NCBI GenBank assembly: GCA_902779185.1
Contig: CACZAM010000002.1
Coordinates: 100,356-164,355, forward strand
Reading direction: 5' to 3'
DNA length: 64,000 bases
Origin: an uncultured Eubacteriales bacterium
GTDB lineage: Bacteria > Bacillota > Clostridia > Peptostreptococcales > Anaerovoracaceae
Every line of letters begins with the position of its first letter. The stretch's first letter is position 1. Below the pieces are notes generated by a model. The model made no database searches. It saw only the letters and a list, made by a program, of their open reading frames with translations, and had not been told where the DNA came from. Both the position numbers and the translations under genes were made by a program. This document shows positions 1 through 64,000 of the stretch, piece after piece.

Positions 1-566
1 GCCTTAATCTTACCTATGAGGTAAGAGACGGCATTCTCAACCACCGCGGAAGTGTTACTCCTATGACACTTGAAGGACAGATCGTAAAGATATGTGACCG
101 TATCGCGTATGTCAATCACGACATAGACGACGCGATAAGGAGCGGAGTGATCACTTTCAGACAGCTCCCTGAGCGGGAGATCGGTATACTTGGAAGCACT
201 CATTCCGACCGCATCAACAATCTGATAGTCGATCTGTGTAAAAACAGTGAAGGAAAAGGATATGTATCCTTATCACCGGAATATGCAGATTCACTCGAAA
301 GACTAAGAGCCTTCATGTTCAGAAATGTTTACAATTCCACCGAAGTGAGAGGCGTGTCATCTATTGACAAAGTCGAGCGGATCATCAGTTCCCTGTACAG
401 ATACTACATTGAACATTCTGATGAGATCCCGGGTGTATATAAGCAGATAGAAGAAGAAGAGGGTACTGAAGTAGCTGTCAAAGATCTCATATCGGGAATG
501 ACGGACAGATACGCTCTCAATCTATACGATAAACTCTTTGTTCCGCAAGGCTGGAGGCAATTGTGA
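1..566 (+). CDS. dgt: dGTPase-like HD-domain phosphohydrolase, C-terminal part (gene starts before the window)
   Basis: The reading frame is already open at base 3 and runs to the stop at 564-566, so the gene enters from outside the window; the methionine at 63 is internal. The visible part begins LNLTYEVRDGILNHRG and continues through ICDRIAYVNHDIDDAIR. This is the C-terminal signature of deoxyguanosinetriphosphate triphosphohydrolase-like proteins, which hydrolyse dNTPs to deoxynucleosides and triphosphate; HD metal ligands upstream cannot be seen, but the ICDRIAYVNHDIDD aspartates are typical of this family. It sits 3 bases before the primase gene, the arrangement found in many Clostridia where a dgt-like gene heads the dnaG-rpoD cluster. 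Substrate preference cannot be told from the sequence. Confidence 0.85.
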   Translation, partial: LNLTYEVRDGILNHRGSVTPMTLEGQIVKICDRIAYVNHDIDDAIRSGVITFRQLPEREIGILGSTHSDRINNLIVDLCKNSEGKGYVSLSPEYADSLERLRAFMFRNVYNSTEVRGVSSIDKVERIISSLYRYYIEHSDEIPGVYKQIEEEEGTEVAVKDLISGMTDRYALNLYDKLFVPQGWRQL

Positions 567-569
567 TAC

Positions 570-2369
570 ATGGCTTATGACAACTTTACAGATGAACTGA
601 AAGCTCAGCTAAATATAGTTGACATAATAGGCCGTGAGGTGGCGCTTAAAAAGTCAGGCTCCAACTATATGGGACTGTGTCCGTTTCATTCAGAAAAGAC
701 ACCATCTTTCAGTGTAAACGAGGGCAAACAGTTCTATCACTGCTTCGGATGCGGAAAGTCCGGCGATGTGATAGGTTTTGTCCAGGAGTATTATAAGCTT
801 CCTTTCATGGAGGCGGTGGAAAAGCTCGCGGCGGAGAACGGCATTAAGCTGCCCGAGAGACGCAGCAGCGGACCTAAGATAGATTACGACAAGTATCACG
901 GCATAAATGCCAAAGCGGCAAGATTTTTTTACAACTCCCTTGGAGCAAGAGGCAATAAGGGGCTTGCGTATCTTAAAAAACGCGGGCTCAGCAAGGAGAC
1001 CATAACGGCTTTCGGTCTCGGTTATGCTCCGGCTTCAGGACACGCTCTTGTCGATCATCTCAGGAGCGAAGGCGTTTCAGATGACGACATGCTGAAGCTT
1101 GGACTGGCCAACAAGGGCAGGGACGGACTTTATGACAAGTTCCGGGACAGAGTGATGTTCCCGATAATCAGTACGCAGGATAAGGTCATAGGCTTCGGTG
1201 GGCGCGCAATAGGCGATTACAAGCCTAAATACCTGAACTCACCGGAAAGCGAGATATTCCTCAAGAAGAACAATCTTTTCGGGCTCAATCTCACAAAAAA
1301 GGAGATAGACAAGGAAAACCGCGCGATCATCGTTGAAGGATACATGGACATGATATCCCTGTATCAGAACGGGATCCGCAACGCAGCTGCATCACTTGGA
1401 ACTGCACTGACGATAAATCAGGCGAGACTGCTCTGCAGATATTCAAAAAATATTGTTCTTTCATATGATTCAGATCAGGCAGGCATCAGTGCAGCATTGA
1501 GAGGTATCGATGTAATAATAGCTGCAGGCGGCAAACCGAGAGTTATGAACGTAACTGACGGCAAGGATCCTGATGATTTTGTCAAAGCTCACGGCAAGGA
1601 AGCGTTTCTGAAGCTTGCAGACAACGCCGTACCTGCCACTGATTACAAACTGAGGCTTGCCCGGAGGGGGTTTGACCTCAGAAACGACAGGGATGTACTC
1701 GAATATATAGATAGAGTTGTGCCTGTACTGAGAGAACTTGGGCCGGTAGAGCAGGATATTTATGTCCGAAAGCTCTCATCGGAGTTCGGTATATCCGAAA
1801 GTGCCATAAATATGGCTGTGAGAGCAGGTGGCGATAACAATAAAATAGTAAACAATAGTATGAGCAGCGCCGGAAGGGAAAGGGCTGTCAGAGATTCGGC
1901 AAGAAAAGCCGCTGAAAGCGGCTATTACGACCGTTTTGAGATGGCATTTGTAATTCTGGCAATGCATGATCCAAGATATATCAAGCGTTTCCGTGAAGAT
2001 GGCTTGATTTTCGGCAGCGCGCTTGCGAATAAGATATTGCTCGTTGAAGAATCGCTCTGCAATGATGCGCAGACGGCGGTCCGCGGGATAAGTAAGGAAA
2101 AGATATTCGAAGCGCTTGATCCGGATGAGGAAGCCGAATTCATGAAACATATTGGATCCATACAGACGGGACCCGATGATGAGGCCTTTTACAGAGAGAC
2201 AAAGGCAGGGTACCTGAGCGGTAAATACCGGGATGAAAAAGCCGAAGTCACAAACAACATAGCGGTAGCCGAAAAAATGGGCAGAACCGATGAAATTGAA
2301 AGACTGGTGACAAGGCTTATGGAGCTTGATTCACTCATTAGTAACACAATGGAGGACTGTAATGCCTGA
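570..2369 (+). CDS. dnaG: DNA primase DnaG
   Basis: DnaG makes RNA primers at the replication fork. The 599-residue length is normal. An N-terminal CHC2 zinc finger is complete, with ligands C37, H40, C58 and C61 ([12 protein letters not shown], then FYHCFGCG). The catalytic core contains the TOPRIM glutamate in IIVEGYMDM (about residue 255), the SYDSDQAG motif (about 299) and DGKDPDDF (about 329). The C-terminal about 150 residues form the poorly conserved helicase-interaction part. A GGAGG-like sequence in the end of the dgt-like gene precedes the ATG. The gene overlaps the rpoD start by 8 bases, so primase and primary sigma factor are probably co-transcribed, as in the classical macromolecular synthesis operon. 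Confidence 0.97.
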
Positions 2370-3609
2370 AAACATCAAAAGTAAAATCAATGGATTCGGA
2401 GACATCTATATGGATGATGAAAACGAACCATACGAGGCATCAAAGACTGAAGAAGCGGCAAACCTGATAATTGAAGCTGCAAAAATGACAGGAAATGAGA
2501 TCACTTACAGTGAGATCAACGCGATGATCGCTGATTCCAACTTCGATAAGGATGCTCTTGAGGAGATCTATGATATCGTAGAGAGCAAAAACGTAAGTAT
2601 CATTGAGACAAGGGAGCCGAACGCAAGCGAACTTGAGGACGATGATGTGGACGATGATGAGATCCTTGAACTGGAGCTGGAAGAAGATGATCTGCTCAAT
2701 GATGAAGAAGACGAAAAGAAGAGCGGAGTAATCATCAAATCATCAGGAGAGATCGAAGTCAGCGATTCTGCAAAAAATATCCCTACAGACGATCCGGTCA
2801 GGATGTACTTTAAGGAGATCGGTAAGGTTCCTCTGCTTACTGCCGATGAAGAACGTGAACTTGCCATCAGGATAGAACAGGGTGACGAAGAAGCCAAGAA
2901 AAAGCTCTGCGAGTCAAATCTGAGACTTGTAGTCAGCATTGCGCGCAGATATCTCAACAGAGGCCTTTCGTTCCTGGATCTTATACAGGAAGGAAATCTG
3001 GGACTCATAAAAGCCGTTGAGAAATTTGACTATACAAAGGGTTATAAATTCTCCACCTATGCGACATGGTGGATAAGGCAGGCGATAACAAGATCCATAG
3101 CTGATCAGGCACGTACCATCCGCATCCCTGTACACATGGTAGAAACCATCAATAAGCTGATAAGAATATCAAGACAGCTTCTGCAGGAATACGGACGTGA
3201 GCCGACCAGTGAAGAGATCGCAAAGGAAATGGGGATCACTGTAGAAAAAGTAAGAGAGATCAAGAAGATCAGCCAGGATCCGGTATCACTTGAGACTCCT
3301 ATAGGCGAAGAGGAAGACAGCCACCTCGGAGATTTTATTCCTGATGAGGACATACCTTCACCAGTGGATGCAGCGGCATATTCGATGCTCCAGAAGCAGC
3401 TTCGCGAGGTGCTTGATACACTGAGCGAAAGAGAGAAGAAGGTGCTTATCCTCAGATTTGGTCTTGATGACGGACGTCCGCGCACTCTTGAAGAAGTAGG
3501 CAGAGAGTTCAACGTAACCCGTGAAAGAATTCGTCAGATCGAGGCTAAGGCTCTCCGCAAGCTCAGACACCCAAGCCGCAGCAAAAAACTGCGCGACTAT
3601 CTGGAGTAA
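2362..3609 (+). CDS. rpoD: RNA polymerase primary sigma factor (RpoD/SigA)
   Basis: This housekeeping sigma factor directs RNA polymerase to -35/-10 promoters. I choose the ATG at 2362 (415 aa) because GGAGG at 2351-2355 lies 6 bases before it; a longer in-frame start at 2326 has no such site. Region 1.1 is followed by a strongly acidic stretch (about residues 80-120), then [11 protein letters not shown] (region 1.2), the core-binding and -10 recognition region with [15 protein letters not shown] and [16 protein letters not shown], and the region 4 helix-turn-helix with [19 protein letters not shown] for the -35 box. Its stop codon overlaps the start of the next gene by one base (TAATG). It explains the good consensus promoters seen elsewhere in the window. 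Confidence 0.97.
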
Positions 3610-4343
3610 TGAGACTCAGCAAAAGGATATACGCACTGGCAGATAAGGTAATCGACGGCGACAGCATAGCCGATATAGGGACGGATCACGGATACGTCCC
3701 TATGCTTTTAATGAGACAGGGAAGATCACCTCACGTGATAATGTCAGATATAAGCGAGGGATCACTTGCAAAGGCAAGGGAAACTTTTGCAGCATGCCGT
3801 CTGGAAGACAAAGTACGCGAATCGGATTTCCGTGTCGGAGACGGACTGCAGACCATTGAAGCAGGAGAGGTGGATGAACTCATAATCGCCGGCCTGGGAG
3901 GACATACCATAAAAAACATCCTTGCCGATGACGAAGAGAAGAGCAGAAGCTTCAAAAGGATTATACTTCAGCCGAGAAAGCATTCAGGAACTCTGAGACA
4001 CTATCTTTATACTCATGGATGGGATATCGAAAGTGAAACGCTGGCCGAAGAGGGAAAGTTCGCATGTGAGATAATCACTGCTTTACCATCCGGAGATATA
4101 CACAGGGAAGCTCCTTATTCTGAGGAAGATATACGCTGGAAATACCCGGAGTCTTTGGTAAATGCAGACCCTGAGCTGGCTCTGAACCGCATACGCTGGA
4201 AACTGAGCAGCCTTGAAGAACAGATGGCTAATCTGAGTCCTGTTGAGGAAGAACACAGATACATCCTGAAGAAAATCAGAGATGACCACGTATATCTGAC
4301 AAAACTTGAAGAAAACGCTGTTAATGCGTTGAAAACTTTTTGA
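3609..4343 (+). CDS. trmK: tRNA (adenine-N1)-methyltransferase TrmK
   Basis: TrmK methylates N1 of adenine 22 in tRNA using S-adenosylmethionine. The protein (244 aa) has the class I SAM-binding motif ADIGTDHGYVP near residues 21-31, a second conserved stretch VDELIIAGLGGHTI, and LQPRKHSGTLRHYL, all typical of the TrmK (YqfN) family. The C-terminal third is predicted helical and charged, as in the Bacillus and Streptococcus proteins. It overlaps the rpoD stop by one base, the same rpoD-trmK order found in Bacillus (sigA followed by yqfN). The -35 box of the RNase P RNA promoter lies inside its last codons. Confidence 0.93.
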   Translation: MRLSKRIYALADKVIDGDSIADIGTDHGYVPMLLMRQGRSPHVIMSDISEGSLAKARETFAACRLEDKVRESDFRVGDGLQTIEAGEVDELIIAGLGGHTIKNILADDEEKSRSFKRIILQPRKHSGTLRHYLYTHGWDIESETLAEEGKFACEIITALPSGDIHREAPYSEEDIRWKYPESLVNADPELALNRIRWKLSSLEEQMANLSPVEEEHRYILKKIRDDHVYLTKLEENAVNALKTF

Positions 4344-4356
4344 ACTTGATTATAAT
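4329..4356 (+). promoter_or_regulatory. promoter of the RNase P RNA gene
   Basis: TTGAAA at 4329-4334 and TATAAT at 4351-4356 are separated by 16 bases, a good match to the housekeeping sigma consensus. The -10 hexamer ends 11 bases before the first paired base of the RNase P RNA, so transcription would start at about its mature 5' end. The -35 lies within the last codons of trmK. Confidence 0.75.
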
Positions 4357-4367
4357 ATATCAGTAAT

Positions 4368-4668
4368 TTTGGGCAGACCAGGCGATCGCGTGCTCAGGCA
4401 TGAGGAAAGTCCGGGCTCCGCAGGGCAGGGATGACGGATAACGTCCGCCGCAGGTAACTGTAGGGAAAGTGCAACAGAAACATTCCGCCGAAACCACCGG
4501 GGCTGTGGAGACACAGCTGCCGTGTAAACCCCATCCGGAGCAAGACAAAATGGGCATTATGTGGTGCGGCCCGTACCCGCCCTAAGGTATGTCGCATGAG
4601 GCTGCAGGCAACTGCGGTCCAAGATGGATGATCGTCAGATACAGAACCCGGCTTACGGTCTGCCCAAA
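4368..4668 (+). ncRNA. rnpB: RNase P RNA
   Basis: This is the catalytic RNA of RNase P, which trims tRNA 5' leaders. The ends TTTGGGCAGACC (4368-4379) and GGTCTGCCCAAA (4657-4668) are exact complements and form helix P1. Inside are the universal core elements: GAGGAAAGTCCGGGCTCC shortly after P1 and CAGAACCCGGCTTACGG just before the 3' P1 strand, together with an ACAGAAA block. About 301 nucleotides is slightly short for a bacterial class A RNA (I cannot settle class A versus B by eye). It has its own promoter and lies between two protein genes on the same strand. I see no strong terminator; a short GCTGC/GCAGC hairpin at about 4713-4728 lacks a T-run. Confidence 0.95.
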
Positions 4669-4740
4669 TTTAAATATCAAGGGTAAAGGGTTAAAACAGT
4701 AATTATTTACAGGCTGCTTTGAGGCAGCAAAAAGTGGAAA

Positions 4741-7700
4741 ATGGTCAGACTTGGAATAGACGTAGGATCAACAACTGTAAAGCTTGTCTTGCTTGATGAC
4801 GATAATAATATCGTATATTCGAAGTACGAGCGCCATATGTCGAATGTTTTCGAGAAGGCCGGAGAGCTTATAAAGGAGCTCAGAGACCTTGAAGGCAATA
4901 TATCCGTCAGACCGGTGATAACCGGATCAGGCGGTCTTTCGCTTGCTGATCTTTTCGGCATAAGATTTGAACAGGAAGTAATCGCATGCAGCAGGGCAGT
5001 AGAAGAGCTCATTCCGGAAACAGATGTTGCCATAGAGCTTGGCGGTGAGGATGCAAAAATCACATTCTATGGTTCAACTGTTGAACAGAGGATGAACGGG
5101 ACATGCGCCGGAGGTACGGGAGCTTTTATTGACCAGATGGCCGTACTTCTTAATACTGACGCCTCTGGACTGAATGAAGCAGCAATAGATCACAAAATCA
5201 TATATCCAATCGCTTCGAGATGCGGAGTTTTTGCAAAGACAGACATACAGCCTCTCATAAATGACGGAGCAAAGACTGCTGACATAGCTGCATCCATATT
5301 TCAGGCTGTTGTGAACCAGATGATATCCGGTCTTGCATGCGGTCATCCGATCAAAGGCAAGGTGGCGTTCCTCGGAGGTCCTCTCGAGTACCTCTCCGAA
5401 CTCAGAAAGAGGTTCATCGAGACACTCGATCTCAAGGATGAAGATGTTGTATTCCCAGATAACGCGAAGTTTTTTGTGGCCATCGGAGCGGCATATCTGG
5501 CTGACAGCGAAGATCCGGTTGAACTGGATACACTTATTTCAAAACTGGAAAATGCTTCACCGGATGATATCTCAGATACAAAGTACCTGAGACCGCTGTT
5601 CGAAAACGATGAAGAGCTTGAGGAATTCAGATCCCGTCATGCAAAAGACACTATAACAAGAGGGGATCTGTCAAAAGCCGAAGGTGCTGTTTTTCTGGGT
5701 ATTGACGCAGGGTCCACAACTACTAAGGCTGCGCTTATAAACAAGGATAAGGAACTTCTGTACGAGCATTACAGCAATAATGAGGGCGATCCGCTTTCTG
5801 TAGTAAAGCAGGTACTTAAGGAGATATATACGTCCCTTCCTGAGAAAGCGTTCATCGGAAGATCCGTGGTCACCGGTTACGGTGAGGGTCTCATTCAGGC
5901 TGCTTATAAGATAGATGCCGGTGAAATAGAGACTATGGCTCATTACAAGGCGGCAAGGCAGTTCCTTCCAGAGGTGAGTTTCATTCTGGATATAGGCGGA
6001 CAGGACATGAAGTGCATGCAGATCCACGATGGCGCGATCAGCAGCATCATGCTCAATGAGGCATGCTCATCGGGATGCGGATCGTTCATAGAAACCTATG
6101 CCAAATCGGTAAGCATGAGCGTACCGGAGTTTGCAGCAGAAGCTCTTAAGAGCCGAAGGCCTGTTGACCTCGGCACGAGATGCACTGTTTTCATGAATTC
6201 AAAGGTAAAGCAGGCCCAGAAGGAAGGCTCCTCGATAGCCGACATCTCAGCCGGACTATCGTATTCCGTCATAAAGAATGCACTGTACAAGGTCATCAAA
6301 CTGAGAAACAATTCGGATACAGGAGACCATGTAGTCGTGCAGGGCGGCACTTTCCTGAATGAGGCTGTTCTCAGAAGCCTTGAGATCATACTTGAAAAGG
6401 ATGTGGTGAGACCTGACATCTCCGGACTCATGGGAGCTTACGGATGCGCTATCATCGCTGCAGACGATTATGTGGAAGGAGAACACTCAGCTGTGCTTCC
6501 GCTGGAGGAGGTCGACAGTTTCAGCGTTAAGACTTCCAACGCAAGGTGCGGAGGCTGCGGCAACAACTGCCTTCTTACGATATCAAAGTTCGCTGACGGC
6601 GGAAGATATATCACAGGCAACCGCTGTGAAAAAGGCGCCGGAGGCGGAAATAAAAAGTCAGAGCTGCCAAATCTCTATAAGATAAAGAATAAGCTCCTCT
6701 TTGACAGACCTGTTCTCGAAGAAAATGATGCCAAGAGAGGAACCATAGGTATCCCTAGAGTTCTTAATATGTATGAGAATTATCCGTTCTGGCATGCTTT
6801 CTTTACCAGACTCGGATTCAGGGTGATACTCAGCCCTTCAACAAATAAAGATATGTATCAGAGCGGCATGGATACCATATCCTCCGATACAGCCTGCTAT
6901 CCGGCAAAGGTGGTACACGGCCACATCAAATGGCTCGTTGAAAACGGCGTGAAGCGTATCTTTTATCCTTCAATAAACTACGAAGCGGTAGAAGACAAGA
7001 CTGCGCCGAATCACTATAACTGCCCGGTTGTAGCTACATATCCTGAAGTGATCGATAAGAACATGGCAGATTACTTCTATGATAATGATGTTGAGTTTTA
7101 TCATCCTTTCGTTCCGTATGATGATGATCAGAGATTCATCAGACAGATGACCGGTTTCTTCTCGGGAAGCCGCAGTGTTGACACCGAAGCTACTGAAAAC
7201 ATCGTTAAAAGCTACGGACTTGGAGAGGATGAAAGAGAGTACTCTCTTTACGGCATCAACACGGATCTCCTCGAGATAGAGCATGCGCTTAATGCAGGAA
7301 GGACAGCCCAGAAAGCATATAAGAGAAGAGTGGCTGAAGCCGGTACTGCTGCCATCGAGTATATGAGGGAGCATGACAAGAAGGGCATCATACTTTCGGG
7401 AAGACCTTACCATATCGATCCCGAAATCAATCACGGTATCGATGAACTGATAACACAGCAGGACATGGTGGTGCTGTCCGAAGACTCGGTAAGCTGGAAT
7501 GTGAAGGCCGCCAGACCTGTGCGCATACTTGACCAGTGGGTATATCATTCCAGGCTTTACAAGGCTGCGATCTTCGCGGGCCAGAACGACGACATAGAAG
7601 TTATACAGCTCAATTCTTTCGGCTGCGGACTTGACGCTGTAACAACTGATGAGGTCGATGAGCTGCTCCAGCAGAACAATAAGCTTTACACCGTTCTTAA

Positions 7701-9063
7701 AATTGATGAAGGAGCCAATCTGGGTGCCGCCAGAATCAGGATAAGATCACTGAAAGCGGCTCTTGACGAGCGCCGGAAACTCGGAACAAAAGCACGCAGA
7801 GTAAACAATCCTTATAAGCGCAAGCTCTTCACAAAAGAGATGAGAAATGACGGATACACGCTTCTTGTGCCTCAGATGTCGCCGATGCATTTCCAGTATT
7901 TCGAACCTGTGCTGAGAGCGGCCGGATACAACGCGGTTCTGCTGCCGGCAGTCACAAAGGAATCCGAAGAGGAAGGACTCAGATATGTTAATAATGATGC
8001 CTGCTATCCGACTATCGTGACTCTGGGACAGATCATATACGCTCTCAAATCGGGTGACTATGATCTCAGAAAAACCGGAGTGTTCATGTCACAGACCGGC
8101 GGAGGATGCAGAGCCAGCAATTATGTAGCGCTGCTCAGAAAGGCGCTCAAGGATCTCGGAATGGAGCAGATCCCGGTCATTTCATTCAATATGGTCGGTC
8201 TGGAAAGGAACCCTGGATTTTCGATAACTCCAAGGCTCGCGCTTTCGCTTGTTTACGGTGCTCTCTACGGAGACCTTATGATGAAGTGCGTATACAGGAT
8301 CAGGCCTTATGAGATCGAAAAAGGATCTGCTGAAGCAGTTATGGATTCATGGTTTGACAAGATCACAAAAAACTGCATGGATCTCAACAAGAAAACTCTG
8401 AAAAAGAATCTGGAACTGATAGTAAAAGATTTTGACAGTATTCCTATCCATGAGGATATGGTAAAGCCTAAGGTCGGCATAGTCGGGGAAATCCTTGTAA
8501 AGTATCATCCCAACGCAAACAACAATCTCGTTGAGACCATCGAAGCAGAGGGCGGAGAGGCAGTCGTCCCGTCATTCATTGACTTCTTCGAATACGGGTT
8601 CATAAACAAGGTGTTCAACTACAACAACCTTTCAGGAACCTGGAGGGACATGGCTGTCAATAAAGCTCTTCTGACATTCATCGAGTCGTACAGGAAGTAT
8701 TCAAGAGAAGCATGCAGAAAGAGCAGACGCTTCGAGCCCGACTGCCATATCGAAGAGACAGCGAAAAACGCGGAGAGATTCATTTCGATCGGAAATCAGT
8801 GCGGAGAAGGCTGGCTGCTGACAGGAGAGATGGTTGATCTTATAGACAGCGGCGTAAAGAATATATTATGCCTGCAGCCGTTCGCGTGCCTGCCGAACCA
8901 TGTTGCGGGAAAGGGCATGCTCAAAGCTCTGAGACAGTATGACGAAAAGGCAAATATCGTTGCAATTGATTACGATCCGGGAGCTTCAACTGTCAATCAG
9001 CTCAACCGTATTAAGCTGATGATGTCGACAGCATTCAAGAATCTTGAAGAAGACAACGCCTGA
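4741..9063 (+). CDS. giant 2-hydroxyacyl-CoA dehydratase activase-like protein (tandem BcrAD/BadFG ATPase domains plus dehydratase-like domain)
   Basis: The 1440-residue protein combines two ASKHA-fold ATPase domains of the kind that deliver electrons to 2-hydroxyacyl-CoA dehydratases and benzoyl-CoA reductases with a dehydratase-related region (DUF2229-type). The first ATPase starts with GIDVGSTTVKLVLL (residue 4 on) and contains GTCAGGTGAF (about 120). The second starts with GIDAGSTTTKAAL (about 319) and has NEACSSGCGSF (about 440), where activases bind a bridging [4Fe-4S] cluster. A CGGCGNNC cysteine cluster lies near 603. The C-terminal about 800 residues carry several conserved cysteines (SDTACYPAK, NNDACYPTI, NQCGEGW). 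The family is common in strict anaerobes and its substrate is not established. It has its own position after rnpB with no pathway genes beside it. The length fits this family. Confidence 0.85.
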   Translation: MVRLGIDVGSTTVKLVLLDDDNNIVYSKYERHMSNVFEKAGELIKELRDLEGNISVRPVITGSGGLSLADLFGIRFEQEVIACSRAVEELIPETDVAIELGGEDAKITFYGSTVEQRMNGTCAGGTGAFIDQMAVLLNTDASGLNEAAIDHKIIYPIASRCGVFAKTDIQPLINDGAKTADIAASIFQAVVNQMISGLACGHPIKGKVAFLGGPLEYLSELRKRFIETLDLKDEDVVFPDNAKFFVAIGAAYLADSEDPVELDTLISKLENASPDDISDTKYLRPLFENDEELEEFRSRHAKDTITRGDLSKAEGAVFLGIDAGSTTTKAALINKDKELLYEHYSNNEGDPLSVVKQVLKEIYTSLPEKAFIGRSVVTGYGEGLIQAAYKIDAGEIETMAHYKAARQFLPEVSFILDIGGQDMKCMQIHDGAISSIMLNEACSSGCGSFIETYAKSVSMSVPEFAAEALKSRRPVDLGTRCTVFMNSKVKQAQKEGSSIADISAGLSYSVIKNALYKVIKLRNNSDTGDHVVVQGGTFLNEAVLRSLEIILEKDVVRPDISGLMGAYGCAIIAADDYVEGEHSAVLPLEEVDSFSVKTSNARCGGCGNNCLLTISKFADGGRYITGNRCEKGAGGGNKKSELPNLYKIKNKLLFDRPVLEENDAKRGTIGIPRVLNMYENYPFWHAFFTRLGFRVILSPSTNKDMYQSGMDTISSDTACYPAKVVHGHIKWLVENGVKRIFYPSINYEAVEDKTAPNHYNCPVVATYPEVIDKNMADYFYDNDVEFYHPFVPYDDDQRFIRQMTGFFSGSRSVDTEATENIVKSYGLGEDEREYSLYGINTDLLEIEHALNAGRTAQKAYKRRVAEAGTAAIEYMREHDKKGIILSGRPYHIDPEINHGIDELITQQDMVVLSEDSVSWNVKAARPVRILDQWVYHSRLYKAAIFAGQNDDIEVIQLNSFGCGLDAVTTDEVDELLQQNNKLYTVLKIDEGANLGAARIRIRSLKAALDERRKLGTKARRVNNPYKRKLFTKEMRNDGYTLLVPQMSPMHFQYFEPVLRAAGYNAVLLPAVTKESEEEGLRYVNNDACYPTIVTLGQIIYALKSGDYDLRKTGVFMSQTGGGCRASNYVALLRKALKDLGMEQIPVISFNMVGLERNPGFSITPRLALSLVYGALYGDLMMKCVYRIRPYEIEKGSAEAVMDSWFDKITKNCMDLNKKTLKKNLELIVKDFDSIPIHEDMVKPKVGIVGEILVKYHPNANNNLVETIEAEGGEAVVPSFIDFFEYGFINKVFNYNNLSGTWRDMAVNKALLTFIESYRKYSREACRKSRRFEPDCHIEETAKNAERFISIGNQCGEGWLLTGEMVDLIDSGVKNILCLQPFACLPNHVAGKGMLKALRQYDEKANIVAIDYDPGASTVNQLNRIKLMMSTAFKNLEEDNA

Positions 9064-9072
9064 GCGTATAAT
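9044..9072 (+). promoter_or_regulatory. promoter for yebC
   Basis: TTGAAG (9044-9049) and TATAAT (9067-9072) are 17 bases apart, an almost ideal housekeeping promoter that overlaps the end of the upstream gene. It is followed by a strong ribosome binding site, AAGGAGG at 9101-9107. Confidence 0.7.
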
Positions 9073-9116
9073 AATACTTAGAAAAGAATAATCACTATTT
9101 AAGGAGGCTACTACCT

Positions 9117-9836
9117 ATGGGTAGACACGGGACAATAGCAAACAGAAAATCTGCACAGGACTCGAAGCGTTCTGCAATGTTTACAAAGTATTCAAGACAG
9201 ATCATAGTTGCGGCAAAATCAGGTGGAGATCCTGATTTCAATCCTTCGCTCAGAGTGGCGATCGATAAAGCCAAAGCGATCGGAATGCCAAATGACAACA
9301 TCAACAGAGCGATCAAAAAGGGTACAGGGGAACTCGGAGGAGAGCAGTACGAAGAGCTCCAGTTTGAGGGATATGGCCCAAGCGGAGTTGCCATTATTGT
9401 TGAAGCTCTGACAGACAACAAAAACAGAACAGCTTCTTTCGTAAGATCCGTATTTGATAAAAACGGCGGTAATCTCGGAACACCGGGATGCGTATCATAC
9501 ATGTTCAGCCGTCTTGGCGTTATTGTAGTCGATTCTGAAGATCTCGATGAAGATGAGGTCATGATGGTCGCGCTTGACGCAGGCGCTGAAGACATGCTGG
9601 TCAACGAGGACAACTTTGAGATCAGGACAGACCCGTCCGCTTTCAACGACGTTCATCAGGCAATCAAGGAAGCAGGATATGAGATCTTTGAAGCTGAGAT
9701 CGAGCAGATCCCTTCAATGGAAGCTACTGTTACCGATGAAAGCGCGATAAAGTCTCTTACAAAGCTCATCACGTCTCTCGAAGACAATGATGATGTTCAG
9801 AAGGTCTATTTCAACTGCGATCTCGACCTCGAATAA
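9117..9836 (+). CDS. yebC: YebC/PmpR-type protein (translation factor TACO1/regulator family)
   Basis: The protein (239 aa, family length about 240) starts MGRHGTIANRKSAQDSKRSA, a variant of the usual YebC N-terminus (GHSKWANIKHRK...). The conserved blocks NPSLRVAIDKAKAIGMPNDNI, EGYGPSGVAIIVEALTDN and NRTASFVRSVFDKNGGNLG identify the family. Family members act either as DNA-binding transcriptional regulators or as ribosome-associated factors that relieve stalling at proline-rich stretches; the sequence does not decide between them. The N-terminus with a Gly-Arg-His-Gly start resembles the YeeN-like subgroup of Firmicutes. It is a single-gene unit with its own promoter and strong AAGGAGG site, and a probable 6S RNA follows. 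Confidence 0.93.
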   Translation: MGRHGTIANRKSAQDSKRSAMFTKYSRQIIVAAKSGGDPDFNPSLRVAIDKAKAIGMPNDNINRAIKKGTGELGGEQYEELQFEGYGPSGVAIIVEALTDNKNRTASFVRSVFDKNGGNLGTPGCVSYMFSRLGVIVVDSEDLDEDEVMMVALDAGAEDMLVNEDNFEIRTDPSAFNDVHQAIKEAGYEIFEAEIEQIPSMEATVTDESAIKSLTKLITSLEDNDDVQKVYFNCDLDLE

Positions 9837-9856
9837 TACAATACAGCATCAGACCT

Positions 9857-10042
9857 TAATTCCTGGAATATGCGTTAAAGTCTTCATAATTGAACCTACA
9901 CATACTTAAAGGGATTCCGATGCGGAAGCATTATGTAAAGCCTCCATGGAGTGGACTACAGAAGCCAGGCTCAGGAAGTACCCACCTTATCAAAACTGAT
10001 AGGGCGTCAATTAAAGGCTAAACGGTATTCCGGGTTTTTATT
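9857..10042 (+). ncRNA. ssrS: probable 6S RNA
   Basis: This stretch of about 185 bases between two genes has paired ends: CCTGGAATA (9862-9870) and TATTCCGGG (10026-10034) are complementary with one G-U pair, and the 3' strand runs straight into a T-run (about 10035-10043), giving a closing stem plus terminator. The inside contains GGGATTCCGATGCGGAAGC and CAGGAAGTACCCACCTT, resembling the central bubble and 3' half of Firmicutes 6S RNA, which mimics an open promoter and sequesters the housekeeping polymerase. Length and architecture fit. A TAATAC at about 9835-9840 could be its -10. A covariance-model scan (Rfam RF00013) would decide; a different structured RNA is the main alternative. Confidence 0.6.
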
Positions 10043-10082
10043 TGCCTGCATTCAGGCGCGTGTAAGCATAAAGCCGAATTTT

Positions 10083-10112
10083 TTGAAAAAGTCTCTTCTT
10101 TTATGGTAATAT
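10083..10112 (+). promoter_or_regulatory. putative promoter of the P1 peptidase gene
   Basis: TTGAAA (10083-10088) and TAATAT (10107-10112) are 18 bases apart, after the presumed 6S RNA terminator and about 48 bases before the peptidase ATG. The -10 deviates from consensus. Confidence 0.45.
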
Positions 10113-10159
10113 GTTATAGTTAACTAAATAAGCCGTAGCATAGAACAAAAGGATAACAT

Positions 10160-12004
10160 ATGGCCATGAAAATGATCAGCGTTACCGATATAGAAGATTT
10201 TAAACTCGGTAATGCGGAAAACAGTGAAAAAGGCACAGGCTGCACAGTCATCATCTGTGAAGAAGGCGCAGTCGGAGGCGTTGATGTAAGAGGCGGAGGT
10301 CCTGCTACAAGAGAGACGGATCTTCTAAGAAGCGAAAACACCGTAAATTCTGTTAATGCAGTAGTTTTGAGCGGCGGTTCCGCGTTCGGCCTTGAGGCTG
10401 CTTCAGGTGTCATGAGAGAGCTGGCTGAACGAAGGATAGGATTTGATGTCGGGGACAACATAGTAGTACCGATCGTTTGCGGCGCATCTCTTTTTGACCT
10501 GCCTGTAGGTGATCCGAAAGTTTTTCCTGATGTTTACATGGGAGCTCAGGCCGTTCGCAATGCTTATAACAACTCTTTTGCCAGAGGAAATCACGGAGCC
10601 GGTACAGGTGCTACTGTAGGAAAGATTAAGGGTTACGACAGGGCCATGAAGACCGGTCTCGGTGCCTTTGCCTGCGGTGACGGAGTGATCGAGGTCGGAG
10701 CAGTAGCAGCAGTCAACGCTGTAGGTGATATCTATAATGGCGCCGGCAAGATCATCGCCGGCTTAAGATCAGAAGACGGAAAGTCCATCTACGGCACAAT
10801 AAAGACTCTTAAAAGCATGGTCCATGACAAAATCAGACTTACTGATGACAACACTTCGTTTATCAACAGATCCGAAGTGGAAGAGGCTCTTGCAGCCGCA
10901 GCGAAGCAATATGAGGAAGAAGAAGCTGCAAGAATGACAGAAGAATCTGAGCCTGAAGCTGTACCTGAGGAATCTGTACCGGAAATTCCGGAAGTATCAG
11001 CTGAACCGGAATTCCAGGAAGAGCCAGCTGAAGAAGTAGTCGAGGAACCGACAGAAGAGGTATTCGAAGAACCAGCTGAGGAATTCGTTGAGGAACCTGA
11101 AACAGAACAGACAGAAGAGTTTGCAGAAGAACTTGCAGAAGAGATCATAGATGAGCCTGCTGCGGAATTCATCCCTGATACTCCTGAGGTAAATGCAGCT
11201 GAAGATAATTCCATGGAGTATGCCGAGATTTCGATTCCTGAAGTATCAGCTGAACCGGAATTCCAGGAAGAGCCAGATGAAGAAGTAGTCGAGGAACCGA
11301 CAGAAGAGGTATTCGAGGAACCTGCAGAGGAATTCGTTGAGGAACCTGAAACAGAACAGACAGAAGAGTTTGCAGAAGAACTTGCAGAAGAGATCATAGA
11401 TGAGCCTGCAGCGGAATTCATCCCTGATACTCCTGAGGTAAATGCAGCTGAAGACAATTCCATGGAGTATGCTGAGGTCTCGATTCCTGAGGCAGTAGCT
11501 GAACCGGAGTTCCATGAAGAACCGGCAGAGGAGATCATCGAGGAACCTGCAGAAGAATTTGTTGAAGAAGAGTATACCGAAGAGCCAGCTGTGGAAGTAA
11601 TCGAGGAGCCGGCAGAAGAATTGGTTGAAGAACCTGCAGCGGAGCAGGCAGAAGAAATCATCGAAGAGCCGGTTGAGGAGGAACCTGTCGTTCTTTCGCG
11701 GGAAGACATGGGATATGACATTGTTTTCAACACGACGATCTCGTGCCTCATTACCAATGCAGCTCTTACAAAGTCTCAGGCAAATAAGCTTGCTTCGATC
11801 CTCCATGACGCATATGCGAGAGCCATCAAGCCTGTTCACGGCACAATGGACGGAGACACTGTATTTGTTCTGGCAACAGGGAAACAGCAGGTCAACTTTG
11901 ACGCATTCGCAGCGCTTGCAACCGATGTAATGCAGTATGCGATAATCGACGGTGCAATGTCGGCTGAAAGTGCGTATGGCATACCTGCAGCAAGAGATAT
12001 GTAA
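10160..12004 (+). CDS. P1 family (S58, DmpA/NylC-type) peptidase with a long acidic repeat insert before the self-cleavage site
   Basis: N-terminal nucleophile hydrolases of this family cut themselves into alpha and beta chains; the new beta N-terminal Ser/Thr is the catalytic nucleophile. Residues 1 to about 250 are the alpha part: GCTVIICEEGAVGGVDVRGG, LSGGSAFGLEAASGVM, GAGTGATVGKIKG, VGAVAAVNAVGD. The beta part begins near residue 525 in DIVFNTTISCLITNAALT; by analogy with NylC (cleavage Asn/Thr) the cut should fall between N524 and T525, leaving a beta chain of 90 residues. Between them lies an insert (about 276-515) rich in Glu, Pro and Val. It contains an 83-residue unit repeated nearly perfectly (249 bp apart: 10985, 11234) and a third diverged partial copy from 11483. 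Usual family length is about 320-370 residues, here 614. No signal peptide is seen, so it is probably cytoplasmic. The next gene (polA) starts 15 bases on. Confidence 0.88.
   Translation: MAMKMISVTDIEDFKLGNAENSEKGTGCTVIICEEGAVGGVDVRGGGPATRETDLLRSENTVNSVNAVVLSGGSAFGLEAASGVMRELAERRIGFDVGDNIVVPIVCGASLFDLPVGDPKVFPDVYMGAQAVRNAYNNSFARGNHGAGTGATVGKIKGYDRAMKTGLGAFACGDGVIEVGAVAAVNAVGDIYNGAGKIIAGLRSEDGKSIYGTIKTLKSMVHDKIRLTDDNTSFINRSEVEEALAAAAKQYEEEEAARMTEESEPEAVPEESVPEIPEVSAEPEFQEEPAEEVVEEPTEEVFEEPAEEFVEEPETEQTEEFAEELAEEIIDEPAAEFIPDTPEVNAAEDNSMEYAEISIPEVSAEPEFQEEPDEEVVEEPTEEVFEEPAEEFVEEPETEQTEEFAEELAEEIIDEPAAEFIPDTPEVNAAEDNSMEYAEVSIPEAVAEPEFHEEPAEEIIEEPAEEFVEEEYTEEPAVEVIEEPAEELVEEPAAEQAEEIIEEPVEEEPVVLSREDMGYDIVFNTTISCLITNAALTKSQANKLASILHDAYARAIKPVHGTMDGDTVFVLATGKQQVNFDAFAALATDVMQYAIIDGAMSAESAYGIPAARDM
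10985..11690 (+). repeat. 249-bp in-frame tandem repeat inside the P1 peptidase gene
   Basis: Unit 1 (10985-11233) and unit 2 (11234-11482) are nearly identical over 249 bp; a third, shortened and diverged unit runs from 11483 to about 11690. Each encodes a Glu/Pro-rich segment beginning IPEVSAEPEF and ending in AAEDNSMEYAE. Near identity of units 1 and 2 at the DNA level points to a recent duplication. The length is a multiple of three, so copy-number change keeps the frame. Confidence 0.95.
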
Positions 12005-12019
12005 ACCGGAGAATAAAAC

Positions 12020-14686
12020 ATGAAGAAACTGATTCTCATTGACGGCAACAGTCTGCTCTTCAGAGCATACTTTGCGATGAGACCAATGGTAACTTCCAAA
12101 GGCATGCATACCCAGGGTGTGTTTGCCTTTGTTAATATGCTCGGAAAGATACTGAAGGACTATGAACCTTCACATATCGCCGTGGCATTTGACCTGAAGG
12201 GCGGCACATTCAGACATGATGTTTATAAGGACTACAAGGCCGGGAGACTGAAAACTCCGCCGGAACTCCTATCGCAGATACCGCTGCTTCACGACGTGCT
12301 TGACGCGATGAACATCGCTGTCCTTGAAGTTCCTCAGTACGAGGCTGATGACATCATTGGAACCGTAGCTGCCAGAGCCGAAAAGGATGGGCTCGACACA
12401 CTTGTTATCTCCGGAGACAAGGACGAGCTGCAGCTTATTGGACCTCACGTGAATGTGCTTATCAATAAGCGAGGCATGAGCGATTTTGACCTCTACGATA
12501 TCGATGCGATGCGTGAAAGATATAATCTTACGCCGGAGCAGTTCATTGATCTGAAAGGTCTGATGGGAGACAGCTCAGATAATATACCGGGTGTTCCGGG
12601 AATAGGTGAGAAGAAGGGCATTGCTCTTCTCGAACAATATGGAACACTTGAGAATCTTATTGATCACGCAGATGAAATCAAGGGGAAGATGGGCGAGAAG
12701 CTGCGCGACAACATAGAGGTCGCCCGTATGTCTAAATGGCTTGCCACTATTAATACAGAAGCTCCTGTGGAATTCGAGTGGAAAGATCTTGAACTTACCG
12801 ATCCGGACATGGAGAAACTGATCGCCATATACACGGAGCTTGAATTCAATTCGTTTATCAAAAAGCTGCAGGCAGGAATGAGCAGCAATGAAGAAATGCC
12901 TGGCATTTCCGCTGCGTCCGACTTTGACAATGAATTCGTTTCGCTGAAACGTACTGACCTTGAAGGCTTTTTCAAAGAGGTCAGGGCAGGAAGCGAAGTG
13001 TTTATTGAAGCGGCAGCTGACGCAAACCATACCGGAGAGCCTGAAATAAGATCCATCTGCCTTTACAGTAAGGATAAGAAGCTTGCATGCGTAAAGGAAC
13101 TCACTCCTATGGACTGTTCGATAACAGTTGATCAGATAGCTGAGAAGGAATACAGACTTACAGGATGCGGACTGAAACGCATACTTTATTCGATGCTTGC
13201 CATGTCTGACAAGGACATCAAACCTTATTATGATGTCATGATAGCCGAGTATCTTCTTGACGCGAACAGACAGAAGTACACGCTTGACAAGATGCTTCTG
13301 AGATATGCCGGATATGCCGCCAAGGAGTCGGAATCCGCGATCCTGGCAGATGATGTTTCGTACAACTCGCTTGATAAGGATCCGGAAGATTTGTTGAAGA
13401 GAGCTTTCTACGTATCAAAGGTCACACCTGAACAGAATAAGGCTCTCGAAGAAAACAGGCTGAAAAAACTGTTTGACGAGTGCGAGATGCCGCTTGCTCT
13501 GACACTTGCGCGCATGGAACTTGAAGGCATAAAGTGCGAGCCGGCAATTCTGAAAGATATAGGCACCGAGCTTGCGGAAAACATCGCTAAGCTCGAGAAG
13601 GAGATCTACGCTGAAGCGGGGACAACTTTCAATATCAACTCGCCAAAGCAGCTGGGAGTCGTGCTTTTCGATGACCTGAAAATACCTTACCCGAAGGGCG
13701 GAAAGAGCAAGAGTGGGTCGTATTCGACTGCGGCTGATGTTCTTGATAAGCTCAGAGATGATCACAGGATAGTTGCTGATGTTCTCGAATACAGGAAGCT
13801 TGCAAAGCTAAAGAGCACTTATGTTGACGGCTTGCTTCCGCTTATAGGACCGGGTAGCAGGGTAAGGCCTCATTTTATGCAGACTGTTGCTGCTACAGGA
13901 AGGCTAAGCTGTACAGAGCCGAATCTGCAGAACATACCTATACGTGATGATTATGGCAGACTGATCCGTAAAGCTTTTGTCGCGGAAAGTGGCATGCTGT
14001 TCACAGGTTCTGATTACTCTCAGATAGAGCTGAGGATCCTGGCGGCACTGAGCGGAGATGAATCGCTTATTGCGGATTTCAGAGCAGGAAAGGACATTCA
14101 CAGGGCAACTGCTTCAAGAGTTTTTGACATACCGGAAAATGAGGTAACAGCACTCGACAGAACAAGGGCAAAGGCTGTCAATTTCGGTGTTGTATATGGC
14201 ATGAGCGGCTTCGGTCTCGGAGAGAGTCTTAACATCACAAGGAGCGACGCCCAGCGGTATATAAACGAGTACTTTGCAAAGCACGCAGCGGTAAAGGAAT
14301 ATCTGGACAGACAGATAGAAAACGGAGAGGAAACACGCGAAGTCAGAACGCATTTCGGTAGGGTACGCAAACTGCCTGAATTCGCTTCCCGTAAATTTAT
14401 GGAACGTGAGCTTGCAAAAAGACTTGCGATGAATACACCTATCCAGGGCACGGCTGCTGATATCATAAAGATCGCTATGAATTCAGTGTCGGCTGAACTG
14501 CGCAGGAAGGGACTTGAGTCAAAGCTCATACTCCAGATACATGACGAACTTATAGTAGAAGGCCCTGAAAACGAAGCAGGCGAAGTAAGGGAAATCCTTG
14601 AAAAATGCATGATGGGCGCTGCTGATCTTGCAGTGGATCTGGTATGCGATATACATACGGGCAAGACCTGGTATGATCTTAAGTAG
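12020..14686 (+). CDS. polA: DNA polymerase I
   Basis: This is the repair and Okazaki-fragment-maturation polymerase (888 aa, normal). The N-terminal 5'-3' exonuclease domain starts LILIDGNSLLFRAYFA and includes YEADDIIGTVA and SGDKDELQL, then the helix-hairpin-helix GLMGDSSDNIPGVPGIG. The middle 3'-5' exonuclease-like domain is degenerate and lacks a recognisable DxE motif, as in Bacillus and many Clostridial PolI. The polymerase domain is complete: motif A SDYSQIELRILAALSG (catalytic D665), motif B RTRAKAVNFGVVYGMS and motif C LQIHDELIVE (catalytic D842). So it should polymerise and remove primers but not proofread. It starts 15 bases after the peptidase and is followed by coaE 12 bases on. 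Confidence 0.97.
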   Translation: MKKLILIDGNSLLFRAYFAMRPMVTSKGMHTQGVFAFVNMLGKILKDYEPSHIAVAFDLKGGTFRHDVYKDYKAGRLKTPPELLSQIPLLHDVLDAMNIAVLEVPQYEADDIIGTVAARAEKDGLDTLVISGDKDELQLIGPHVNVLINKRGMSDFDLYDIDAMRERYNLTPEQFIDLKGLMGDSSDNIPGVPGIGEKKGIALLEQYGTLENLIDHADEIKGKMGEKLRDNIEVARMSKWLATINTEAPVEFEWKDLELTDPDMEKLIAIYTELEFNSFIKKLQAGMSSNEEMPGISAASDFDNEFVSLKRTDLEGFFKEVRAGSEVFIEAAADANHTGEPEIRSICLYSKDKKLACVKELTPMDCSITVDQIAEKEYRLTGCGLKRILYSMLAMSDKDIKPYYDVMIAEYLLDANRQKYTLDKMLLRYAGYAAKESESAILADDVSYNSLDKDPEDLLKRAFYVSKVTPEQNKALEENRLKKLFDECEMPLALTLARMELEGIKCEPAILKDIGTELAENIAKLEKEIYAEAGTTFNINSPKQLGVVLFDDLKIPYPKGGKSKSGSYSTAADVLDKLRDDHRIVADVLEYRKLAKLKSTYVDGLLPLIGPGSRVRPHFMQTVAATGRLSCTEPNLQNIPIRDDYGRLIRKAFVAESGMLFTGSDYSQIELRILAALSGDESLIADFRAGKDIHRATASRVFDIPENEVTALDRTRAKAVNFGVVYGMSGFGLGESLNITRSDAQRYINEYFAKHAAVKEYLDRQIENGEETREVRTHFGRVRKLPEFASRKFMERELAKRLAMNTPIQGTAADIIKIAMNSVSAELRRKGLESKLILQIHDELIVEGPENEAGEVREILEKCMMGAADLAVDLVCDIHTGKTWYDLK

Positions 14687-14698
14687 GAGAGAAAAGGT

Positions 14699-15292
14699 AT
14701 GATCAATATAGCAATTACCGGCGGTATAGGTTCCGGCAAAACAGAAGTCACGAATTACCTCATAAGTAAGGGGTATACTGTAGTTGATGCGGACAGGATG
14801 TCACGTGAAATGACTGCGGCAGGGGGCAAGGCCATGCCTTATATCCTCGAGCATTTCGGTCCGTCATTTGTTCTTGAAGACGGAAGCCTTGACCGTGCAG
14901 CTATGAGAGATCTGGTTTTCAGGGATCCTTCATGGAAGCAGGTCCTTGAGGAGGGGACAACGAAAGTGGTTCTTGAAGACATCGAGGCAATCAAGAAGGA
15001 AAGAGCAGCGAACAATGACAAAGCTCTGTTCTTTGATATTCCGCTTCTTTTTGAGACCGGAACTGAAGATGACTACGACGCGGTGTGGGTGGTCACAGCT
15101 GATTATGAAGTGCGTAAAAGCAGGATTATGGTAAGAGACGGGATCGATTCTTCGATTATTGATCTTATTATGGATTCACAGGAAGGAGAAGATAAAAAGG
15201 CTAAGCTTGCAGATAATGTGATATACAATAACGGCACGCTGGATGAGCTCAGGAAATCAGTCGACAGGACACTGAAATCCTATGGCCTGTAG
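14699..15292 (+). CDS. coaE: dephospho-CoA kinase
   Basis: CoaE phosphorylates dephospho-CoA, the last step of coenzyme A synthesis. The 197-residue protein begins with the P-loop ITGGIGSGKTEVTNYL and has the conserved VVDADRMSREM and FDIPLLFETG blocks of the family. The polA-coaE order is common in Firmicutes, often with mutM between them; mutM is absent here. The gene has a good AGGAGA site inside the end of polA. A T-rich, terminator-poor spacer and then the tRNA-Leu promoter follow. Confidence 0.95.
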   Translation: MINIAITGGIGSGKTEVTNYLISKGYTVVDADRMSREMTAAGGKAMPYILEHFGPSFVLEDGSLDRAAMRDLVFRDPSWKQVLEEGTTKVVLEDIEAIKKERAANNDKALFFDIPLLFETGTEDDYDAVWVVTADYEVRKSRIMVRDGIDSSIIDLIMDSQEGEDKKAKLADNVIYNNGTLDELRKSVDRTLKSYGL

Positions 15293-15333
15293 AAAAATAA
15301 ATAAATTTAATTCAAAAAACTTTTGTTTTAGCC

Positions 15334-15362
15334 TTGCAAAATGATTTGAAGATGGTTATAAT
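15334..15362 (+). promoter_or_regulatory. promoter of the tRNA-Leu gene(s)
   Basis: TTGCAA (15334-15339) and TATAAT (15357-15362) have 17-base spacing. The tRNA starts 14 bases after the -10 hexamer. This promoter would also read through into the truncated second tRNA and the yajC remnant. Confidence 0.8.
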
Positions 15363-15375
15363 CCATAAGTGCCGT

Positions 15376-15460
15376 GTGGATGTGGCGGAATTGGTAGACG
15401 CGCATGGTTGAGGGCCATGTGGGTGAAACCGTGCTGGTTCGAGTCCAGTCATCCACACCA
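15376..15460 (+). tRNA. tRNA-Leu (anticodon GAG)
   Basis: The 85-nt gene is complete. The acceptor arm GTGGATG pairs with CATCCAC, followed by an encoded ACCA end. The anticodon stem CATGG/CCATG encloses TTGAGGG, giving anticodon GAG, which reads CUC and CUU leucine codons. The T-arm contains GGTTCGAGTCC. The variable arm is long, as expected for a class II tRNA. Confidence 0.95.
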
Positions 15461-15484
15461 TTTTTTTAGCCAAAATTGCCATGT

Positions 15485-15524
15485 GCCGGCGTGGCGGAAT
15501 TGGCAGACGCGCGGGATTCAAAAT
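15485..15524 (+). pseudogene. 5' half of tRNA-Leu (anticodon CAA), broken just after the anticodon loop
   Basis: GCCGGCGTGGCGG and AATTGGCAGACGC match the acceptor 5' strand and D-arm of a leucine tRNA. CGGGA followed by TTCAAAA is the 5' anticodon stem plus loop with anticodon CAA. The expected 3' stem TCCCG is not there: the sequence reads TTCAG and continues as yajC coding sequence. The variable arm, T-arm and acceptor 3' strand are missing, so this cannot give a functional tRNA. The gene would otherwise read UUG codons. Confidence 0.85.
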
Positions 15525-15850
15525 TCAGACCTCAGAAAAAGAAAGAAAAAGCTGACAAAGAGATGAGAGATTCACTCTGCGTAGGAGATGAGGTCATCAC
15601 TATAGGAGGAATCATCGGCAAGGTAGAGAAGATCAACGAGAAATCAGTGATCATCTCGACATCTGCCGGAAAGAACAAGATCGAGTTCCTCAAGTCCGCT
15701 ATCGCAAGCGTCAGCGCGAAAGATCCTAACGCTGCAGCAAAGACTGCCGCAAAGGAAGCTGCTAAGGAAGCAGATGAGGAGAAAGCACCTTCAAGGGACA
15801 AAAAGGTCACTCCTAAAAAGCTCAGCAGAAAATCAGATGACGCTGAATAA
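15524..15850 (+). pseudogene. yajC: yajC without its start and membrane segment, fused to the tRNA-Leu fragment
   Basis: YajC is a small single-pass membrane partner of SecDF. The normal protein starts with about 20 residues of transmembrane helix ending in a (M/F)xxRPQxKK motif. Here only the part from FRPQKKKEKADKEMRDSL onward is present, followed by the conserved VGDEVITIGGIIGKVEKI and a charged Ala/Lys/Glu tail. The start codon, ribosome binding site and membrane helix are absent; upstream of FRPQKKK the frame runs back through the tRNA-Leu remnant (ATG at 15476, residues ADARDSK encoded by tRNA sequence). The first methionine after the junction is at 15562. If the junction is real, this strain lacks a membrane-anchored YajC at this locus. 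A terminator follows. Confidence 0.8.
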
Positions 15851-15878
15851 AAAATGCAAAAAAAGAACTGAAATAAGT

Positions 15879-15909
15879 ACATCCGAAAGCGCTTCGGATG
15901 TGCTTTTTT
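15879..15909 (+). terminator. rho-independent terminator after yajC
   Basis: ACATCCGAA (15879-15887) and TTCGGATGT (15893-15901) form a 9-bp stem with loop AGCGC, followed directly by GCTTTTTT. It separates yajC from secDF. Confidence 0.9.
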
Positions 15910-15911
15910 CA

Positions 15912-15940
15912 TTGAAAAATAAAGACTAAACGAGTAGAAT
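15912..15940 (+). promoter_or_regulatory. putative promoter of secDF
   Basis: TTGAAA (15912-15917) and TAGAAT (15935-15940) are 17 bases apart, just after the yajC terminator and about 78 bases before the secDF ATG. Confidence 0.6.
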
Positions 15941-16017
15941 AGATTGAATGATTATTTAATGTCGTATTTTGCGCTTTTTTGGAAATATGACAAATAATTG
16001 AAAGGTATTTAGGAGAT

Positions 16018-18300
16018 ATGAAATCAAAGAAAACAGGTAGAAGAAAAGTATTTGCGGTATTGATCGTTATACTGCTCATTGCATCATGGCTGATATCATT
16101 TTTAGGCCTTGGGAGCAATTTCGGCAATCTCGGCAAACAGCTCAAGTACGGACTCGATATCAACGGCGGAGTTTATGTATTGCTCGAAGCTGATTCAAAA
16201 GAGACGGGCACTGAACTGGCAGCGATCATGAATCAGACAAAGAGCGTTCTCGAAAACAGAGTCAACGCCATGGGAATAAGCGAAGCACAAGTTTCGATCG
16301 AAGGTGACAGACGCATCAGAGTCGAAATGCCGGGAGTTGAGGATGCCGAGGAAGCTATCTCACAGATCGGACGTACTGCCCAGCTGCAGTTCTTCCTGGC
16401 GGATGGGACGCTTGCCCTTACAGGTGAAGGAATAAGTGATTCGCAGATGGCAAACGACACGCAGAACGGCGGTTATAAGATCACGATCGACTTCACCAAC
16501 GAAGGAAGCAATCTTTTTGCAGATGCTACAGAAAAAGCATATCAGGGCGGAGTTGAGCCTTCGATGACAGATGAAGAAGGAAATCTTGTTGACAGCAGAG
16601 CCATAGTTATCGCTCTTGATGATGAGGTCATCTCTGCTCCTCTCGTTCACGAAAAAATCAATTCAAGAACATGCGAGATCACAAGAAACGGCGGATTCAG
16701 CGAGACAGAAGCATCCCAGCTTTCCGCACTCATCAGAGGCGGTGCTCTTCCTGCCAATCTCGAAGAGATCAACTCTTCGGTCCAGACTGCTACGATCGGA
16801 GCCAATGCTCTCCAGCTTTCTGTTAAAGCCGGCGCGATCGGTCTCGGACTCGTCCTCATTCTTATGATAATTGCATACGGCATGCTTGGCGTTATCGCTG
16901 ACCTTGCGCTTTTGCTTTACATACAGCTTGTTCTCTGGATCATGGTAGGAATGGGATCCGTTCTTACACTTCCTGGAATCGCAGGTATCATCCTGTCCAT
17001 AGGTATGGCTGTAGACTCCAATGTCATTATATTCACCAGAATCAGGGAAGAGATACAGAAAGGCAAGTCAGTCAGAGTTGCGGTTGACATGGGATACCGC
17101 GCGGCTCTTTCAACGGTAGTTGACTCACAGACGACAACGCTTGTAGCCGCATTCGTGCTCTACATATTCGGAACCACATCGGTCAAGGGCTTCGCTCTTA
17201 CGCTGATGATCGGTACTGTCGTATCAGTTATCACAGCCGTGTTCATCACCCAGCTTTTCGTCAATCTCCTTGCAGAGAGCAAGAAGTTCGGAACGAATGC
17301 CATGTTTGGTGTCAAGGAAGACGGTACTCCGAGATTCAGCCGTGACTTCAACATAAAGTTCATCGAGAACAGAAAGAAATTCTACGCGATAAGTCTTGCT
17401 GTTATCCTTATCGGGCTTGGCGCTTTTGCTTTCAAAGGCTTCAACTACGGTATCGATTTTACCGGCGGCACCATGATGCAGATCGAGATGGGCGAGAAGG
17501 TAGACATTGACGAAGTCAAGAATGTTATAGCTGATTACAACCTTGACCCGACCATCGTTTATGCAGGTGAGGGAAATACTCAGATAGTCATCAGAACTAT
17601 CAAGGACCTCAAGTCCGCGGAGCGCTCTGAAGTTATTGGCACTATTGCTGAAAAGTACGGAATTAAGGATGAAGACGTGCTCGCTTCTGAAGAGTTCGGG
17701 CCTACGGTCGGAAAGGACCTCAGAACTAACGCTACAAAGTCTATCCTGATCGCTGCTCTCTGCATGCTCATCTATATCAGGTTCAGATTCAAGAACTGGC
17801 AGTACGGACTTGCAGCCGTGGCAGGACTTGCGCACGACGTGCTTGTAGCTCTCTCTCTCTACGCGATATTCCGTATTACAATAAACAACCCGTTCATCGC
17901 AGGTATCCTGACTGTTGTAGGTTACTCGATAAACGACACGATCGTAGTATTCGACCGTATAAGAGAAAACACAAAGTTCTTCAAGCGCAAACAGGGCATT
18001 CAGCTCATCGATACGAGCATCAATCAGACGCTGTCGAGATCTCTCATGACATCGCTCACGACCCTGCTCGTAATGATACCGCTGTTCATCATGGCATCAT
18101 CGGAACTCAGATCGTTCCTCATCCCTCTGATGATCGGTGTATTCACAGGTACTTACTCATCGATATTCCTCTGCAGCCCGGTATTCTATGAGCTGACAAA
18201 GAAAGAAGGAATATCCAAGTACGAAGACAACAAAGCAAAGGCAGACAAGCAGAGAAAGAAATCTGCCAAGAGAAGAGACGACGAAGGAATAAGACTCTAG
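16018..18300 (+). CDS. secDF: protein translocase subunit SecDF (fused SecD and SecF)
   Basis: SecDF uses the proton gradient to help pull secreted proteins out of the SecYEG channel. One 760-residue polypeptide carries both halves. The SecD half (about 1-410) has one N-terminal membrane helix, KYGLDINGGVYVLLEAD, a periplasmic-type P1 domain and five further helices with GIAGIILSIGMAVDSNVIIF. The SecF half (about 425-740) has FNYGIDFTGGTMMQIE and the GYSINDTIVVFDRIREN block. The C-terminus is strongly basic. Fusion is usual in Firmicutes. An AGGAG site precedes the ATG. It has its own promoter, unlike the common yajC-secDF operon, which matters because yajC upstream is truncated. Confidence 0.96.
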   Translation: MKSKKTGRRKVFAVLIVILLIASWLISFLGLGSNFGNLGKQLKYGLDINGGVYVLLEADSKETGTELAAIMNQTKSVLENRVNAMGISEAQVSIEGDRRIRVEMPGVEDAEEAISQIGRTAQLQFFLADGTLALTGEGISDSQMANDTQNGGYKITIDFTNEGSNLFADATEKAYQGGVEPSMTDEEGNLVDSRAIVIALDDEVISAPLVHEKINSRTCEITRNGGFSETEASQLSALIRGGALPANLEEINSSVQTATIGANALQLSVKAGAIGLGLVLILMIIAYGMLGVIADLALLLYIQLVLWIMVGMGSVLTLPGIAGIILSIGMAVDSNVIIFTRIREEIQKGKSVRVAVDMGYRAALSTVVDSQTTTLVAAFVLYIFGTTSVKGFALTLMIGTVVSVITAVFITQLFVNLLAESKKFGTNAMFGVKEDGTPRFSRDFNIKFIENRKKFYAISLAVILIGLGAFAFKGFNYGIDFTGGTMMQIEMGEKVDIDEVKNVIADYNLDPTIVYAGEGNTQIVIRTIKDLKSAERSEVIGTIAEKYGIKDEDVLASEEFGPTVGKDLRTNATKSILIAALCMLIYIRFRFKNWQYGLAAVAGLAHDVLVALSLYAIFRITINNPFIAGILTVVGYSINDTIVVFDRIRENTKFFKRKQGIQLIDTSINQTLSRSLMTSLTTLLVMIPLFIMASSELRSFLIPLMIGVFTGTYSSIFLCSPVFYELTKKEGISKYEDNKAKADKQRKKSAKRRDDEGIRL

Positions 18301-18328
18301 GATCTCTTATCGCATATCAGGAGACATA

Positions 18329-20530
18329 ATGGCTGCACCTAAAGTTATTGACCTGTCAACTGAAAAATTCATAAGGGATATGACCGAGATCAATCCGAAA
18401 TACGATGACTCAGTCATTATCAAAGCCTACGAAATTGCCCGCAAATTACATGACGGGCAATTTCGCAAGAGCGGAGAACCTTATATCATCCATCCGATAG
18501 CAGTAGCAAAAATACTTGCTCAGTTTGGTATGGATAATGAGACAGTCATTGCAGGGCTCCTGCACGATTCAATTGAAGATACCGGATATACAAGAGAGCA
18601 GCTGGCTGAGGATTTTGATGAAAAGATAGCGGATCTTGTAGAAGGCGTTACAAAGCTTACAAACATCAGCTATGACTCAAGTGAAGCGGCACAGGCAGAA
18701 AACTTCCGAAAGATGTTCCTGGCCATGTCAAAAGACATAAGAGTACTTATCGTCAAGCTGGCGGACCGCCTTCACAACATGCGTACTCTTGAGTACATGC
18801 CAACAAATAAGCGTACAACAAAGGCGATGGAGACTCTTGAGATCTACGCTCCTCTGGCAGGCAGACTCGGAATATTCAGCATAAAATTTGAACTAGAAGA
18901 TCTTGCTCTTAAATATCTGCATCCGCTTGAGTATAAAAAGCTGGTGGCGGCTGTTGACCGCAGAAAGCATGAGTACGCTAGAAACCTCAAGATCCTTACC
19001 GGAACAATATCAAACATTCTTGACGAAGCAGGCATCCAGCATGATGTAAAGGGAAGGTCCAAGCATCTGTACAGCATCTATCGGAAGATGATAGTTCAGC
19101 AGAAGCAGATCGATGAGATCTTCGATATCCTCGCTGTAAGGATACTTGTAGGCAGCGTAAAGGACTGTTACGCCGCTCTCGGCCTTGTTCATAACAGGTG
19201 GAAGCCTATACCCGGAAGGTTCAAAGACTATATAGCGATGCCTAAGCCTAACATGTATCAGTCAATACATACGACTGTACTTGGGGACAACGGCGAACCT
19301 TTCGAGATACAGATCAGGACTTACGAGATGCACCGCATAGCGGAGTATGGTATCGCGGCACACTGGAAGTACAAGGAAGGCAAGGTTTCAGGCACAGTAG
19401 ACGACAGTGAGCAGAAACTAGCGTGGCTCAGACAGGCTCTGGAGTGGCAGAAGGAAGCCGATGACTCGGTCGAATTCCTTAATACCGTAAAGGTCGACCT
19501 TTTCGATAATCAGGTGTTTGTATTCACTCCGGGAGGAGACGTTATTGAACTTCCGGCTGAAAGTACGCCTCTCGATTTCGCTTTCAAGATCCATACGGAT
19601 GTAGGGATAAGATGCGTCGGGGCGAAAGTTAACGGAAAGATGGTAACCATTGACCATCCTCTGCAGAACGGAGATATCGTTGAGATAGTCACTTCCGCGA
19701 ACTCATCCGGCCCGAGTGTTGAATGGCTCAAGAAGTGCAAGACATCAGGAGCAAAAAATAAGATACGGAACTGGCTCAGAAAAGCCGACAAGGACAACGA
19801 TGTCAGCAAGGGCCGCACAAACATAAACAATTACATAAAAAAGAAGGGCTACGATCCTGCTCTGGTCACAAAGAATGCTTACATTCTCAAGGCCGTCAAG
19901 GACTTCAACTGCAGCAATGTAAACGAACTCTTCCTGCAGATCTCCAGAGGCGGAAGCACCGTTTCCAAGCTCGGTCAGAAACTGATCGAATACTATGAAT
20001 CGGACAACCAGATCAAGGAAAAAGAGCCTGAACAGATCGAAGTAAAAAAGAAGCCTGTCACAAAAGCATCCGGACAGTCAGAGAACGGCATTATAGTAAA
20101 AGGAGCAGACAATCTTCTGATCAGAAGAGCCACATGCTGCAATCCTGTTCCTGGAGACTCTATCATAGGTTACATTTCCAAGGGAAAAGGTATAACCGTA
20201 CACAGAACTGACTGCGCAAACATACGCAACATAAGAGAAGAAGACCGCGGCAGACTTATCGAGGTGAACTGGGATTCACCAAATGAGAACAGAAAATATT
20301 ATGCAGACATCCAGGTCGTTTCTGAAGAAAGGAAAGGACTGTTCAAGGATATATCAAAGGTTTGCGATGACTACGACCTTGAAGTAGTAGGTCTCAACCT
20401 CACTCCGGGAGAGCCGGGAACCACCAATACTCTTCTGACTGTTGAGATCACAGACATGCACCAGATACAGAGGCTTCTGACAGCACTCAGACAGGTTGAG
20501 GGCGTAATCAAAGTCTTCAGACCAAGATAA
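18329..20530 (+). CDS. relA: bifunctional (p)ppGpp synthetase/hydrolase RelA/SpoT
   Basis: This enzyme controls the stringent response. The 733-residue protein has the full long-RSH domain order. An HD hydrolase domain is intact (HPIAVAKILAQFG, then LLHDSIEDTGYT with H79-D80). The synthetase domain has GRSKHLYSIYRKM and AMPKPNMYQSIHTTV. A TGS domain contains VFVFTPGGDVIELP, and after it comes a conserved cysteine-containing region (RRATCCNPVPGDSI). A C-terminal ACT domain ends the protein. With both catalytic motifs present it should make and degrade (p)ppGpp. It lies 28 bases after secDF, the order found in many Firmicutes, where recJ often sits between; recJ and apt are absent here. Confidence 0.96.
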   Translation: MAAPKVIDLSTEKFIRDMTEINPKYDDSVIIKAYEIARKLHDGQFRKSGEPYIIHPIAVAKILAQFGMDNETVIAGLLHDSIEDTGYTREQLAEDFDEKIADLVEGVTKLTNISYDSSEAAQAENFRKMFLAMSKDIRVLIVKLADRLHNMRTLEYMPTNKRTTKAMETLEIYAPLAGRLGIFSIKFELEDLALKYLHPLEYKKLVAAVDRRKHEYARNLKILTGTISNILDEAGIQHDVKGRSKHLYSIYRKMIVQQKQIDEIFDILAVRILVGSVKDCYAALGLVHNRWKPIPGRFKDYIAMPKPNMYQSIHTTVLGDNGEPFEIQIRTYEMHRIAEYGIAAHWKYKEGKVSGTVDDSEQKLAWLRQALEWQKEADDSVEFLNTVKVDLFDNQVFVFTPGGDVIELPAESTPLDFAFKIHTDVGIRCVGAKVNGKMVTIDHPLQNGDIVEIVTSANSSGPSVEWLKKCKTSGAKNKIRNWLRKADKDNDVSKGRTNINNYIKKKGYDPALVTKNAYILKAVKDFNCSNVNELFLQISRGGSTVSKLGQKLIEYYESDNQIKEKEPEQIEVKKKPVTKASGQSENGIIVKGADNLLIRRATCCNPVPGDSIIGYISKGKGITVHRTDCANIRNIREEDRGRLIEVNWDSPNENRKYYADIQVVSEERKGLFKDISKVCDDYDLEVVGLNLTPGEPGTTNTLLTVEITDMHQIQRLLTALRQVEGVIKVFRPR

Positions 20531-20540
20531 GGAGGATCTC

Positions 20541-21134
20541 ATGGGACTGGATATAAAATGCTATCCGGACGGAATATATGGAGAAAACACGTATCTCATC
20601 GAAGATCAGGCAACAGGGTTTAAGGCAATCATCGATCCGGGATATTACGGAGTCGATGTAAAAATGGATATACAGAATAACGCATATCTTAAGTATGTAC
20701 TTCTCACTCACGGACATCACGACCATTTCTTCGAAGCAAAAGAATATGTGGAAGAATACAGTTCTGTCAGATTCGCAGCTCCTGAAAAGGACGTTGCTCT
20801 GATCCACAGCTATCCGTATCCTTGTCCGGAACCATCTATGCTTCTGAAAGAAGGCGATATAATCACGCTTGGTGAAACAGAGATCCGCGTGATAGAAACA
20901 CCGGGTCATACAGGCGGCGGTGTATGCTTCGCAACTGACAGGGAGGTATTCACCGGAGACACGCTGTTCAGATTAAGTGTCGGCAGGACGGATCTTCCTA
21001 CAGGCGACTGGAATACGCTTGTAAAGTCGATAAGCGAAAAGCTTTACACACTTGATGATGAGCTTGTGGTTTATCCGGGACACGGCGCGGCGACGACTAT
21101 CGGGTACGAAAAGAGGGCAAATCCGTTTGTATAG
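20541..21134 (+). CDS. metallo-beta-lactamase fold hydrolase (YcbL/glyoxalase II-like)
   Basis: The protein (197 aa) has the metal-binding motif LTHGHHDHF (about residues 55-63), then ETPGHTGGGVCF and FTGDTLFRLSVGRTDLP, and the C-terminal YPGHGAATTIGYEK. That is the compact glyoxalase II-like subgroup that lacks the C-terminal substrate-binding domain of true GloB. Clostridial members follow relA in the order relA-MBL-hemZ-hisS-aspS, as here. Substrate is unknown; a thioester is a reasonable guess. It has a strong GGAGG site and its stop overlaps the likely hemZ start. Confidence 0.88.
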   Translation: MGLDIKCYPDGIYGENTYLIEDQATGFKAIIDPGYYGVDVKMDIQNNAYLKYVLLTHGHHDHFFEAKEYVEEYSSVRFAAPEKDVALIHSYPYPCPEPSMLLKEGDIITLGETEIRVIETPGHTGGGVCFATDREVFTGDTLFRLSVGRTDLPTGDWNTLVKSISEKLYTLDDELVVYPGHGAATTIGYEKRANPFV

Positions 21135-22500
21135 GTTCTACATAAATAAAACCGAAGATGACTATCATTTCATGGAGCTTGGCAGGGTATTCTTTCCTGA
21201 TGACGGCTTTGAAACCATAGCATACAGCGGGAAACCCGTAGCGCATCTTCTCGGTGAAAACAGCTTTTTCGTAAACGAAAAGGGCAGCGAAGACCATGAA
21301 GAGATCAAGCGGGAGTTTTATGAACTCATGTCCTCGATAACCGGGATAAGACCGCCATGGGGAACATTAACAGGCGTAAGACCTCTTAAACCGGCTCTCG
21401 TGATGTGCCGGGAAACTTCTGTCAGGAGCATGGAAGGCACAATGAGGGAAAAGTACCTTCTGAGCGCTTCAAAAGCTTCACTCCTTGCAGACATAGCGGA
21501 TTATCAGCTCGCAAACATAAATGGCGTTCCGTGGGAAAAAGCATCGCTGTACATAGGCATACCTTTCTGCCCGACTAGATGCGCGTACTGCAGTTTCGCC
21601 TCCAATGTAGCCCCTGCTGAAGAACGAGCTGTTTATCTGAAAAACCTGCTTAGCGAGGTTTCATACGCAGGCAGGCTTGCATGCGAAAAAGGAACCGTGC
21701 TTGAAAGCATATATATCGGAGGAGGAACTCCTACGACCCTGAGTGAAAGTCAGCTTGATGCACTGATAAACAGAGTGGCAGAAGCGTACTGCGTGGATCC
21801 TGCGTCTCTGGAATTCACGGTAGAGGCCGGCCGGCCTGATACCATAACCAAAGAAAAACTCGATACGCTGAAAAGACACGGGATCAGGCGTATCAGCATC
21901 AATCCGCAGTCCATGAAGGACCGGACCTTAAAACTTATAGGACGGGATCACAGCGCAGACGATATACGCGAAGGATTCCGCCTTGCCAGAGAGACGGGAT
22001 TCGATGTGATAAATGCCGACCTTATAGCAGGCCTTCCGGAAGAGGATATCAGGGACTTTGAGGCAAGCCTCGGGGAGATCATCAGTCTGGGTGCTGAAAA
22101 CATAACCATACATACACTGTCTGTAAAAAGCGGATCGAGACTCAAAGAGAATGATCCGGAATACTACAGAAAAAATGCTGCAACCGTCAGCGGAATGCTC
22201 GACCTTTCAAGAAAAATGCTCAGCTCTGCCGGATACAGACCGTATTACATCTACAGGCAGAAGCATCAGATAGGAGCTCTCGAAAACGTCGGATGGTGCC
22301 TACCGGGGAAGCATTCGATATATAACATACGAATAATGGAAGACAGGCAGACGGTGATCGGTCTCGGAGCAGGAGCTGTCGGAAAGGTATATCATCCGGC
22401 AGAAGACAGGATAGACCGCATAGCAAATGTCAGCAATTACAGGATATACAGCGAGAGATTTGATGAAATGATCTCCCGCAAGAACGAATACTATAAATGA
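21127..22500 (+). CDS. hemZ: coproporphyrinogen III oxidase-like radical SAM protein HemZ
   Basis: HemZ-type proteins are radical SAM enzymes of the oxygen-independent coproporphyrinogen oxidase family. The cluster-binding motif CPTRCAYC is at C148, C152 and C155 (numbering from the TTG), followed by YIGGGTPTTLSESQ and the conserved INPQSMKDRTLKLIGR. I prefer the TTG at 21127 (457 aa), which overlaps the preceding stop by 8 bases and starts at the family's YRFYINK-like N-terminus; the ATG at 21052 would add 25 residues encoded by the other gene in a second frame. True haem synthesis is doubtful because no other hem genes are in view; the HemZ subgroup sits beside hisS in many Clostridia. Confidence 0.88.
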   Translation: MYRFYINKTEDDYHFMELGRVFFPDDGFETIAYSGKPVAHLLGENSFFVNEKGSEDHEEIKREFYELMSSITGIRPPWGTLTGVRPLKPALVMCRETSVRSMEGTMREKYLLSASKASLLADIADYQLANINGVPWEKASLYIGIPFCPTRCAYCSFASNVAPAEERAVYLKNLLSEVSYAGRLACEKGTVLESIYIGGGTPTTLSESQLDALINRVAEAYCVDPASLEFTVEAGRPDTITKEKLDTLKRHGIRRISINPQSMKDRTLKLIGRDHSADDIREGFRLARETGFDVINADLIAGLPEEDIRDFEASLGEIISLGAENITIHTLSVKSGSRLKENDPEYYRKNAATVSGMLDLSRKMLSSAGYRPYYIYRQKHQIGALENVGWCLPGKHSIYNIRIMEDRQTVIGLGAGAVGKVYHPAEDRIDRIANVSNYRIYSERFDEMISRKNEYYK

Positions 22501-22521
22501 TCCGCAGGAAAGGATAAGAAG

Positions 22522-23769
22522 ATGGCAATGAAAGCGCCAAAAGGCACTAAGGATATGCTGCCGCAGGATGCATACAGATGGCAGTATATAGAAAATGAGT
22601 GGGCTAAGATATGCTCTGAATACGGTTTCAGGGAGATCAGGACTCCTGTATTCGAATCGACAGATCTTTTCAACAGAGGAGTGGGAGACACTACCGACAT
22701 CGTTCAGAAAGAGATGTACACATTCGAGGATATGGGCGGCCGCAGTATTACTCTCAAGCCTGAAGGAACATCGCCGGCTGTCAGAGCATTTATTGAAAGT
22801 AACCTCTATGCAGAGACTCAGCCTACAAAGATATTTTACGACACCCCATGCTACAGATATGAAAAGCCACAGGCAGGAAGGCTGAGAGAATTCCATCAGT
22901 TCGGAATAGAAAATTTCGGCACTCCGTCAATGATGGCAGATGCTGAGATCATCGCTCTAGGACATGATTTTCTTAAACGCATGGGAATAGAAGATATAGA
23001 GCTTCACATTTCAAGTGTAGGATGCAGAAAGTGCAGGCCTGTGTACAGGAAGGTGCTGCAGGACTATCTGAGACCTAAGTACGATTGCCTCTGCGAAACC
23101 TGCAAATCAAGATTCGATAAAAACCCGATGAGGATACTCGACTGCAAGTCGCCTGAAGACCAGGAAGCGGTCAAGGACGCGCCTATGATGATCGACTACA
23201 TGTGCGAAGACTGCCGCAAGGACTTCGAAGATCTCAAGTCGTATCTCGACGCGATGGGTATAGAATACGTTGTGGATCCGTCTATCGTAAGAGGTCTCGA
23301 CTACTACACCAAGACGGCGTTCGAGTTCATTACCACAAAGATCGGCGCTCAGGGCACTGTCTGCGGAGGCGGAAGGTACGATCACCTCATTGAGGAAGTA
23401 GGCGGACCGGATATGCCGGGCGTCGGTTTCGGACTCGGAAAGGAAAGACTGCTGATGCTCATGGAAGCCTGCGGATATGATTTCGGAACAGCTCCTGCAC
23501 CGCAGATATTCCTTGCATGGATAGGCGATGAAGCAAAACTTTACGCTCTGAAGCTCCTCCACGAGCTCAGAGGACAGGGCATCAGGGCTGACATGGATAC
23601 GAGGGAACGCAATCTTAAGGGACAGATGAAATACGCCAATAAGCTGGGAGCCGAATACACGGCTGTCATAGGAGGCGATGAAGTCGCAAGCGGAGAGATT
23701 ACTCTCAAGAACATGTCTACATCAGAACAAACGAAAGTCAGAAGGGAGGATCTCGCAGATGCTTTATAA
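22522..23769 (+). CDS. hisS: histidyl-tRNA synthetase
   Basis: This class II aminoacyl-tRNA synthetase (415 aa, normal) shows motif 1 around [17 protein letters not shown], motif 2 [13 protein letters not shown]...[19 protein letters not shown], the histidine-specific blocks [13 protein letters not shown] and GGRYDHLIE, motif 3 [12 protein letters not shown], and a C-terminal anticodon-binding domain. It overlaps aspS by 11 bases; hisS-aspS adjacency is typical of Firmicutes. No T-box leader is visible upstream; the gene follows hemZ after 21 bases. Confidence 0.97.
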
Positions 23770-25519
23770 GAGAACTCATATGTGCGGTGAGCTGAGACTT
23801 GCCGATGAGGGGAAGAACGTTGTGCTTAATGGCTGGGTGGCCAAGGCCAGAAGCCTCGGCGGACTGGTCTTTGTAGATATCCGTGACAAAACGGGGATCA
23901 CTCAGGTAACGTTCAATGAGGACGCTCCGGAGGAAGTCATCGAGAAGGCGAAGGGCCTCAGCCGCGAGTACTGCATAGGTGTAAAGGGCATTGTAAAGGA
24001 AAGGTCTTCCAAAAACCCTAACATCCCGACCGGAGACATCGAAGTGTTCGCAAGCGACCTTACGGTTTACTCGACATCCGAAACTCCGCCTATCTATATC
24101 AAGGACGACGATAACGTAAATGATGATCTGAGACTCAAGTACAGATATCTCGACCTCAGAAAGCACAAAATGCAGAGAAACCTGACTTTCAGACATAAGA
24201 TAGTCAAGTGCACACGTGACTATTTCGATGAGCAGGGATTCACCGAAGTTGAGACTCCGGTACTCATAAAGCCAACTCCTGAAGGAGCCAGAGACTATAT
24301 CGTACCGAGCAGAGTCCACAACGGTTACTTCTACGCTCTCCCTCAGTCGCCTCAGATGTTCAAGCAGCTTCTGATGGTAGGAGGTACGGACAGATACGTG
24401 CAGATCGCGAAGTGCTTCAGAGATGAAGACTTAAGGGCTGACAGACAGCCTGAGTTCACACAGATCGACCTTGAGATGTCATTCGCGGGAGTCGATGATG
24501 TCATAGAAGTTCAGGAAGGCTTCATCAAGAGAGTCATGAAGGAAGTAAAGGGGATCGATGTCGTTACTCCTTTCCCGAGACTTTCCTATGACGAAGCAAT
24601 GGAAAGATACGGTTCCGACAAGCCTGACACAAGATTCGGGATCGAACTTATCAAACTGAACGATGTTTTTGAAGGCTGCGGATTCGAGCTGTTCACAAAG
24701 AATCTCGAAGAAGGCGGAGATATCAGAGGTATCTGCGTACCTGGAGGAGCAGCTGAATTCTCACGCAAGAAGATCGACAAACTTACCAACGAGGTAAAGC
24801 ACTACGGTGCGCACGGTCTGGTATGGATCAAGAATGACGGAGATGCTATATCTTCATCGATCGGAAAATTCTTCAGTGAAGAAGAACTCAAGGCTGTCCT
24901 TGATAAATGCGGAGCCGGCAGCGGTGACGCAGTTTTCATCGTCAGCGGCACTCGGAAAGTCACATACGACTCACTTGGATTCCTCAGACGCAGGATCGCA
25001 GGCCTCATGGGAATGCTCGATGATGGGCAGTATAACTTCCTCTGGGTCGTTGATTTCCCAATGTTTGAGCAGGATGAAGACGGCAACCTGAAGGCTATGC
25101 ATCATCCGTTCACACAGCCAAAGCTTGATCAGCTTGACAAACTCGATACAGACATTCTGGGACTCAAGGCTAACGCATATGATATCGTACTCAACGGTGT
25201 TGAACTCGGCGGCGGAAGCGTCAGAATACATGATAAAGACCTCCAGGCCCGCATGTTCAAGGCTCTCGGTCTTACTGATGAAGAATGCCAGGAGAAGTTC
25301 GGATTCCTGATCGAAGCGTTCAAATACGGAGCACCTCCTCACGCAGGACTGGCCTACGGACTTGACAGACTGGTAATGCTCCTCCTCGGCGAGAAGAGTA
25401 TCAGAGAGGTCATAGCATTCCCGAAGAATCAGAACGCTGAATGCCCGGTATGCGAGGCACCGGCTCCTGCAGGCGCCGGACAGCTTGAAGAACTCGGCAT
25501 TGAGCTCATAGAGGAATAA
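23759..25519 (+). CDS. aspS: aspartyl-tRNA synthetase
   Basis: The bacterial-type enzyme charges tRNA-Asp (and in many Clostridia possibly tRNA-Asn, then amidated). The ATG at 23759 is chosen because it starts the family N-terminus [13 protein letters not shown] and has GAAGGGAGGA just before it; an upstream in-frame ATG at 23678 lies within hisS. The 586-residue protein has the OB-fold anticodon domain ([19 protein letters not shown]), motif 2 ([20 protein letters not shown]), the bacterial GAD insertion and motif 3 ([16 protein letters not shown]), ending with the C-terminal [11 protein letters not shown]. Whether it is discriminating cannot be decided here. Confidence 0.96.
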
Positions 25520-26127
25520 TGAACAACGGGAAAAAGTACGGTATATACGGCGGCAGTTTTGACCCCATACATATAGGGCATGTTACTCTTGCCGACAGCG
25601 CGGTCAGAGAGTGCGGACTTGACAAGCTTATATTCATGCCCGCATTCATCTCCCCGTTTAAGCAGGACAGGAAGGTAACTGACGGACATGACAGATGCGG
25701 CATGATAGAGGCTGCTCTGAAGGTCAACAGCGCGTTCTTCCTTTCAAGGTATGAGCTCAACAAGAAAGGAACGTCATACACGATAGAGACGCTGAGGCAC
25801 TGGGATAATCTTCTTGACGGAGACATGTACTTCGTACTCGGATTCGACTCGGCAGTACAGGTGGATACATGGTATGAGGGAGAAGAGATACTGAGAAATT
25901 TCCATCTCATTACGGCAAGGCGTCCGGATACGGACTATGCTGAAGGCATGCGGATACTGGAATCCTTCCGTGAAAAATACGGCGCCGCCATAACCGTCCT
26001 GGAGATGCCTCCGATCGATGCTTCATCAACCAACATAAGGAATCTGGTAAAAGATGGAAAGCCGATCACGGGTCTCGTGCCGCCGGGAGTAGAGGAATAC
26101 ATAATTGAGCATCAACTGTATAAATAG
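25519..26127 (+). CDS. nadD: nicotinate-nucleotide adenylyltransferase
   Basis: NadD adenylates nicotinate mononucleotide in NAD synthesis. The protein (202 aa) begins KYGIYGGSFDPIHIGHV, the nucleotidyltransferase GxFDPxHxGH motif, and ends with the matching SSTNIRNL motif. It overlaps the aspS stop by one base (TAATG). The nadD-yqeK-rsfS order that follows is the conserved Firmicutes cluster (in Bacillus yqeJ-yqeK-yqeL). Confidence 0.95.
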   Translation: MNNGKKYGIYGGSFDPIHIGHVTLADSAVRECGLDKLIFMPAFISPFKQDRKVTDGHDRCGMIEAALKVNSAFFLSRYELNKKGTSYTIETLRHWDNLLDGDMYFVLGFDSAVQVDTWYEGEEILRNFHLITARRPDTDYAEGMRILESFREKYGAAITVLEMPPIDASSTNIRNLVKDGKPITGLVPPGVEEYIIEHQLYK

Positions 26128-26698
26128 AGAATCGCTTGAAGAATTCATAAAAGCCAATCTCAAAGAGAGCCGGTACAGGCATTCGATGGGTGTGGAAGAG
26201 ATGGCAGTCAGGCTTGCCCGGCTGCATGGAGCTGATGTTGAAAAGGCGGCTTTTGCCGGAAGATATCACGATCTGGCTAAGAACTTCGATGCAGAGACGA
26301 TGGACGCTTATATCAGGAAATACGGTCTTTCAGATGAGCTGATTGGCAACAATGCGCTGGCTCATTCAAAGGTCGGAGCAGCGATACTGGAGAATGAGTT
26401 CGGCGTCACGGATCAGGAGATACTGGATTCGGTCCGTTACCACACTACAGCGCGAAAGAACATGACTCTTCTTGATGAGCTCATATTTGTGGCTGATGTA
26501 GTAGAAGACAACAGAACATACAGCGATCTTGAATACTATCAGGATCTTGCATACAGGGATCTCGACCGGGCATGTCTGGAAATACTTGAATACACTATAG
26601 GGGATCTTACCTCAAAAGGCAGGGTAATAGATAAAGACACGCTCGAAGCAAGGGATTGGGTCTTAAACAAAATAAAGGAGACAGAGAATGGAAAGTAA
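26105..26698 (+). CDS. yqeK: HD-domain protein YqeK (Ap4A hydrolase type)
   Basis: YqeK-family proteins are HD-domain hydrolases that split diadenosine tetraphosphate. The protein (197 aa from the TTG at 26105) has SRYRHSMGVEEMAVRLARLH with the first metal histidine, GRYHDLAKNFD with the HD pair, ALAHSKVGAAIL and SVRYHTTARKNMTLLDELIFVAD, all characteristic. The TTG start overlaps nadD by 23 bases; no nearby ATG would give a full-length product. It overlaps rsfS by 11 bases. Confidence 0.92.
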   Translation: MSINCINRESLEEFIKANLKESRYRHSMGVEEMAVRLARLHGADVEKAAFAGRYHDLAKNFDAETMDAYIRKYGLSDELIGNNALAHSKVGAAILENEFGVTDQEILDSVRYHTTARKNMTLLDELIFVADVVEDNRTYSDLEYYQDLAYRDLDRACLEILEYTIGDLTSKGRVIDKDTLEARDWVLNKIKETENGK

Positions 26699-27029
26699 GG
26701 AAATTGCTCAGGCTATAGCAGAGCTGATGAGCAGAAAAAAAGCAAAGGATGTCGTAATGATAGACATCGCGGAAAAATCATCATTTGCAGATTACTTTGT
26801 TATCGCAACGGGCACATCTGACAGACAGTTAGGCGCTCTTGCTGACGAAGTTGAAGATAAATTCGCTGAACTGGGCATCGAACCTAAGAGCAAGGACGGC
26901 AGACCGGATACCGGATGGATACTTGTTGACGGGGGAGATGTTATCGTAAATATATTCACAAACGAAACAAGGGACAAATATACACTCGAAAAGATATGGA
27001 GCGACTGTGAATCCATACTGGTAGACTGA
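26688..27029 (+). CDS. rsfS: ribosomal silencing factor RsfS
   Basis: RsfS binds ribosomal protein uL14 and keeps 50S subunits from joining 30S during starvation. The 113-residue length fits. Conserved features are the DVVMIDIAEKSSFADYFVIATGTSDRQ block, the DGRPDTGWILVDGGDVIVNIF strand-turn-strand and the terminal YTLEKIW. It forms one operon with nadD and yqeK, and leuS follows 15 bases later with its own GGAG site. Confidence 0.94.
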   Translation: MESKEIAQAIAELMSRKKAKDVVMIDIAEKSSFADYFVIATGTSDRQLGALADEVEDKFAELGIEPKSKDGRPDTGWILVDGGDVIVNIFTNETRDKYTLEKIWSDCESILVD

Positions 27030-27044
27030 TCAAGGAGTAAAGTA

Positions 27045-29525
27045 ATGCGCAACGACAGATACGATTTCACTTCAATAGAAGCCAAGTGGCAGAAGATATG
27101 GGCTGAAGAAGACGCTTTCAGAACAGTTGAGGACGATTCCAAAGAAAAGTATTACGTTCTCGAGATGTTCCCGTATCCTTCAGGCAAGCTTCATATGGGA
27201 CATGTAAGGAATTATTCGATAGGCGATGTCATAGCCAGATATAAAAAGATGGCCGGTTATAACGTGCTTCATCCGATGGGCTATGATTCGTTCGGACTTC
27301 CTGCTGAAAATGCTGCCATCCAGCACAATGCCGAGCCTGCAAAGTGGACTTTCGACAACATGGACGAGATGGACAGACAGCTTGCGAGTATGGGCCTTTC
27401 ATATGACTGGGACCGCAAGGTCGCCACATGCACGCCTGACTACTATAAGTGGACGCAGTGGCTTTTCATTCAGTTTTATAAAAAGGGACTCGCATATAAA
27501 AAGGACAATCCGGTCAACTGGTGCCCAAGCTGTCAGACAGTACTTGCCAATGAGCAGGTAGTGGACGGAAAGTGCGAGAGATGTAAAACGGAAGTCACCA
27601 AGAAGAATCTGTCCCAGTGGTATCTGAAGATCACGGATTATGCAGACAGGCTCCTTGAAAATCTGGACAAACTTGAGGGCTGGCCGGACAAGGTCAAGAC
27701 CATGCAGCGCAACTGGATCGGAAAGAGCTATGGCGCAAACATCAATTTCGAGATAAAGGATTCGGACAAGGTCCTTGAAGTATTCACTACAAGAGCAGAC
27801 ACACTCTTCGGCGCTACTTACATGGTAATGTCGCCGGAGCATCCTTTCGTAAATGAGCTCGTAGCGGGTCGCCCTGAAGAAGCTGAAGTAGAGGCTTATC
27901 AGGAAAAAGCACGCCGCATGAGCGATATCGAGAGGACTTCGACGAGCAACGAAAAGACCGGCGTATTCATCGGAAGATACGCGGTAAATCCGGTTAACGG
28001 CAAGGAGATACCAATTTATATCTCAGACTATGTTCTTATGGGATATGGTACAGGAGCCATTATGGCCGTTCCTGCTCATGACCAGAGAGACTTCGATTTT
28101 GCGAAGGCTTTCGGTCTGGATATAATCCCTGTTGTAGATCCGGAAGATCCTTCTATCGATCTGTATGATCTTAAGGAAGCTTTCGTAGCAGAAGGTAAGA
28201 TGATCAATTCCGGACAGTTCGACGGAATGAACAACAAGGAAGCCATCCCGGCAATGATTGAGTGGCTCAATGAGAAGGGAATAGGCGATAAGACTGTTAA
28301 TTTCAGACTCAGAGACTGGCTCATTTCAAGACAGAGATACTGGGGAGCTCCTATCCCTATGATCTGGTGTGATGAGTGCGGATGGGTACCTGAAAAAGAA
28401 GAGAACCTGCCTGTTCTGCTCCCTGCAGACGTTGAGTTCACAGGTAAGGGAGAGTCTCCGATCACGACAAGCAAGACTTTCGTGGACACAGTATGCCCTT
28501 GCTGCGGAAGACCTGCTAAGAGAGAAGTGGATACGATGGATACATTCGTTGATTCATCCTGGTATTTCCTCAGATACTGTGATCCTCATAACGACAAGGC
28601 ACCGTTCAGCAGGGAAAATGCTGATTACTGGATGAACGTAGATCAGTATATCGGCGGAGTTGAGCACGCTATTCTACATCTCATGTACGCAAGGTTCTTC
28701 CAGATGTTCCTGCACGATATAGGGCTCTGCAAGGAAGAAGAACCGTTCAGAAACCTGCTTACACAGGGGATGGTCATCAAGGACGGAGCCAAGATGAGCA
28801 AATCTCTCGGCAACGTTGTAAGTCCGGCAGAGATCCAGGCAAAATACGGTTCGGATACTGCAAGGCTGTTCATCCTCTTCGCGGCACCGCCTGAAAAGGA
28901 ACTTGACTGGTCTGATGAGGGTGTTGAGGGAAGCTACAGATTCCTCAACCGTGTTTACAGACTGGTATATGAATATATAAACGATATAAGGGGAGACGCT
29001 GAGGTCGCAGCAGAATACAAGGCAGCGAACGCAGCAGACAAATCTCTCGACTTCATGATGAATACCTCTATAAAGAAGGTTACGGAAGATGCGGGCGGCA
29101 GATTCAATTTCAACACTGCTATTGCGTCCATCATGGAACTTGTAAACGAAATGTACAAATATAAGAACGGCGACATAAACCTGCCGCTGTTCAATAAAGC
29201 GATCGAGACGCTGCTGACGCTTCTCAATCCGTTCTCTCCGCATATCACGGAAGAACTCTGGAGTCAGCTCGGCCACGAAGACAGGCTCTATAACAGAGCA
29301 TGGCCGGAATGTGATGAATCTGCACTCGTAAAAGACGAAATACAGATCGTCCTGCAGATAAACGGCAAGCTGAAAGACAAACTCATGCTGCCGAACAATT
29401 CAGAAAAGGAGGTAGTTGAAGGAGCCGCAAGAGCTTCAGACAGATTCAAGGAAGCTACGGAAGGACGCGAAGTGGTAAAGGTCATCTATGTACCTAACAA
29501 GATCATCAACTTCGTAGTTAAATAG
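27045..29525 (+). CDS. leuS: leucyl-tRNA synthetase
   Basis: The class I synthetase (826 aa, bacterial length) has the HIGH motif as [13 protein letters not shown], the connective editing domain ([22 protein letters not shown] and the conserved [19 protein letters not shown]), the KMSKS loop [12 protein letters not shown] and a C-terminal anticodon domain ending in the [15 protein letters not shown] tail. Zinc-ligand cysteines are present in [21 protein letters not shown]. No T-box leader precedes it. Note that of the two leucine tRNAs in this window one is broken. Confidence 0.97.
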
Positions 29526-29539
29526 CGGCTTCGCCATTT

Positions 29540-31273
29540 ATGACAAGATATAAGAATAATAATAAGAGGAGGGCGAAAGCCCCCGCTAAAGCGATACAAA
29601 AGAATAAGGAAAGGGTCAGGCCGCCTTTCAGGATAATTCCTCTCGGCGGTATGAAAGAGATAGGGAAAAACTGCACGCTCATTGAGTGCAATGATGAGAT
29701 TCTCATTATCGACTGCGGTTTTGCTTTCCCGGAATATGAAATGTTCGGAATCGACATAGTGATACCGGATTTCACATATCTCAAGGAAAACATGGAGAAG
29801 GTAAAGGGTCTGATCATAACTCACGGACACGAGGATCATATAGGAGGAATACCTTATCTTCTTCAGGAAATGAGTGTTCCGGTATATGCTTCGCCTCTGG
29901 CAATGGGTATGATAGAGCACAAGCTCGAGGAATATTATCTGAACTGCGAGGGGCATGTTATAAGATCGGGTGACAGATTCAGTATAGGATGCTTCTCGGT
30001 AGAAGCTATTCAGACCAATCACAGCATCGCTGATTCTCTGGCGTATTCGATAAAGTTCCCGGGAGGCCACGTAGTACATACCGGAGACTTCAAGATAGAT
30101 TATTCGCCGCTTGATGGCAAAGTGATCGATCTGAACAGATTTTCACAGCTTGGAGATCAGGGCGTAGACGTGCTGCTCTGTGACAGCACGAATGTAATGA
30201 GGAAGGGATATACGCCTTCTGAAGCGGTAGTAAGAAAGTCCATTGACGAGATATTCGACAATACCGAAAGAAGAATAATAATCGCCACATTCGCTTCGAA
30301 TGTACACCGCATCAAATATTTCATCGAAGCTTCCATGAAGCATCACAGAAGGATCGCGGTTTCAGGCAGATCGATGGAGAACCTTCTGGCTCTGTCCAAA
30401 AGCCTGGGTTATCTTAATGACATACCGGACTCAGTATTCGTGGATGTAAGCGAAGCAAGAAATATCGCTGACAACAGGATCACCATAATCACAACAGGAA
30501 GTCAGGGAGAGCCTATGAGCGCTCTGACGCGCATGGCCTATGACAACCATAAATCCATTAAGCTTAAGAAAAACGATGTAGTCGTATTCTCGTCATCGCC
30601 TATACCGGGCAATGAAAAAGTGATCTCTCAGATAGTCAACAGGCTTTACGAGAAAGAAGTGGATGTTGTACTTGCGTCTGCTATGGACGTACATGTATCC
30701 GGGCATGCTTCATCTGAGGAACTCAAGCTCATACATACGCTTATAAGGCCGAAATACTTCATACCTGCTCACGGAGAATACAGACATCTTGCGGAACACG
30801 CAAAACTCGCACAGGCGCTCGGGCAGTCAAAGAACAACATATTCATACTCGGAAACGGCGACGCGCTTGAGGTCAACGGCAGGGAGACGCATCTTGTAAG
30901 GGAATTCACTTCCGGCGAAGATGTAATGGTAGACGGATACGGAATAGGTGACGTAGGCAGCGTAGTACTCAAGGACAGGAAGAAACTTTCACAAGCCGGG
31001 CTTATCACCATATCGATAGCACTTGATTCGGCCACAGGCTCACTCATGGCGGAGCCGATCCTGAAAACAAAGGGATTCATATTCGTGGAAGAACACATGG
31101 ACCTTATAAGAGAGGCGATAAATGTCGTATACAATACGATTGGAAAGAGCACTTCGAAAGGAGCTCTTGATGAAGCATCTCTTACAAGAGCGATCAAGTC
31201 GGACATGAAGACTTTCATATATAATACGACAAAGAAAAGTCCTATGATAATACCTGTAATTCTTTACGTATAA
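29540..31273 (+). CDS. rnj: ribonuclease J
   Basis: RNase J has endonuclease and 5'-3' exonuclease activity in Firmicutes mRNA decay and rRNA maturation. The 577-residue protein has the beta-lactamase motif ITHGHEDHIGG, the VHTGDFKIDYSPLDG and LLCDSTNVMRKGYTPSE blocks, a beta-CASP domain and PAHGEYRHL. The N-terminus (about 30 residues) is strongly basic, KNNNKRRAKAPAKAIQKNK, which precedes the conserved FRIIPLGGMKEIGKN. No strong ribosome site precedes the ATG at 29540; an AGGAGGG sequence lies inside the first codons, so a later start is possible but would lose only the basic tail. Confidence 0.94.
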   Translation: MTRYKNNNKRRAKAPAKAIQKNKERVRPPFRIIPLGGMKEIGKNCTLIECNDEILIIDCGFAFPEYEMFGIDIVIPDFTYLKENMEKVKGLIITHGHEDHIGGIPYLLQEMSVPVYASPLAMGMIEHKLEEYYLNCEGHVIRSGDRFSIGCFSVEAIQTNHSIADSLAYSIKFPGGHVVHTGDFKIDYSPLDGKVIDLNRFSQLGDQGVDVLLCDSTNVMRKGYTPSEAVVRKSIDEIFDNTERRIIIATFASNVHRIKYFIEASMKHHRRIAVSGRSMENLLALSKSLGYLNDIPDSVFVDVSEARNIADNRITIITTGSQGEPMSALTRMAYDNHKSIKLKKNDVVVFSSSPIPGNEKVISQIVNRLYEKEVDVVLASAMDVHVSGHASSEELKLIHTLIRPKYFIPAHGEYRHLAEHAKLAQALGQSKNNIFILGNGDALEVNGRETHLVREFTSGEDVMVDGYGIGDVGSVVLKDRKKLSQAGLITISIALDSATGSLMAEPILKTKGFIFVEEHMDLIREAINVVYNTIGKSTSKGALDEASLTRAIKSDMKTFIYNTTKKSPMIIPVILYV

Positions 31274-31288
31274 AGGAGGTAAGCGATA

Positions 31289-31618
31289 ATGAATGTTTAT
31301 GACGAGGCTCACAGCCTTGCAAGAGCAATAAAGGAATCCAACGAGTTCAGGGAGTTCGACAGGATAAGAAAAGAAGTTGACAACGACAAGGAATGCGCTG
31401 AAATGCTTAAGGAACTGACAGAACTCCAGATGCAGCTCCAGACATTGCAGCTTACCGGTCAGCAGCCGGATAAGGATTTGTTTGCACGCTTCCAGAGTCT
31501 CAGCACAATGGTAATGACAAAACCTCTTGCTGCACAGTATATGCAGGCTCAGATGGCTATCGGCACAATGATGAATGATGTATTCAGCATTGTCGGAGAA
31601 GCTATAGCAGATAAATAA
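31289..31618 (+). CDS. YlbF/YmcA family protein
   Basis: The short helical protein (109 aa) MNVYDEAHSLARAIKESNEF belongs to the YlbF/YmcA/YheA family. In Bacillus YlbF, YmcA and YaaT form an Fe-S-containing complex that binds RNase Y and adjusts mRNA cleavage. It follows RNase J by 15 bases with a perfect AAAGGAGG site, so the association with mRNA decay is preserved in gene order. Which paralogue it corresponds to is unclear. The conserved cysteines of the Fe-S-binding members are not obvious (only C46). Confidence 0.85.
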   Translation: MNVYDEAHSLARAIKESNEFREFDRIRKEVDNDKECAEMLKELTELQMQLQTLQLTGQQPDKDLFARFQSLSTMVMTKPLAAQYMQAQMAIGTMMNDVFSIVGEAIADK

Positions 31619-31666
31619 AACAATAACAGTGTCAATATTTGCCGCATAAGCGGGGGAGGAGAAAAA

Positions 31667-32110
31667 ATGAAGAAGTTGGGAAGAGTGATTGGTTTATTCT
31701 GCGTATTACTGATGGTCCTTAGTCTGATGGCCGGCTGCGGTTCTGATACCAGCGAGGCCGTACAGGAAGAAGCACAGGAAGAAGTGCAGGAAGAAGTGCA
31801 GGACGCACAGGAAGAGGCGGTTGAGCTTGAGCAGGAAGCCGAAGAACAGGTAGAAGAAGCTGTACAGAGCGATGATTCTGCAGGCAGTGAAGCAAAAGAG
31901 ATCGGCGAGGATGCTGCCCTGAAAATCGCGCTGAAAGATGCAGGCCTGTCGAAATCTGAGGCAGAAAGAATAAAATGCGAACTCGATTATGACGATGGAC
32001 GTACTGAATATGAGATTGAATTCCATAAAGGAACAACAGAATACGAATATACAATAGATGCATTTTCAGGCGATATCCTGGAAAAAGATATCGATAATGA
32101 CAACGACTGA
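31667..32110 (+). CDS. lipoprotein with acidic linker and PepSY domain
   Basis: A lipoprotein signal peptide with lipobox LMAGC (cysteine at about residue 24) is followed by a linker of about 50 residues rich in Glu and Gln with short repeats (EEAQEEVQEEVQ). The C-terminal part (about 80-147) is a PepSY-type domain: EDAALKIALKDAGLSKSEA then YEIEFHKGTTEYEYTIDAFSGDILE. PepSY domains are found on secreted or surface proteins, often as inhibitors or chaperones of proteases; the target is unknown here. It has a GGGAGGAG site. It is a single gene between the ylbF-like gene and efp. The acidic linker resembles the insert in the P1 peptidase in composition only. Confidence 0.85.
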   Translation: MKKLGRVIGLFCVLLMVLSLMAGCGSDTSEAVQEEAQEEVQEEVQDAQEEAVELEQEAEEQVEEAVQSDDSAGSEAKEIGEDAALKIALKDAGLSKSEAERIKCELDYDDGRTEYEIEFHKGTTEYEYTIDAFSGDILEKDIDNDND

Positions 32111-32173
32111 TCCGGATAACAATTTAGTAGTTTATAATAATTTTTACATTTTCAATTTTAAGGAGAAACACCA

Positions 32174-32734
32174 ATGATCTATGCAAGTGACTTCAGAAAA
32201 GGTATTACTTTTGAGATGAACGGCGAACCTCATGTAGTGCTTGATTTTCAGCATGTAAAGCCGGGCAAGGGAGCTGCTTTTGTAAGAACGAAATACAGAA
32301 ACATCCTTACAGGTGCTACCCGTGAGGAAGCATTCAACCCTAACGACAAGTTCCCTAAAGCTCATATCGAAACCAAGCAGATGCAGTATCTCTATAATGA
32401 CGGAGAACTCTACTATTTCATGGATCAGGAGACTTATGATCAGGTTCCTCTGACATATGAGCTGGTCGAAGATGCCATCAAGTATATCCGCGAGAATGAT
32501 GTCGCTACAGTCAAATTCTATAAGGACAATGCATTCACCGTTGAAGCTCCTAACTTCGTAGACCTTGAGGTAGTAGAGACTGAACCGGGCGTAAAGGGCG
32601 ATACAGCAACTAACGTTACAAAGGCAGCTACAGTTGAGACAGGTGCTGTTATCCAGGTTCCTATCTTCATCAATGAAGGCGAGAGGATCCAGATCGATAC
32701 AAGATCGGGCGAATACCTCGGAAGATCCAAGTAG
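32174..32734 (+). CDS. efp: translation elongation factor P
   Basis: EF-P rescues ribosomes stalled at polyproline. The protein (186 aa) has the three expected domains. Domain I carries the loop [16 protein letters not shown] with K32 at the tip, the residue that is modified or 5-aminopentanolylated in other bacteria; no modification genes are seen in this window. The C-terminal signature is [20 protein letters not shown] strong AAGGAG site precedes it, and codon use is strongly biased (ATC, AAG, GGC), as expected for an abundant protein. MltG follows 9 bases later. Confidence 0.97.
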
Positions 32735-32743
32735 GAGACTCAT

Positions 32744-33778
32744 TTGAAAGAAGACTCTAAGAGCATCAAGCGTTTTCACAGACCGCTGCTGATCATCACA
32801 GTACTCATATTGCTGTCAGTACTTGTCCAGTGGTATGTATCCATGATGTCCAAACCTTATGACAGAACGCGTACGACCTACGCGGATTTTGTCGTAGAAG
32901 AAGGAGAAGGACTGAGTGAAATCGCAGTGAATCTTGATGAGCAGAAATTCATTAAGAGTGCATCGCAGTTCGAGACACTGGGAAAACTTACCTTTGCAAA
33001 GGATTTCAAGCCCGGTACTTACTATCTGTCTCCTTCCATGGACTCGTTAAGCATATTGAGAACTCTCCAGAGCGGACTGACCACATCAAAGGGATTCACA
33101 GTGCCTGCAGGCTATACGATAAAACAGCTTGCCACTGCCCTGGACAGGGACGGACTGGCAGACAAGGACGAGTTCCTCAAAGCTGCCGCTTCACCGGATC
33201 TCGTGAAACTTGATGTCCTGGGAGAAAACCCGGAAGGACTGAAAGGCGCGGATCTTATTGAAGGATTTCTTCTTCCGGGCGAATACACTCTTTCTGCGGA
33301 CGCGGATGAAACCATGATGATAATCATGATGCTCGATGCGTTCGGGAATTTCTATGATGAAGACTGCAGCGCCAGGGCAGACGAGCTTGGCATTACGACC
33401 AGGCAGCTCCTGGTAATGGCTTCGATGATCGAAAAGGAGACCTCTGTAGACAAGGAGAGAGCGACCATATCGGGAGTCATTCACAACCGGATCAACATGG
33501 AACTCATAAGTGTTGATGAGCTTCCGGATAAGCCGCTTTGTTCACCGAGCAGGGAATCCATTATGGCTGCTCTGTATCCGGAGGAGCATGAATATACATT
33601 TTATGTGCTCAACAGCTCGCTTGACGGAACGCATAAGTTCACTGCTGATGAAGATGAATATGATACGTGGCTTGAAGAGTACGAAGATGCTGTAAAAGCC
33701 GCGTCTGAAGAAGCCGAAGAGACTGAGGAGACTGAAGGAGCCGGAGACGGCACCGAAAACGAAGGCGGCGACGAATGA
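32744..33778 (+). CDS. mltG: endolytic murein transglycosylase MltG
   Basis: MltG cuts nascent peptidoglycan strands at the membrane. The start is TTG at 32744 with GGAG 5-9 bases upstream. The protein (344 aa) has a short cytoplasmic end, one membrane helix (about 12-32: LLIITVLILLSVLVQWYV), a LysM-like region (GLSEIAVNLDEQKFI) and the YceG catalytic domain with LIEGFLLPGEYTL and MIEKETSVDKERATISGVIHNR, with catalytic Glu at about 230. The tail is very rich in Glu (EEAEETEETEGAG). It overlaps the methyltransferase by 4 bases. In Bacillus the orthologue yrrL heads yrrLMNO, the same order as here. Confidence 0.92.
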   Translation: MKEDSKSIKRFHRPLLIITVLILLSVLVQWYVSMMSKPYDRTRTTYADFVVEEGEGLSEIAVNLDEQKFIKSASQFETLGKLTFAKDFKPGTYYLSPSMDSLSILRTLQSGLTTSKGFTVPAGYTIKQLATALDRDGLADKDEFLKAAASPDLVKLDVLGENPEGLKGADLIEGFLLPGEYTLSADADETMMIIMMLDAFGNFYDEDCSARADELGITTRQLLVMASMIEKETSVDKERATISGVIHNRINMELISVDELPDKPLCSPSRESIMAALYPEEHEYTFYVLNSSLDGTHKFTADEDEYDTWLEEYEDAVKAASEEAEETEETEGAGDGTENEGGDE

Positions 33779-34452
33779 AATATGTAAGGGACATTTCTTT
33801 CAAGGATTTTGTTGACAGCCAGCACAAGGCCGTGGATGAAGATCTTGCGGAACTCAGGTGTTCCAACGAATCTGAAAGCGTTCCGCTTATTTTTACTGAG
33901 ACAGAGGAGATTCTGGGACTTCTTATTGATCTGACACATCCGGCAAAGATACTGGAGATAGGAACCGCCCACGGATACTCAGCTCTCTTTTTCGCAAAGA
34001 AACTTCCTGATGCCCGCATTACTACAATTGAGCGGAATCCTGTCATGGTTGAAGCCGCGCGGGCTGAATTCACTTCCAGAAAGGAAGGGGAGCGTATAGA
34101 CTTCAGGACAGGTGACGCTGCTGAAATACTGGATGAGCTTGTATCGGAACTGAAGTATGCCGTTGAATCTGAAAAATATGATTTCGTATTCATCGATGCG
34201 GCAAAGAGCCATTACAGGGAATTCTTCGAAGCTGCTGAAAAGATATGCACTAAGGATGCCCTGATAGTCTGTGACAATATTCTTCTCAGCGGATGGATCG
34301 TGGAGGCTGAAGGCAAGGACGCGAAGCGCCACAGAACGAGCATCAAATACATGAAGCAGTTTCTCGGATATCTTCACAGCCGTGATGATCTGGAGGTATC
34401 CATACTTACCGGAGCAGACGGACTGGCGATAATCAGATTTATAAATGAATAG
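33775..34452 (+). CDS. trmR: O-methyltransferase TrmR (tRNA 5-hydroxyuridine methyltransferase type)
   Basis: The protein (225 aa) is a class I SAM methyltransferase of the COMT/YrrM family: ILEIGTAHGYSALFFAKKLP (motif I), ITTIERNP, DFVFIDAAKSHYREFFE and DNILLSGWI. In Bacillus the YrrM enzyme (TrmR) methylates 5-hydroxyuridine 34 of tRNA to 5-methoxyuridine. The adjoining downstream gene is a U32 peptidase-like protein, matching the Bacillus order mltG-trmR-trhP, so the same tRNA role is likely. It overlaps both neighbours by 4-8 bases. Confidence 0.85.
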   Translation: MKYVRDISFKDFVDSQHKAVDEDLAELRCSNESESVPLIFTETEEILGLLIDLTHPAKILEIGTAHGYSALFFAKKLPDARITTIERNPVMVEAARAEFTSRKEGERIDFRTGDAAEILDELVSELKYAVESEKYDFVFIDAAKSHYREFFEAAEKICTKDALIVCDNILLSGWIVEAEGKDAKRHRTSIKYMKQFLGYLHSRDDLEVSILTGADGLAIIRFINE

Positions 34453-35683
34453 AGAAAACAAACCAAAACTTGAATTACTTGCCCCTGCGGGGGACATGGA
34501 AAAACTGAAAACTGCCGTCAGGTTCGGAGCTGACGCCGTCTATTTCGGCGGCGAAATGTTCAGCCTCAGAGCCGGAGCCGGCAATTTTACCGTGCCTGAG
34601 ATAGAAGAGGCGATGGAATGGCTGCATGCCAATAACGCCAAGGGATATATGACCATAAACATATACCCTCACAACGACGATATTTTGCCTCTGAAGGATT
34701 ATATCGGCAAAATAAAGCATATTCCCGTCGATGCGTTCCTCGTGTCTGATCCGGGAGTTATGGGACTTATACGGGAGCAGATACCCGGCGCCGAAATTCA
34801 TCTGTCGACACAGGCAAACACAACAAATTACCTGACAGCGCGCTTCTGGGCATCACAGGGAGTCAAGAGGATAGTATGCGCCCGCGAGATGAGTCTTGAA
34901 GAGATAAAGGTGATGAGGGCGGAACTTCCTGATGACATAGAGATAGAATCCTTCATACACGGCGCAATGTGCATCTCGTATTCGGGCAGATGTCTTCTCA
35001 GCAATTTCATGGCCGGAAGAGACGCCAATCGCGGAGCGTGCACACATCCGTGCAGATGGAAATACGCGCTGGTTGAAGAACAGAGACCGGGCCAGTACTA
35101 TCCGGTCGAAGAAGACGGATACGGCAGCTACATACTCAATTCGCGCGATCTGTGCATGATAGACCATATACCGGATCTCGCTGAAGCAGGCGTCTATTCT
35201 CTGAAAATAGAAGGGCGCATGAAATCGATGTACTATGTGGCCACGGTTGTAACGGCTTACAGGGCTGCCATAGACGCGTATCTCAGCGATCCTGAGAATT
35301 ACGTGTTCAACACTAAGTATTACGACGAGCTGTGCAAGGCGAGCCACAGGGAATTCACCCACGGGTTCTACTATAACAAGCCGACTGACAAGGATCAGAA
35401 TTATCTGACAAGCGATTATACAAGGGACTATTCGTTCATAGGTCTTGTCAGAGAGACGGATGATACCACGGGACTGACGACGGTAGAGCAGAGGAACAAG
35501 TTCTCGGTAGGGGATACCGTTGAGATCTTCGGACCGTATACTCTGTATTACGAAGAGACTATACGCGAGATGTACGATGAGGAAGGCAATCCTGTAGAGA
35601 GCGCGCCGCATCCTCAGCAGATACTGCGCATACGCTTTGAACGCATACCTGAAGAAGGGTTTATATTACGCAAAAAGAAGTAA
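34445..35683 (+). CDS. trhP: U32 family protein, TrhP-like tRNA 5-hydroxyuridine synthesis factor
   Basis: U32 proteins of the TrhP/RlhA group hydroxylate RNA pyrimidines with help of prephenate and an Fe-S cluster. The protein (412 aa) starts KPKLELLAPAGDMEKLKTAV and has the U32 signature ESFIHGAMCISYSGRCLLSN followed by RGACTHPCRW, with conserved cysteines likely to bind the cluster. The order mltG-trmR-this gene mirrors Bacillus yrrL-yrrM-yrrN/O, so I infer TrhP function: it would make ho5U34 and TrmR would methylate it. Bacillus has two tandem U32 genes; only one is present here. It ends 10 bases before the CorC-like gene. Confidence 0.82.
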   Translation: MNRENKPKLELLAPAGDMEKLKTAVRFGADAVYFGGEMFSLRAGAGNFTVPEIEEAMEWLHANNAKGYMTINIYPHNDDILPLKDYIGKIKHIPVDAFLVSDPGVMGLIREQIPGAEIHLSTQANTTNYLTARFWASQGVKRIVCAREMSLEEIKVMRAELPDDIEIESFIHGAMCISYSGRCLLSNFMAGRDANRGACTHPCRWKYALVEEQRPGQYYPVEEDGYGSYILNSRDLCMIDHIPDLAEAGVYSLKIEGRMKSMYYVATVVTAYRAAIDAYLSDPENYVFNTKYYDELCKASHREFTHGFYYNKPTDKDQNYLTSDYTRDYSFIGLVRETDDTTGLTTVEQRNKFSVGDTVEIFGPYTLYYEETIREMYDEEGNPVESAPHPQQILRIRFERIPEEGFILRKKK

Positions 35684-35693
35684 GGAGAAAAAA

Positions 35694-37043
35694 ATGGAAG
35701 ACGGCAGTTTACCCTCTTATTTGTTTCTGATACTGATCATTCTTATCATGGTTTTCAACGGCCTTGTGGTAGCCTGCAAGCGGGCTCTCGACTACATAGA
35801 CCGTAACGTGATCAAGGATATGCTCGAAGATGAGCCTGATAATAAGAAGCTGCAGACAGTTACGCAATTCCTGTCCAAGCCATCGAAATATCACTACGCC
35901 GATCACGCGGCAAGTTTCATAAGCATCATATTGTGTTTCATCCTGTTCAATATCCTGATGCTTATAACAGATCTTTCTCACGCACAGTCCGATGGTTTCG
36001 GGTTTTATAAGGACGGATTCGGAATGCTGGTGCTTCTGCTGTGCAACCTTGGGTTTTACATCGTATACACTGCACTTTCCGACATACTGCCTAAGAAGCT
36101 CGCAGCACAGTCCAGTGAAGCTGTAGGAATAGGTCTTATAGGATTCCAGAAGTTCATATATATCATTACACTTCCGCTGGTATGGATCTGCAGGAGCATA
36201 GCGAACCTGATCCTCCGCATAATGGGCAAGAAAGTGGATGTGGATGATTCGTACTTCTCGGAAGACAAGGTAATGTCGATGCTCGACAGAGGCCAGGAAT
36301 CCGGTGAAATCAAGGAAGAAGGCCGCAAGATGATAGACTCGATATTCGAGTTTGACGACCTTCTTGCATATGAGATCATGACCCCGCGTACTGATGTGTT
36401 CATGTTCGACCTTGACGACGACAGAAGCGAGTATTTTGAAGAGCTCATGGAGCTCACTCATTCAAGGATCCCTGTATATAAGGGCGATCCGGACAACATC
36501 GTAGGTATACTGCACATTAAAGATTATCTTTACAACGCCACAAAGAAGGGCTTCGATAATGTGGATATAAAGAAGCTTCTCAGGCCGGCGTATTTTGTAC
36601 CTGAGACCAAGAATATCGATTCGCTGTTCAGAGAATTGCAGATAGAGAAGCAGCATCTCGCAATACTTATCGACGAATACGGCGGTTTCAGCGGCATCGT
36701 GTCTGTTGAGGACATAATCGAGCAGATCGTTGGTGATATAGACGATGAGTTTGACGAAGAAGACCGTGTAATTGAACAAGTTAACGATACTACGTTTATC
36801 GTTGACGGCAATGTATATCTCGATGATCTCGAGGAAGAGACCGGTGTTGAGCTCGAATCCGAGACAAGCGAGACCATCGGAGGCTTTATAATCGACCTCA
36901 TGGGTGAGATTCCAAGGGAAAAAGTCAGATACAAGCCTATACCCTATGAAGATTACGACTTTACGATCCTGTCAGTTAAGGACCGCAGGATAGAAAAGAT
37001 ACGCATAGAGAAAATGGAGAGAGAGGAAGACTCTGATGAGTGA
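35694..37043 (+). CDS. CNNM/HlyC-CorC family membrane protein with CBS domains
   Basis: I choose the ATG at 35694 (449 aa), which has AAGGAGAAAA just before it; an in-frame ATG at 35637 lies inside the previous gene. The N-terminal half has four predicted membrane helices (DUF21/CNNM: LILIILIMVFNGLVVACKR, FISIILCFILFNILMLI and others). Two CBS domains follow (YEIMTPRTDVFMFDL to DNIVGILHIKDYL, and ILIDEYGGFSGIVSVEDIIEQIVGDI), then a CorC/HlyC transporter-associated domain (FIVDGNVYLDDLEEETG). Members are linked to magnesium or cobalt export. It overlaps the next gene by 8 bases. Confidence 0.88.
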   Translation: MEDGSLPSYLFLILIILIMVFNGLVVACKRALDYIDRNVIKDMLEDEPDNKKLQTVTQFLSKPSKYHYADHAASFISIILCFILFNILMLITDLSHAQSDGFGFYKDGFGMLVLLLCNLGFYIVYTALSDILPKKLAAQSSEAVGIGLIGFQKFIYIITLPLVWICRSIANLILRIMGKKVDVDDSYFSEDKVMSMLDRGQESGEIKEEGRKMIDSIFEFDDLLAYEIMTPRTDVFMFDLDDDRSEYFEELMELTHSRIPVYKGDPDNIVGILHIKDYLYNATKKGFDNVDIKKLLRPAYFVPETKNIDSLFRELQIEKQHLAILIDEYGGFSGIVSVEDIIEQIVGDIDDEFDEEDRVIEQVNDTTFIVDGNVYLDDLEEETGVELESETSETIGGFIIDLMGEIPREKVRYKPIPYEDYDFTILSVKDRRIEKIRIEKMEREEDSDE

Positions 37044-37362
37044 TTCTGTTGATCTGGTCGAACTGGTTGAAAAAGATATCATTTCTTTTGACGCCGTCAG
37101 CAGATTCCCGGATCCGGGATTTAGTGAAAATATCCAGAAAGTCATAGGAATGGATGTACAGAACCCGGGGATCAAGGTAAGTGAGGATGACGGCGTACTG
37201 ACGATCAACTGCGAGATAATCGTTTACTTCGGAGTGAACATACCTCAGCTTTGTTATGACATACAGTCGAGAGTCAAAAGAGACATCGAGGAAAAGACAG
37301 ACTTTACTGTAAAAGCGGTAAACATACGTGTTGAAGGTCTGGACAAGAAGGAGAAGAATTGA
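37036..37362 (+). CDS. Asp23/Gls24 family protein (YqhY-like)
   Basis: The 108-residue protein contains the Asp23 fold pattern GVLTINCEIIVYFGVNIPQLCYDIQSRVKRDIEEKT. The orthologue yqhY sits before nusB in Bacillus and many Firmicutes, where it has been linked to control of acetyl-CoA carboxylase and lipid synthesis; here too nusB follows with a 4-base overlap. It is shorter than YqhY (about 135 aa). Confidence 0.82.
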   Translation: MSDSVDLVELVEKDIISFDAVSRFPDPGFSENIQKVIGMDVQNPGIKVSEDDGVLTINCEIIVYFGVNIPQLCYDIQSRVKRDIEEKTDFTVKAVNIRVEGLDKKEKN

Positions 37363-37751
37363 AAAGAGAAGATATCAGGGAAATAACGATGCAGCTCGTT
37401 TATCAGATGGATATGACGGACGATTTCACGGTTGCCGATCTTTCCATTATCGACGAGAACGTCAAAGCGGCAGGCAAAAAGCAGGCTGCCGAAACTCTTA
37501 CCGCGGTTCAGGACCACCATGAGGAGATCGATGAGATGATCAGCAAGAACCTTGATAAGTGGTCGATAGAAAGGATCGCCAAGACGGATCTTGCCATTCT
37601 GAGGACAGCTGTTGCGGAAATGCTTTATGTAGGGAGCATACCTGTAAGCGTTTCCATTAACGAAGCCGTAAATCTGGCCAAAAAGTACGGTGATGACAGA
37701 TCATACGCTTTCATCAATTCCGTACTGGGAAAGATCTCACGCAGCATTTAG
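37359..37751 (+). CDS. nusB: transcription antitermination factor NusB
   Basis: NusB with S10 binds boxA of rRNA leaders and supports antitermination. The protein (130 aa) has REITMQLVYQMDM at the N-terminus and the C-terminal signature AKTDLAILRTAVAEMLY...VSINEAVNLAKKYG, then SYAFINSVLGKI. It lies within the Asp23-nusB-(TsaD paralogue)-xseA-xseB-ispA-tlyA cluster. TTG start at 37359 overlaps the preceding stop. Confidence 0.95.
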   Translation: MKREDIREITMQLVYQMDMTDDFTVADLSIIDENVKAAGKKQAAETLTAVQDHHEEIDEMISKNLDKWSIERIAKTDLAILRTAVAEMLYVGSIPVSVSINEAVNLAKKYGDDRSYAFINSVLGKISRSI

Positions 37752-37757
37752 TTTAGT

Positions 37758-38759
37758 ATGAAAAATTTGTATCTTGGGATCGACACTTCGAATTACAGAA
37801 CATCAGCAGCAGTCGTTGACTCTGAAGGCGTTATTCTTACGCAGAAGGCTGTGCTGCTCGATGTGCCTGAAGGGAAGAGAGGGCTCAGACAGTCTGAAGC
37901 ATTCTTCATGCACAGCAACAGGCTCCCGGGATATATAGAGGAAATATTCGGGTCGGCAGATCCGGCATGCATCAAGGCAGTAGGTGTCTCAGAGAGGCCG
38001 AGAAGGATCGAAGGCTCATACATGCCTTGTTTTCTTGCAGGGGTAAATGCAGCAAAGGAGATAGCCGCAGCGCTGAAAGTCCCGGTGTATTGTTTTTCGC
38101 ATCAGGAGGGACATGCGGCCGCGGTCATGGAAAGCGTCGGAAACACGCCCGCTCAGAACACACTGTTCTTTCACCTCAGCGGAGGCACTACCGAAGCCCT
38201 GCTCTGCAGTCCTGATGATGAAGGATACCGCATGGAGATAGTCGGCGGCACGCGTGACATATCTGCCGGACAGCTGCTTGACAGGTTCGGAGTAGCACTG
38301 GGAATGCCTTTCCCGTCAGGCGGATATCTGGACGACATGGCTTATGAAGTCATTGAAAAGGCAGGCTTTGACACGAAGAAACTGCCTAAGACCGGAGTCC
38401 TTCCAAAGATAAAATGTGAGAAAGGTTACTTCAACCTATCAGGAGCGGAAACCAGGCTGATGAGATACGCCGTAGACCCGGGAGATGTGCCGGCCGCTGA
38501 CGTCATTGCCGAGCTTTTCGCATCGATCTCAGGATTATTGATAAACACCGTGGCTTATCTCAGCGACAGATACAGCGCGGACAAGATATACATGGCAGGC
38601 GGAGTGGCATCGAGTCGCACGTTCCGCGCCATAGCACAAAGAAGCAGTCTTGCAGACATAAATTTCGGAGCTTCTGAACTGTCAGGTGACAACGCCGCAG
38701 GTACTGCGCTTCTTGCCAAGAGGATAGATGAAACCGGTAACAGTAACTCAGGTAAATGA
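37758..38759 (+). CDS. TsaD/Kae1-like paralogue (ASKHA fold)
   Basis: The protein (333 aa) has the ASKHA start YLGIDTSNYRTSAAVVDSEG and a TsaD-like iron-binding motif FSHQEGHAAAV (HxxxH as in TsaD's HMEGH), followed by FHLSGGTTEALL and AGQLLDRFGVALGMPFPSGG, and ends with the ADKIYMAGGVASSRTF block. It is more diverged than true TsaD (no NPTYG-type motifs), and its place between nusB and xseA is that of an uncharacterised Clostridial paralogue. A tRNA t6A role is possible but not shown; the normal tsaD, tsaB and tsaE are not in this window. It overlaps xseA by 32 bases. Confidence 0.75.
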   Translation: MKNLYLGIDTSNYRTSAAVVDSEGVILTQKAVLLDVPEGKRGLRQSEAFFMHSNRLPGYIEEIFGSADPACIKAVGVSERPRRIEGSYMPCFLAGVNAAKEIAAALKVPVYCFSHQEGHAAAVMESVGNTPAQNTLFFHLSGGTTEALLCSPDDEGYRMEIVGGTRDISAGQLLDRFGVALGMPFPSGGYLDDMAYEVIEKAGFDTKKLPKTGVLPKIKCEKGYFNLSGAETRLMRYAVDPGDVPAADVIAELFASISGLLINTVAYLSDRYSADKIYMAGGVASSRTFRAIAQRSSLADINFGASELSGDNAAGTALLAKRIDETGNSNSGK

Positions 38760-39870
38760 ATACATAGCCAAGAAACTGCGCGATGATCTCAATCTGCGCG
38801 GTCTTGCAGTTGAAGGAGAAGTCTCGGGTCTCAGCAGGAGCGGTCAGCATTACTATCTGACACTAAAGGATGCTTCCAGCCAGATCCGCTGCGCCATCTG
38901 GGGGCAGAACGCGGCACGCATCGACATGTCTCTTGTTGAGAACGGCAAAAAGATTGTTGCTGTATGCGATATAAGCCCGTATGCCAAAAACGGCACGTAT
39001 TCACTCAGCATAAGATACGTGGAAGCTCTCGGGGAAGGCGATCTTGCTGCTGAGTTCAGGCGCATAAAGGAAAAGCTTGAGAAGGAAGGACTCTTTGATA
39101 GAAAATATAAAAAGCCTATTCCTGAATTTCCTTACAGGGTAGGAGTCGTTACCTCGGCGACCGGAGCTGCGATTGAGGATATCCGCAAGATCATAACGGC
39201 TAAAAATGACTTTACAGATATCCTTATATTCCCGACTGCCGTTCAGGGAATAGGAGCAGTAAACAGCATCTGCGAAAACATCAGAGCGGCAAACAGCCTC
39301 AGCAAAAACGGTATCAGGATAGATACTCTGATCGTAGGCAGGGGAGGCGGCTCGCCTGAAGATCTTGCCGCGTTCAATGATGAGGAAGTCGCAAGAGCTA
39401 TCTTTGCTTCCGAGATACCTGTGATAAGCGCTGTAGGGCATGAGATCGATTTTTCGATCAGCGATTTTGTCGCTGACGCGAGAGCCGAGACACCGACAGC
39501 AGCCGCGGACATGGCTGTGATGGATACATATAAACTTAAAGATGATATAGAACGCAGCTCAAAGATACTGCTGACATCAATAGAGCAGAAAATCGGAGCG
39601 GAAAGAAGGGTGCTGGACAGCGCTTCCGCGCTTTTAAAAGCGAATATACGATCCAGACTTGCTGAAGCAGCAAGCGCTGTTGACAAGGCTGTCATCATGC
39701 TCAGAGAGAATGATCCGAGGCGAGTGTTCTCAAAAGGGTATGCCGCAGTCACGGACAGGAACGGAAAGATAATTCCTTCAGTTGCTGAAATAAGGACAGG
39801 TGAAGAATACGATATAATTATGAGTGACGGAAGCTTCAGCGCAAAAGTCACGGGTGTTGATCTAAATTGA
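38728..39870 (+). CDS. xseA: exodeoxyribonuclease VII large subunit
   Basis: The catalytic subunit of ExoVII degrades single-stranded DNA from both ends. The protein (380 aa) has the N-terminal OB fold (VNEYIAKKLRDDLNLRGLAVEGEVSGL), the core motif VVTSATGAAIEDIRKII, the catalytic-domain blocks VGRGGGSPEDLAAFNDE and VISAVGHEIDFSISDFVADARAETP, and the C-terminal RVFSKGYAAV. It is slightly shorter than the family (about 400-450) because the coiled-coil region is reduced. The upstream gene overlaps its start. It is paired with xseB 14 bases downstream. Confidence 0.95.
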   Translation: MKPVTVTQVNEYIAKKLRDDLNLRGLAVEGEVSGLSRSGQHYYLTLKDASSQIRCAIWGQNAARIDMSLVENGKKIVAVCDISPYAKNGTYSLSIRYVEALGEGDLAAEFRRIKEKLEKEGLFDRKYKKPIPEFPYRVGVVTSATGAAIEDIRKIITAKNDFTDILIFPTAVQGIGAVNSICENIRAANSLSKNGIRIDTLIVGRGGGSPEDLAAFNDEEVARAIFASEIPVISAVGHEIDFSISDFVADARAETPTAAADMAVMDTYKLKDDIERSSKILLTSIEQKIGAERRVLDSASALLKANIRSRLAEAASAVDKAVIMLRENDPRRVFSKGYAAVTDRNGKIIPSVAEIRTGEEYDIIMSDGSFSAKVTGVDLN

Positions 39871-39883
39871 CGGAGAGGCGGAC

Positions 39884-40090
39884 ATGGCAGAAAAAACATT
39901 TACCGAGGCATTGAAGGATCTTCAGAATGCCGCTGCAGAGATAGGCAGGCAGGCTACAACACTGGAGGATTCGCTCAGGCTTTTCGATGAAGGCATGAAA
40001 GAAGCCGAATATTGCAGAAAGATACTTGAGAGTGCTGAGCAGAAGATACAGCTCTATGAGAACGGAGAGTTTAAAGATGCGCAGCTTTGA
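39884..40090 (+). CDS. xseB: exodeoxyribonuclease VII small subunit
   Basis: The short subunit (68 aa) has the characteristic FTEALKDLQNAAAEI and LEDSLRLFDEGMKEAEYCRKIL blocks of the XseB family. It wraps the coiled coil of XseA. An overlapping ispA start (ATG at 40077) lies in its last codons, so translation is probably coupled. Confidence 0.92.
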   Translation: MAEKTFTEALKDLQNAAAEIGRQATTLEDSLRLFDEGMKEAEYCRKILESAEQKIQLYENGEFKDAQL

Positions 40091-40967
40091 TGAGTACAGA
40101 AAAATCATTAATGATCATCTTACTGACCTGATTGGAGATCCGGGTGAAGAAGCGTCAGAGCTTGCTGATGCCATGAGATACAGCCTCGAGGTGGGCGGAA
40201 AGAGGCTCAGGCCGGCGCTCCTTATGGCGTCCTGTGAGTTCGCGGGCGGAAGCGTAGATGAGGCTCTGCCTTATGCTCTCGCTCTCGAATACATCCATAC
40301 GTATTCGCTCATTCACGACGATCTCCCGGCAATGGACAATGATGACCTTAGGAGAGGCAAGCCGACAAACCACAAGGTGTTTGGTGAAGCCATGGCGATA
40401 CTTGCAGGTGATGGACTTCTTTCCACCGCAGCCGAGATCGTTACCGGATGTCCTCTCAAATACTTCGAAGATCCGGAAAAGATGAGAAATCACATCAGAG
40501 CAGCGCATGAGATAATGTCGCGTGCTGGCGCGAGGGGCATGATAGCCGGTCAGACAGCGGACATAAAGGGTGAAAACCTTGAGCCGACGGCGGAGCTGAT
40601 AAACTTCATTGAACTGCATAAAACAGCTGATCTGATTACAGCTCCTGTCAGGGTCGGACTCATGATAGCCGGAGCTGATGATGACATCCTCGAAAGATTC
40701 ACGCTTTACGCAAGAGACATAGGTGTGGCATTCCAGATACTGGATGACATTCTGGACATAGAAGGAGATCAGGAACTGCTTGGAAAGACGCTCGGAAAGG
40801 ACGCGGAGCAGGGCAAGTGCAATTACGCTTTTGTGCACGGACTTGGAGCGGCAAAAGAAGAACTTCACAGACTGACAGCAGAGGCAAAAGAGGCACTTGC
40901 TGCATATGGGGACAAAGCCTCGTTTTTTACTGAACTTGCCGATTCGCTCGAAGCCCGGAATCATTGA
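40077..40967 (+). CDS. ispA: polyprenyl (farnesyl/geranyl) diphosphate synthase
   Basis: The enzyme condenses isopentenyl and allylic diphosphates to farnesyl or geranylgeranyl diphosphate. The ATG at 40077 (296 aa) is chosen: it starts the family N-terminus MRSFDEYRKIINDHL; an earlier in-frame ATG at 40026 lies within xseB. Both aspartate-rich motifs are present: LIHDDLPAMDNDDLRRGKPT and FQILDDILDIEGD. The xseA-xseB-ispA-tlyA order matches Bacillus except that dxs, usually between ispA and tlyA, is missing here. Confidence 0.94.
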   Translation: MRSFDEYRKIINDHLTDLIGDPGEEASELADAMRYSLEVGGKRLRPALLMASCEFAGGSVDEALPYALALEYIHTYSLIHDDLPAMDNDDLRRGKPTNHKVFGEAMAILAGDGLLSTAAEIVTGCPLKYFEDPEKMRNHIRAAHEIMSRAGARGMIAGQTADIKGENLEPTAELINFIELHKTADLITAPVRVGLMIAGADDDILERFTLYARDIGVAFQILDDILDIEGDQELLGKTLGKDAEQGKCNYAFVHGLGAAKEELHRLTAEAKEALAAYGDKASFFTELADSLEARNH

Positions 40968-40982
40968 CCATAGATTTTCAAC

Positions 40983-41777
40983 ATGAAAGAAAGACTGGAC
41001 GTATTACTAGTGAATAACGGTCTTGCGGAGACCCGTGAGAAGGCAAAGCGCACCATAATGGCCGGACTTGTTACTGTTGACGGAAGACTTGAAGATAAGC
41101 CCGGCACGCGTTTTGATATTGATTCAGACGTGCAGGTGAAGGGGCAGGAATGTCCTTACGTGAGCAGGGGCGGTCTGAAGCTCGAAAAGGCGATAAATGA
41201 ATGGGGCGTCTCATGCGAAAATGCGGTATGCATGGATATGGGAGCATCTACCGGAGGCTTTACCGACTGCATGCTTCAGCACGGAGCCCGCAAAGTCTAT
41301 GCGATAGATGTTGGTTACGGACAGCTCGATTACAAACTAAGAACGGATGAGCGCGTGGTCAACATGGAAAAGACCAACATACGCTATCTCGATACCTCGC
41401 TCATAGAGGAGCCTGTCGATCTCATATCAATAGATGTAAGCTTCATTTCGGTAAAGCATATGTTTCCGGTAGCGGCTCAGGTTCTGTCTGAAGACGGCCT
41501 TATACTCTGCCTTGTAAAACCGCAGTTTGAAGCAGGCAGAGAGCAGGTTGGAAAGGGAGGCATAGTAAGGGAGCCTTCCATACACGAAGAAGTAATAAAC
41601 AATGTGATAGGATATGCTGAAGAAAACGGACTTTATGCCCGGCAGCTGTCGTATTCTCCTATAAAAGGAACTAAGGGAAATATAGAATATCTACTTTTAC
41701 TTTCACGTAAAAAGTGCGATAATAAACTAGGTGTGAGCATAGTCGTAAAAGAGGCTCATTCCGGCTTAAATAAATAA
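40983..41777 (+). CDS. tlyA: TlyA family 16S/23S rRNA 2'-O-methyltransferase
   Basis: The 264-residue protein has an N-terminal S4 RNA-binding domain (RLDVLLVNNGLAETREKAKR) and a FtsJ-like SAM domain with VCMDMGASTGGFTDCML, YAIDVGYGQLDYKLR and VDLISIDVSFISVKHMFPV. In Mycobacterium and other bacteria TlyA methylates rRNA cytidines; the Firmicutes homologue (yqxC) occupies the same position after the isoprenoid genes. It is followed by 59 bases of AT-rich spacer before a separately expressed gene. Confidence 0.9.
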   Translation: MKERLDVLLVNNGLAETREKAKRTIMAGLVTVDGRLEDKPGTRFDIDSDVQVKGQECPYVSRGGLKLEKAINEWGVSCENAVCMDMGASTGGFTDCMLQHGARKVYAIDVGYGQLDYKLRTDERVVNMEKTNIRYLDTSLIEEPVDLISIDVSFISVKHMFPVAAQVLSEDGLILCLVKPQFEAGREQVGKGGIVREPSIHEEVINNVIGYAEENGLYARQLSYSPIKGTKGNIEYLLLLSRKKCDNKLGVSIVVKEAHSGLNK

Positions 41778-41836
41778 CAATTTAAAGTTATAAATTAACC
41801 CTAAAGCTATCACCAAATTAATGTAAGGAGATTCAA

Positions 41837-43033
41837 ATGGAAGTTTCAAAAAGATGTGCAGCAATGCAGTTCTCCCCGATCAGAAGATTCAACGTATTTG
41901 CTTTTGAAGCCGAGAGAGAGCACGGTAAAACAGTCTATCGCCTTAACATAGGTCAGCCTGACATCGAGACTCCTCCTTGCTTCATGGAAGCAATCAGAAA
42001 GTTCGACAAGAAGGTCATCGCATATGCTGAGTCCCAGGGTATCGATGAGCTCCGCGACGCAATGATTGAATACATGAAGAGAGACTTCAACATGGAGTAT
42101 GAGAGACAGGACATCCTTATCACAAACGGCGGATCCGAAGCTCTTATCCTCGCTTTCACAGCTCTTCTCAATCCTGGAGACGAAGCTCTGATCGCTGAGC
42201 CTTTCTACACAAACTACAACACATTCTGCAACGAGGTTTCCGGCGTACTCGTACCGCTTACAACTTCCGCAGAGGACGGCTACAACTGGGCAAAGAGAGA
42301 CCTCATCGAGGCTGCTATCACACCTAAGACAAAGGCTATCTGCTGCCTCTCGCCTGGCAACCCAACAGGAAGAGTTCTTACACTTGAAGACATGAGACTC
42401 ATCGGCGACATCGCTAAGGAGCACGACCTCTGGATCATCTCCGACGAGGTATACAGAGAGTTCGTATATGACGGAGCAGAGGCTCACTCATTCGGACAGC
42501 TCGACGACATCGCAGACAGAGTCATCATCGTTGACTCCGTATCCAAGAGATGGTCTGCTTGCGGAGCAAGAATCGGTGCTGCTATCTCCAAGAATCAGGA
42601 CTTCATGCAGGCACTTCTGAAGCTCGCTCAGGGCAGACTCTGCGTACCTACACTTGAGCAGGTAGGCGCTGCAGCTCTTTACAGAATGGACAAGAGCTAC
42701 TATGACGAAGCTAAGGCTGAGTACGAAGCAAGAAGAGACGCTGCTTATGAAGAGATCTCGAAGATTCCTGGCGTAGTCTGCCAGAAGCCTGCAGGTGCAT
42801 TCTACATGACATGCAAACTGCCTGTAGACGACATCGAGTCCTTCCTGATGTTCATGCTCAAGGAGTTCGACGACAATGGTGAAACAGCAATGTTTGCACC
42901 GGCTCCTGGATTCTATGCAACAAAGGGTCTCGGCGGAAACGAGATGCGTATTGCTTACGTTCTGACACCTGATAAGATGAGAAGAGCTTGCGAGCTCATC
43001 AAGATGGGTGTTGCTGCTTACAACGCAAAGTAG
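41837..43033 (+). CDS. pyridoxal-phosphate aminotransferase, class I (aspartate aminotransferase-like)
   Basis: The enzyme (398 aa) transfers amino groups between an amino acid and a keto acid. It has RLNIGQPDIETPP, ITNGGSEALILAF, CLSPGNPTGRVL, IISDEVYREFVYDG and the PLP lysine in VSKRWSACGARIG, and ends with MRIAYVLT, whose Arg binds the substrate carboxylate. A GTAAGGAG site precedes the ATG. Compared with its neighbours the codon use is strikingly biased towards ATC, AAG, CTC, TAC and GGA, with few ATA or AGG codons, which suggests high expression. Amino-acid fermentation or ammonia assimilation would be natural roles; the substrate is not determined by the sequence. A hairpin follows the gene. 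Confidence 0.9.
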   Translation: MEVSKRCAAMQFSPIRRFNVFAFEAEREHGKTVYRLNIGQPDIETPPCFMEAIRKFDKKVIAYAESQGIDELRDAMIEYMKRDFNMEYERQDILITNGGSEALILAFTALLNPGDEALIAEPFYTNYNTFCNEVSGVLVPLTTSAEDGYNWAKRDLIEAAITPKTKAICCLSPGNPTGRVLTLEDMRLIGDIAKEHDLWIISDEVYREFVYDGAEAHSFGQLDDIADRVIIVDSVSKRWSACGARIGAAISKNQDFMQALLKLAQGRLCVPTLEQVGAAALYRMDKSYYDEAKAEYEARRDAAYEEISKIPGVVCQKPAGAFYMTCKLPVDDIESFLMFMLKEFDDNGETAMFAPAPGFYATKGLGGNEMRIAYVLTPDKMRRACELIKMGVAAYNAK

Positions 43034-43063
43034 TAAGACGCTGAACAATTCACTTGCTTGACC

Positions 43064-43089
43064 GTAGGGGGAATCTCGGTTCCCCCTAC
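43064..43089 (+). terminator. hairpin between the aminotransferase and mutS
   Basis: GTAGGGGGAA (43064-43073) pairs perfectly with TTCCCCCTAC (43080-43089) around a TCTCGG loop. It is followed only by AACTTT, so the T-run is weak; it could end transcription of the aminotransferase or reduce flow into mutS. The mutS ATG is 7 bases after it. Confidence 0.65.
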
Positions 43090-43095
43090 AACTTT

Positions 43096-45756
43096 ATGAA
43101 AAACAAAATGGCAGAAGCGAAACTTTCCCCAATGATGCAGCAATATACGGCAATCAAGGATGACTACAAAGACGCCATCCTCATGTACCGTCTCGGAGAT
43201 TTCTACGAGATGTTCTTTGATGATGCCATTCTTGCGTCAAGGGAGCTGGAACTGACTCTGACCGGCCGCAACTGCGGGCTGGAAGAAAGGGCTCCGATGT
43301 GCGGTGTGCCTTATCATTCGGTAGACCAGTATATCGTGAGACTTGTAAACAACGGTCACAAGGTCGCGATCTGCGAGCAGGTGGAGGATCCGGCTGAAGC
43401 AAAGGGAATAGTAAGGCGCGAGATAACCCGCATCTACACTCCGGGCACGCTCGATATAAGCGAAGCCGGGAGAAGCGAGAACAACGTATTTATTGCTTCA
43501 GCATGCATGTCCGATGAGCTGACTGCAGTCGCTCTTGCAGATATAAGCACGGGCGAACTCAGCGCTTACGAGTATGAAACTGAAAAGGAAGGCAAAAAGT
43601 TCTCCTTTGAACGTCTTCTGAACGATATTTCCATACTGGATGTAAAAGAACTTGTGGTAAGCGATGAAATCGCCTCTGAGGTCGAATTATCGCTCTCAGA
43701 GCACATGCTGAGCGTGTATCTCGACCGCGTAGACAGCTCTTTTTACAGATATCAGACGGCAAGAGACGTTCTGATGGATCAGTTCGGCGTATCTTCTCTT
43801 ATACCTCTCGACCTTGAAGGACGGGAGGAGATGACTTCCGCGTTAGGCGCTCTTCTGATGTATCTCAGAGAGACACAGAAGGGCGACCTTGATCAGTTCA
43901 GAGATGTGACCATCAAACAGCATGACGGGGTGATGCATCTTGACAGATCGACGCTCCGCAATCTTGAGCTTCTTGAAACGATCTACGACGGGGACGTCAA
44001 GGGGTCTCTTCTTGGAGTGATAGGAAAAACCAGGACCGCGATGGGCGGAAGACTTCTGAGGTCATGGCTCAGGGAGCCTCTGACCGATGTTACGGAGATA
44101 CGCAGAAGGCTCGATGCTGTCGAAGAGCTCAGGAATGATCCAATCAAGGCAAACAATATTTCAAACTGCCTGAAATACATTTACGATTTCCAGAGGCTTA
44201 CCGCGAGAGTAGCTACCGGACGCGCTGACGCGCGCGATCTCATAGCGCTCAAAAAGACGCTGGCTCAGCTCCCGGATATCAAGTATGAGCTCTCGGATGT
44301 GTCCGCGTCTCTGCTGAAATATCTGGATGAATCGCTTGAGGATTTCGATGACCTTTACAGACTCATCGACCGCTCCATCTGCGAAGAGCCTCCTATGGGC
44401 ATAACAGAGGGAGGCATCATAAAGCCGGGATATTCAAAGGATCTCGACAAGCTAAAGGAATCCATATCCGGAGCCAAGGAATGGATCGCGAACCTTGAGA
44501 ATACTGAAAAGGAACGGACAGGGATAAAGACTCTAAGAGTCGGATTCAATAAGGTCTTCGGATACTATATCGATGTCAGCAAGGGTATGATAGACAAGGT
44601 ACCTGAAGACTACATCAGGAAACAGACTCTCGTGAACAACGAGAGGTATATAACTCCTGAATTGAAGGAGAAGGAAGATCTTGTCCTCACGGCAGAGGCC
44701 AGGATCAATAAAATCGAATACGAAGAATTCCGCAGGATCAGATCTGCGATCGAACCATATATTACAAGGCTCCAGAGCGCTTCATCGGCTGTCGCTGTAC
44801 TGGATGTTCTTATCTCATTCGCTAAAACCGCTTCGTCCAATGGCTATGTAAAGCCTGAAGTGAACAGCGGTGATGTGATAGACATCAGAAAGGGCAGACA
44901 TCCGGCCGTGGAGCAGCTTCTCGGAGCGGGAATGTTCGTCTCGAACGATACATACATAGATCTGAACAAACGCAGCATGCTTATTATCACCGGACCTAAC
45001 ATGTCGGGTAAATCGACCTACATGAGGCAGACCGCGATAATCGTACTGATGGCTCAGATCGGATGCTTCGTGCCGGCGGAAAGCGCTGTCATCGGAGTGA
45101 CCGACCGTATATTCACAAGGATAGGAGCTTCCGACAACCTGGCCTATGGACAGTCCACTTTCTACATTGAAATGAGCGAGCTTGCAGGCATACTGAGAAA
45201 CGCGACTTCAAGGAGTCTCATCATACTGGATGAGATAGGAAGGGGAACCAGCACCTTCGACGGTCTGTCGATAGCGTGGGCAACGGCTTCATACCTTGCT
45301 GATCCTTCGCACAGAGTAAGGACTATGTTCGCGACTCATTATCATGAGCTCACGGATCTCGAAAGCGAGAAAGAAGGCATACACAATCTCTCGGTTGCGG
45401 CAGCAGAAGATGGCAACGATGTTGTGTTCCTGCACAATATCATAGAGGGACCGGCAAGCAAGAGCTACGGTATTCACGTAGCAAGGATAGCCGGGATTCC
45501 TGAGGTGATAAGGAAAGACGCAAGGCATAAGCTGAATGAGCTTGAGACCCTGTCAGCCGAAGTGCGCGGCGATGCTGCGGAAAGGACAGAGCAGATTTCC
45601 TTCATGAATGATGAGCTCGCGGAAGAAGGAATGAGCGCGGATGCCGCCAAATACAGGCATCTTGCGTCTAAACTTAAAGAGATAGATATAAACACGATGA
45701 CACCTGTTTCAGCTCTTGTCAAACTGCAGGAGATCATAGGAGAAGTCAGCGACTGA
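43096..45756 (+). CDS. mutS: DNA mismatch repair protein MutS
   Basis: MutS recognises mismatches. I take the ATG at 43096 (886 aa); a frame-compatible ATG at 43054 falls in the hairpin. The mismatch-reading motif GDFYEMFFDDA (Phe-x-Glu) is present, as are the clamp and lever domains, the Walker A GPNMSGKSTYMRQTA, Walker B LIILDEIGRGTSTFDG, and a helix-turn-helix C-terminus. There is no good Shine-Dalgarno sequence before either possible ATG (43096 or 43108), which is odd for this gene. It ends one base before mutL starts, so the pair is co-expressed. Confidence 0.97.
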   Translation: MKNKMAEAKLSPMMQQYTAIKDDYKDAILMYRLGDFYEMFFDDAILASRELELTLTGRNCGLEERAPMCGVPYHSVDQYIVRLVNNGHKVAICEQVEDPAEAKGIVRREITRIYTPGTLDISEAGRSENNVFIASACMSDELTAVALADISTGELSAYEYETEKEGKKFSFERLLNDISILDVKELVVSDEIASEVELSLSEHMLSVYLDRVDSSFYRYQTARDVLMDQFGVSSLIPLDLEGREEMTSALGALLMYLRETQKGDLDQFRDVTIKQHDGVMHLDRSTLRNLELLETIYDGDVKGSLLGVIGKTRTAMGGRLLRSWLREPLTDVTEIRRRLDAVEELRNDPIKANNISNCLKYIYDFQRLTARVATGRADARDLIALKKTLAQLPDIKYELSDVSASLLKYLDESLEDFDDLYRLIDRSICEEPPMGITEGGIIKPGYSKDLDKLKESISGAKEWIANLENTEKERTGIKTLRVGFNKVFGYYIDVSKGMIDKVPEDYIRKQTLVNNERYITPELKEKEDLVLTAEARINKIEYEEFRRIRSAIEPYITRLQSASSAVAVLDVLISFAKTASSNGYVKPEVNSGDVIDIRKGRHPAVEQLLGAGMFVSNDTYIDLNKRSMLIITGPNMSGKSTYMRQTAIIVLMAQIGCFVPAESAVIGVTDRIFTRIGASDNLAYGQSTFYIEMSELAGILRNATSRSLIILDEIGRGTSTFDGLSIAWATASYLADPSHRVRTMFATHYHELTDLESEKEGIHNLSVAAAEDGNDVVFLHNIIEGPASKSYGIHVARIAGIPEVIRKDARHKLNELETLSAEVRGDAAERTEQISFMNDELAEEGMSADAAKYRHLASKLKEIDINTMTPVSALVKLQEIIGEVSD

Positions 45757-45757
45757 T

Positions 45758-47593
45758 ATGATAAAAGTACTGGACAGCTTTGTCGCGGATAAGATCGCGG
45801 CCGGAGAAGTGATCGAAAGGCCGGTCTCCGCGGTAAAGGAACTGGTTGAAAACTCAATAGACGCAGGAGCGGGCTCCATAATTGTTGAGATCCGCAAGGG
45901 TGGCAAGTCGTATATCCGCGTCACTGACGATGGATGCGGCATCTCTTTTGATGAAGCGGAAACGGCATTTCTCAGGCACGCGACAAGCAAGATCACCGGC
46001 ATTACTGACCTTGACAACATCGTATCCCTTGGATTCAGGGGAGAGGCACTGGCAAGTATATCCGCTGTTTCGAGACTTACAATGGTGACCCGCAGAGCCG
46101 AAGACATATCAGGAGTCAAGCTTGTGCTTCACGGCGGCAGGGTGGTCACCAAGGAACGTACAGGATGCAACACCGGAACTACCGTGATAGTTGAAGACCT
46201 GTTCTACAACACTCCGGCAAGGCGCAAGTTCATGAAGACAGACGCCCGCGAAGCATCATCGATAATAGAGCTGATACAGCAATACGCGGTCTGCTATGCA
46301 GGTATACGCTTTATGATGATCAACAACGGAATGACTCTGTTTTCCACAAACGGAGACGGCGATCCTTATGCTGTGATAAGTCTGCTGTATCCGTCTCTGG
46401 CTAAGAACGGACTTCTTCCTGTAAGCAGCAGTTCAGTTAAAGGATATGTCTCAGACCCGGGAAGTACTATGAGTACCAGAAAAGGTCAGCTGTTCTTTGT
46501 AAACGGAAGGCTGGTGTCGAGCGCGGTCATAGAAAAGGGTCTTGAAGAAGGCTACCAGGGCCGCATCTTCAGCGGTTTTCCGGCTGCAGTCCTCTTCATC
46601 GAAGCGGAACCTTGCGACATAGACGTGAACATACATCCGGGAAAGCAGGAGATAAGATTCCTGCGGCAGGATGATGTAAGGAGCGGAATAGCGGAAGCTG
46701 TCAGTAAAGCCGTAATGACAGGCGCGGGAGTTCCTAAAGGTTTTGTAAAAAAGATTGAAAGTGATGCCGAAAAACAGTTAAATGTTGATGTTCAGCAAAA
46801 GAAAGAGACAGGGTCTGCAGAGCAGACATCGATAAGGGAATTCCTGAAGAACCTCGAAGAACGCGATTCTCATAAAGAATCCCGTGAAATACCGGAGTCT
46901 GTTGAAGATCCTGAAATAAAAATGGCTTCCGCTGTTGCAGAAGAGCCTGAGTTGTTGTATACTCCGCTTTCTTCGCAGGCAAAAGCAGCTCCTGAACCGG
47001 TGCGTATACCGGCACCGTTCGACTTTGCTGAGCTTACATACAAAGGCTATATTTTTAACACTTACATCATAATGCAGGGAAGTGACGAGGTGTACATCTT
47101 CGATCAGCACGCGGCACATGAGCGTGTCTTTTACGAGAAGTTCATGCGCGGGTATAACAACTCCGCACACTCACCACAGCCTGTTCTCACAGCCTTCACA
47201 ATCAATGTGAGCAATGATGTATACTCAATGAGCGGAGAATGGCTCGGCGATCTTGTTCGCATGGGCTATGATATCGAAGACTTCGGAGACTGCACGTTCA
47301 TAGTAAGAGGAATACCTCCGTACATGAGCTTAAGCGAGGCGGAAGGCTTTGCGAGAGGTTATGCCGAAGCCGTGGGAGAGACCGGCGGCATCAACAGGGT
47401 AGTCGTAGATAAACTCATTACAAAATCGTGCAAGTCAGCAGTAAAGGCACACGATGTGCTTTCAGAACAGGAAATAACCGATCTGATGTCAGAACTCGCG
47501 AAGTGCGATAATCCGTATTCCTGTCCTCACGGACGTCCTACATTCATACGGATAAGCAGCTACGACATCGAAAGATCGTTCAGACGTAAATAA
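45758..47593 (+). CDS. mutL: DNA mismatch repair protein MutL (with endonuclease motif)
   Basis: MutL links mismatch recognition to strand nicking. The GHKL ATPase motifs are VIERPVSAVKELVENSIDAG, TDDGCGI and GFRGEALASISAVSRL, and the connecting linker (about 325-420) is charged and variable. The C-terminal domain holds DQHAAHERVFYEKF, the DQHA(x)2E(x)4E endonuclease motif of MutL homologues from bacteria without MutH, so this MutL should nick DNA itself. At 611 aa it has the normal length. A CCGGAGG/CCTCCGG hairpin lies in the spacer to miaA (about 47598-47619). Confidence 0.96.
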   Translation: MIKVLDSFVADKIAAGEVIERPVSAVKELVENSIDAGAGSIIVEIRKGGKSYIRVTDDGCGISFDEAETAFLRHATSKITGITDLDNIVSLGFRGEALASISAVSRLTMVTRRAEDISGVKLVLHGGRVVTKERTGCNTGTTVIVEDLFYNTPARRKFMKTDAREASSIIELIQQYAVCYAGIRFMMINNGMTLFSTNGDGDPYAVISLLYPSLAKNGLLPVSSSSVKGYVSDPGSTMSTRKGQLFFVNGRLVSSAVIEKGLEEGYQGRIFSGFPAAVLFIEAEPCDIDVNIHPGKQEIRFLRQDDVRSGIAEAVSKAVMTGAGVPKGFVKKIESDAEKQLNVDVQQKKETGSAEQTSIREFLKNLEERDSHKESREIPESVEDPEIKMASAVAEEPELLYTPLSSQAKAAPEPVRIPAPFDFAELTYKGYIFNTYIIMQGSDEVYIFDQHAAHERVFYEKFMRGYNNSAHSPQPVLTAFTINVSNDVYSMSGEWLGDLVRMGYDIEDFGDCTFIVRGIPPYMSLSEAEGFARGYAEAVGETGGINRVVVDKLITKSCKSAVKAHDVLSEQEITDLMSELAKCDNPYSCPHGRPTFIRISSYDIERSFRRK

Positions 47594-47646
47594 TCTCCGG
47601 AGGCTAAACTCCTCCGGCAGGAATTTCGGAGAAAATAAAGAAAGAA

Positions 47647-48579
47647 ATGAAAAACACAGTATATATAATTTCGGGTCCAACGGCATCAGGAAAGAGCCTG
47701 ATAGCATATTACCTCGCAAAGCGCATACGCGGCGAGATAGTAAACTGCGACTCGGTCCAGTTATATAAATACATGGATATCGGAAGCGCAAAGCCTTCCG
47801 AAAAGGCGATGGAAGAGATAAAACATCACCTTTATTCGATCGAGGATCCGGCGGTCAACATGACTGTTGCCGATTACAGGAAACTGGCGATCGAGGCCAT
47901 AGATGACATCCTCGCGCGCGGCAGGACACCTATAGTCTGCGGCGGTACGGGGCTTTATCTTAATGCCATTCTTTACGACATGGATTTCGGCGACGCGCCG
48001 GATGATGAGGAGCGCAGAAAAGAACTCGAAGAGCTTGCCGCTCAGCGCGGCACAGAGTACATGCATGAATATCTGCAGGGACTCGATCCTGATGCTGCTT
48101 CGAGGATACATCCGAACAACACCCGCAAAATTATCCGTGCTATCGAGGCATACGAGCAGGGAAAGGGCATTAAGGATCTTTCCGAGTGCGAGATGAATAC
48201 GGATTACGACTTCAGGTTCTACGCTCTTACAATGAAGAGAGAATGGCTCTACGAGAGGATCAACCGCAGGGTATCCAGACTGTTCGACCAGGGTCTTGTC
48301 GACGAAGTAAGCGATCTGCTCAGCAGAGGATATTCAGAGGATCTTTCTTCGATGAAGGCCATCGGATACAAGGAAGTGATCGGTTTCCTCAAGGGTGAAT
48401 ACGATCTTTACGACGCCAAGGAGCTCATAATGAAGAACACCAGGCATTTTGCAAAGAGACAGTACACCTGGCTCAAGAGATACGACTTCATCAACTGGAT
48501 AGAGATAGAACAGGGAGATACCGTCGGAGAGATAGTAGACCGCATACTTGGCGAAGATCATAAAGCCGAATACGAGTGA
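47647..48579 (+). CDS. miaA: tRNA dimethylallyltransferase MiaA
   Basis: MiaA prenylates A37 of tRNAs reading UNN codons. The protein (310 aa) has the P-loop IISGPTASGKSLIAYYL, the NCDSVQLYKYMDIGSAKPS block, GGTGLYLNAIL and the HPNNTRKIIRAIE and RRVSRLFDQGLVDEV regions. The order mutS-mutL-miaA is common in bacteria; hfq, its frequent neighbour, is not next to it here. It overlaps the next gene by 4 bases. Confidence 0.96.
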   Translation: MKNTVYIISGPTASGKSLIAYYLAKRIRGEIVNCDSVQLYKYMDIGSAKPSEKAMEEIKHHLYSIEDPAVNMTVADYRKLAIEAIDDILARGRTPIVCGGTGLYLNAILYDMDFGDAPDDEERRKELEELAAQRGTEYMHEYLQGLDPDAASRIHPNNTRKIIRAIEAYEQGKGIKDLSECEMNTDYDFRFYALTMKREWLYERINRRVSRLFDQGLVDEVSDLLSRGYSEDLSSMKAIGYKEVIGFLKGEYDLYDAKELIMKNTRHFAKRQYTWLKRYDFINWIEIEQGDTVGEIVDRILGEDHKAEYE

Positions 48580-49733
48580 TCAGAAACATGGCGAAGACCA
48601 CATACGACAGCAGGGAATTCAGATCGCACAACAAGAGCGATAAGCCTGATAATATCGTAAAAAAAGAAAACGATATTTATATGGAATGTGAAGCCATACA
48701 GAAAGAGCTTCCGAATTTTCTGCGCCCGTATTTCGCGTATCTGAAGGGCAATGTGCTTCCGATGACAAGGCTCGCGTATCTGCACGATATCAGGTTTTTC
48801 ATGAATTACCTTATCAGGGAGACAGACCTTACAAAGGCCGAAAAGCCTAAAGATATAAAGTCGGAGGAGCTCAATGAGATAGTTGCGGCGGATATCAATC
48901 TGTATATAGATTACTGCCGCAAATACATGGTGGATGACGGCGATACGGTGACCGTCTATGAGAACAACAACAAGTCGCTTGCACGCAAGAAGTCCTCTGT
49001 TTCAGTGCTTTTCAAGCAGCTCTACAGGGAAGGGATCGTTGATCAGAATATAACCGACGGCTTTGATCCTATCAGAGTAGCCAAGCCGGGCGAGCGTGAG
49101 ATAAAGGCGCTGCAGGACGACGAGGTAATGATAATGCTCGATGCCGTCACGAACGGCACAGGCCTTACAGATCACGAGCGTACTTACTGGGAGAAGACAA
49201 AGCTGCGCGACAAGGCCATACTGGTAATGTTCGTCACTTACGGACTCAGACTGAGCGAGCTCCAGCAACTAAATCTTTCTTCATTTAATTTCTCGAGAGG
49301 CGAGTTCAAGATCTACCGCAAGAGAGGCAAGGAGTCGATAATGCCGCTTAACCGCTCTGTGGAGATGGTTCTGAACGATTACATCAGCAGCGAGAGAAAC
49401 ACCGTCATACCAGAAAATGCGGCAGCTGAGGACGCTCTCTTCCTGTCGATGCAGGGCAAGAGGATCACGGAACGCGCCATAAGAGAACTCGTCAAGAAGT
49501 ATACTTCGATAGCTCTCAACACAAGCAGACGCGCGGGATACAGCCCTCACAAGCTCAGAGCTACAGCCGCTACTTCACTTATCGGAAGGGGCAATTCAAT
49601 CTATGATGTTGCCGCGCTGCTCGATCATGAGCAGGTAACGACGACCCAGCTCTACGCCCAGCACAAGATGAACGTGAAGCGCGATCTGGTGAGCGACATG
49701 GAATGGGAGCTCGAAAGAACAGACGAAGACTGA
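48576..49733 (+). CDS. tyrosine recombinase, probably the chromosomal XerD/XerS-type
   Basis: The protein (385 aa from a GTG at 48576, or 381 from the ATG at 48588) has an N-terminal SAM-like core-binding domain (LRPYFAYLKGNVLPMTRLAYL) and a catalytic domain with the expected residues: Arg in TYGLRLSELQ, Lys in IYRKRGKES, His-x-x-Arg in SPHKLRATAAT, His in LLDHEQVTTTQLYAQH and the Tyr nucleophile in the same segment. It lies in a housekeeping run, overlapping miaA by 4 bases, with no phage genes around, so a role in chromosome dimer resolution is more likely than phage integration. Which Xer protein it is, and whether it works alone like XerS, is not clear. Confidence 0.82.
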   Translation: MIRNMAKTTYDSREFRSHNKSDKPDNIVKKENDIYMECEAIQKELPNFLRPYFAYLKGNVLPMTRLAYLHDIRFFMNYLIRETDLTKAEKPKDIKSEELNEIVAADINLYIDYCRKYMVDDGDTVTVYENNNKSLARKKSSVSVLFKQLYREGIVDQNITDGFDPIRVAKPGEREIKALQDDEVMIMLDAVTNGTGLTDHERTYWEKTKLRDKAILVMFVTYGLRLSELQQLNLSSFNFSRGEFKIYRKRGKESIMPLNRSVEMVLNDYISSERNTVIPENAAAEDALFLSMQGKRITERAIRELVKKYTSIALNTSRRAGYSPHKLRATAATSLIGRGNSIYDVAALLDHEQVTTTQLYAQHKMNVKRDLVSDMEWELERTDED

Positions 49734-49735
49734 TA

Positions 49736-51070
49736 ATGGACAAATACAACGAATATATAAAGGAACAATTCAACATAGACGATAAAGTGCTCGCGCTGGT
49801 AGATGAAGCTGAAAAAGCTCTCTCTGAACGCTTTGCGGAGATAGATGACATCACGGCGATATGCCAGATGAAGGTCCTCAAGGCATTCCAGAAAAATCAT
49901 ATCAACGCGACTCATTTTGACTGGAGCACGGGCTACGGATATGATGACGCAGGCCGTGAAGCGGTCGAAAGGGTGTATGCTTCAGTTTTCGGTACGGAAG
50001 CAGCGCTTGTAAGACCTAATATAGTGAACGGAACGCATGCGATAGCTTCTACACTGCTTGGAATGCTGCGTCCGGGAGATGAACTCATTGAAGTCACCGG
50101 AAAGCCTTACGATACTCTTCAGACAGTCATAGGAAGAGACGATGGAAGCGCAAAAAAGAGGGGCGAGGGAAGTCTGCTTGGGCCTTCCGACTTCAAGGGA
50201 ACAATAAAAGATTATGGTATAGTTTATAAAGAAGTGGCCCTTGGAGACGACCTGGATGTCGACCTTGATGCAATAAGCAGGGCTGTTACACCAAAGACAA
50301 AGGTAGTAGCTATGCAGCGCTCCACAGGCTACGACTGGAGACCTGCAATATCGCTTGAAAGTCTCAGAGCGGTCACCGAACTCGTGCACGGCATAGACCC
50401 GGGAATCATTGTAATGCTCGACAACTGCTACGGAGAATTCGTTGATGCTGTTGAGCCTACAGAATTCGGCGTTGATGTCATGGCGGGATCGCTTATCAAG
50501 AATCCGGGCGGCGGACTGGCTCTTTCAGGCGGATACATCGTCGGAAGGGCAGACCTCATTGAACAGATCTCATATAGACTTACATGCCCGGGAATAGGCT
50601 CTGAATGCGGACTTACGTTCGGACAGAACCGCAATGTTATGCAAGGCCTCTTTATCGCTCCGGGAGTAGTGAATGCGGCGCTGAAAGGCGCCATACTTGC
50701 AGGCACGGTCTATGACAGACTGGGGTTTGAAGTGGTTCCGGCTGCTGACGCAAAAAGAAGCGATATCATTCAGGCCATCAAATTTCTGACTGCTGAACGC
50801 ACTGTCGCTTTCTGCCAGGCTGTACAGTCGGCTTCGCCTATAGATTCTTATGTTCTTCCTATGCCATGGGATATGCCGGGATATGACGATCAGGTAGTGA
50901 TGGCTGCCGGCGCTTTTGTACAGGGTTCATCGATAGAGCTCAGTGCTGACGCTCCGCTCAGAGAGCCTTATATCGCGTACTTCCAGGGCGGACTTTCATA
51001 CTGGCACTCCAGATTCGGCGTAATAAAGAGCCTCGACGCGCTCCACAAAAAAGGTCTTATCACATTATGA
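49736..51070 (+). CDS. YnbB-like PLP-dependent protein (methionine gamma-lyase/aluminium resistance family)
   Basis: The protein starts at the ATG at 49736 (444 aa), 2 bases after the recombinase stop. It belongs to the PLP-dependent group annotated as aluminium resistance or cystathionine/methionine gamma-lyase-like (Bacillus YnbB): HFDWSTGYGYDDAGREAVERVYA, VRPNIVNGTHAIASTLLGMLRPGDELIEVTG, MLDNCYGEFVDAVEPTE and GSLIKNPGGGLALSGGYI with the likely PLP lysine. The family's position next to miaA/hfq genes is conserved in Firmicutes. Real substrate is unknown. It overlaps the next gene by 4 bases. Confidence 0.85.
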   Translation: MDKYNEYIKEQFNIDDKVLALVDEAEKALSERFAEIDDITAICQMKVLKAFQKNHINATHFDWSTGYGYDDAGREAVERVYASVFGTEAALVRPNIVNGTHAIASTLLGMLRPGDELIEVTGKPYDTLQTVIGRDDGSAKKRGEGSLLGPSDFKGTIKDYGIVYKEVALGDDLDVDLDAISRAVTPKTKVVAMQRSTGYDWRPAISLESLRAVTELVHGIDPGIIVMLDNCYGEFVDAVEPTEFGVDVMAGSLIKNPGGGLALSGGYIVGRADLIEQISYRLTCPGIGSECGLTFGQNRNVMQGLFIAPGVVNAALKGAILAGTVYDRLGFEVVPAADAKRSDIIQAIKFLTAERTVAFCQAVQSASPIDSYVLPMPWDMPGYDDQVVMAAGAFVQGSSIELSADAPLREPYIAYFQGGLSYWHSRFGVIKSLDALHKKGLITL

Positions 51071-51810
51071 ACAACGCTGTTTCCGCGGACAGAAATAAAA
51101 GAATCATCGCCATAATTAAGCTGATATTGCTCGTTTTCATTATTGCGGGCATACCGGCTTTTCTTTATCTGAGATACGGAAGCGGCGTGTTCAGCAAGGA
51201 TACGGCAAGCACCGTCATCGAATATCTCAGGCAGAACAGCAGGTTCGCTTTTCTTATTATAATATGTCTGCAGATAGTGCAGGTGGTGGTGTGCGTGCTC
51301 CCGGGCCAGCCTATACAATTCGCCGCAAGCTATATGTTCGGAATAGGAGTTGGATTCCTGCTTTCGATCATTGGCGCTATTATAGGAACAACCATATCCT
51401 TTTACCTCGCCAAGGTGCTCGGAAGCGATGCCATGCACATGTTCTTCGGTGAAGAGAAGGTGAGGGATTATCAGAGAAAACTCAACTCGGGACGCGGTCT
51501 GCTGCTTGCCTTTCTAATATATCTGATACCGGGGATACCGAAAGACCTTGTGTCTTACGCAGCAGGCATATCCGAAATGCGGTTCAGGCCGTTTCTGCTG
51601 GTCGCCACGATTGGAAGATCGCCGGGAATGCTGGGGAGCCTTCTCCTCGGACATTTCTTTGAAAGCCGGAACTACACGGCAATCGCAATACTTTCTGCCG
51701 TAGTAGCGGTGATACTCCTGGTGTGCTTTGTTAAACGTGACGAGCTTATGGGGTTTCTCGACAAAATAGAGATGAAGGACGCGGAAGCAGAGGAAAAAAT
51801 CAATGGCTAA
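51067..51810 (+). CDS. TVP38/TMEM64 (SNARE-associated/DedA-like) membrane protein
   Basis: The 247-residue integral membrane protein has about six hydrophobic segments (for example IKLILLVFIIAGIPAFLYL, FLIIICLQIVQVVVCVLPGQP, GFLLSIIGAIIGTTISFYLA, TAIAILSAVVAVILLVC). The GQPIQFAASYMFG and FLIYLIPGIPKDLVSYAAGIS blocks identify the TVP38 family. Family members move lipids between membrane leaflets in some organisms; the bacterial role is uncertain. It overlaps the YbaK gene by 8 bases. Confidence 0.85.
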   Translation: MNNAVSADRNKRIIAIIKLILLVFIIAGIPAFLYLRYGSGVFSKDTASTVIEYLRQNSRFAFLIIICLQIVQVVVCVLPGQPIQFAASYMFGIGVGFLLSIIGAIIGTTISFYLAKVLGSDAMHMFFGEEKVRDYQRKLNSGRGLLLAFLIYLIPGIPKDLVSYAAGISEMRFRPFLLVATIGRSPGMLGSLLLGHFFESRNYTAIAILSAVVAVILLVCFVKRDELMGFLDKIEMKDAEAEEKING

Positions 51811-52288
51811 AGAAAAGGTACAGAAAACAAACGCCATGAGGCTGCTCGACGCAGCGGGCATTGAATATTCGATGGCAAGCTACGACTACGATGAATCGGA
51901 CCTTTCGGGAGTCCATGCCGCACATGAACTCGGCGTATCCGAGGACGTGGTCTTCAAGACGCTTGTCACGAGGGGTGACAGCAACGCCATCTTCGTGTTT
52001 GTTATACCGGTGGCAGAGTCACTTGATCTCAAAAAGGCTGCCAAAGCTTCCGGCAACAAGAGCATCGAGATGATCCATGTAAAAGAAATACTGGATATCA
52101 CCGGATATATACGCGGAGGCTGCTCGCCTATAGGCATGAAAAAGGCATACCCGACATTCATTGACGAGACTGCCATACTCAGTGAAAAGATATATTTTTC
52201 TGCAGGGAAGAGGGGAGTACAGATAATACTGGAGCCTGAAGTGCTTGCAGAAGTGAGCAATGCTGAATTTGCTGATCTGACAAAATAA
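51803..52288 (+). CDS. ybaK: YbaK/EbsC-type aminoacyl-tRNA deacylase
   Basis: The protein (161 aa) has the YbaK fold: YDESDLSGVHAAHELGVSEDVVFKTLV, FVIPVAESLDLKKAAKASGNKSIEM and GCSPIGMKKAYPTFIDETA. YbaK removes cysteine from mischarged tRNA-Pro. The catalytic lysine is expected near FKTLVTRG (K about 52-56). It ends the plus-strand housekeeping run and a terminator follows. Confidence 0.9.
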   Translation: MAKEKVQKTNAMRLLDAAGIEYSMASYDYDESDLSGVHAAHELGVSEDVVFKTLVTRGDSNAIFVFVIPVAESLDLKKAAKASGNKSIEMIHVKEILDITGYIRGGCSPIGMKKAYPTFIDETAILSEKIYFSAGKRGVQIILEPEVLAEVSNAEFADLTK

Positions 52289-52322
52289 AAAGAATCTTTT
52301 CTGAAGCCCTTTAATTGCAAGG

Positions 52323-52349
52323 CTTTTCGCATATTGCGGAAGGCTTTTT
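52323..52349 (+). terminator. terminator after ybaK
   Basis: CTTTTCGCA (52323-52331) and TGCGGAAGG (52335-52343) form a 9-bp stem with G-U pairs around a 3-base loop, followed by CTTTTTC. It is consistent with the end of the long plus-strand operon. Confidence 0.65.
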
Positions 52350-52369
52350 CTTTGCATAAAAATATTTAA

Positions 52370-52442
52370 GAACATTTGTTTAAAAAGGTATTGACATAGA
52401 ACGAACAAATGTTTATAATGCATACATACAGAACGAATGTTC
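52370..52442 (+). promoter_or_regulatory. SOS-type promoter with three LexA-like boxes
   Basis: A near-perfect promoter, TTGACA (52391-52396) and TATAAT (52414-52419) with 17-base spacing, carries three sites of the Gram-positive SOS box GAAC-N4-GTTC: GAACATTTGTTT (52370-52381), GAACAAATGTTT (52403-52414, inside the promoter spacer) and GAACGAATGTTC (52431-52442, perfect, just after the start site). The spacings between sites are 33 and 28 bases, about three turns. Repressor binding would block polymerase directly. Confidence 0.85.
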
Positions 52443-52480
52443 ATAATTGTTTTATTGAAATATGGAAAATGGTGGATGAA

Positions 52481-52795
52481 ATGGAAGATAACAGAAAACA
52501 TCATTACAGAATAGTAAAACCGTTCAGGTTCTTCCTGTTCGTTGTTATAAGCATCATGTTGATCGTATTTGCCGGATATACCGCGTTAGGCGCCGGCAAT
52601 GCCGAGGCTGCTTCTGTAAGGCAATATGTACAGGTCACCATTGGTGAAGGCGACAGCCTCTGGAGCATCGTTGAGAGATGCAATAAGGATGCCCATATCG
52701 ATGTGCAGAGTGCCATATACGATGTATATGAGATCAATGACATCGATGCAGCTGACATCCAGCCGGGAGATAAATTATTTATACCGGTATATTAA
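52481..52795 (+). CDS. SOS-controlled LysM membrane protein, YneA-like (probable cell-division inhibitor)
   Basis: The ATG at 52481 is preferred (104 aa), with GGTGG 5 bases before it; earlier in-frame ATGs at 52409 and 52469 are possible but the first overlaps the -10. Residues about 13-35 form one membrane helix (RFFLFVVISIMLIVFAGYTA) and residues about 48-103 are a LysM domain (YVQVTIGEGDSLWSIVERCN ... DIQPGDKLFIPVY). Size, layout (short cytoplasmic end, one helix, LysM) and SOS control match YneA of Bacillus, which stops division during DNA damage. In Bacillus yneA is divergent from lexA; no lexA is in this window. The sequence similarity rests on these features only. Confidence 0.8.
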   Translation: MEDNRKHHYRIVKPFRFFLFVVISIMLIVFAGYTALGAGNAEAASVRQYVQVTIGEGDSLWSIVERCNKDAHIDVQSAIYDVYEINDIDAADIQPGDKLFIPVY

Positions 52796-53204
52796 ATAGC
52801 TAGCATCATATGTCGCTCTGACGTATGTCTAGAAGTGTGTTTTACTGACGACCCGAAGCAATGCCGCACATGTATCCCGGCGCGCATGCTTCGGGTCTTC
52901 AATTGCGCTAATTAAAAGACTAGTAATGGGGTCCAGAGGGCCTAAAAAAATCGCTTAAAACGCAAATTTCGGCCTCGTTTTTTTGGCCAATTCCGGCTTT
53001 TTTTGAAATGCAGTGAGATGCAGATCTGACTGCTGACTGGACATGCGAAACAGCGATGTAAGCTTTACCAGAATGTGATCTGCGCTGATAAGCCAAGATA
53101 TATAGATGTAAAAAAAGAAGCCGGCGTGAAGACGGTTCTCTCTAAGCCATAATTAATTAAATACCAATAAATAATATATAGAACGTATAGCAGGAGAGCT
53201 AAGC
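52796..53204. other. gene-poor AT-rich spacer with one strong hairpin
   Basis: No convincing gene. A hairpin formed by GACCCGAAGCA (52850-52860) and TGCTTCGGGTC (52887-52897) could end the YneA-like transcript although it lacks a T-run. Poly-T stretches near 52978 and 53000 follow short GGCC inverted repeats. The rest looks like degenerate non-coding DNA. Confidence 0.5.
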
Positions 53205-53306
53205 ATGACTATTCCGGAAATAAATAATAATAAGAATAATATATTTTATTACTATTTATCTAAAAGGGCTATGATGCCTGAAATTGCAAGATATAGAGCG
53301 TTTTAA
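53205..53306 (+). CDS. possible 33-residue small protein
   Basis: ATG at 53205 preceded by AGGAGAG 7 bases upstream; codes for MTIPEINNNKNNIF and ends ARYRAF. There is no known family I can name. A hairpin CTATTCC/GGAATAG (53333-53362) follows and may be a weak terminator. The good ribosome site supports it; the short length and asparagine-rich start make chance possible. Confidence 0.25.
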   Translation: MTIPEINNNKNNIFYYYLSKRAMMPEIARYRAF

Positions 53307-53332
53307 CCGACCTGACTGCTCCAGGCGCTTAA

Positions 53333-53811
53333 CTATTCCCAAAATTATGATTTTAGGAATAGTTGTATATCTTTGGAACCAATTCCCTTTTGCCATTGTA
53401 ACCTCTCCATTATTTGTTACGCCAATCTCCTGATTATGTGTTGCAACCGTTGATGTTTCGTTTTCTATATCAGCTATGAAGGTTTGGGCCTATTAATCAG
53501 GATACAAAGCTAACAGTTCATTTTTGTTATATACGCGCACCTATTCGTGCATAATTATTCAATTTCAATATCAATATCAATATCAGTTTAAAATCATAGT
53601 ATTTGGATCGAAATCATCTAATACATTCAGATGTATACAAACAAAAAACCTACCCTACAGGCTTACTTGCCATATGCATTATCTGGTAATCACTAGGCAA
53701 TCATTAAAAAGCAGCAAAAAAAACCCTCCATATGGAGAGCGCTTTGCATTCGGCTATGATAGCGTTTAGAACGATAATTTATTATTGTTATATTCTCTTA
53801 ATAATCAAGGC
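53333..53811. other. non-coding spacer with a short hexamer tandem repeat
   Basis: No supported gene. A 6-bp tandem repeat TCAATA (with one variant TCAATT) occurs about four and a half times at 53559-53586. Reading frames here are short and low-complexity. Confidence 0.5.
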
Positions 53812-54234
53812 TTAGAACGGCTTATATCCGCTCACATGCTTGGAAGATTCTTTAAAAAAGCTCTCATACTTCATCCCGTTTGTAAGAGTCTTAAAGAGGA
53901 AAATATCAACCATTTCGAAGTGCTCAACGATTACTATTTCGTAATCTAGAACTGGCACGAGCCTGTCAAGGTAGATATCCTTACCATTATACGGCTGCAT
54001 CATGAATACTTCGTAAGCCTCATCGTATATGTCTGAGAGATATCTATGCTTTATGAACTGCTCTATCTCATCCCTGCAGTATGGATAGTCGAGTTTTATG
54101 TCTTTCAGTTTGCTACTGACTATGTAGTCTATCTCAGAGAATTTGCGCGGAAGCATCCTTCTAGGCAATTTGGCGCTGTTCATAGCATAGATATAAGCGC
54201 ATACCTGCTCTACAGCATCTTTCTTCATATTCAT
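53812..54234 (-). CDS. hypothetical protein, 140 aa
   Basis: I do not recognise the family. The protein MNMKKDAVEQVCAYIYAMNS is predicted mixed alpha/beta, with a basic segment (PRRMLPRKFSEIDYIV) and an acidic, aromatic second half. No signal peptide or membrane helix. No clear Shine-Dalgarno precedes the ATG, but a promoter does: TTGCGA (54290-54295 on the minus strand) and TATAAT (54267-54272) with 17-base spacing. It is the last of four minus-strand genes in a low-GC accessory stretch between the SOS gene and the IS element. Confidence 0.5.
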   Translation of the reverse strand: MNMKKDAVEQVCAYIYAMNSAKLPRRMLPRKFSEIDYIVSSKLKDIKLDYPYCRDEIEQFIKHRYLSDIYDEAYEVFMMQPYNGKDIYLDRLVPVLDYEIVIVEHFEMVDIFLFKTLTNGMKYESFFKESSKHVSGYKPF

Positions 54235-54266
54235 AGATTTACTTTTTACGTATTGCTGTCAAACTG

Positions 54267-54295
54267 ATTATAAAAATATAGTCGCTTAGTCGCAA
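54267..54295 (-). promoter_or_regulatory. promoter for the 140-aa hypothetical gene
   Basis: On the minus strand TTGCGA (54295 to 54290) and TATAAT (54272 to 54267) are 17 bases apart, about 30 bases before the ATG at 54234. Confidence 0.55.
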
Positions 54296-54378
54296 GCATA
54301 TACAATCAGCTGAAATATGAGTATAAAAAAAGGCGATTTAAGTTTACACAAACCGCCCTTTCATTACTAAGTGATCAA

Positions 54379-54774
54379 TTATATCCCTAGTGTTTGTTTT
54401 ATCCTACATTTCCAGAACCTTCTGATGGATCTCTCAGCATATCGCTCGGCGTCTTCCCCATCTTCTGGCTTATCGCCCCACCAAAGATGCTGAAGTTCGA
54501 GGCTGTCCATAAGCTCAATAATACTAGGATCAAAGACATAGTTACTCTGTACGTTTTCGAGGATTTCTATTGGCACGATATCAAAAACATATCCTTGCCT
54601 AAACCAGCTTAGTCCCATTACCAGTACAGTATATAACTCTTTTATCGGCCTGTTGCATATGTAAACAAGTCTCCCGCCCGGGAATGTCCAGGTGCCCGGT
54701 TTCAGGAGGTCTCTCAGGCGCTTGTGTTTGCGTTTGATATTGGCTGTTACGCAGTATTTCAGTTTTCTCTCCAT
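54379..54774 (-). CDS. hypothetical protein, 131 aa
   Basis: Unrecognised. The N-terminal third is strongly basic (MERKLKYCVTANIKRKHKRLR), the middle is hydrophobic and beta-rich (GRLVYICNRPIKELYTVLVMG), and the C-terminal part is acidic then basic, with LQHLWWGDKPEDGEDAERYAE. No membrane helix or signal peptide is clear. An AGGGAGAA sequence lies about 20 bases before the ATG, too far for a normal site. Accessory region, possibly horizontally acquired. Confidence 0.45.
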   Translation of the reverse strand: MERKLKYCVTANIKRKHKRLRDLLKPGTWTFPGGRLVYICNRPIKELYTVLVMGLSWFRQGYVFDIVPIEILENVQSNYVFDPSIIELMDSLELQHLWWGDKPEDGEDAERYAERSIRRFWKCRIKQTLGI

Positions 54775-54904
54775 AACTTGTTACCGTTTTGTTCTCCCTT
54801 CGTATTTTAGCGGCTTTATCCATTAATGCTTTACAAGCAGATCGAGCTTTTTATTCATGCCCATTGGTTTTTCTCATTTACGCTTCGTAATTCGTATTCT
54901 GAAT

Positions 54905-55192
54905 TCATAAACGATAATCACCGACAGTAATACATTCCGGCTCCTCTGAGATTCGGCACAGTGTTATCAGGTGTTTAAGGGGAAGTTCTGCAACTGTTTT
55001 ACCTTCGGTTACCATAGCCCACCATAATGTCTCAGTAATAGAACAGTTTCCACACTTCCTCGGCGCAATCGATCCAAATGAGCATGTTGAGGGCGGGTAG
55101 TCCCAGCCCTTTTCATAACCTTCTTCCGGAGTAAGGATCTCCCTGCGACCGCACACTTCACATATATGGATGTATTCTCTATTATTACCCAT
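54905..55192 (-). CDS. zinc-ribbon-like hypothetical protein of mobile DNA type
   Basis: The 95-residue protein begins MGNNREYIHICEVCGRRE and has two Cys pairs (CEVC at about 11-14 and CGNC at about 48-51), the likely zinc ligands, around EEGYEKGWDYPPSTCSFGSIAPRKC. From memory, proteins with this layout (ICEVCGK...GWDYPP...CxxC...LWWAL) are frequent on Clostridial plasmids and integrative elements; no function is known. It overlaps the next upstream gene (55185-55511) by 8 bases, so the two form one unit. Confidence 0.55.
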   Translation of the reverse strand: MGNNREYIHICEVCGRREILTPEEGYEKGWDYPPSTCSFGSIAPRKCGNCSITETLWWAMVTEGKTVAELPLKHLITLCRISEEPECITVGDYRL

Positions 55193-55511
55193 TCAATAAT
55201 TCATTTTTGTTGTTCCAAACATAATTAATAAAAGATTCGTAGTTGAGCCATACTTGGCTATAAACATCAATTCTGTTTTCAAATAATTCTCCAAGCGAGA
55301 AAACTGGTTTTAAGATTATCTCCCACTCAGATTTTCCTCTGAAGAAATATAGCAATTCTTTCTGGACATCCAAAGCAAATTCTTCCTTTGAAATATTCGT
55401 ATTTTTCAAAATGTCTTCACATCCATAAACAAATCCATAGTGATCAAAAAGGTTGAATACTGTGATTTTGCTGCTATATATGTCACTTACAAATACATTC
55501 CACTCAAGCAT
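55185..55511 (-). CDS. hypothetical protein of mobile DNA type, 108 aa
   Basis: The protein MLEWNVFVSDIYSSKITVFNLFDH resembles, from memory, a family of unknown function common on Clostridial mobile elements that begins WNVY..D(I)....(K)IxTFN(V)F(N/D)H. Its C-terminal part has IDVYSQVWLNYESFINYVW, typical of that family. No Shine-Dalgarno is visible. It is the first gene of a two-gene minus-strand unit with the zinc-ribbon-like protein and stops about 75 bases from the IS element. Confidence 0.55.
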   Translation of the reverse strand: MLEWNVFVSDIYSSKITVFNLFDHYGFVYGCEDILKNTNISKEEFALDVQKELLYFFRGKSEWEIILKPVFSLGELFENRIDVYSQVWLNYESFINYVWNNKNELLNG

Positions 55512-55653
55512 TTTTTCGTTTTTATGGGATCAACATTAGCTCATGTATATACTCTATCAGTTTGCGTGATGCGTTTTTACACAAGTTGATTATTCCGGGG
55601 CGCTGAAAGCGCCTGTCCGATGAAATGGAAATCGCCTGTCCGACGACAGGAAA

Positions 55654-56365
55654 TCATCCGCCGTATACTTCGGTGGTGGCGAAGTAGGCATCGTATTTGA
55701 TGCGATCCATGATAGAGTCAGCAAGAGGGTTGTCATCACCGCCAATACGCTCATACCAGCCCTCATCAAGGAACTGTGAGCAGAATATTGTCGAGGATTT
55801 CTTCCTCCGCTTATGAATGACCTCGAAGACGACCTTGGCTTCACCGTCATCAAGAGGTGTAAGCAGCCATTCATCTATGATCAGGAGCCTTGGATTCGTG
55901 TACTTCTTGAGCGCCTTAGCAAATGCATCGGTGCCTACAAGCGGCATCAGTTCTATGAGCAGATCAGGAAGTCTGACGAATCTGACCTTGTAATAATGCA
56001 TACATGCTGCCAGACCAAAAGCACAGGCCAGATAAGTCTTGCCGCTTCCGGCAGCACCGATAATGAAAATATTGCGATATTCCGAGATGTACTCGCAGGT
56101 GGAAAGCCGATCGATCAGATCACGGTTGAGCTTACGGCCGGCCCCATAGTTGATGCCAGCTATTGTAGCATCCGGCTGCTCGAATTCAGCTTTCTTGATC
56201 AGTCGCTTCAGTCTGTTGTCCTTGCGCTTCGAGTATTCGATGGCTGAAACGATCCTCGAAGTTCACTTCGTTCATCTTAGGATCATCCAGCTGGATCCTG
56301 AGGGCATCAGCCATTGCGGTGAGTTTCATCTCGATGAGTTTATCTATGGTCGCGTTAGTCAACAT
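55654..56365 (-). pseudogene. istB: istB, IS21 helper ATPase, frameshifted
   Basis: IstB is the AAA+ ATPase that helps IstA choose and hold target DNA. From the ATG at 56365 the frame reads MLTNATIDKLIEMKLTAMAD ... NFEDRFSHR and stops early. A shift of one base near 56235-56248 restores EYSKRKDNRLKRL and the rest: GINYGAGRKLNRDL, Walker A IGAAGSGKTYLACAFG, LLIIDEWLLTP (Walker B) and VYGG at the end. Full length would be about 236 residues, usual for IstB (about 245). It overlaps istA by 11 bases. One indel could also be a sequencing error. Confidence 0.85.
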
Positions 56366-57915
56366 TGTTCTTACCTCCGTAGTACTTAGCTCCTCTGGTG
56401 AGACTGTAAGGATTCTTCTTTGGAGACTCTTGCTTTGAGTCTTCAGCTGAAGCGAAGTCTTCCTGCTTCATCGTAGCGAAAAGGTTTTTGATGCCTTTGT
56501 AGCTCGGAGCGGCAGTGAACTTAAGCGCTTTGGTGCATACAGCTTCAAGTTTCGCTTTTGAGTGTTTGTCTGCTAAACGCATGACACCCATACAGGAGCG
56601 ATATGTCTGCTGTTCGATCCTTCCTGAGGTAAGTATTGAGTTGATCACCTGGTATGTATTAGGTCCGACCTCCTTTGCCCAGCGCCTGAAGCGGTCGCCA
56701 TCCCATTCAAGATACTGCTGGTGTTCTTTAGGCATATGTGCCTGAACCGTAGCGTATTGACCGGGACGGCCGGTGAGACGCCTGTGTGAAGCGATGCGTT
56801 CGTTTTTATAAAATATTTCAACAGTAGTGTCTGTTAGCCGCACATCGACCCTTTCTCTGATATACTGAAAGGGCACTGAGTAGAACATCCTGTCTACTGA
56901 GATGTGATAATTGAACTGGACTGTAGCCTGTTTCCAGGTAGCCAGTTCGAATCGGGTAGCAGGCAGCGGCATCAGCAATGGCTTTTCTTCCCCAAGAAAC
57001 AAGCTGATCCTGCTGCCTTCCTTTTTCTGGAAGGGATGAGAATTGAGCAGCTTCAACTTCTTCCTGATAGCTTGGTTTAGCTCTTCGATGGAGAAGAACT
57101 GCTCATTCCTGAGAGCCGCCGTGATCCACGTTGATGCGTGATTTACGGAGCCTTCAGCATTCGGCTTATCTCTGGGTTTACGTATTCTGGCCGGAACTAT
57201 AGCCGTGTTGTAATACTCTGCCATCTCGCGGTAGACGCGAATAAGTTTAGGTGAATACCAATCATATTCCCTGTGATCTACTGCAGTAGAGGCGTTGTCC
57301 GGTACAAGAGCTTTAGCGACACCGCCAAAATACTCATACATATGCACATGCGCTTTGATCCATGCAGGTTCACGTTGGTTGACGAACGCCTCGGCATATG
57401 TGTACTGGCTGTACGTCATTACCCCGATGAATATCCATGCTTTGGTGATTTCTCCTGTATCCGGATCAATGATCTGAGCAGGATCACCGGCCCAGTCGAC
57501 TTCGACTTGCTCACCGGGTTTGCGCGGGATACGCATAGTAGCACGGCGTTTTTCTTCATCCTGCTGTATGTAATGGCAGAACTGAGAATACATCAGAGGC
57601 TCATCGCCGGCCTGACGGCACTCCTCAAGATACTCTGTCCACAGCAGTTTCTTAGTAACACCGTCGCTGCAACTCTTTACGGACATACTCGAAGTCTGGC
57701 ATACGTCTTTCGGTCTGCACAGCTTCGTGGGGGAATAACTTCTTGCTCAGAGCGATGTCCGTCATGGATTCATCCAACGGCCAGGCCAGTTGCAGCTCTC
57801 TGGCTCGCTTCTGAACTTTAGAAACGGTCTTTTGCGAGACACCTGCGCTGCTGCAGATATCTCGCTGTGAAAATCCTAAGGCAGTAAGACGAAGGATCTC
57901 GCGATACTTGGTCAT
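56355..57915 (-). pseudogene. istA: istA, IS21 DDE transposase, frameshifted
   Basis: The ATG at 57915 has a perfect AAGGAGG site 8 bases before it and starts MTKYREILRLTALGFSQRD with a helix-turn-helix (SQRDICSSAGVSQKTVSK). The frame is lost at about 57657-57668, where the protein reads KELQRRCY and stops. It reopens in another frame as GVTKKLLWTEYLEECRQAG and runs to 56355 with DDE residues in VEVDWAGDP, VPDNAST and PNAEGSVNH, and a C-terminal IstA domain. The second, damaged copy near 63,360 reads KELQRNGVTKKLLW without interruption at this point, which shows what the intact sequence looks like and suggests a 2-base loss in this copy. Confidence 0.88.
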
Positions 57916-58039
57916 AACTTCGACCTCCTTAAAATTGAATTTACACCATAGGTGCATGATTCAATTATATGAGGTCGATTTCCCGGCTGGAATGATGATT
58001 TCCTTTCTGCCGGAATGGTGATTTCCTCATGCCGGACAG

Positions 58040-58291
58040 GTGCGGGAAACTACGCAGGAATACTCAGTTGCCAAAAGAATATATGAGCTATGCCGTGAGC
58101 GCAAATGGACTCCAAACCATCTTGCAATCGTTTCTGCTGTGCCTCAGGCAACGATCAAGAGCATCCTGAACGGTGAAAGCCAGAACCCAGGGATCGTCAC
58201 CATTAAAAAACTGTGTGACGGATTCGATATATCATTGTCTGAATTCTTCACTACCCCCGAATTCGAGGAACTTGAACAGGAGATAAAGTAA
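58040..58291 (+). CDS. XRE family helix-turn-helix regulator, 5' end rewritten by the IS
   Basis: The 83-residue protein has a complete Cro/C1-type HTH: YSVAKRIYELCRERKWTPNHLA, VPQATIKSILNGE, NPGIVTIKKLCDGFDISLSEFF. Family members of this size usually begin directly with (x)IAKRI. Here the only start is GTG at 58040, inside the IS terminus, so the first nine or so residues (MRETTQEYS) come from IS sequence. The original start and promoter probably lie beyond or were lost at the insertion. Expression would need to come from the IS end. Downstream is a strong bidirectional terminator. Confidence 0.7.
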   Translation: MRETTQEYSVAKRIYELCRERKWTPNHLAIVSAVPQATIKSILNGESQNPGIVTIKKLCDGFDISLSEFFTTPEFEELEQEIK

Positions 58292-58336
58292 TCTTCGTAA
58301 CAGGCATAGTACCCGTACATATGATCTCACTAAAAG

Positions 58337-58367
58337 ACCGACCCCGCAATTCTTGTGCGGGGTCGGT
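58337..58367. terminator. bidirectional terminator between the regulator and the cyclophilin gene
   Basis: ACCGACCCCGCA (58337-58348) and TGCGGGGTCGGT (58356-58367) form a perfect 12-bp stem around a short loop between convergent genes; TAAAAG precedes it, giving a T-run on the minus-strand transcript. Confidence 0.85.
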
Positions 58368-58374
58368 ATGTTTA

Positions 58375-58947
58375 TCACTGCCATGTCAGCGGCAGGTCCC
58401 GGTGCTGCATCCGGACGGGGTCCGGAAATGTCTGCCCGCCCAGGTCGAGCTCCACCGACAGGATCACCTGCGGTTCAACAGGTTTGTTGACTTCGACCCC
58501 GGGATACGGGAAGTCGGTCACGGGAAGGGTTTCGACCTTCTCAAGCCGAAGGATTTCTTCCCATCCTCCGGTCACCCTGCCGAACACAGGATAGATGCCT
58601 TTATGCTCCGGGAGGTCTCTCAGAGGAAAGAAGAACTCCCCGCCTGAAAGGCCCGCTTCACCGTATCCGCCCATGCAGACACATCCCGGATGCGAATCCA
58701 GAGGTTCGATCTCAGGGTGCAGCTGCGATTCGTACGGGATCAGGTAACGGGCTTCTTCTTTTCCGTAGCCGGTGTAGCTGACATCGATCCAGCTGCCCGG
58801 TACGATGCGCTCGATGGCGTGTCCGTCCATCAGGCCGCGTGAAGCAATATAGATGAAACTGGCGACAGTGTTCGGAGCGGCATCCGGCAGCAGCTCGATC
58901 ACGATCCTGCTGCCGTTCGCCATTTTTAAAGTTGCAATCGGATTCAT
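58375..58947 (-). CDS. cyclophilin-type peptidyl-prolyl isomerase
   Basis: The protein (190 aa from the ATG at 58947) has the cyclophilin fold pattern: IVIELLPDAAPNTVASFIYIAS, a substrate-loop region, MGGYGEAGLSGGEFFFPLRDLP and IYPVFGRVTGGWEEILRLEKV. Several active-site residues of typical cyclophilins (the FHR motif) are altered (HAIERIVPGSWI). I choose 58947, which has GGATCTGGA before it; an ATG at 58998 would add 17 residues made of repeats. It is the last gene of the hyuA-hyuB-cyclophilin operon and has no membrane helix or signal peptide. Catalytic activity is not certain. Confidence 0.8.
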   Translation of the reverse strand: MNPIATLKMANGSRIVIELLPDAAPNTVASFIYIASRGLMDGHAIERIVPGSWIDVSYTGYGKEEARYLIPYESQLHPEIEPLDSHPGCVCMGGYGEAGLSGGEFFFPLRDLPEHKGIYPVFGRVTGGWEEILRLEKVETLPVTDFPYPGVEVNKPVEPQVILSVELDLGGQTFPDPVRMQHRDLPLTWQ

Positions 58948-58964
58948 CGTTCCAGATCCTTCGT

Positions 58965-59009
58965 CCAAAGTTTTTCGTGCAAAAGTCTTTCGTGCCAAAG
59001 TTTTTCGTC
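58965..59009. repeat. three tandem 15-bp repeats before the cyclophilin start
   Basis: CCAAAGTTTTTCGTG (58965-58979), CAAAAGTCTTTCGTG (58980-58994) and CCAAAGTTTTTCGTC (58995-59009) are adjacent 15-mers differing at two or three positions. They lie in the hyuB-cyclophilin spacer, directly before the preferred start. Confidence 0.85.
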
Positions 59010-59034
59010 AAAAGCCTTCATCAATTGCCCGCGG

Positions 59035-60771
59035 CTATACCTCGGCTGCGGCTCTGGCTTGTGTGACGCCCTTAACTTCGTAGGTCTCAGGGTCTACCAG
59101 GACGCCATAATCCGCTTCTGCCTGCTCGGCTGTGATGTACTCGTTCTTGACATCCCAGGCGACTTTTTCCGGCGGTCTTCTGAACGGATCTCCGTATCCG
59201 CCTCCGGTCGCTGTCGTCATACGTACAAGATCGCCGCGGTTCATGACACGTCTCGCGACGATGCCCTGCGGACCGGACTGTGTCCCGTCGGCATCAATGA
59301 ATTCAAAGTAATTGATCGATCCGTCTTTGCCGCCGGCAGCACCCCATACAGGCCACTTGTTGCGGCCGAAAGAGGCTGTGAAGGACTGGTTGTCGTTCAT
59401 GGACAAATACGATCTGACAGCACCCGCGCCGCCTCTGTATTCACCGGCGCCCGCACCGTCACAGTGCAGGCTGTGCTCAGCGACTCTGATGCCATAGCGG
59501 ATCTCGGCCATTTCTACAGGTACGTTGTAGGTCTCACCGTCACCGACGCAGAACTGTCCGACCTGGCCGTCATGTCCCATGCACGCGCCCCAGCCGCCGA
59601 CTGTAGGTTCGATGATCAGATAGTCATTGCCAAAGTCCTGATGCTTTCCGGCCATGAGTACGGTGCAGACCGAGAGAAGGTGACCGGCGCCGAGGGATTC
59701 CGGGAAAGCAGGCGCAAGCGCGCGCCATACCAGGTCGATCGCGTAGATCATGCTCTCATAGTAGCAGGAAGTCGCCACAGGGCTTCTAGCCTGCATCACG
59801 CTGCCCGGTTCCGTCACGCAGCGGAGCGGAGCGAAAACTCCATCGTTTACAGCGAGCTCCGGTCCGATAATCGACATGAATACGACCTTGACACCGGCGT
59901 ATGCTGCTGTAGCTCCGGTGTTCACCGATCCGATGACCTCAGGGTCGCAGCCGGTGAAATCCGCCAGGAATTCATCATCCGTGATCGTTACCTTGACCTT
60001 CAGATGGACCGGATTGCCGTGTCCGTCATCGTCCATGTACTCTTCCATTTCCCATGTGCCCTTTGGGAACTCTGCCATCCTGCGGCGGGCGACCATCTCG
60101 CCCTGCTCGATCAGACGCTCCATGGAACCTTTGACAACATCAGCTCCGTACTTCTCGCACAGCTCGCCAATACGGCGCTCGCCGGTACGCAGCGAAGAGA
60201 TCTGGCCCCACATATCGCCCTGCGAAACCATCGGATAGCGGATGTTGCTTTTCATAAGATCCCAGACAGGCTCAACCAGTTCTCCCCTGTCCACGAGCTT
60301 GACTCCCGAGAAGCACAGCCCCTCCTGGAAAGTGTTGGTCGCGTCAGTCGCGAACGAGCCAGGCGCCATGCCGCCGATATCGCTCCAGTGCGCTTTATTG
60401 CCGGCAAAAGCAATCAGTTCATCTTTGTAGAAAATAGGCATGACCATGCCCACGTCATTCTTGTGCGTTCCTCCGCCTATGAACGGGTCATTGATGATGT
60501 ACACATCCCCCGGATGGAGATTTTCCTTGCCGACTTTGTCTACGACAGCGCAGATCATCGGCGAGATCATTCCGATAAAGCCGGAAACTCCGTTGCCCTG
60601 CGTCAGCAGGCGGCCTTCCGCATCAGCTATGCCGCTGGCGTAGTCCAGCGTCTCATAAATGATCGGGCTCATCGAAGTCTGGGCAAAAGCATAGAATATC
60701 TCGTTGCTGACAGCAATGAGCGAATCCTTGACGATATCCAGTGTTACCGGATTTATATTCTTGTTATCCAT
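59035..60771 (-). CDS. hyuB: hydantoinase B/oxoprolinase family protein
   Basis: HyuB is the second subunit of ATP-dependent hydantoinases and related enzymes (N-methylhydantoinase, 5-oxoprolinase, acetone carboxylase-like). The 578-residue protein has NEIFYAFAQTSMSPIIYETLDYA, GDVYIINDPFIGGGTHKNDVGM, GSVNTGATAAYAGVKVVFMS and GGGYGDPFRRPPEKVAWDV, all family hallmarks. It overlaps the hyuA stop by one base (TAATG), so the two subunits are translationally coupled. The substrate is not identifiable from the pair alone; no transporter, racemase or carbamoylase is next to them. Confidence 0.92.
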   Translation of the reverse strand: MDNKNINPVTLDIVKDSLIAVSNEIFYAFAQTSMSPIIYETLDYASGIADAEGRLLTQGNGVSGFIGMISPMICAVVDKVGKENLHPGDVYIINDPFIGGGTHKNDVGMVMPIFYKDELIAFAGNKAHWSDIGGMAPGSFATDATNTFQEGLCFSGVKLVDRGELVEPVWDLMKSNIRYPMVSQGDMWGQISSLRTGERRIGELCEKYGADVVKGSMERLIEQGEMVARRRMAEFPKGTWEMEEYMDDDGHGNPVHLKVKVTITDDEFLADFTGCDPEVIGSVNTGATAAYAGVKVVFMSIIGPELAVNDGVFAPLRCVTEPGSVMQARSPVATSCYYESMIYAIDLVWRALAPAFPESLGAGHLLSVCTVLMAGKHQDFGNDYLIIEPTVGGWGACMGHDGQVGQFCVGDGETYNVPVEMAEIRYGIRVAEHSLHCDGAGAGEYRGGAGAVRSYLSMNDNQSFTASFGRNKWPVWGAAGGKDGSINYFEFIDADGTQSGPQGIVARRVMNRGDLVRMTTATGGGYGDPFRRPPEKVAWDVKNEYITAEQAEADYGVLVDPETYEVKGVTQARAAAEV

Positions 60772-62816
60772 TACTGCACCTCCATTTCAACGATGAGATT
60801 GCCGAACTTGTCCACCCTGAGGCTTTGTCCCGGACAAACGACTGTCGCGGTAGTCGGCTCCTCGACGACCATCGGTCCCTTTGCCTCAAACCCGCATCCG
60901 AGCTTGTCTCTGTCATAGACCGGTGTTTCGACCCAGCCGTCTCCCGCGAAGAAGACCTTGCGGATCTCCTTGACCGCTTCTTCGGCTCCGCCTTTGTGCG
61001 GCTCGATCTCTCTGAGTGATGGCTTGTGCAGTCTTCCGAACGCGATGAGGTGCAGATTTACGATCTCCGCAGGAGTGTCATCGAGACGGAATGTATAGAA
61101 ATGCTCGTGAGTCGCATGGAATCTCTCCATGATCTCAGCTTTGTCCTCTTCCTTCCATGGGACCGCAGGAGCGTAGACCTGTACGGTGTGTTCCTGTCCC
61201 ATGTATCTCATGTCTATGATGTATGAGAAAGCAGCCTGTTCCTGAGATACGCCTTCAGCAGCGAAGACCTCGCCGGCTTCCTTCTCCATCGACGCCCAAA
61301 GCGCGTTCAGCTCATCGACCGGCGCTTCATTGAGCGACATGATCTTGGTGCGGATAAAGTCGTGGCGGATGTCTGTCATCAGCATGCCCCAGGCAGAGAA
61401 AACAGAAGCCGCTACCGGAACGATGACTTTTCCTATGTTGAGTTCCTTCGCAAGGCTCGGGCCGTGGATCGGACCGCCGCCGCCAAAGGCGACCATCGCA
61501 AAGTCTCTCGGGTCATAGCCTCGGCGTACCGATATCAGTTTGAGTGCGTTGTTCATATTGGAGTCCGCGACTCTGATGATGCTCTCAGCAGCGCCGTCAG
61601 CATCCTGACCGAAATGCGCGCCGATACTGTCCGCGAGCGCTGCGCGTACCGCGTCAAGATCTACATCCATGTCAAAATTCTTGGCGGAAAGTCTTCCGGC
61701 TATCAGGTTCGCGTCCGTCGTCGTCGGCTCCGTACCGCCTTTGCCGTAAGCCACAGGCCCCGGCAGAGCGCCCGCGCTCTTTGGCCCGACCTTGAGCGAT
61801 CCCGCTTCATCGATCCACGCGATGGAACCGCCGCCGTTTCCGATCTCTACGATATCTACGACCGGCGCCATGATAGGATATCCGGCATTGCGCTCGTCCT
61901 TCTCGATGAAATACGATGTCGTGACTTTGACCTCGCCGTCATCGATCAGAGAACATTTTGCCGTAGTACCGCCGACGTCAAAAGCGATGATGTTCTTCTC
62001 GCCGATGAATTTGCCGAGTATCGATGCGCCGAAGACGCCCGCTACCGGACCGGACTCAACGACATTGACCGGGGTGATTTTGGACTGCTCGAAGGTCGTC
62101 GTGCCGCCGTTGCTCTGCATGATATATCTGCTGCCCTCTACTCCCGCTTCGGACAATCTACCGTCGAGACGGTCGATATATGAAGATGCCGCCGGCATTA
62201 CATAAGCATTGAGCACAGCCGTGGATGTTCTCTCATACTCACGCCATTCACGTGTGATATCCACAGACGGGCTGACATAGACTTCCGGCCAAAGCTCTCT
62301 GACGATCTCCGCTGTCTCACGCTCATGCGCTTCGTTCGCATAAGAATTGATATAGCAAACGGCGATTGCCTCGACCCCTTCCTTCCTGAAATAGTCGACA
62401 GCGGCCTTGATGTCATCCTTATTCAGAGGAACGACGACTTCACCGTTGTATGCCATACGCTCCTCGACTTCTCTCCTGAGATAACGCGGAACGAAAGGCT
62501 CCGGCTTCTCAAAAACCATGTTGAACAAATCCGGTCTGTTTCCTCTCGCAAGTTCCAGAATGTCTCTAAACCCCTTAGTTGTAATCAGGCCGGTCTTCGC
62601 GCCCTTGCGCTCAGTAAGCGCGTTGATGATCGTTGTCGTACCGTGGAAAAACTCAGTGATCGACTTGAGATCGATCCCGCTCTTCTCCATAACCTCCATG
62701 ACACCCTGCTCAAAATTCGGCGGTGTCGTGTGCGCCTTTTCCAGCACCAAAGTCCCCTGATCATCGATCGCGACCAGATCGGTAAAAGTACCTCCGATAT
62801 CTGTTGCTGCCCGCAT
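60771..62816 (-). CDS. hyuA: hydantoinase A/oxoprolinase family protein
   Basis: HyuA binds ATP and the ring substrate. The ATG at 62816 is chosen (681 aa) because it starts MRAATDIGGTFTDLVAIDDQG and has GAAGGGGGAAA before it; an ATG at 62891 would add 25 residues from a non-coding stretch. Family features include FHGTTTIINALTERKGAKTGLI, the second phosphate-binding FDVGGTTAKCSLIDDG, GGGSIAWIDEAG and a hydantoinase A/oxoprolinase C-terminal half ending in the coupled hyuB start. It is the first gene of the minus-strand operon. Third codon positions look more GC-rich than in the housekeeping genes. Confidence 0.93.
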   Translation of the reverse strand: MRAATDIGGTFTDLVAIDDQGTLVLEKAHTTPPNFEQGVMEVMEKSGIDLKSITEFFHGTTTIINALTERKGAKTGLITTKGFRDILELARGNRPDLFNMVFEKPEPFVPRYLRREVEERMAYNGEVVVPLNKDDIKAAVDYFRKEGVEAIAVCYINSYANEAHERETAEIVRELWPEVYVSPSVDITREWREYERTSTAVLNAYVMPAASSYIDRLDGRLSEAGVEGSRYIMQSNGGTTTFEQSKITPVNVVESGPVAGVFGASILGKFIGEKNIIAFDVGGTTAKCSLIDDGEVKVTTSYFIEKDERNAGYPIMAPVVDIVEIGNGGGSIAWIDEAGSLKVGPKSAGALPGPVAYGKGGTEPTTTDANLIAGRLSAKNFDMDVDLDAVRAALADSIGAHFGQDADGAAESIIRVADSNMNNALKLISVRRGYDPRDFAMVAFGGGGPIHGPSLAKELNIGKVIVPVAASVFSAWGMLMTDIRHDFIRTKIMSLNEAPVDELNALWASMEKEAGEVFAAEGVSQEQAAFSYIIDMRYMGQEHTVQVYAPAVPWKEEDKAEIMERFHATHEHFYTFRLDDTPAEIVNLHLIAFGRLHKPSLREIEPHKGGAEEAVKEIRKVFFAGDGWVETPVYDRDKLGCGFEAKGPMVVEEPTTATVVCPGQSLRVDKFGNLIVEMEVQ

Positions 62817-63317
62817 AATGATTTCCCCCTTCTTATAAAACCTATCAGAAATAACTTGCAGAATAGATAAAGTAGCAATTGAATCGCCCAATTAATTGCG
62901 GTTATTAGCGTCGGGCGATTTTAACCACTCTGGGTCGGGCGATAATCGCCAATTTGAGTCAGAACAAAATAACCAAATTCTATTATGATTTGAATGTGCT
63001 GTTATTGGCTTTTTTCATCCGACTGTGATTGGTTAAAATCGCCTGACTCTGAGTGGCTGTTTCAGCCCGACTCTAACACGGTTATTTAACATAATTTACT
63101 CTTAGTCACTGGCATAGTCAAGAAAATGGTTTACAGGACCGCCCCAATTGGAGGAGACAGGGAGGAGACAGGGGACGGTTCTCTGTCTCCTCTGTCACAG
63201 AGCCGGATGGACAGTGCGGTATTTATCGCTGCCCCAATTGTGACTGGAATGCATGGAGTGAATAGAATTGTTAGGGTCGGGCGATAATCGCCAATTTAAA
63301 AACGCCCGACGCTAACA
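62817..63317. repeat. non-coding stretch with a family of short TCGGGC palindromes and a REP-like hairpin
   Basis: No gene. Copies of a TCGGGC-cored repeat occur at 62905-62923, 62932-62955, 63021-63078 (reverse orientation) and 63269-63317. GGGTCGGGCGATAATCGCC plus AATTT is identical at 62932-62955 and 63274-63297. The cores GGCGATAATCGCC and GGCTGTTTCAGCC are themselves hairpins. At 63269-63317 two arms TGTTAGGGTCGGGCG and CGCCCGACGCTAACA (14 of 15 complementary) frame a 49-bp unit that abuts the broken IS copy. A separate hairpin (63151-63190) is described on its own. Confidence 0.75.
63141..63240. repeat. REP-like hairpin element framed by GCCCCAATTG repeats
   Basis: GCCCCAATTG occurs at 63141-63150 and again at 63231-63240. 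Between them, GGAGACAG (63163-63171 region, itself part of an 11-bp tandem GGAGGAGACAG) pairs with CTGTCTCC (63183-63190) around GGGACGGTTCT. From memory this GGGGACGGTTCTCTGTCTCC core is a dispersed repeat seen in Clostridia and other anaerobes, where related repeats accompany REP-associated (Y1) transposases; no such transposase is in the window. Confidence 0.6.
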
Positions 63318-63597
63318 GCACTCCTCAAGATACTCTGTCCACAGTAGTTTCTTGGTCACACCATTGCGTTGCAACTCTTTGCGGACATACTCGAAGTCTG
63401 GCATACGTCTTTCGGTCCGCACAGCTTCGTGGGGAAACAACTTCCTGCTCAGAGCGATGTCTGTCATGGATTCATCCAACGGCCATGGCAGTTGCAGTTC
63501 TCTGGCTCGCTTCTGAACTTTAGAAACGGTCTTTTGCGAGACACCTGCGCTGCTGCATATATCTCGCTGTGAAAACCCTAAGGCTGTAAGCCGAAGG
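63318..63597 (-). pseudogene. istA: istA 5' fragment
   Basis: This codes for LRLTALGFSQRDICSSAG through VRKELQRNGVTKKLLWTEYLEEC, that is about residues 8-100 of IstA, without the first seven residues and cut off at the junction with the palindromic repeats. The open frame that extends upstream into the MITE is a chance fusion. Differences from the first copy are scattered synonymous and a few amino-acid changes (for example LPWPLD for LAWPLD). Confidence 0.85.
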
Positions 63598-63616
63598 CAT
63601 GATTCAATTATATGAG

Positions 63617-63901
63617 TGAATAATCCTGTACAAATTGCACTATGGTTCCAGTCTTTGGGTACCGCAGTTCCAGTAAAATGGTACCGTAGATTATTATCTA
63701 TCTGATGGTACATTCTTCCTGAATGTCATTAATGTAAAGGCTGCTTCGCATCGCTGTGCGACAAGGCCTTGACATTAATTCCATACAGGAATTTCATCTG
63801 ATATCAGATAGATAAGAACATGTTTTGTTCGCAGTACCACATCTCAGGAATAGCGGTTTCCTATCTGCTGGATTATCGGTTTCTTTGAACAGGAATATTC
63901 A
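63617..63901. mobile_element. 285-bp MITE with IS21-like ends, inserted in the IS copy
   Basis: The ends TGAATAATCCTGT (63617-63629) and ACAGGAATATTCA (63889-63901) are inverted repeats matching at 12 of 13 positions. ATGAG occurs on both sides (63612-63616 and 63902-63906) as a 5-bp target duplication, and removing the element restores the IS sequence seen in the first copy. The TGA-N-TATTCC end sequence is like that of the IS21 element itself. The middle contains a long imperfect hairpin (ATTAATGTAAAGGC with GCCTTGACATTAAT, and ATCTATCTGAT with ATCAGATAGAT). It codes for nothing. Confidence 0.88.
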
Positions 63902-64000
63902 ATGAGGCCGATTTCCCGGCTGGAATGATGATTTCCATTCTGCCGGAACGGTGATTTCCTCACGTCGGACAGGTGCGGGAAACTACGCCGGAATACTCAC

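Follow-up and report, generated by a model that had tools for sequence, protein, structure and literature searches.

In the 64-kb stretch of DNA analysed here (the window), an ORF that begins with ATG and encodes 614 residues (10160..12004, + strand) specifies a peptidase of the known S58/P1 family in which a new element, a long acidic repeat insert, lies ahead of the predicted self-cleavage site. We propose, with moderate confidence, that the surface loop preceding the cut of this S58/P1 Ntn-hydrolase was expanded in one Anaerovoracaceae lineage into a docking helix and a polyanionic spacer or brush. Our proposal builds on the computed anatomy of the gene, the conservation of its catalytic positions, the single clade formed by the long-linker proteins, the growth of the segment beside polA, a helix motif in most genus members, the negative charge of the linkers and their predicted disorder.

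An S58/P1 peptidase with a long segment at the alpha/beta junction

The Peptidase_S58 profile (Pfam) matched the ORF product with 108.6 bits (gathering cut-off 23.9) in two stretches, the best of which covers residues 7-189 (5.8e-31), while an NCBIfam search of the product gave no meaningful match. The alignment to the closest solved structure, 9cxr (5.3e-52), is split in the same manner into residues 8-209 and 523-597 with about 310 residues between them, and comparison of the predicted fold by Foldseek retrieved Nyl50 (3.7e-25, TM 0.91 on the target) as well as NylC, ThnT, BapA and DmpA, as expected of a P1 fold. The alpha block (residues 1-222; 10160..10825, + strand) includes the Pfam stretch 7-189, has pLDDT values mostly above 90 and carries the conserved Lys155 and Asn186, and the beta block (residues 525-614; 11732..12001, + strand) was delimited from alignments, starting with the nucleophile Thr525 and containing the conserved Asp564 and Asp566 (we take the DGD aspartates to be catalytic positions of S58/P1 enzymes). 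K155, N186, N524, T525, D564 and D566 are present in all 68 rows of an alignment of relatives, and in a 72-row alignment Thr525 is invariant and Asn524 occurs in at least 90% of the rows. On the basis of spacing and conservation, K155 and N186 are probably the equivalents of Lys189 and Asn219, which are named as catalytic positions of NylC (PMC6021441). The alignments also delimit a conserved pre-cleavage segment, DMGYDIVFN (residues 516-524; 11705..11731, + strand), and the predicted cut between Asn524 and Thr525 corresponds to codons 11729-11734. The initial annotation of this DNA, made from the sequence alone, had claimed intact S58 alpha and beta blocks, a cut numbered Asn524-Thr525 and, at the junction, an acidic insert with two near-identical 83-residue units; the Pfam match and the catalytic positions bear out the first of these, the codon positions the second and the repeat analysis below the third. 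Judged by sequence and predicted fold, the product has every S58/P1 feature that we checked, and it departs from a usual but non-defining trait of the family, the short alpha/beta linker, in having 296 residues at this place versus 2-16 in 50 of the 72 aligned rows. On the minus strand, two ORFs overlap the repeat in antisense (10789-11757 and 11246-12109), and we attribute both to the codon make-up of the repeat.

The segment missing from ordinary S58 enzymes comprises residues 221-516. It starts with about 42 non-repetitive residues that include a predicted helix (residues 237-261; 10868..10942, + strand) holding the genus motif described below, and continues as an acidic Glu/Pro/Ala-rich region that, by composition and pLDDT, is predicted to be disordered (residues 263-509; 10946..11686, + strand). 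Tandem Repeats Finder (score 960) and self-comparison resolved within this region two copies of a 249-bp repeat (10985..11233 and 11234..11482, + strand) that are 96% identical, with 10 base differences and 2 residue differences between their 83-residue products. Downstream of them (11483..11686, + strand) come the beginning of a third copy, traceable to about 11520, and 12/24-bp units of the EEPA type. The Glu/Pro-rich stretch stops at about residue 509, which confirms that the insert ends just before the Asn524-Thr525 bond but puts the distance at 12-15 residues rather than the roughly 10 first estimated. When the window was scanned in 60-residue slices (step 10), 26 slices that carry 0.25 or more net negative charges per residue fell within the ORF (+ strand) versus 18 elsewhere in all six frames. 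AlphaFold2 run with the 72-row alignment returned a mean pLDDT of 73.4, with values mostly above 90 in the core and, in the insert, of 92-93 at residues 241-260, about 41-51 at 271-490 and 53-64 at 491-520; on 25 genus sequences alone the mean was 48.9 with a poor core, which the 72-row alignment mended. Helices rich in Ala and Glu may score a high pLDDT without docking. A search of the window's own genome with a 72-residue piece of the repeat unit matched this gene alone, and we therefore see no sign of a dispersed element, low-complexity matches being liable to under-reporting in such a search. Elsewhere in the window, a 12-bp tandem array (31763-31803) encodes an acidic stretch of the QEEV type in a lipoprotein-like ORF, and short tandem repeats of 15-29 bp are found at 55605-55655, 57989-58042 and 58960-59018.

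Distribution and origin of the segment beside polA

A first search for S58 matches in the window's genome and 60 relatives found them in 27 of the 35 other genomes of the same genus. The insert is evident in 26 of these 27, as separate alpha and beta matches or as a long single span (G020), the gene of the remaining genome (G011) being cut by a contig edge; 25 of the 26 were taken as loci L032-L056 and the 26th as L065. Measured with one anchor pair (a fallback anchor adds a few residues in L039 and L048), the linkers of the window and L032-L056 are 131-419 residues long. In the 68-row alignment, where the linker is the equivalent of window residues 221-516, it measures 44-416 residues in 36 rows and 4-9 in 32, and in the 72-row alignment 44-296 residues in 22 rows. 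The search of S58 proteins for junction inserts that had been suggested at the outset thus yielded 35 proteins with long linkers, as the 36 rows include L080, a duplicate of L064. These 35 are the window's protein, 27 congeners (including L079, whose linker matches that of G506) and seven proteins from other genera (L058-L064; Mogibacterium, which NCBI taxonomy places within Anaerovoracaceae, and near genera), and the named members of the clade are Mogibacterium kristiansenii (L080), Mogibacterium sp. RGIG2438 (L079) and two uncultured Clostridiales assemblies. Rows missed by the extraction pattern (L016, L018-L021, L069, L076 and L077) were dropped before counting, L078 and L081 were not used as rows because they are probable duplicates (L080, L078 and L081 match L064, L034 and L050, respectively), the fragment L057 was not counted and L080 was left out of the trees; in the early extraction of relatives the pattern also placed the nucleophile of L106 wrongly and overlooked some of the loci.

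A wider search returned S58 matches (E 1e-20 or better) in 37 of 47 genus genomes, the match in G512 being an insert-free paralogue and those in G011 and G507 fragments. Since the other 10 genomes, including G004 at 99% completeness, gave no match and G512 has the insert-free paralogue alone, neither the insert nor the gene is essential. Later finds within the clade include two with a short segment, L170 (same genus) with 19 residues and L167 with 24; 19 is the lowest value among 41 clade rows, none of which is back at the 7-8 residues of short-linker rows. A second S58 paralogue of the genus (L018 and L179) is insert-free, and in L018 a lipoprotein-like N-terminus and an acidic Asp/Thr/Ala-rich stretch precede the enzyme. 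Another locus (L180, G339:C111) matches S58 with a beta block alone, in a frame of 424 residues where neither an alpha block nor the acidic insert was seen, and is perhaps a decayed copy, and the S58 protein of L040 (G033) has a short C-terminal tail unlike that of the other aligned genus rows, as if its frame shifts near the end.

Across the family, 102 of 148 genomes have S58 matches, most of which span about 930-1000 bp and hence lack a long insert; the longer or split matches (G119, G124, G135, G166, G182, G189 and G091) were fetched. Matches were found in at least 112 of 299 genomes of the phylum, and among the matches listed in that survey the window's is the only one in which a long frame has an alpha match that breaks off at the junction. 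Eight long outliers were taken for inspection, five from the phylum and three from the family. One of them, L167, proved to be a clade member, and L162-L166, from distant Bacillota, have smaller and unrelated low-complexity linkers at the same junction (Gly/Ser-, Pro/Gly- or Asp/Asn-rich; L162-L165 judged by eye), indicating that the junction loop tolerates padding. Within the sampled genomes, long acidic linkers are special to the clade of the window.

A maximum-likelihood tree of 67 core sequences from which the insert columns had been removed (midpoint root, several long branches flagged) placed the 35 long-linker proteins on one side of a single branch (100/99; 1 change), which gives them a single origin. 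When six late finds were added and an outgroup was included (52 rows), a second tree recovered a clade of 41 (100/100). The group next to it contains Emergencia timonensis L082 together with L122, whose linkers are both short (96/89; L122 on a long branch). L170 is the earliest branch within the genus (97/88 for the remaining members), a place that is unsure because its branch is flagged as long, and L167 lies beside Mogibacterium (98/93). The insert would either have begun small and then grown, or have shrunk in L170 and L167, two histories that the data do not separate. A polA-like ORF, named from its sequence (12020..14686, + strand), lies 15 bp downstream of the S58 ORF and is its probable operon partner. 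Of 34 other clade loci, 31 have the polA start motif next to the S58 gene, as does the short-linker Emergencia L082 (the motif was not caught in L040, L061 and L062, and the S58 pattern itself was missed in L059 and L060). Because the short-linker Emergencia homologue is also directly upstream of polA, the segment grew in place. On the other side, a 6S RNA (9857..10040, + strand; Rfam RF00013, 56.9 bits) lies between a yebC-like ORF and the S58-polA pair, with 6S RNA at the Rfam threshold also in 6 of 20 relatives' loci searched, and a sigma-70-like promoter match (10083..10112, + strand) precedes the S58 ORF, such matches being no more frequent in the region than by chance.

The same comparisons bear on whether a repeat expansion or a wrong frame in one assembly could have created the insert, an assembly expansion being among the findings that the initial annotation had named as fatal to its reading. 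With 81 contigs and 79% completeness the window's genome is a fragmented assembly, and since repeats of 249 bp are open to misassembly, the copy number given here may not be exact. However, open-frame inserts occupy the same place in 26 other genus genomes, a shorter open-frame insert, of 44 residues, is present in the named strain M. kristiansenii and the two repeat copies differ at 10 sites. As other genomes show the same layout, the insert is not an assembly artefact; this explanation is largely refuted for the insert, and we regard an artefact of assembly or gene model as very improbable.

Helix motif, charge and repeat turnover of the linkers

A 14-residue motif, [KR]x[DE]I-x-x-A-[ILM]-x-x-[AS]-[FY], was discovered in 15 diverse genus linkers with an EM score of 473 versus 266 ± 8 in 12 shuffled sets. 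Scored with a leave-cluster-out profile, for which the left-out clusters were drawn by hand from the tree, all 28 genus linkers were equalled by at most 3 of 300 of their own shuffles, and 22 by none. The motif is kept across seven subclades, with the weakest scores in the window's own, and when it was sought in seven clade members outside the genus none stood out. Among four complete later linkers subjected to the shuffle test, L173 (close to L052 and L053, which had already been used) and L174 passed and L171 and L175 failed; L172 was not counted as held out, its linker being the same as that of L079. Because two of the four failed, the motif is common but not universal in the genus.

The net charge of the linker is negative in all 35 proteins (-7 to -146) and scales with length (rho -0.81); with the later finds included it is negative in 40 of 41 clade rows, the exception being L170 (+1), and the genus members L050, L054, L055 and L056 are weakly acidic for their length. 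Of 26 genus ORFs, 17 contain tandem repeats, which differ between species and have periods of 12-249 bp that are all multiples of 3. In-frame repeat dynamics, as first suggested, are thus seen across the genus, and the accompanying notion of a length-variable enzyme holds for variation between species, each represented by one genome. The present comparisons add to the initial annotation that the insert is lineage-wide, that the helix motif is common in the genus and that strong acidity is not universal. Between the window's repeat copies, 2 of the 10 base changes are non-synonymous versus 70-78% expected without selection (P ~0.0001-0.0014). In ten species pairs, aligned linker identity is 0.40-0.72 versus 0.87-0.93 for the core and linker dN is about 5-9-fold above core dN, and for L033/L037, the pair whose linkers are most nearly identical, dN/dS is about 0.14 for the linker and 0.03 for the core, values to be read with synonymous sites near saturation in most pairs and linker alignments uncertain.

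Possible roles of the segment and comparison with known enzymes

Loop 5 of NylC (residues 258-269) is flexible, with residues 261-266 invisible in the crystal, and at the tetramer surface the C-terminal region of the NylC alpha chain is flipped outwards, in the direction of the adjacent monomer (PMC6021441). By analogy, an insert at the equivalent of this loop should leave the core undisturbed and hang free after the cut. For cleavage, oligomeric state, docking and function of the S58 protein we infer the following course. Expansion in this lineage would have given a short helix motif by the folded core and then, by in-frame tandem duplication, a long disordered polyanionic tail. The precursor would fold with the insert looped out, Thr525 would attack the Asn524-Thr525 bond and the insert would become the C-terminal tail of the alpha chain, the assembled enzyme having several acidic tails around its active sites. 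The most likely role of the helix is docking, be it to a partner or to an adjacent subunit, and that of the tail is to form a spacer or an electrostatic brush on whose length and charge, rather than sequence, selection acts. More tentatively, the maturation cut might convert a repeat domain that lies within the precursor into a tether, polyanionic and free at its C-terminal end, that carries a docking helix and is tuned in length by in-frame repeat turnover.

Neutral growth is a serious rival to this proposal, and it is quite conceivable that slippage and duplication lengthened a tolerant surface loop without function, frame and solubility alone being policed. Loop 5 of NylC is indeed flexible and at the surface (PMC6021441), L162-L166 have unrelated low-complexity linkers at the same site, linker identity has fallen to 0.40-0.72 with the core at 0.87-0.93, some members are weakly acidic, L170 has 19 residues with a charge of +1, and two of the four linkers found later did not pass the motif test. 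On the other hand, mere padding does not readily account for a helix motif kept across seven subclades, for net negative linkers in 40 of 41 clade rows, for the few non-synonymous changes between the repeat copies or for the lowest linker of 19 residues, with none of the 41 rows back at 7-8. It is improbable, in our judgement, that the segment instead regulates the enzyme itself, the helix and acidic tail folding back before or after cleavage to cover the entrance of the active site or to steer charged substrates. The end of the insert adjoins the nucleophile, the alpha C-terminal region of NylC flips towards a neighbouring monomer (PMC6021441) and the helix is predicted at high confidence, all of which would suit such self-regulation; yet solved structures exist for related enzymes that have no insert. 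A docking helix with a tail is favoured over both neutral padding and self-regulation.

Interest in P1 peptidases stems from nylon degradation, beta-peptide chemistry and carnosine synthesis, and the family also serves as a model of self-processing. A lineage with as many as about 400 disordered residues immediately ahead of the cleavage site would reveal how far that reaction can accommodate added sequence, and one gene beside polA offers a natural graded series (19, 24, 44, 51, 66 ... 416 residues, with 7 in the nearest short-linker relative) that could be used to ask whether disordered tails influence how the enzyme is processed, assembles or selects its substrates. The lineage further provides a compact setting in which neutral growth of disordered regions can be weighed against selection that acts on charge, length and short motifs. 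A search of open-access papers by title and opening lines of the abstract turned up no P1 enzyme or Ntn hydrolase described with such a segment.

Among known enzymes, the Nyl50 polyamide hydrolase (9cxr) is the closest solved relative in sequence (5.3e-52) and fold (TM 0.91 on the target) and, with a chain of 305 residues, has no long insert. NylC (6-aminohexanoate-oligomer endohydrolase; 3axg, 5xyp, 7yu0) shares the fold, the Lys/Asn/Thr positions, the Asn-Thr site and a flexible loop at the alpha C-terminus, but its loop 5 is confined to residues 258-269 and has neither an acidic repeat region nor the helix motif. ThnT (3s3u, 3tm1, 4ihe), whose role is biosynthetic, has the S58 fold and an Asn-Thr site, and uncleaved mutants of it have been solved; it differs in a much shorter junction, the alpha match stopping at its residue 255 and the beta match resuming from 290. 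The beta-aminopeptidases DmpA and BapA (1b65, 3n5i; target chains of 353-371 residues) gave weaker P1 fold matches; the nucleophile of DmpA is a serine, and so is that of BapA to judge from the title of an S250A precursor structure. Both belong to the P1 family of self-processing Ntn hydrolases (PMC4456602). The group nearest to the clade in the core trees includes Emergencia timonensis L082, whose S58 gene likewise lies beside polA but differs in encoding a linker of 6-7 residues without the insert.
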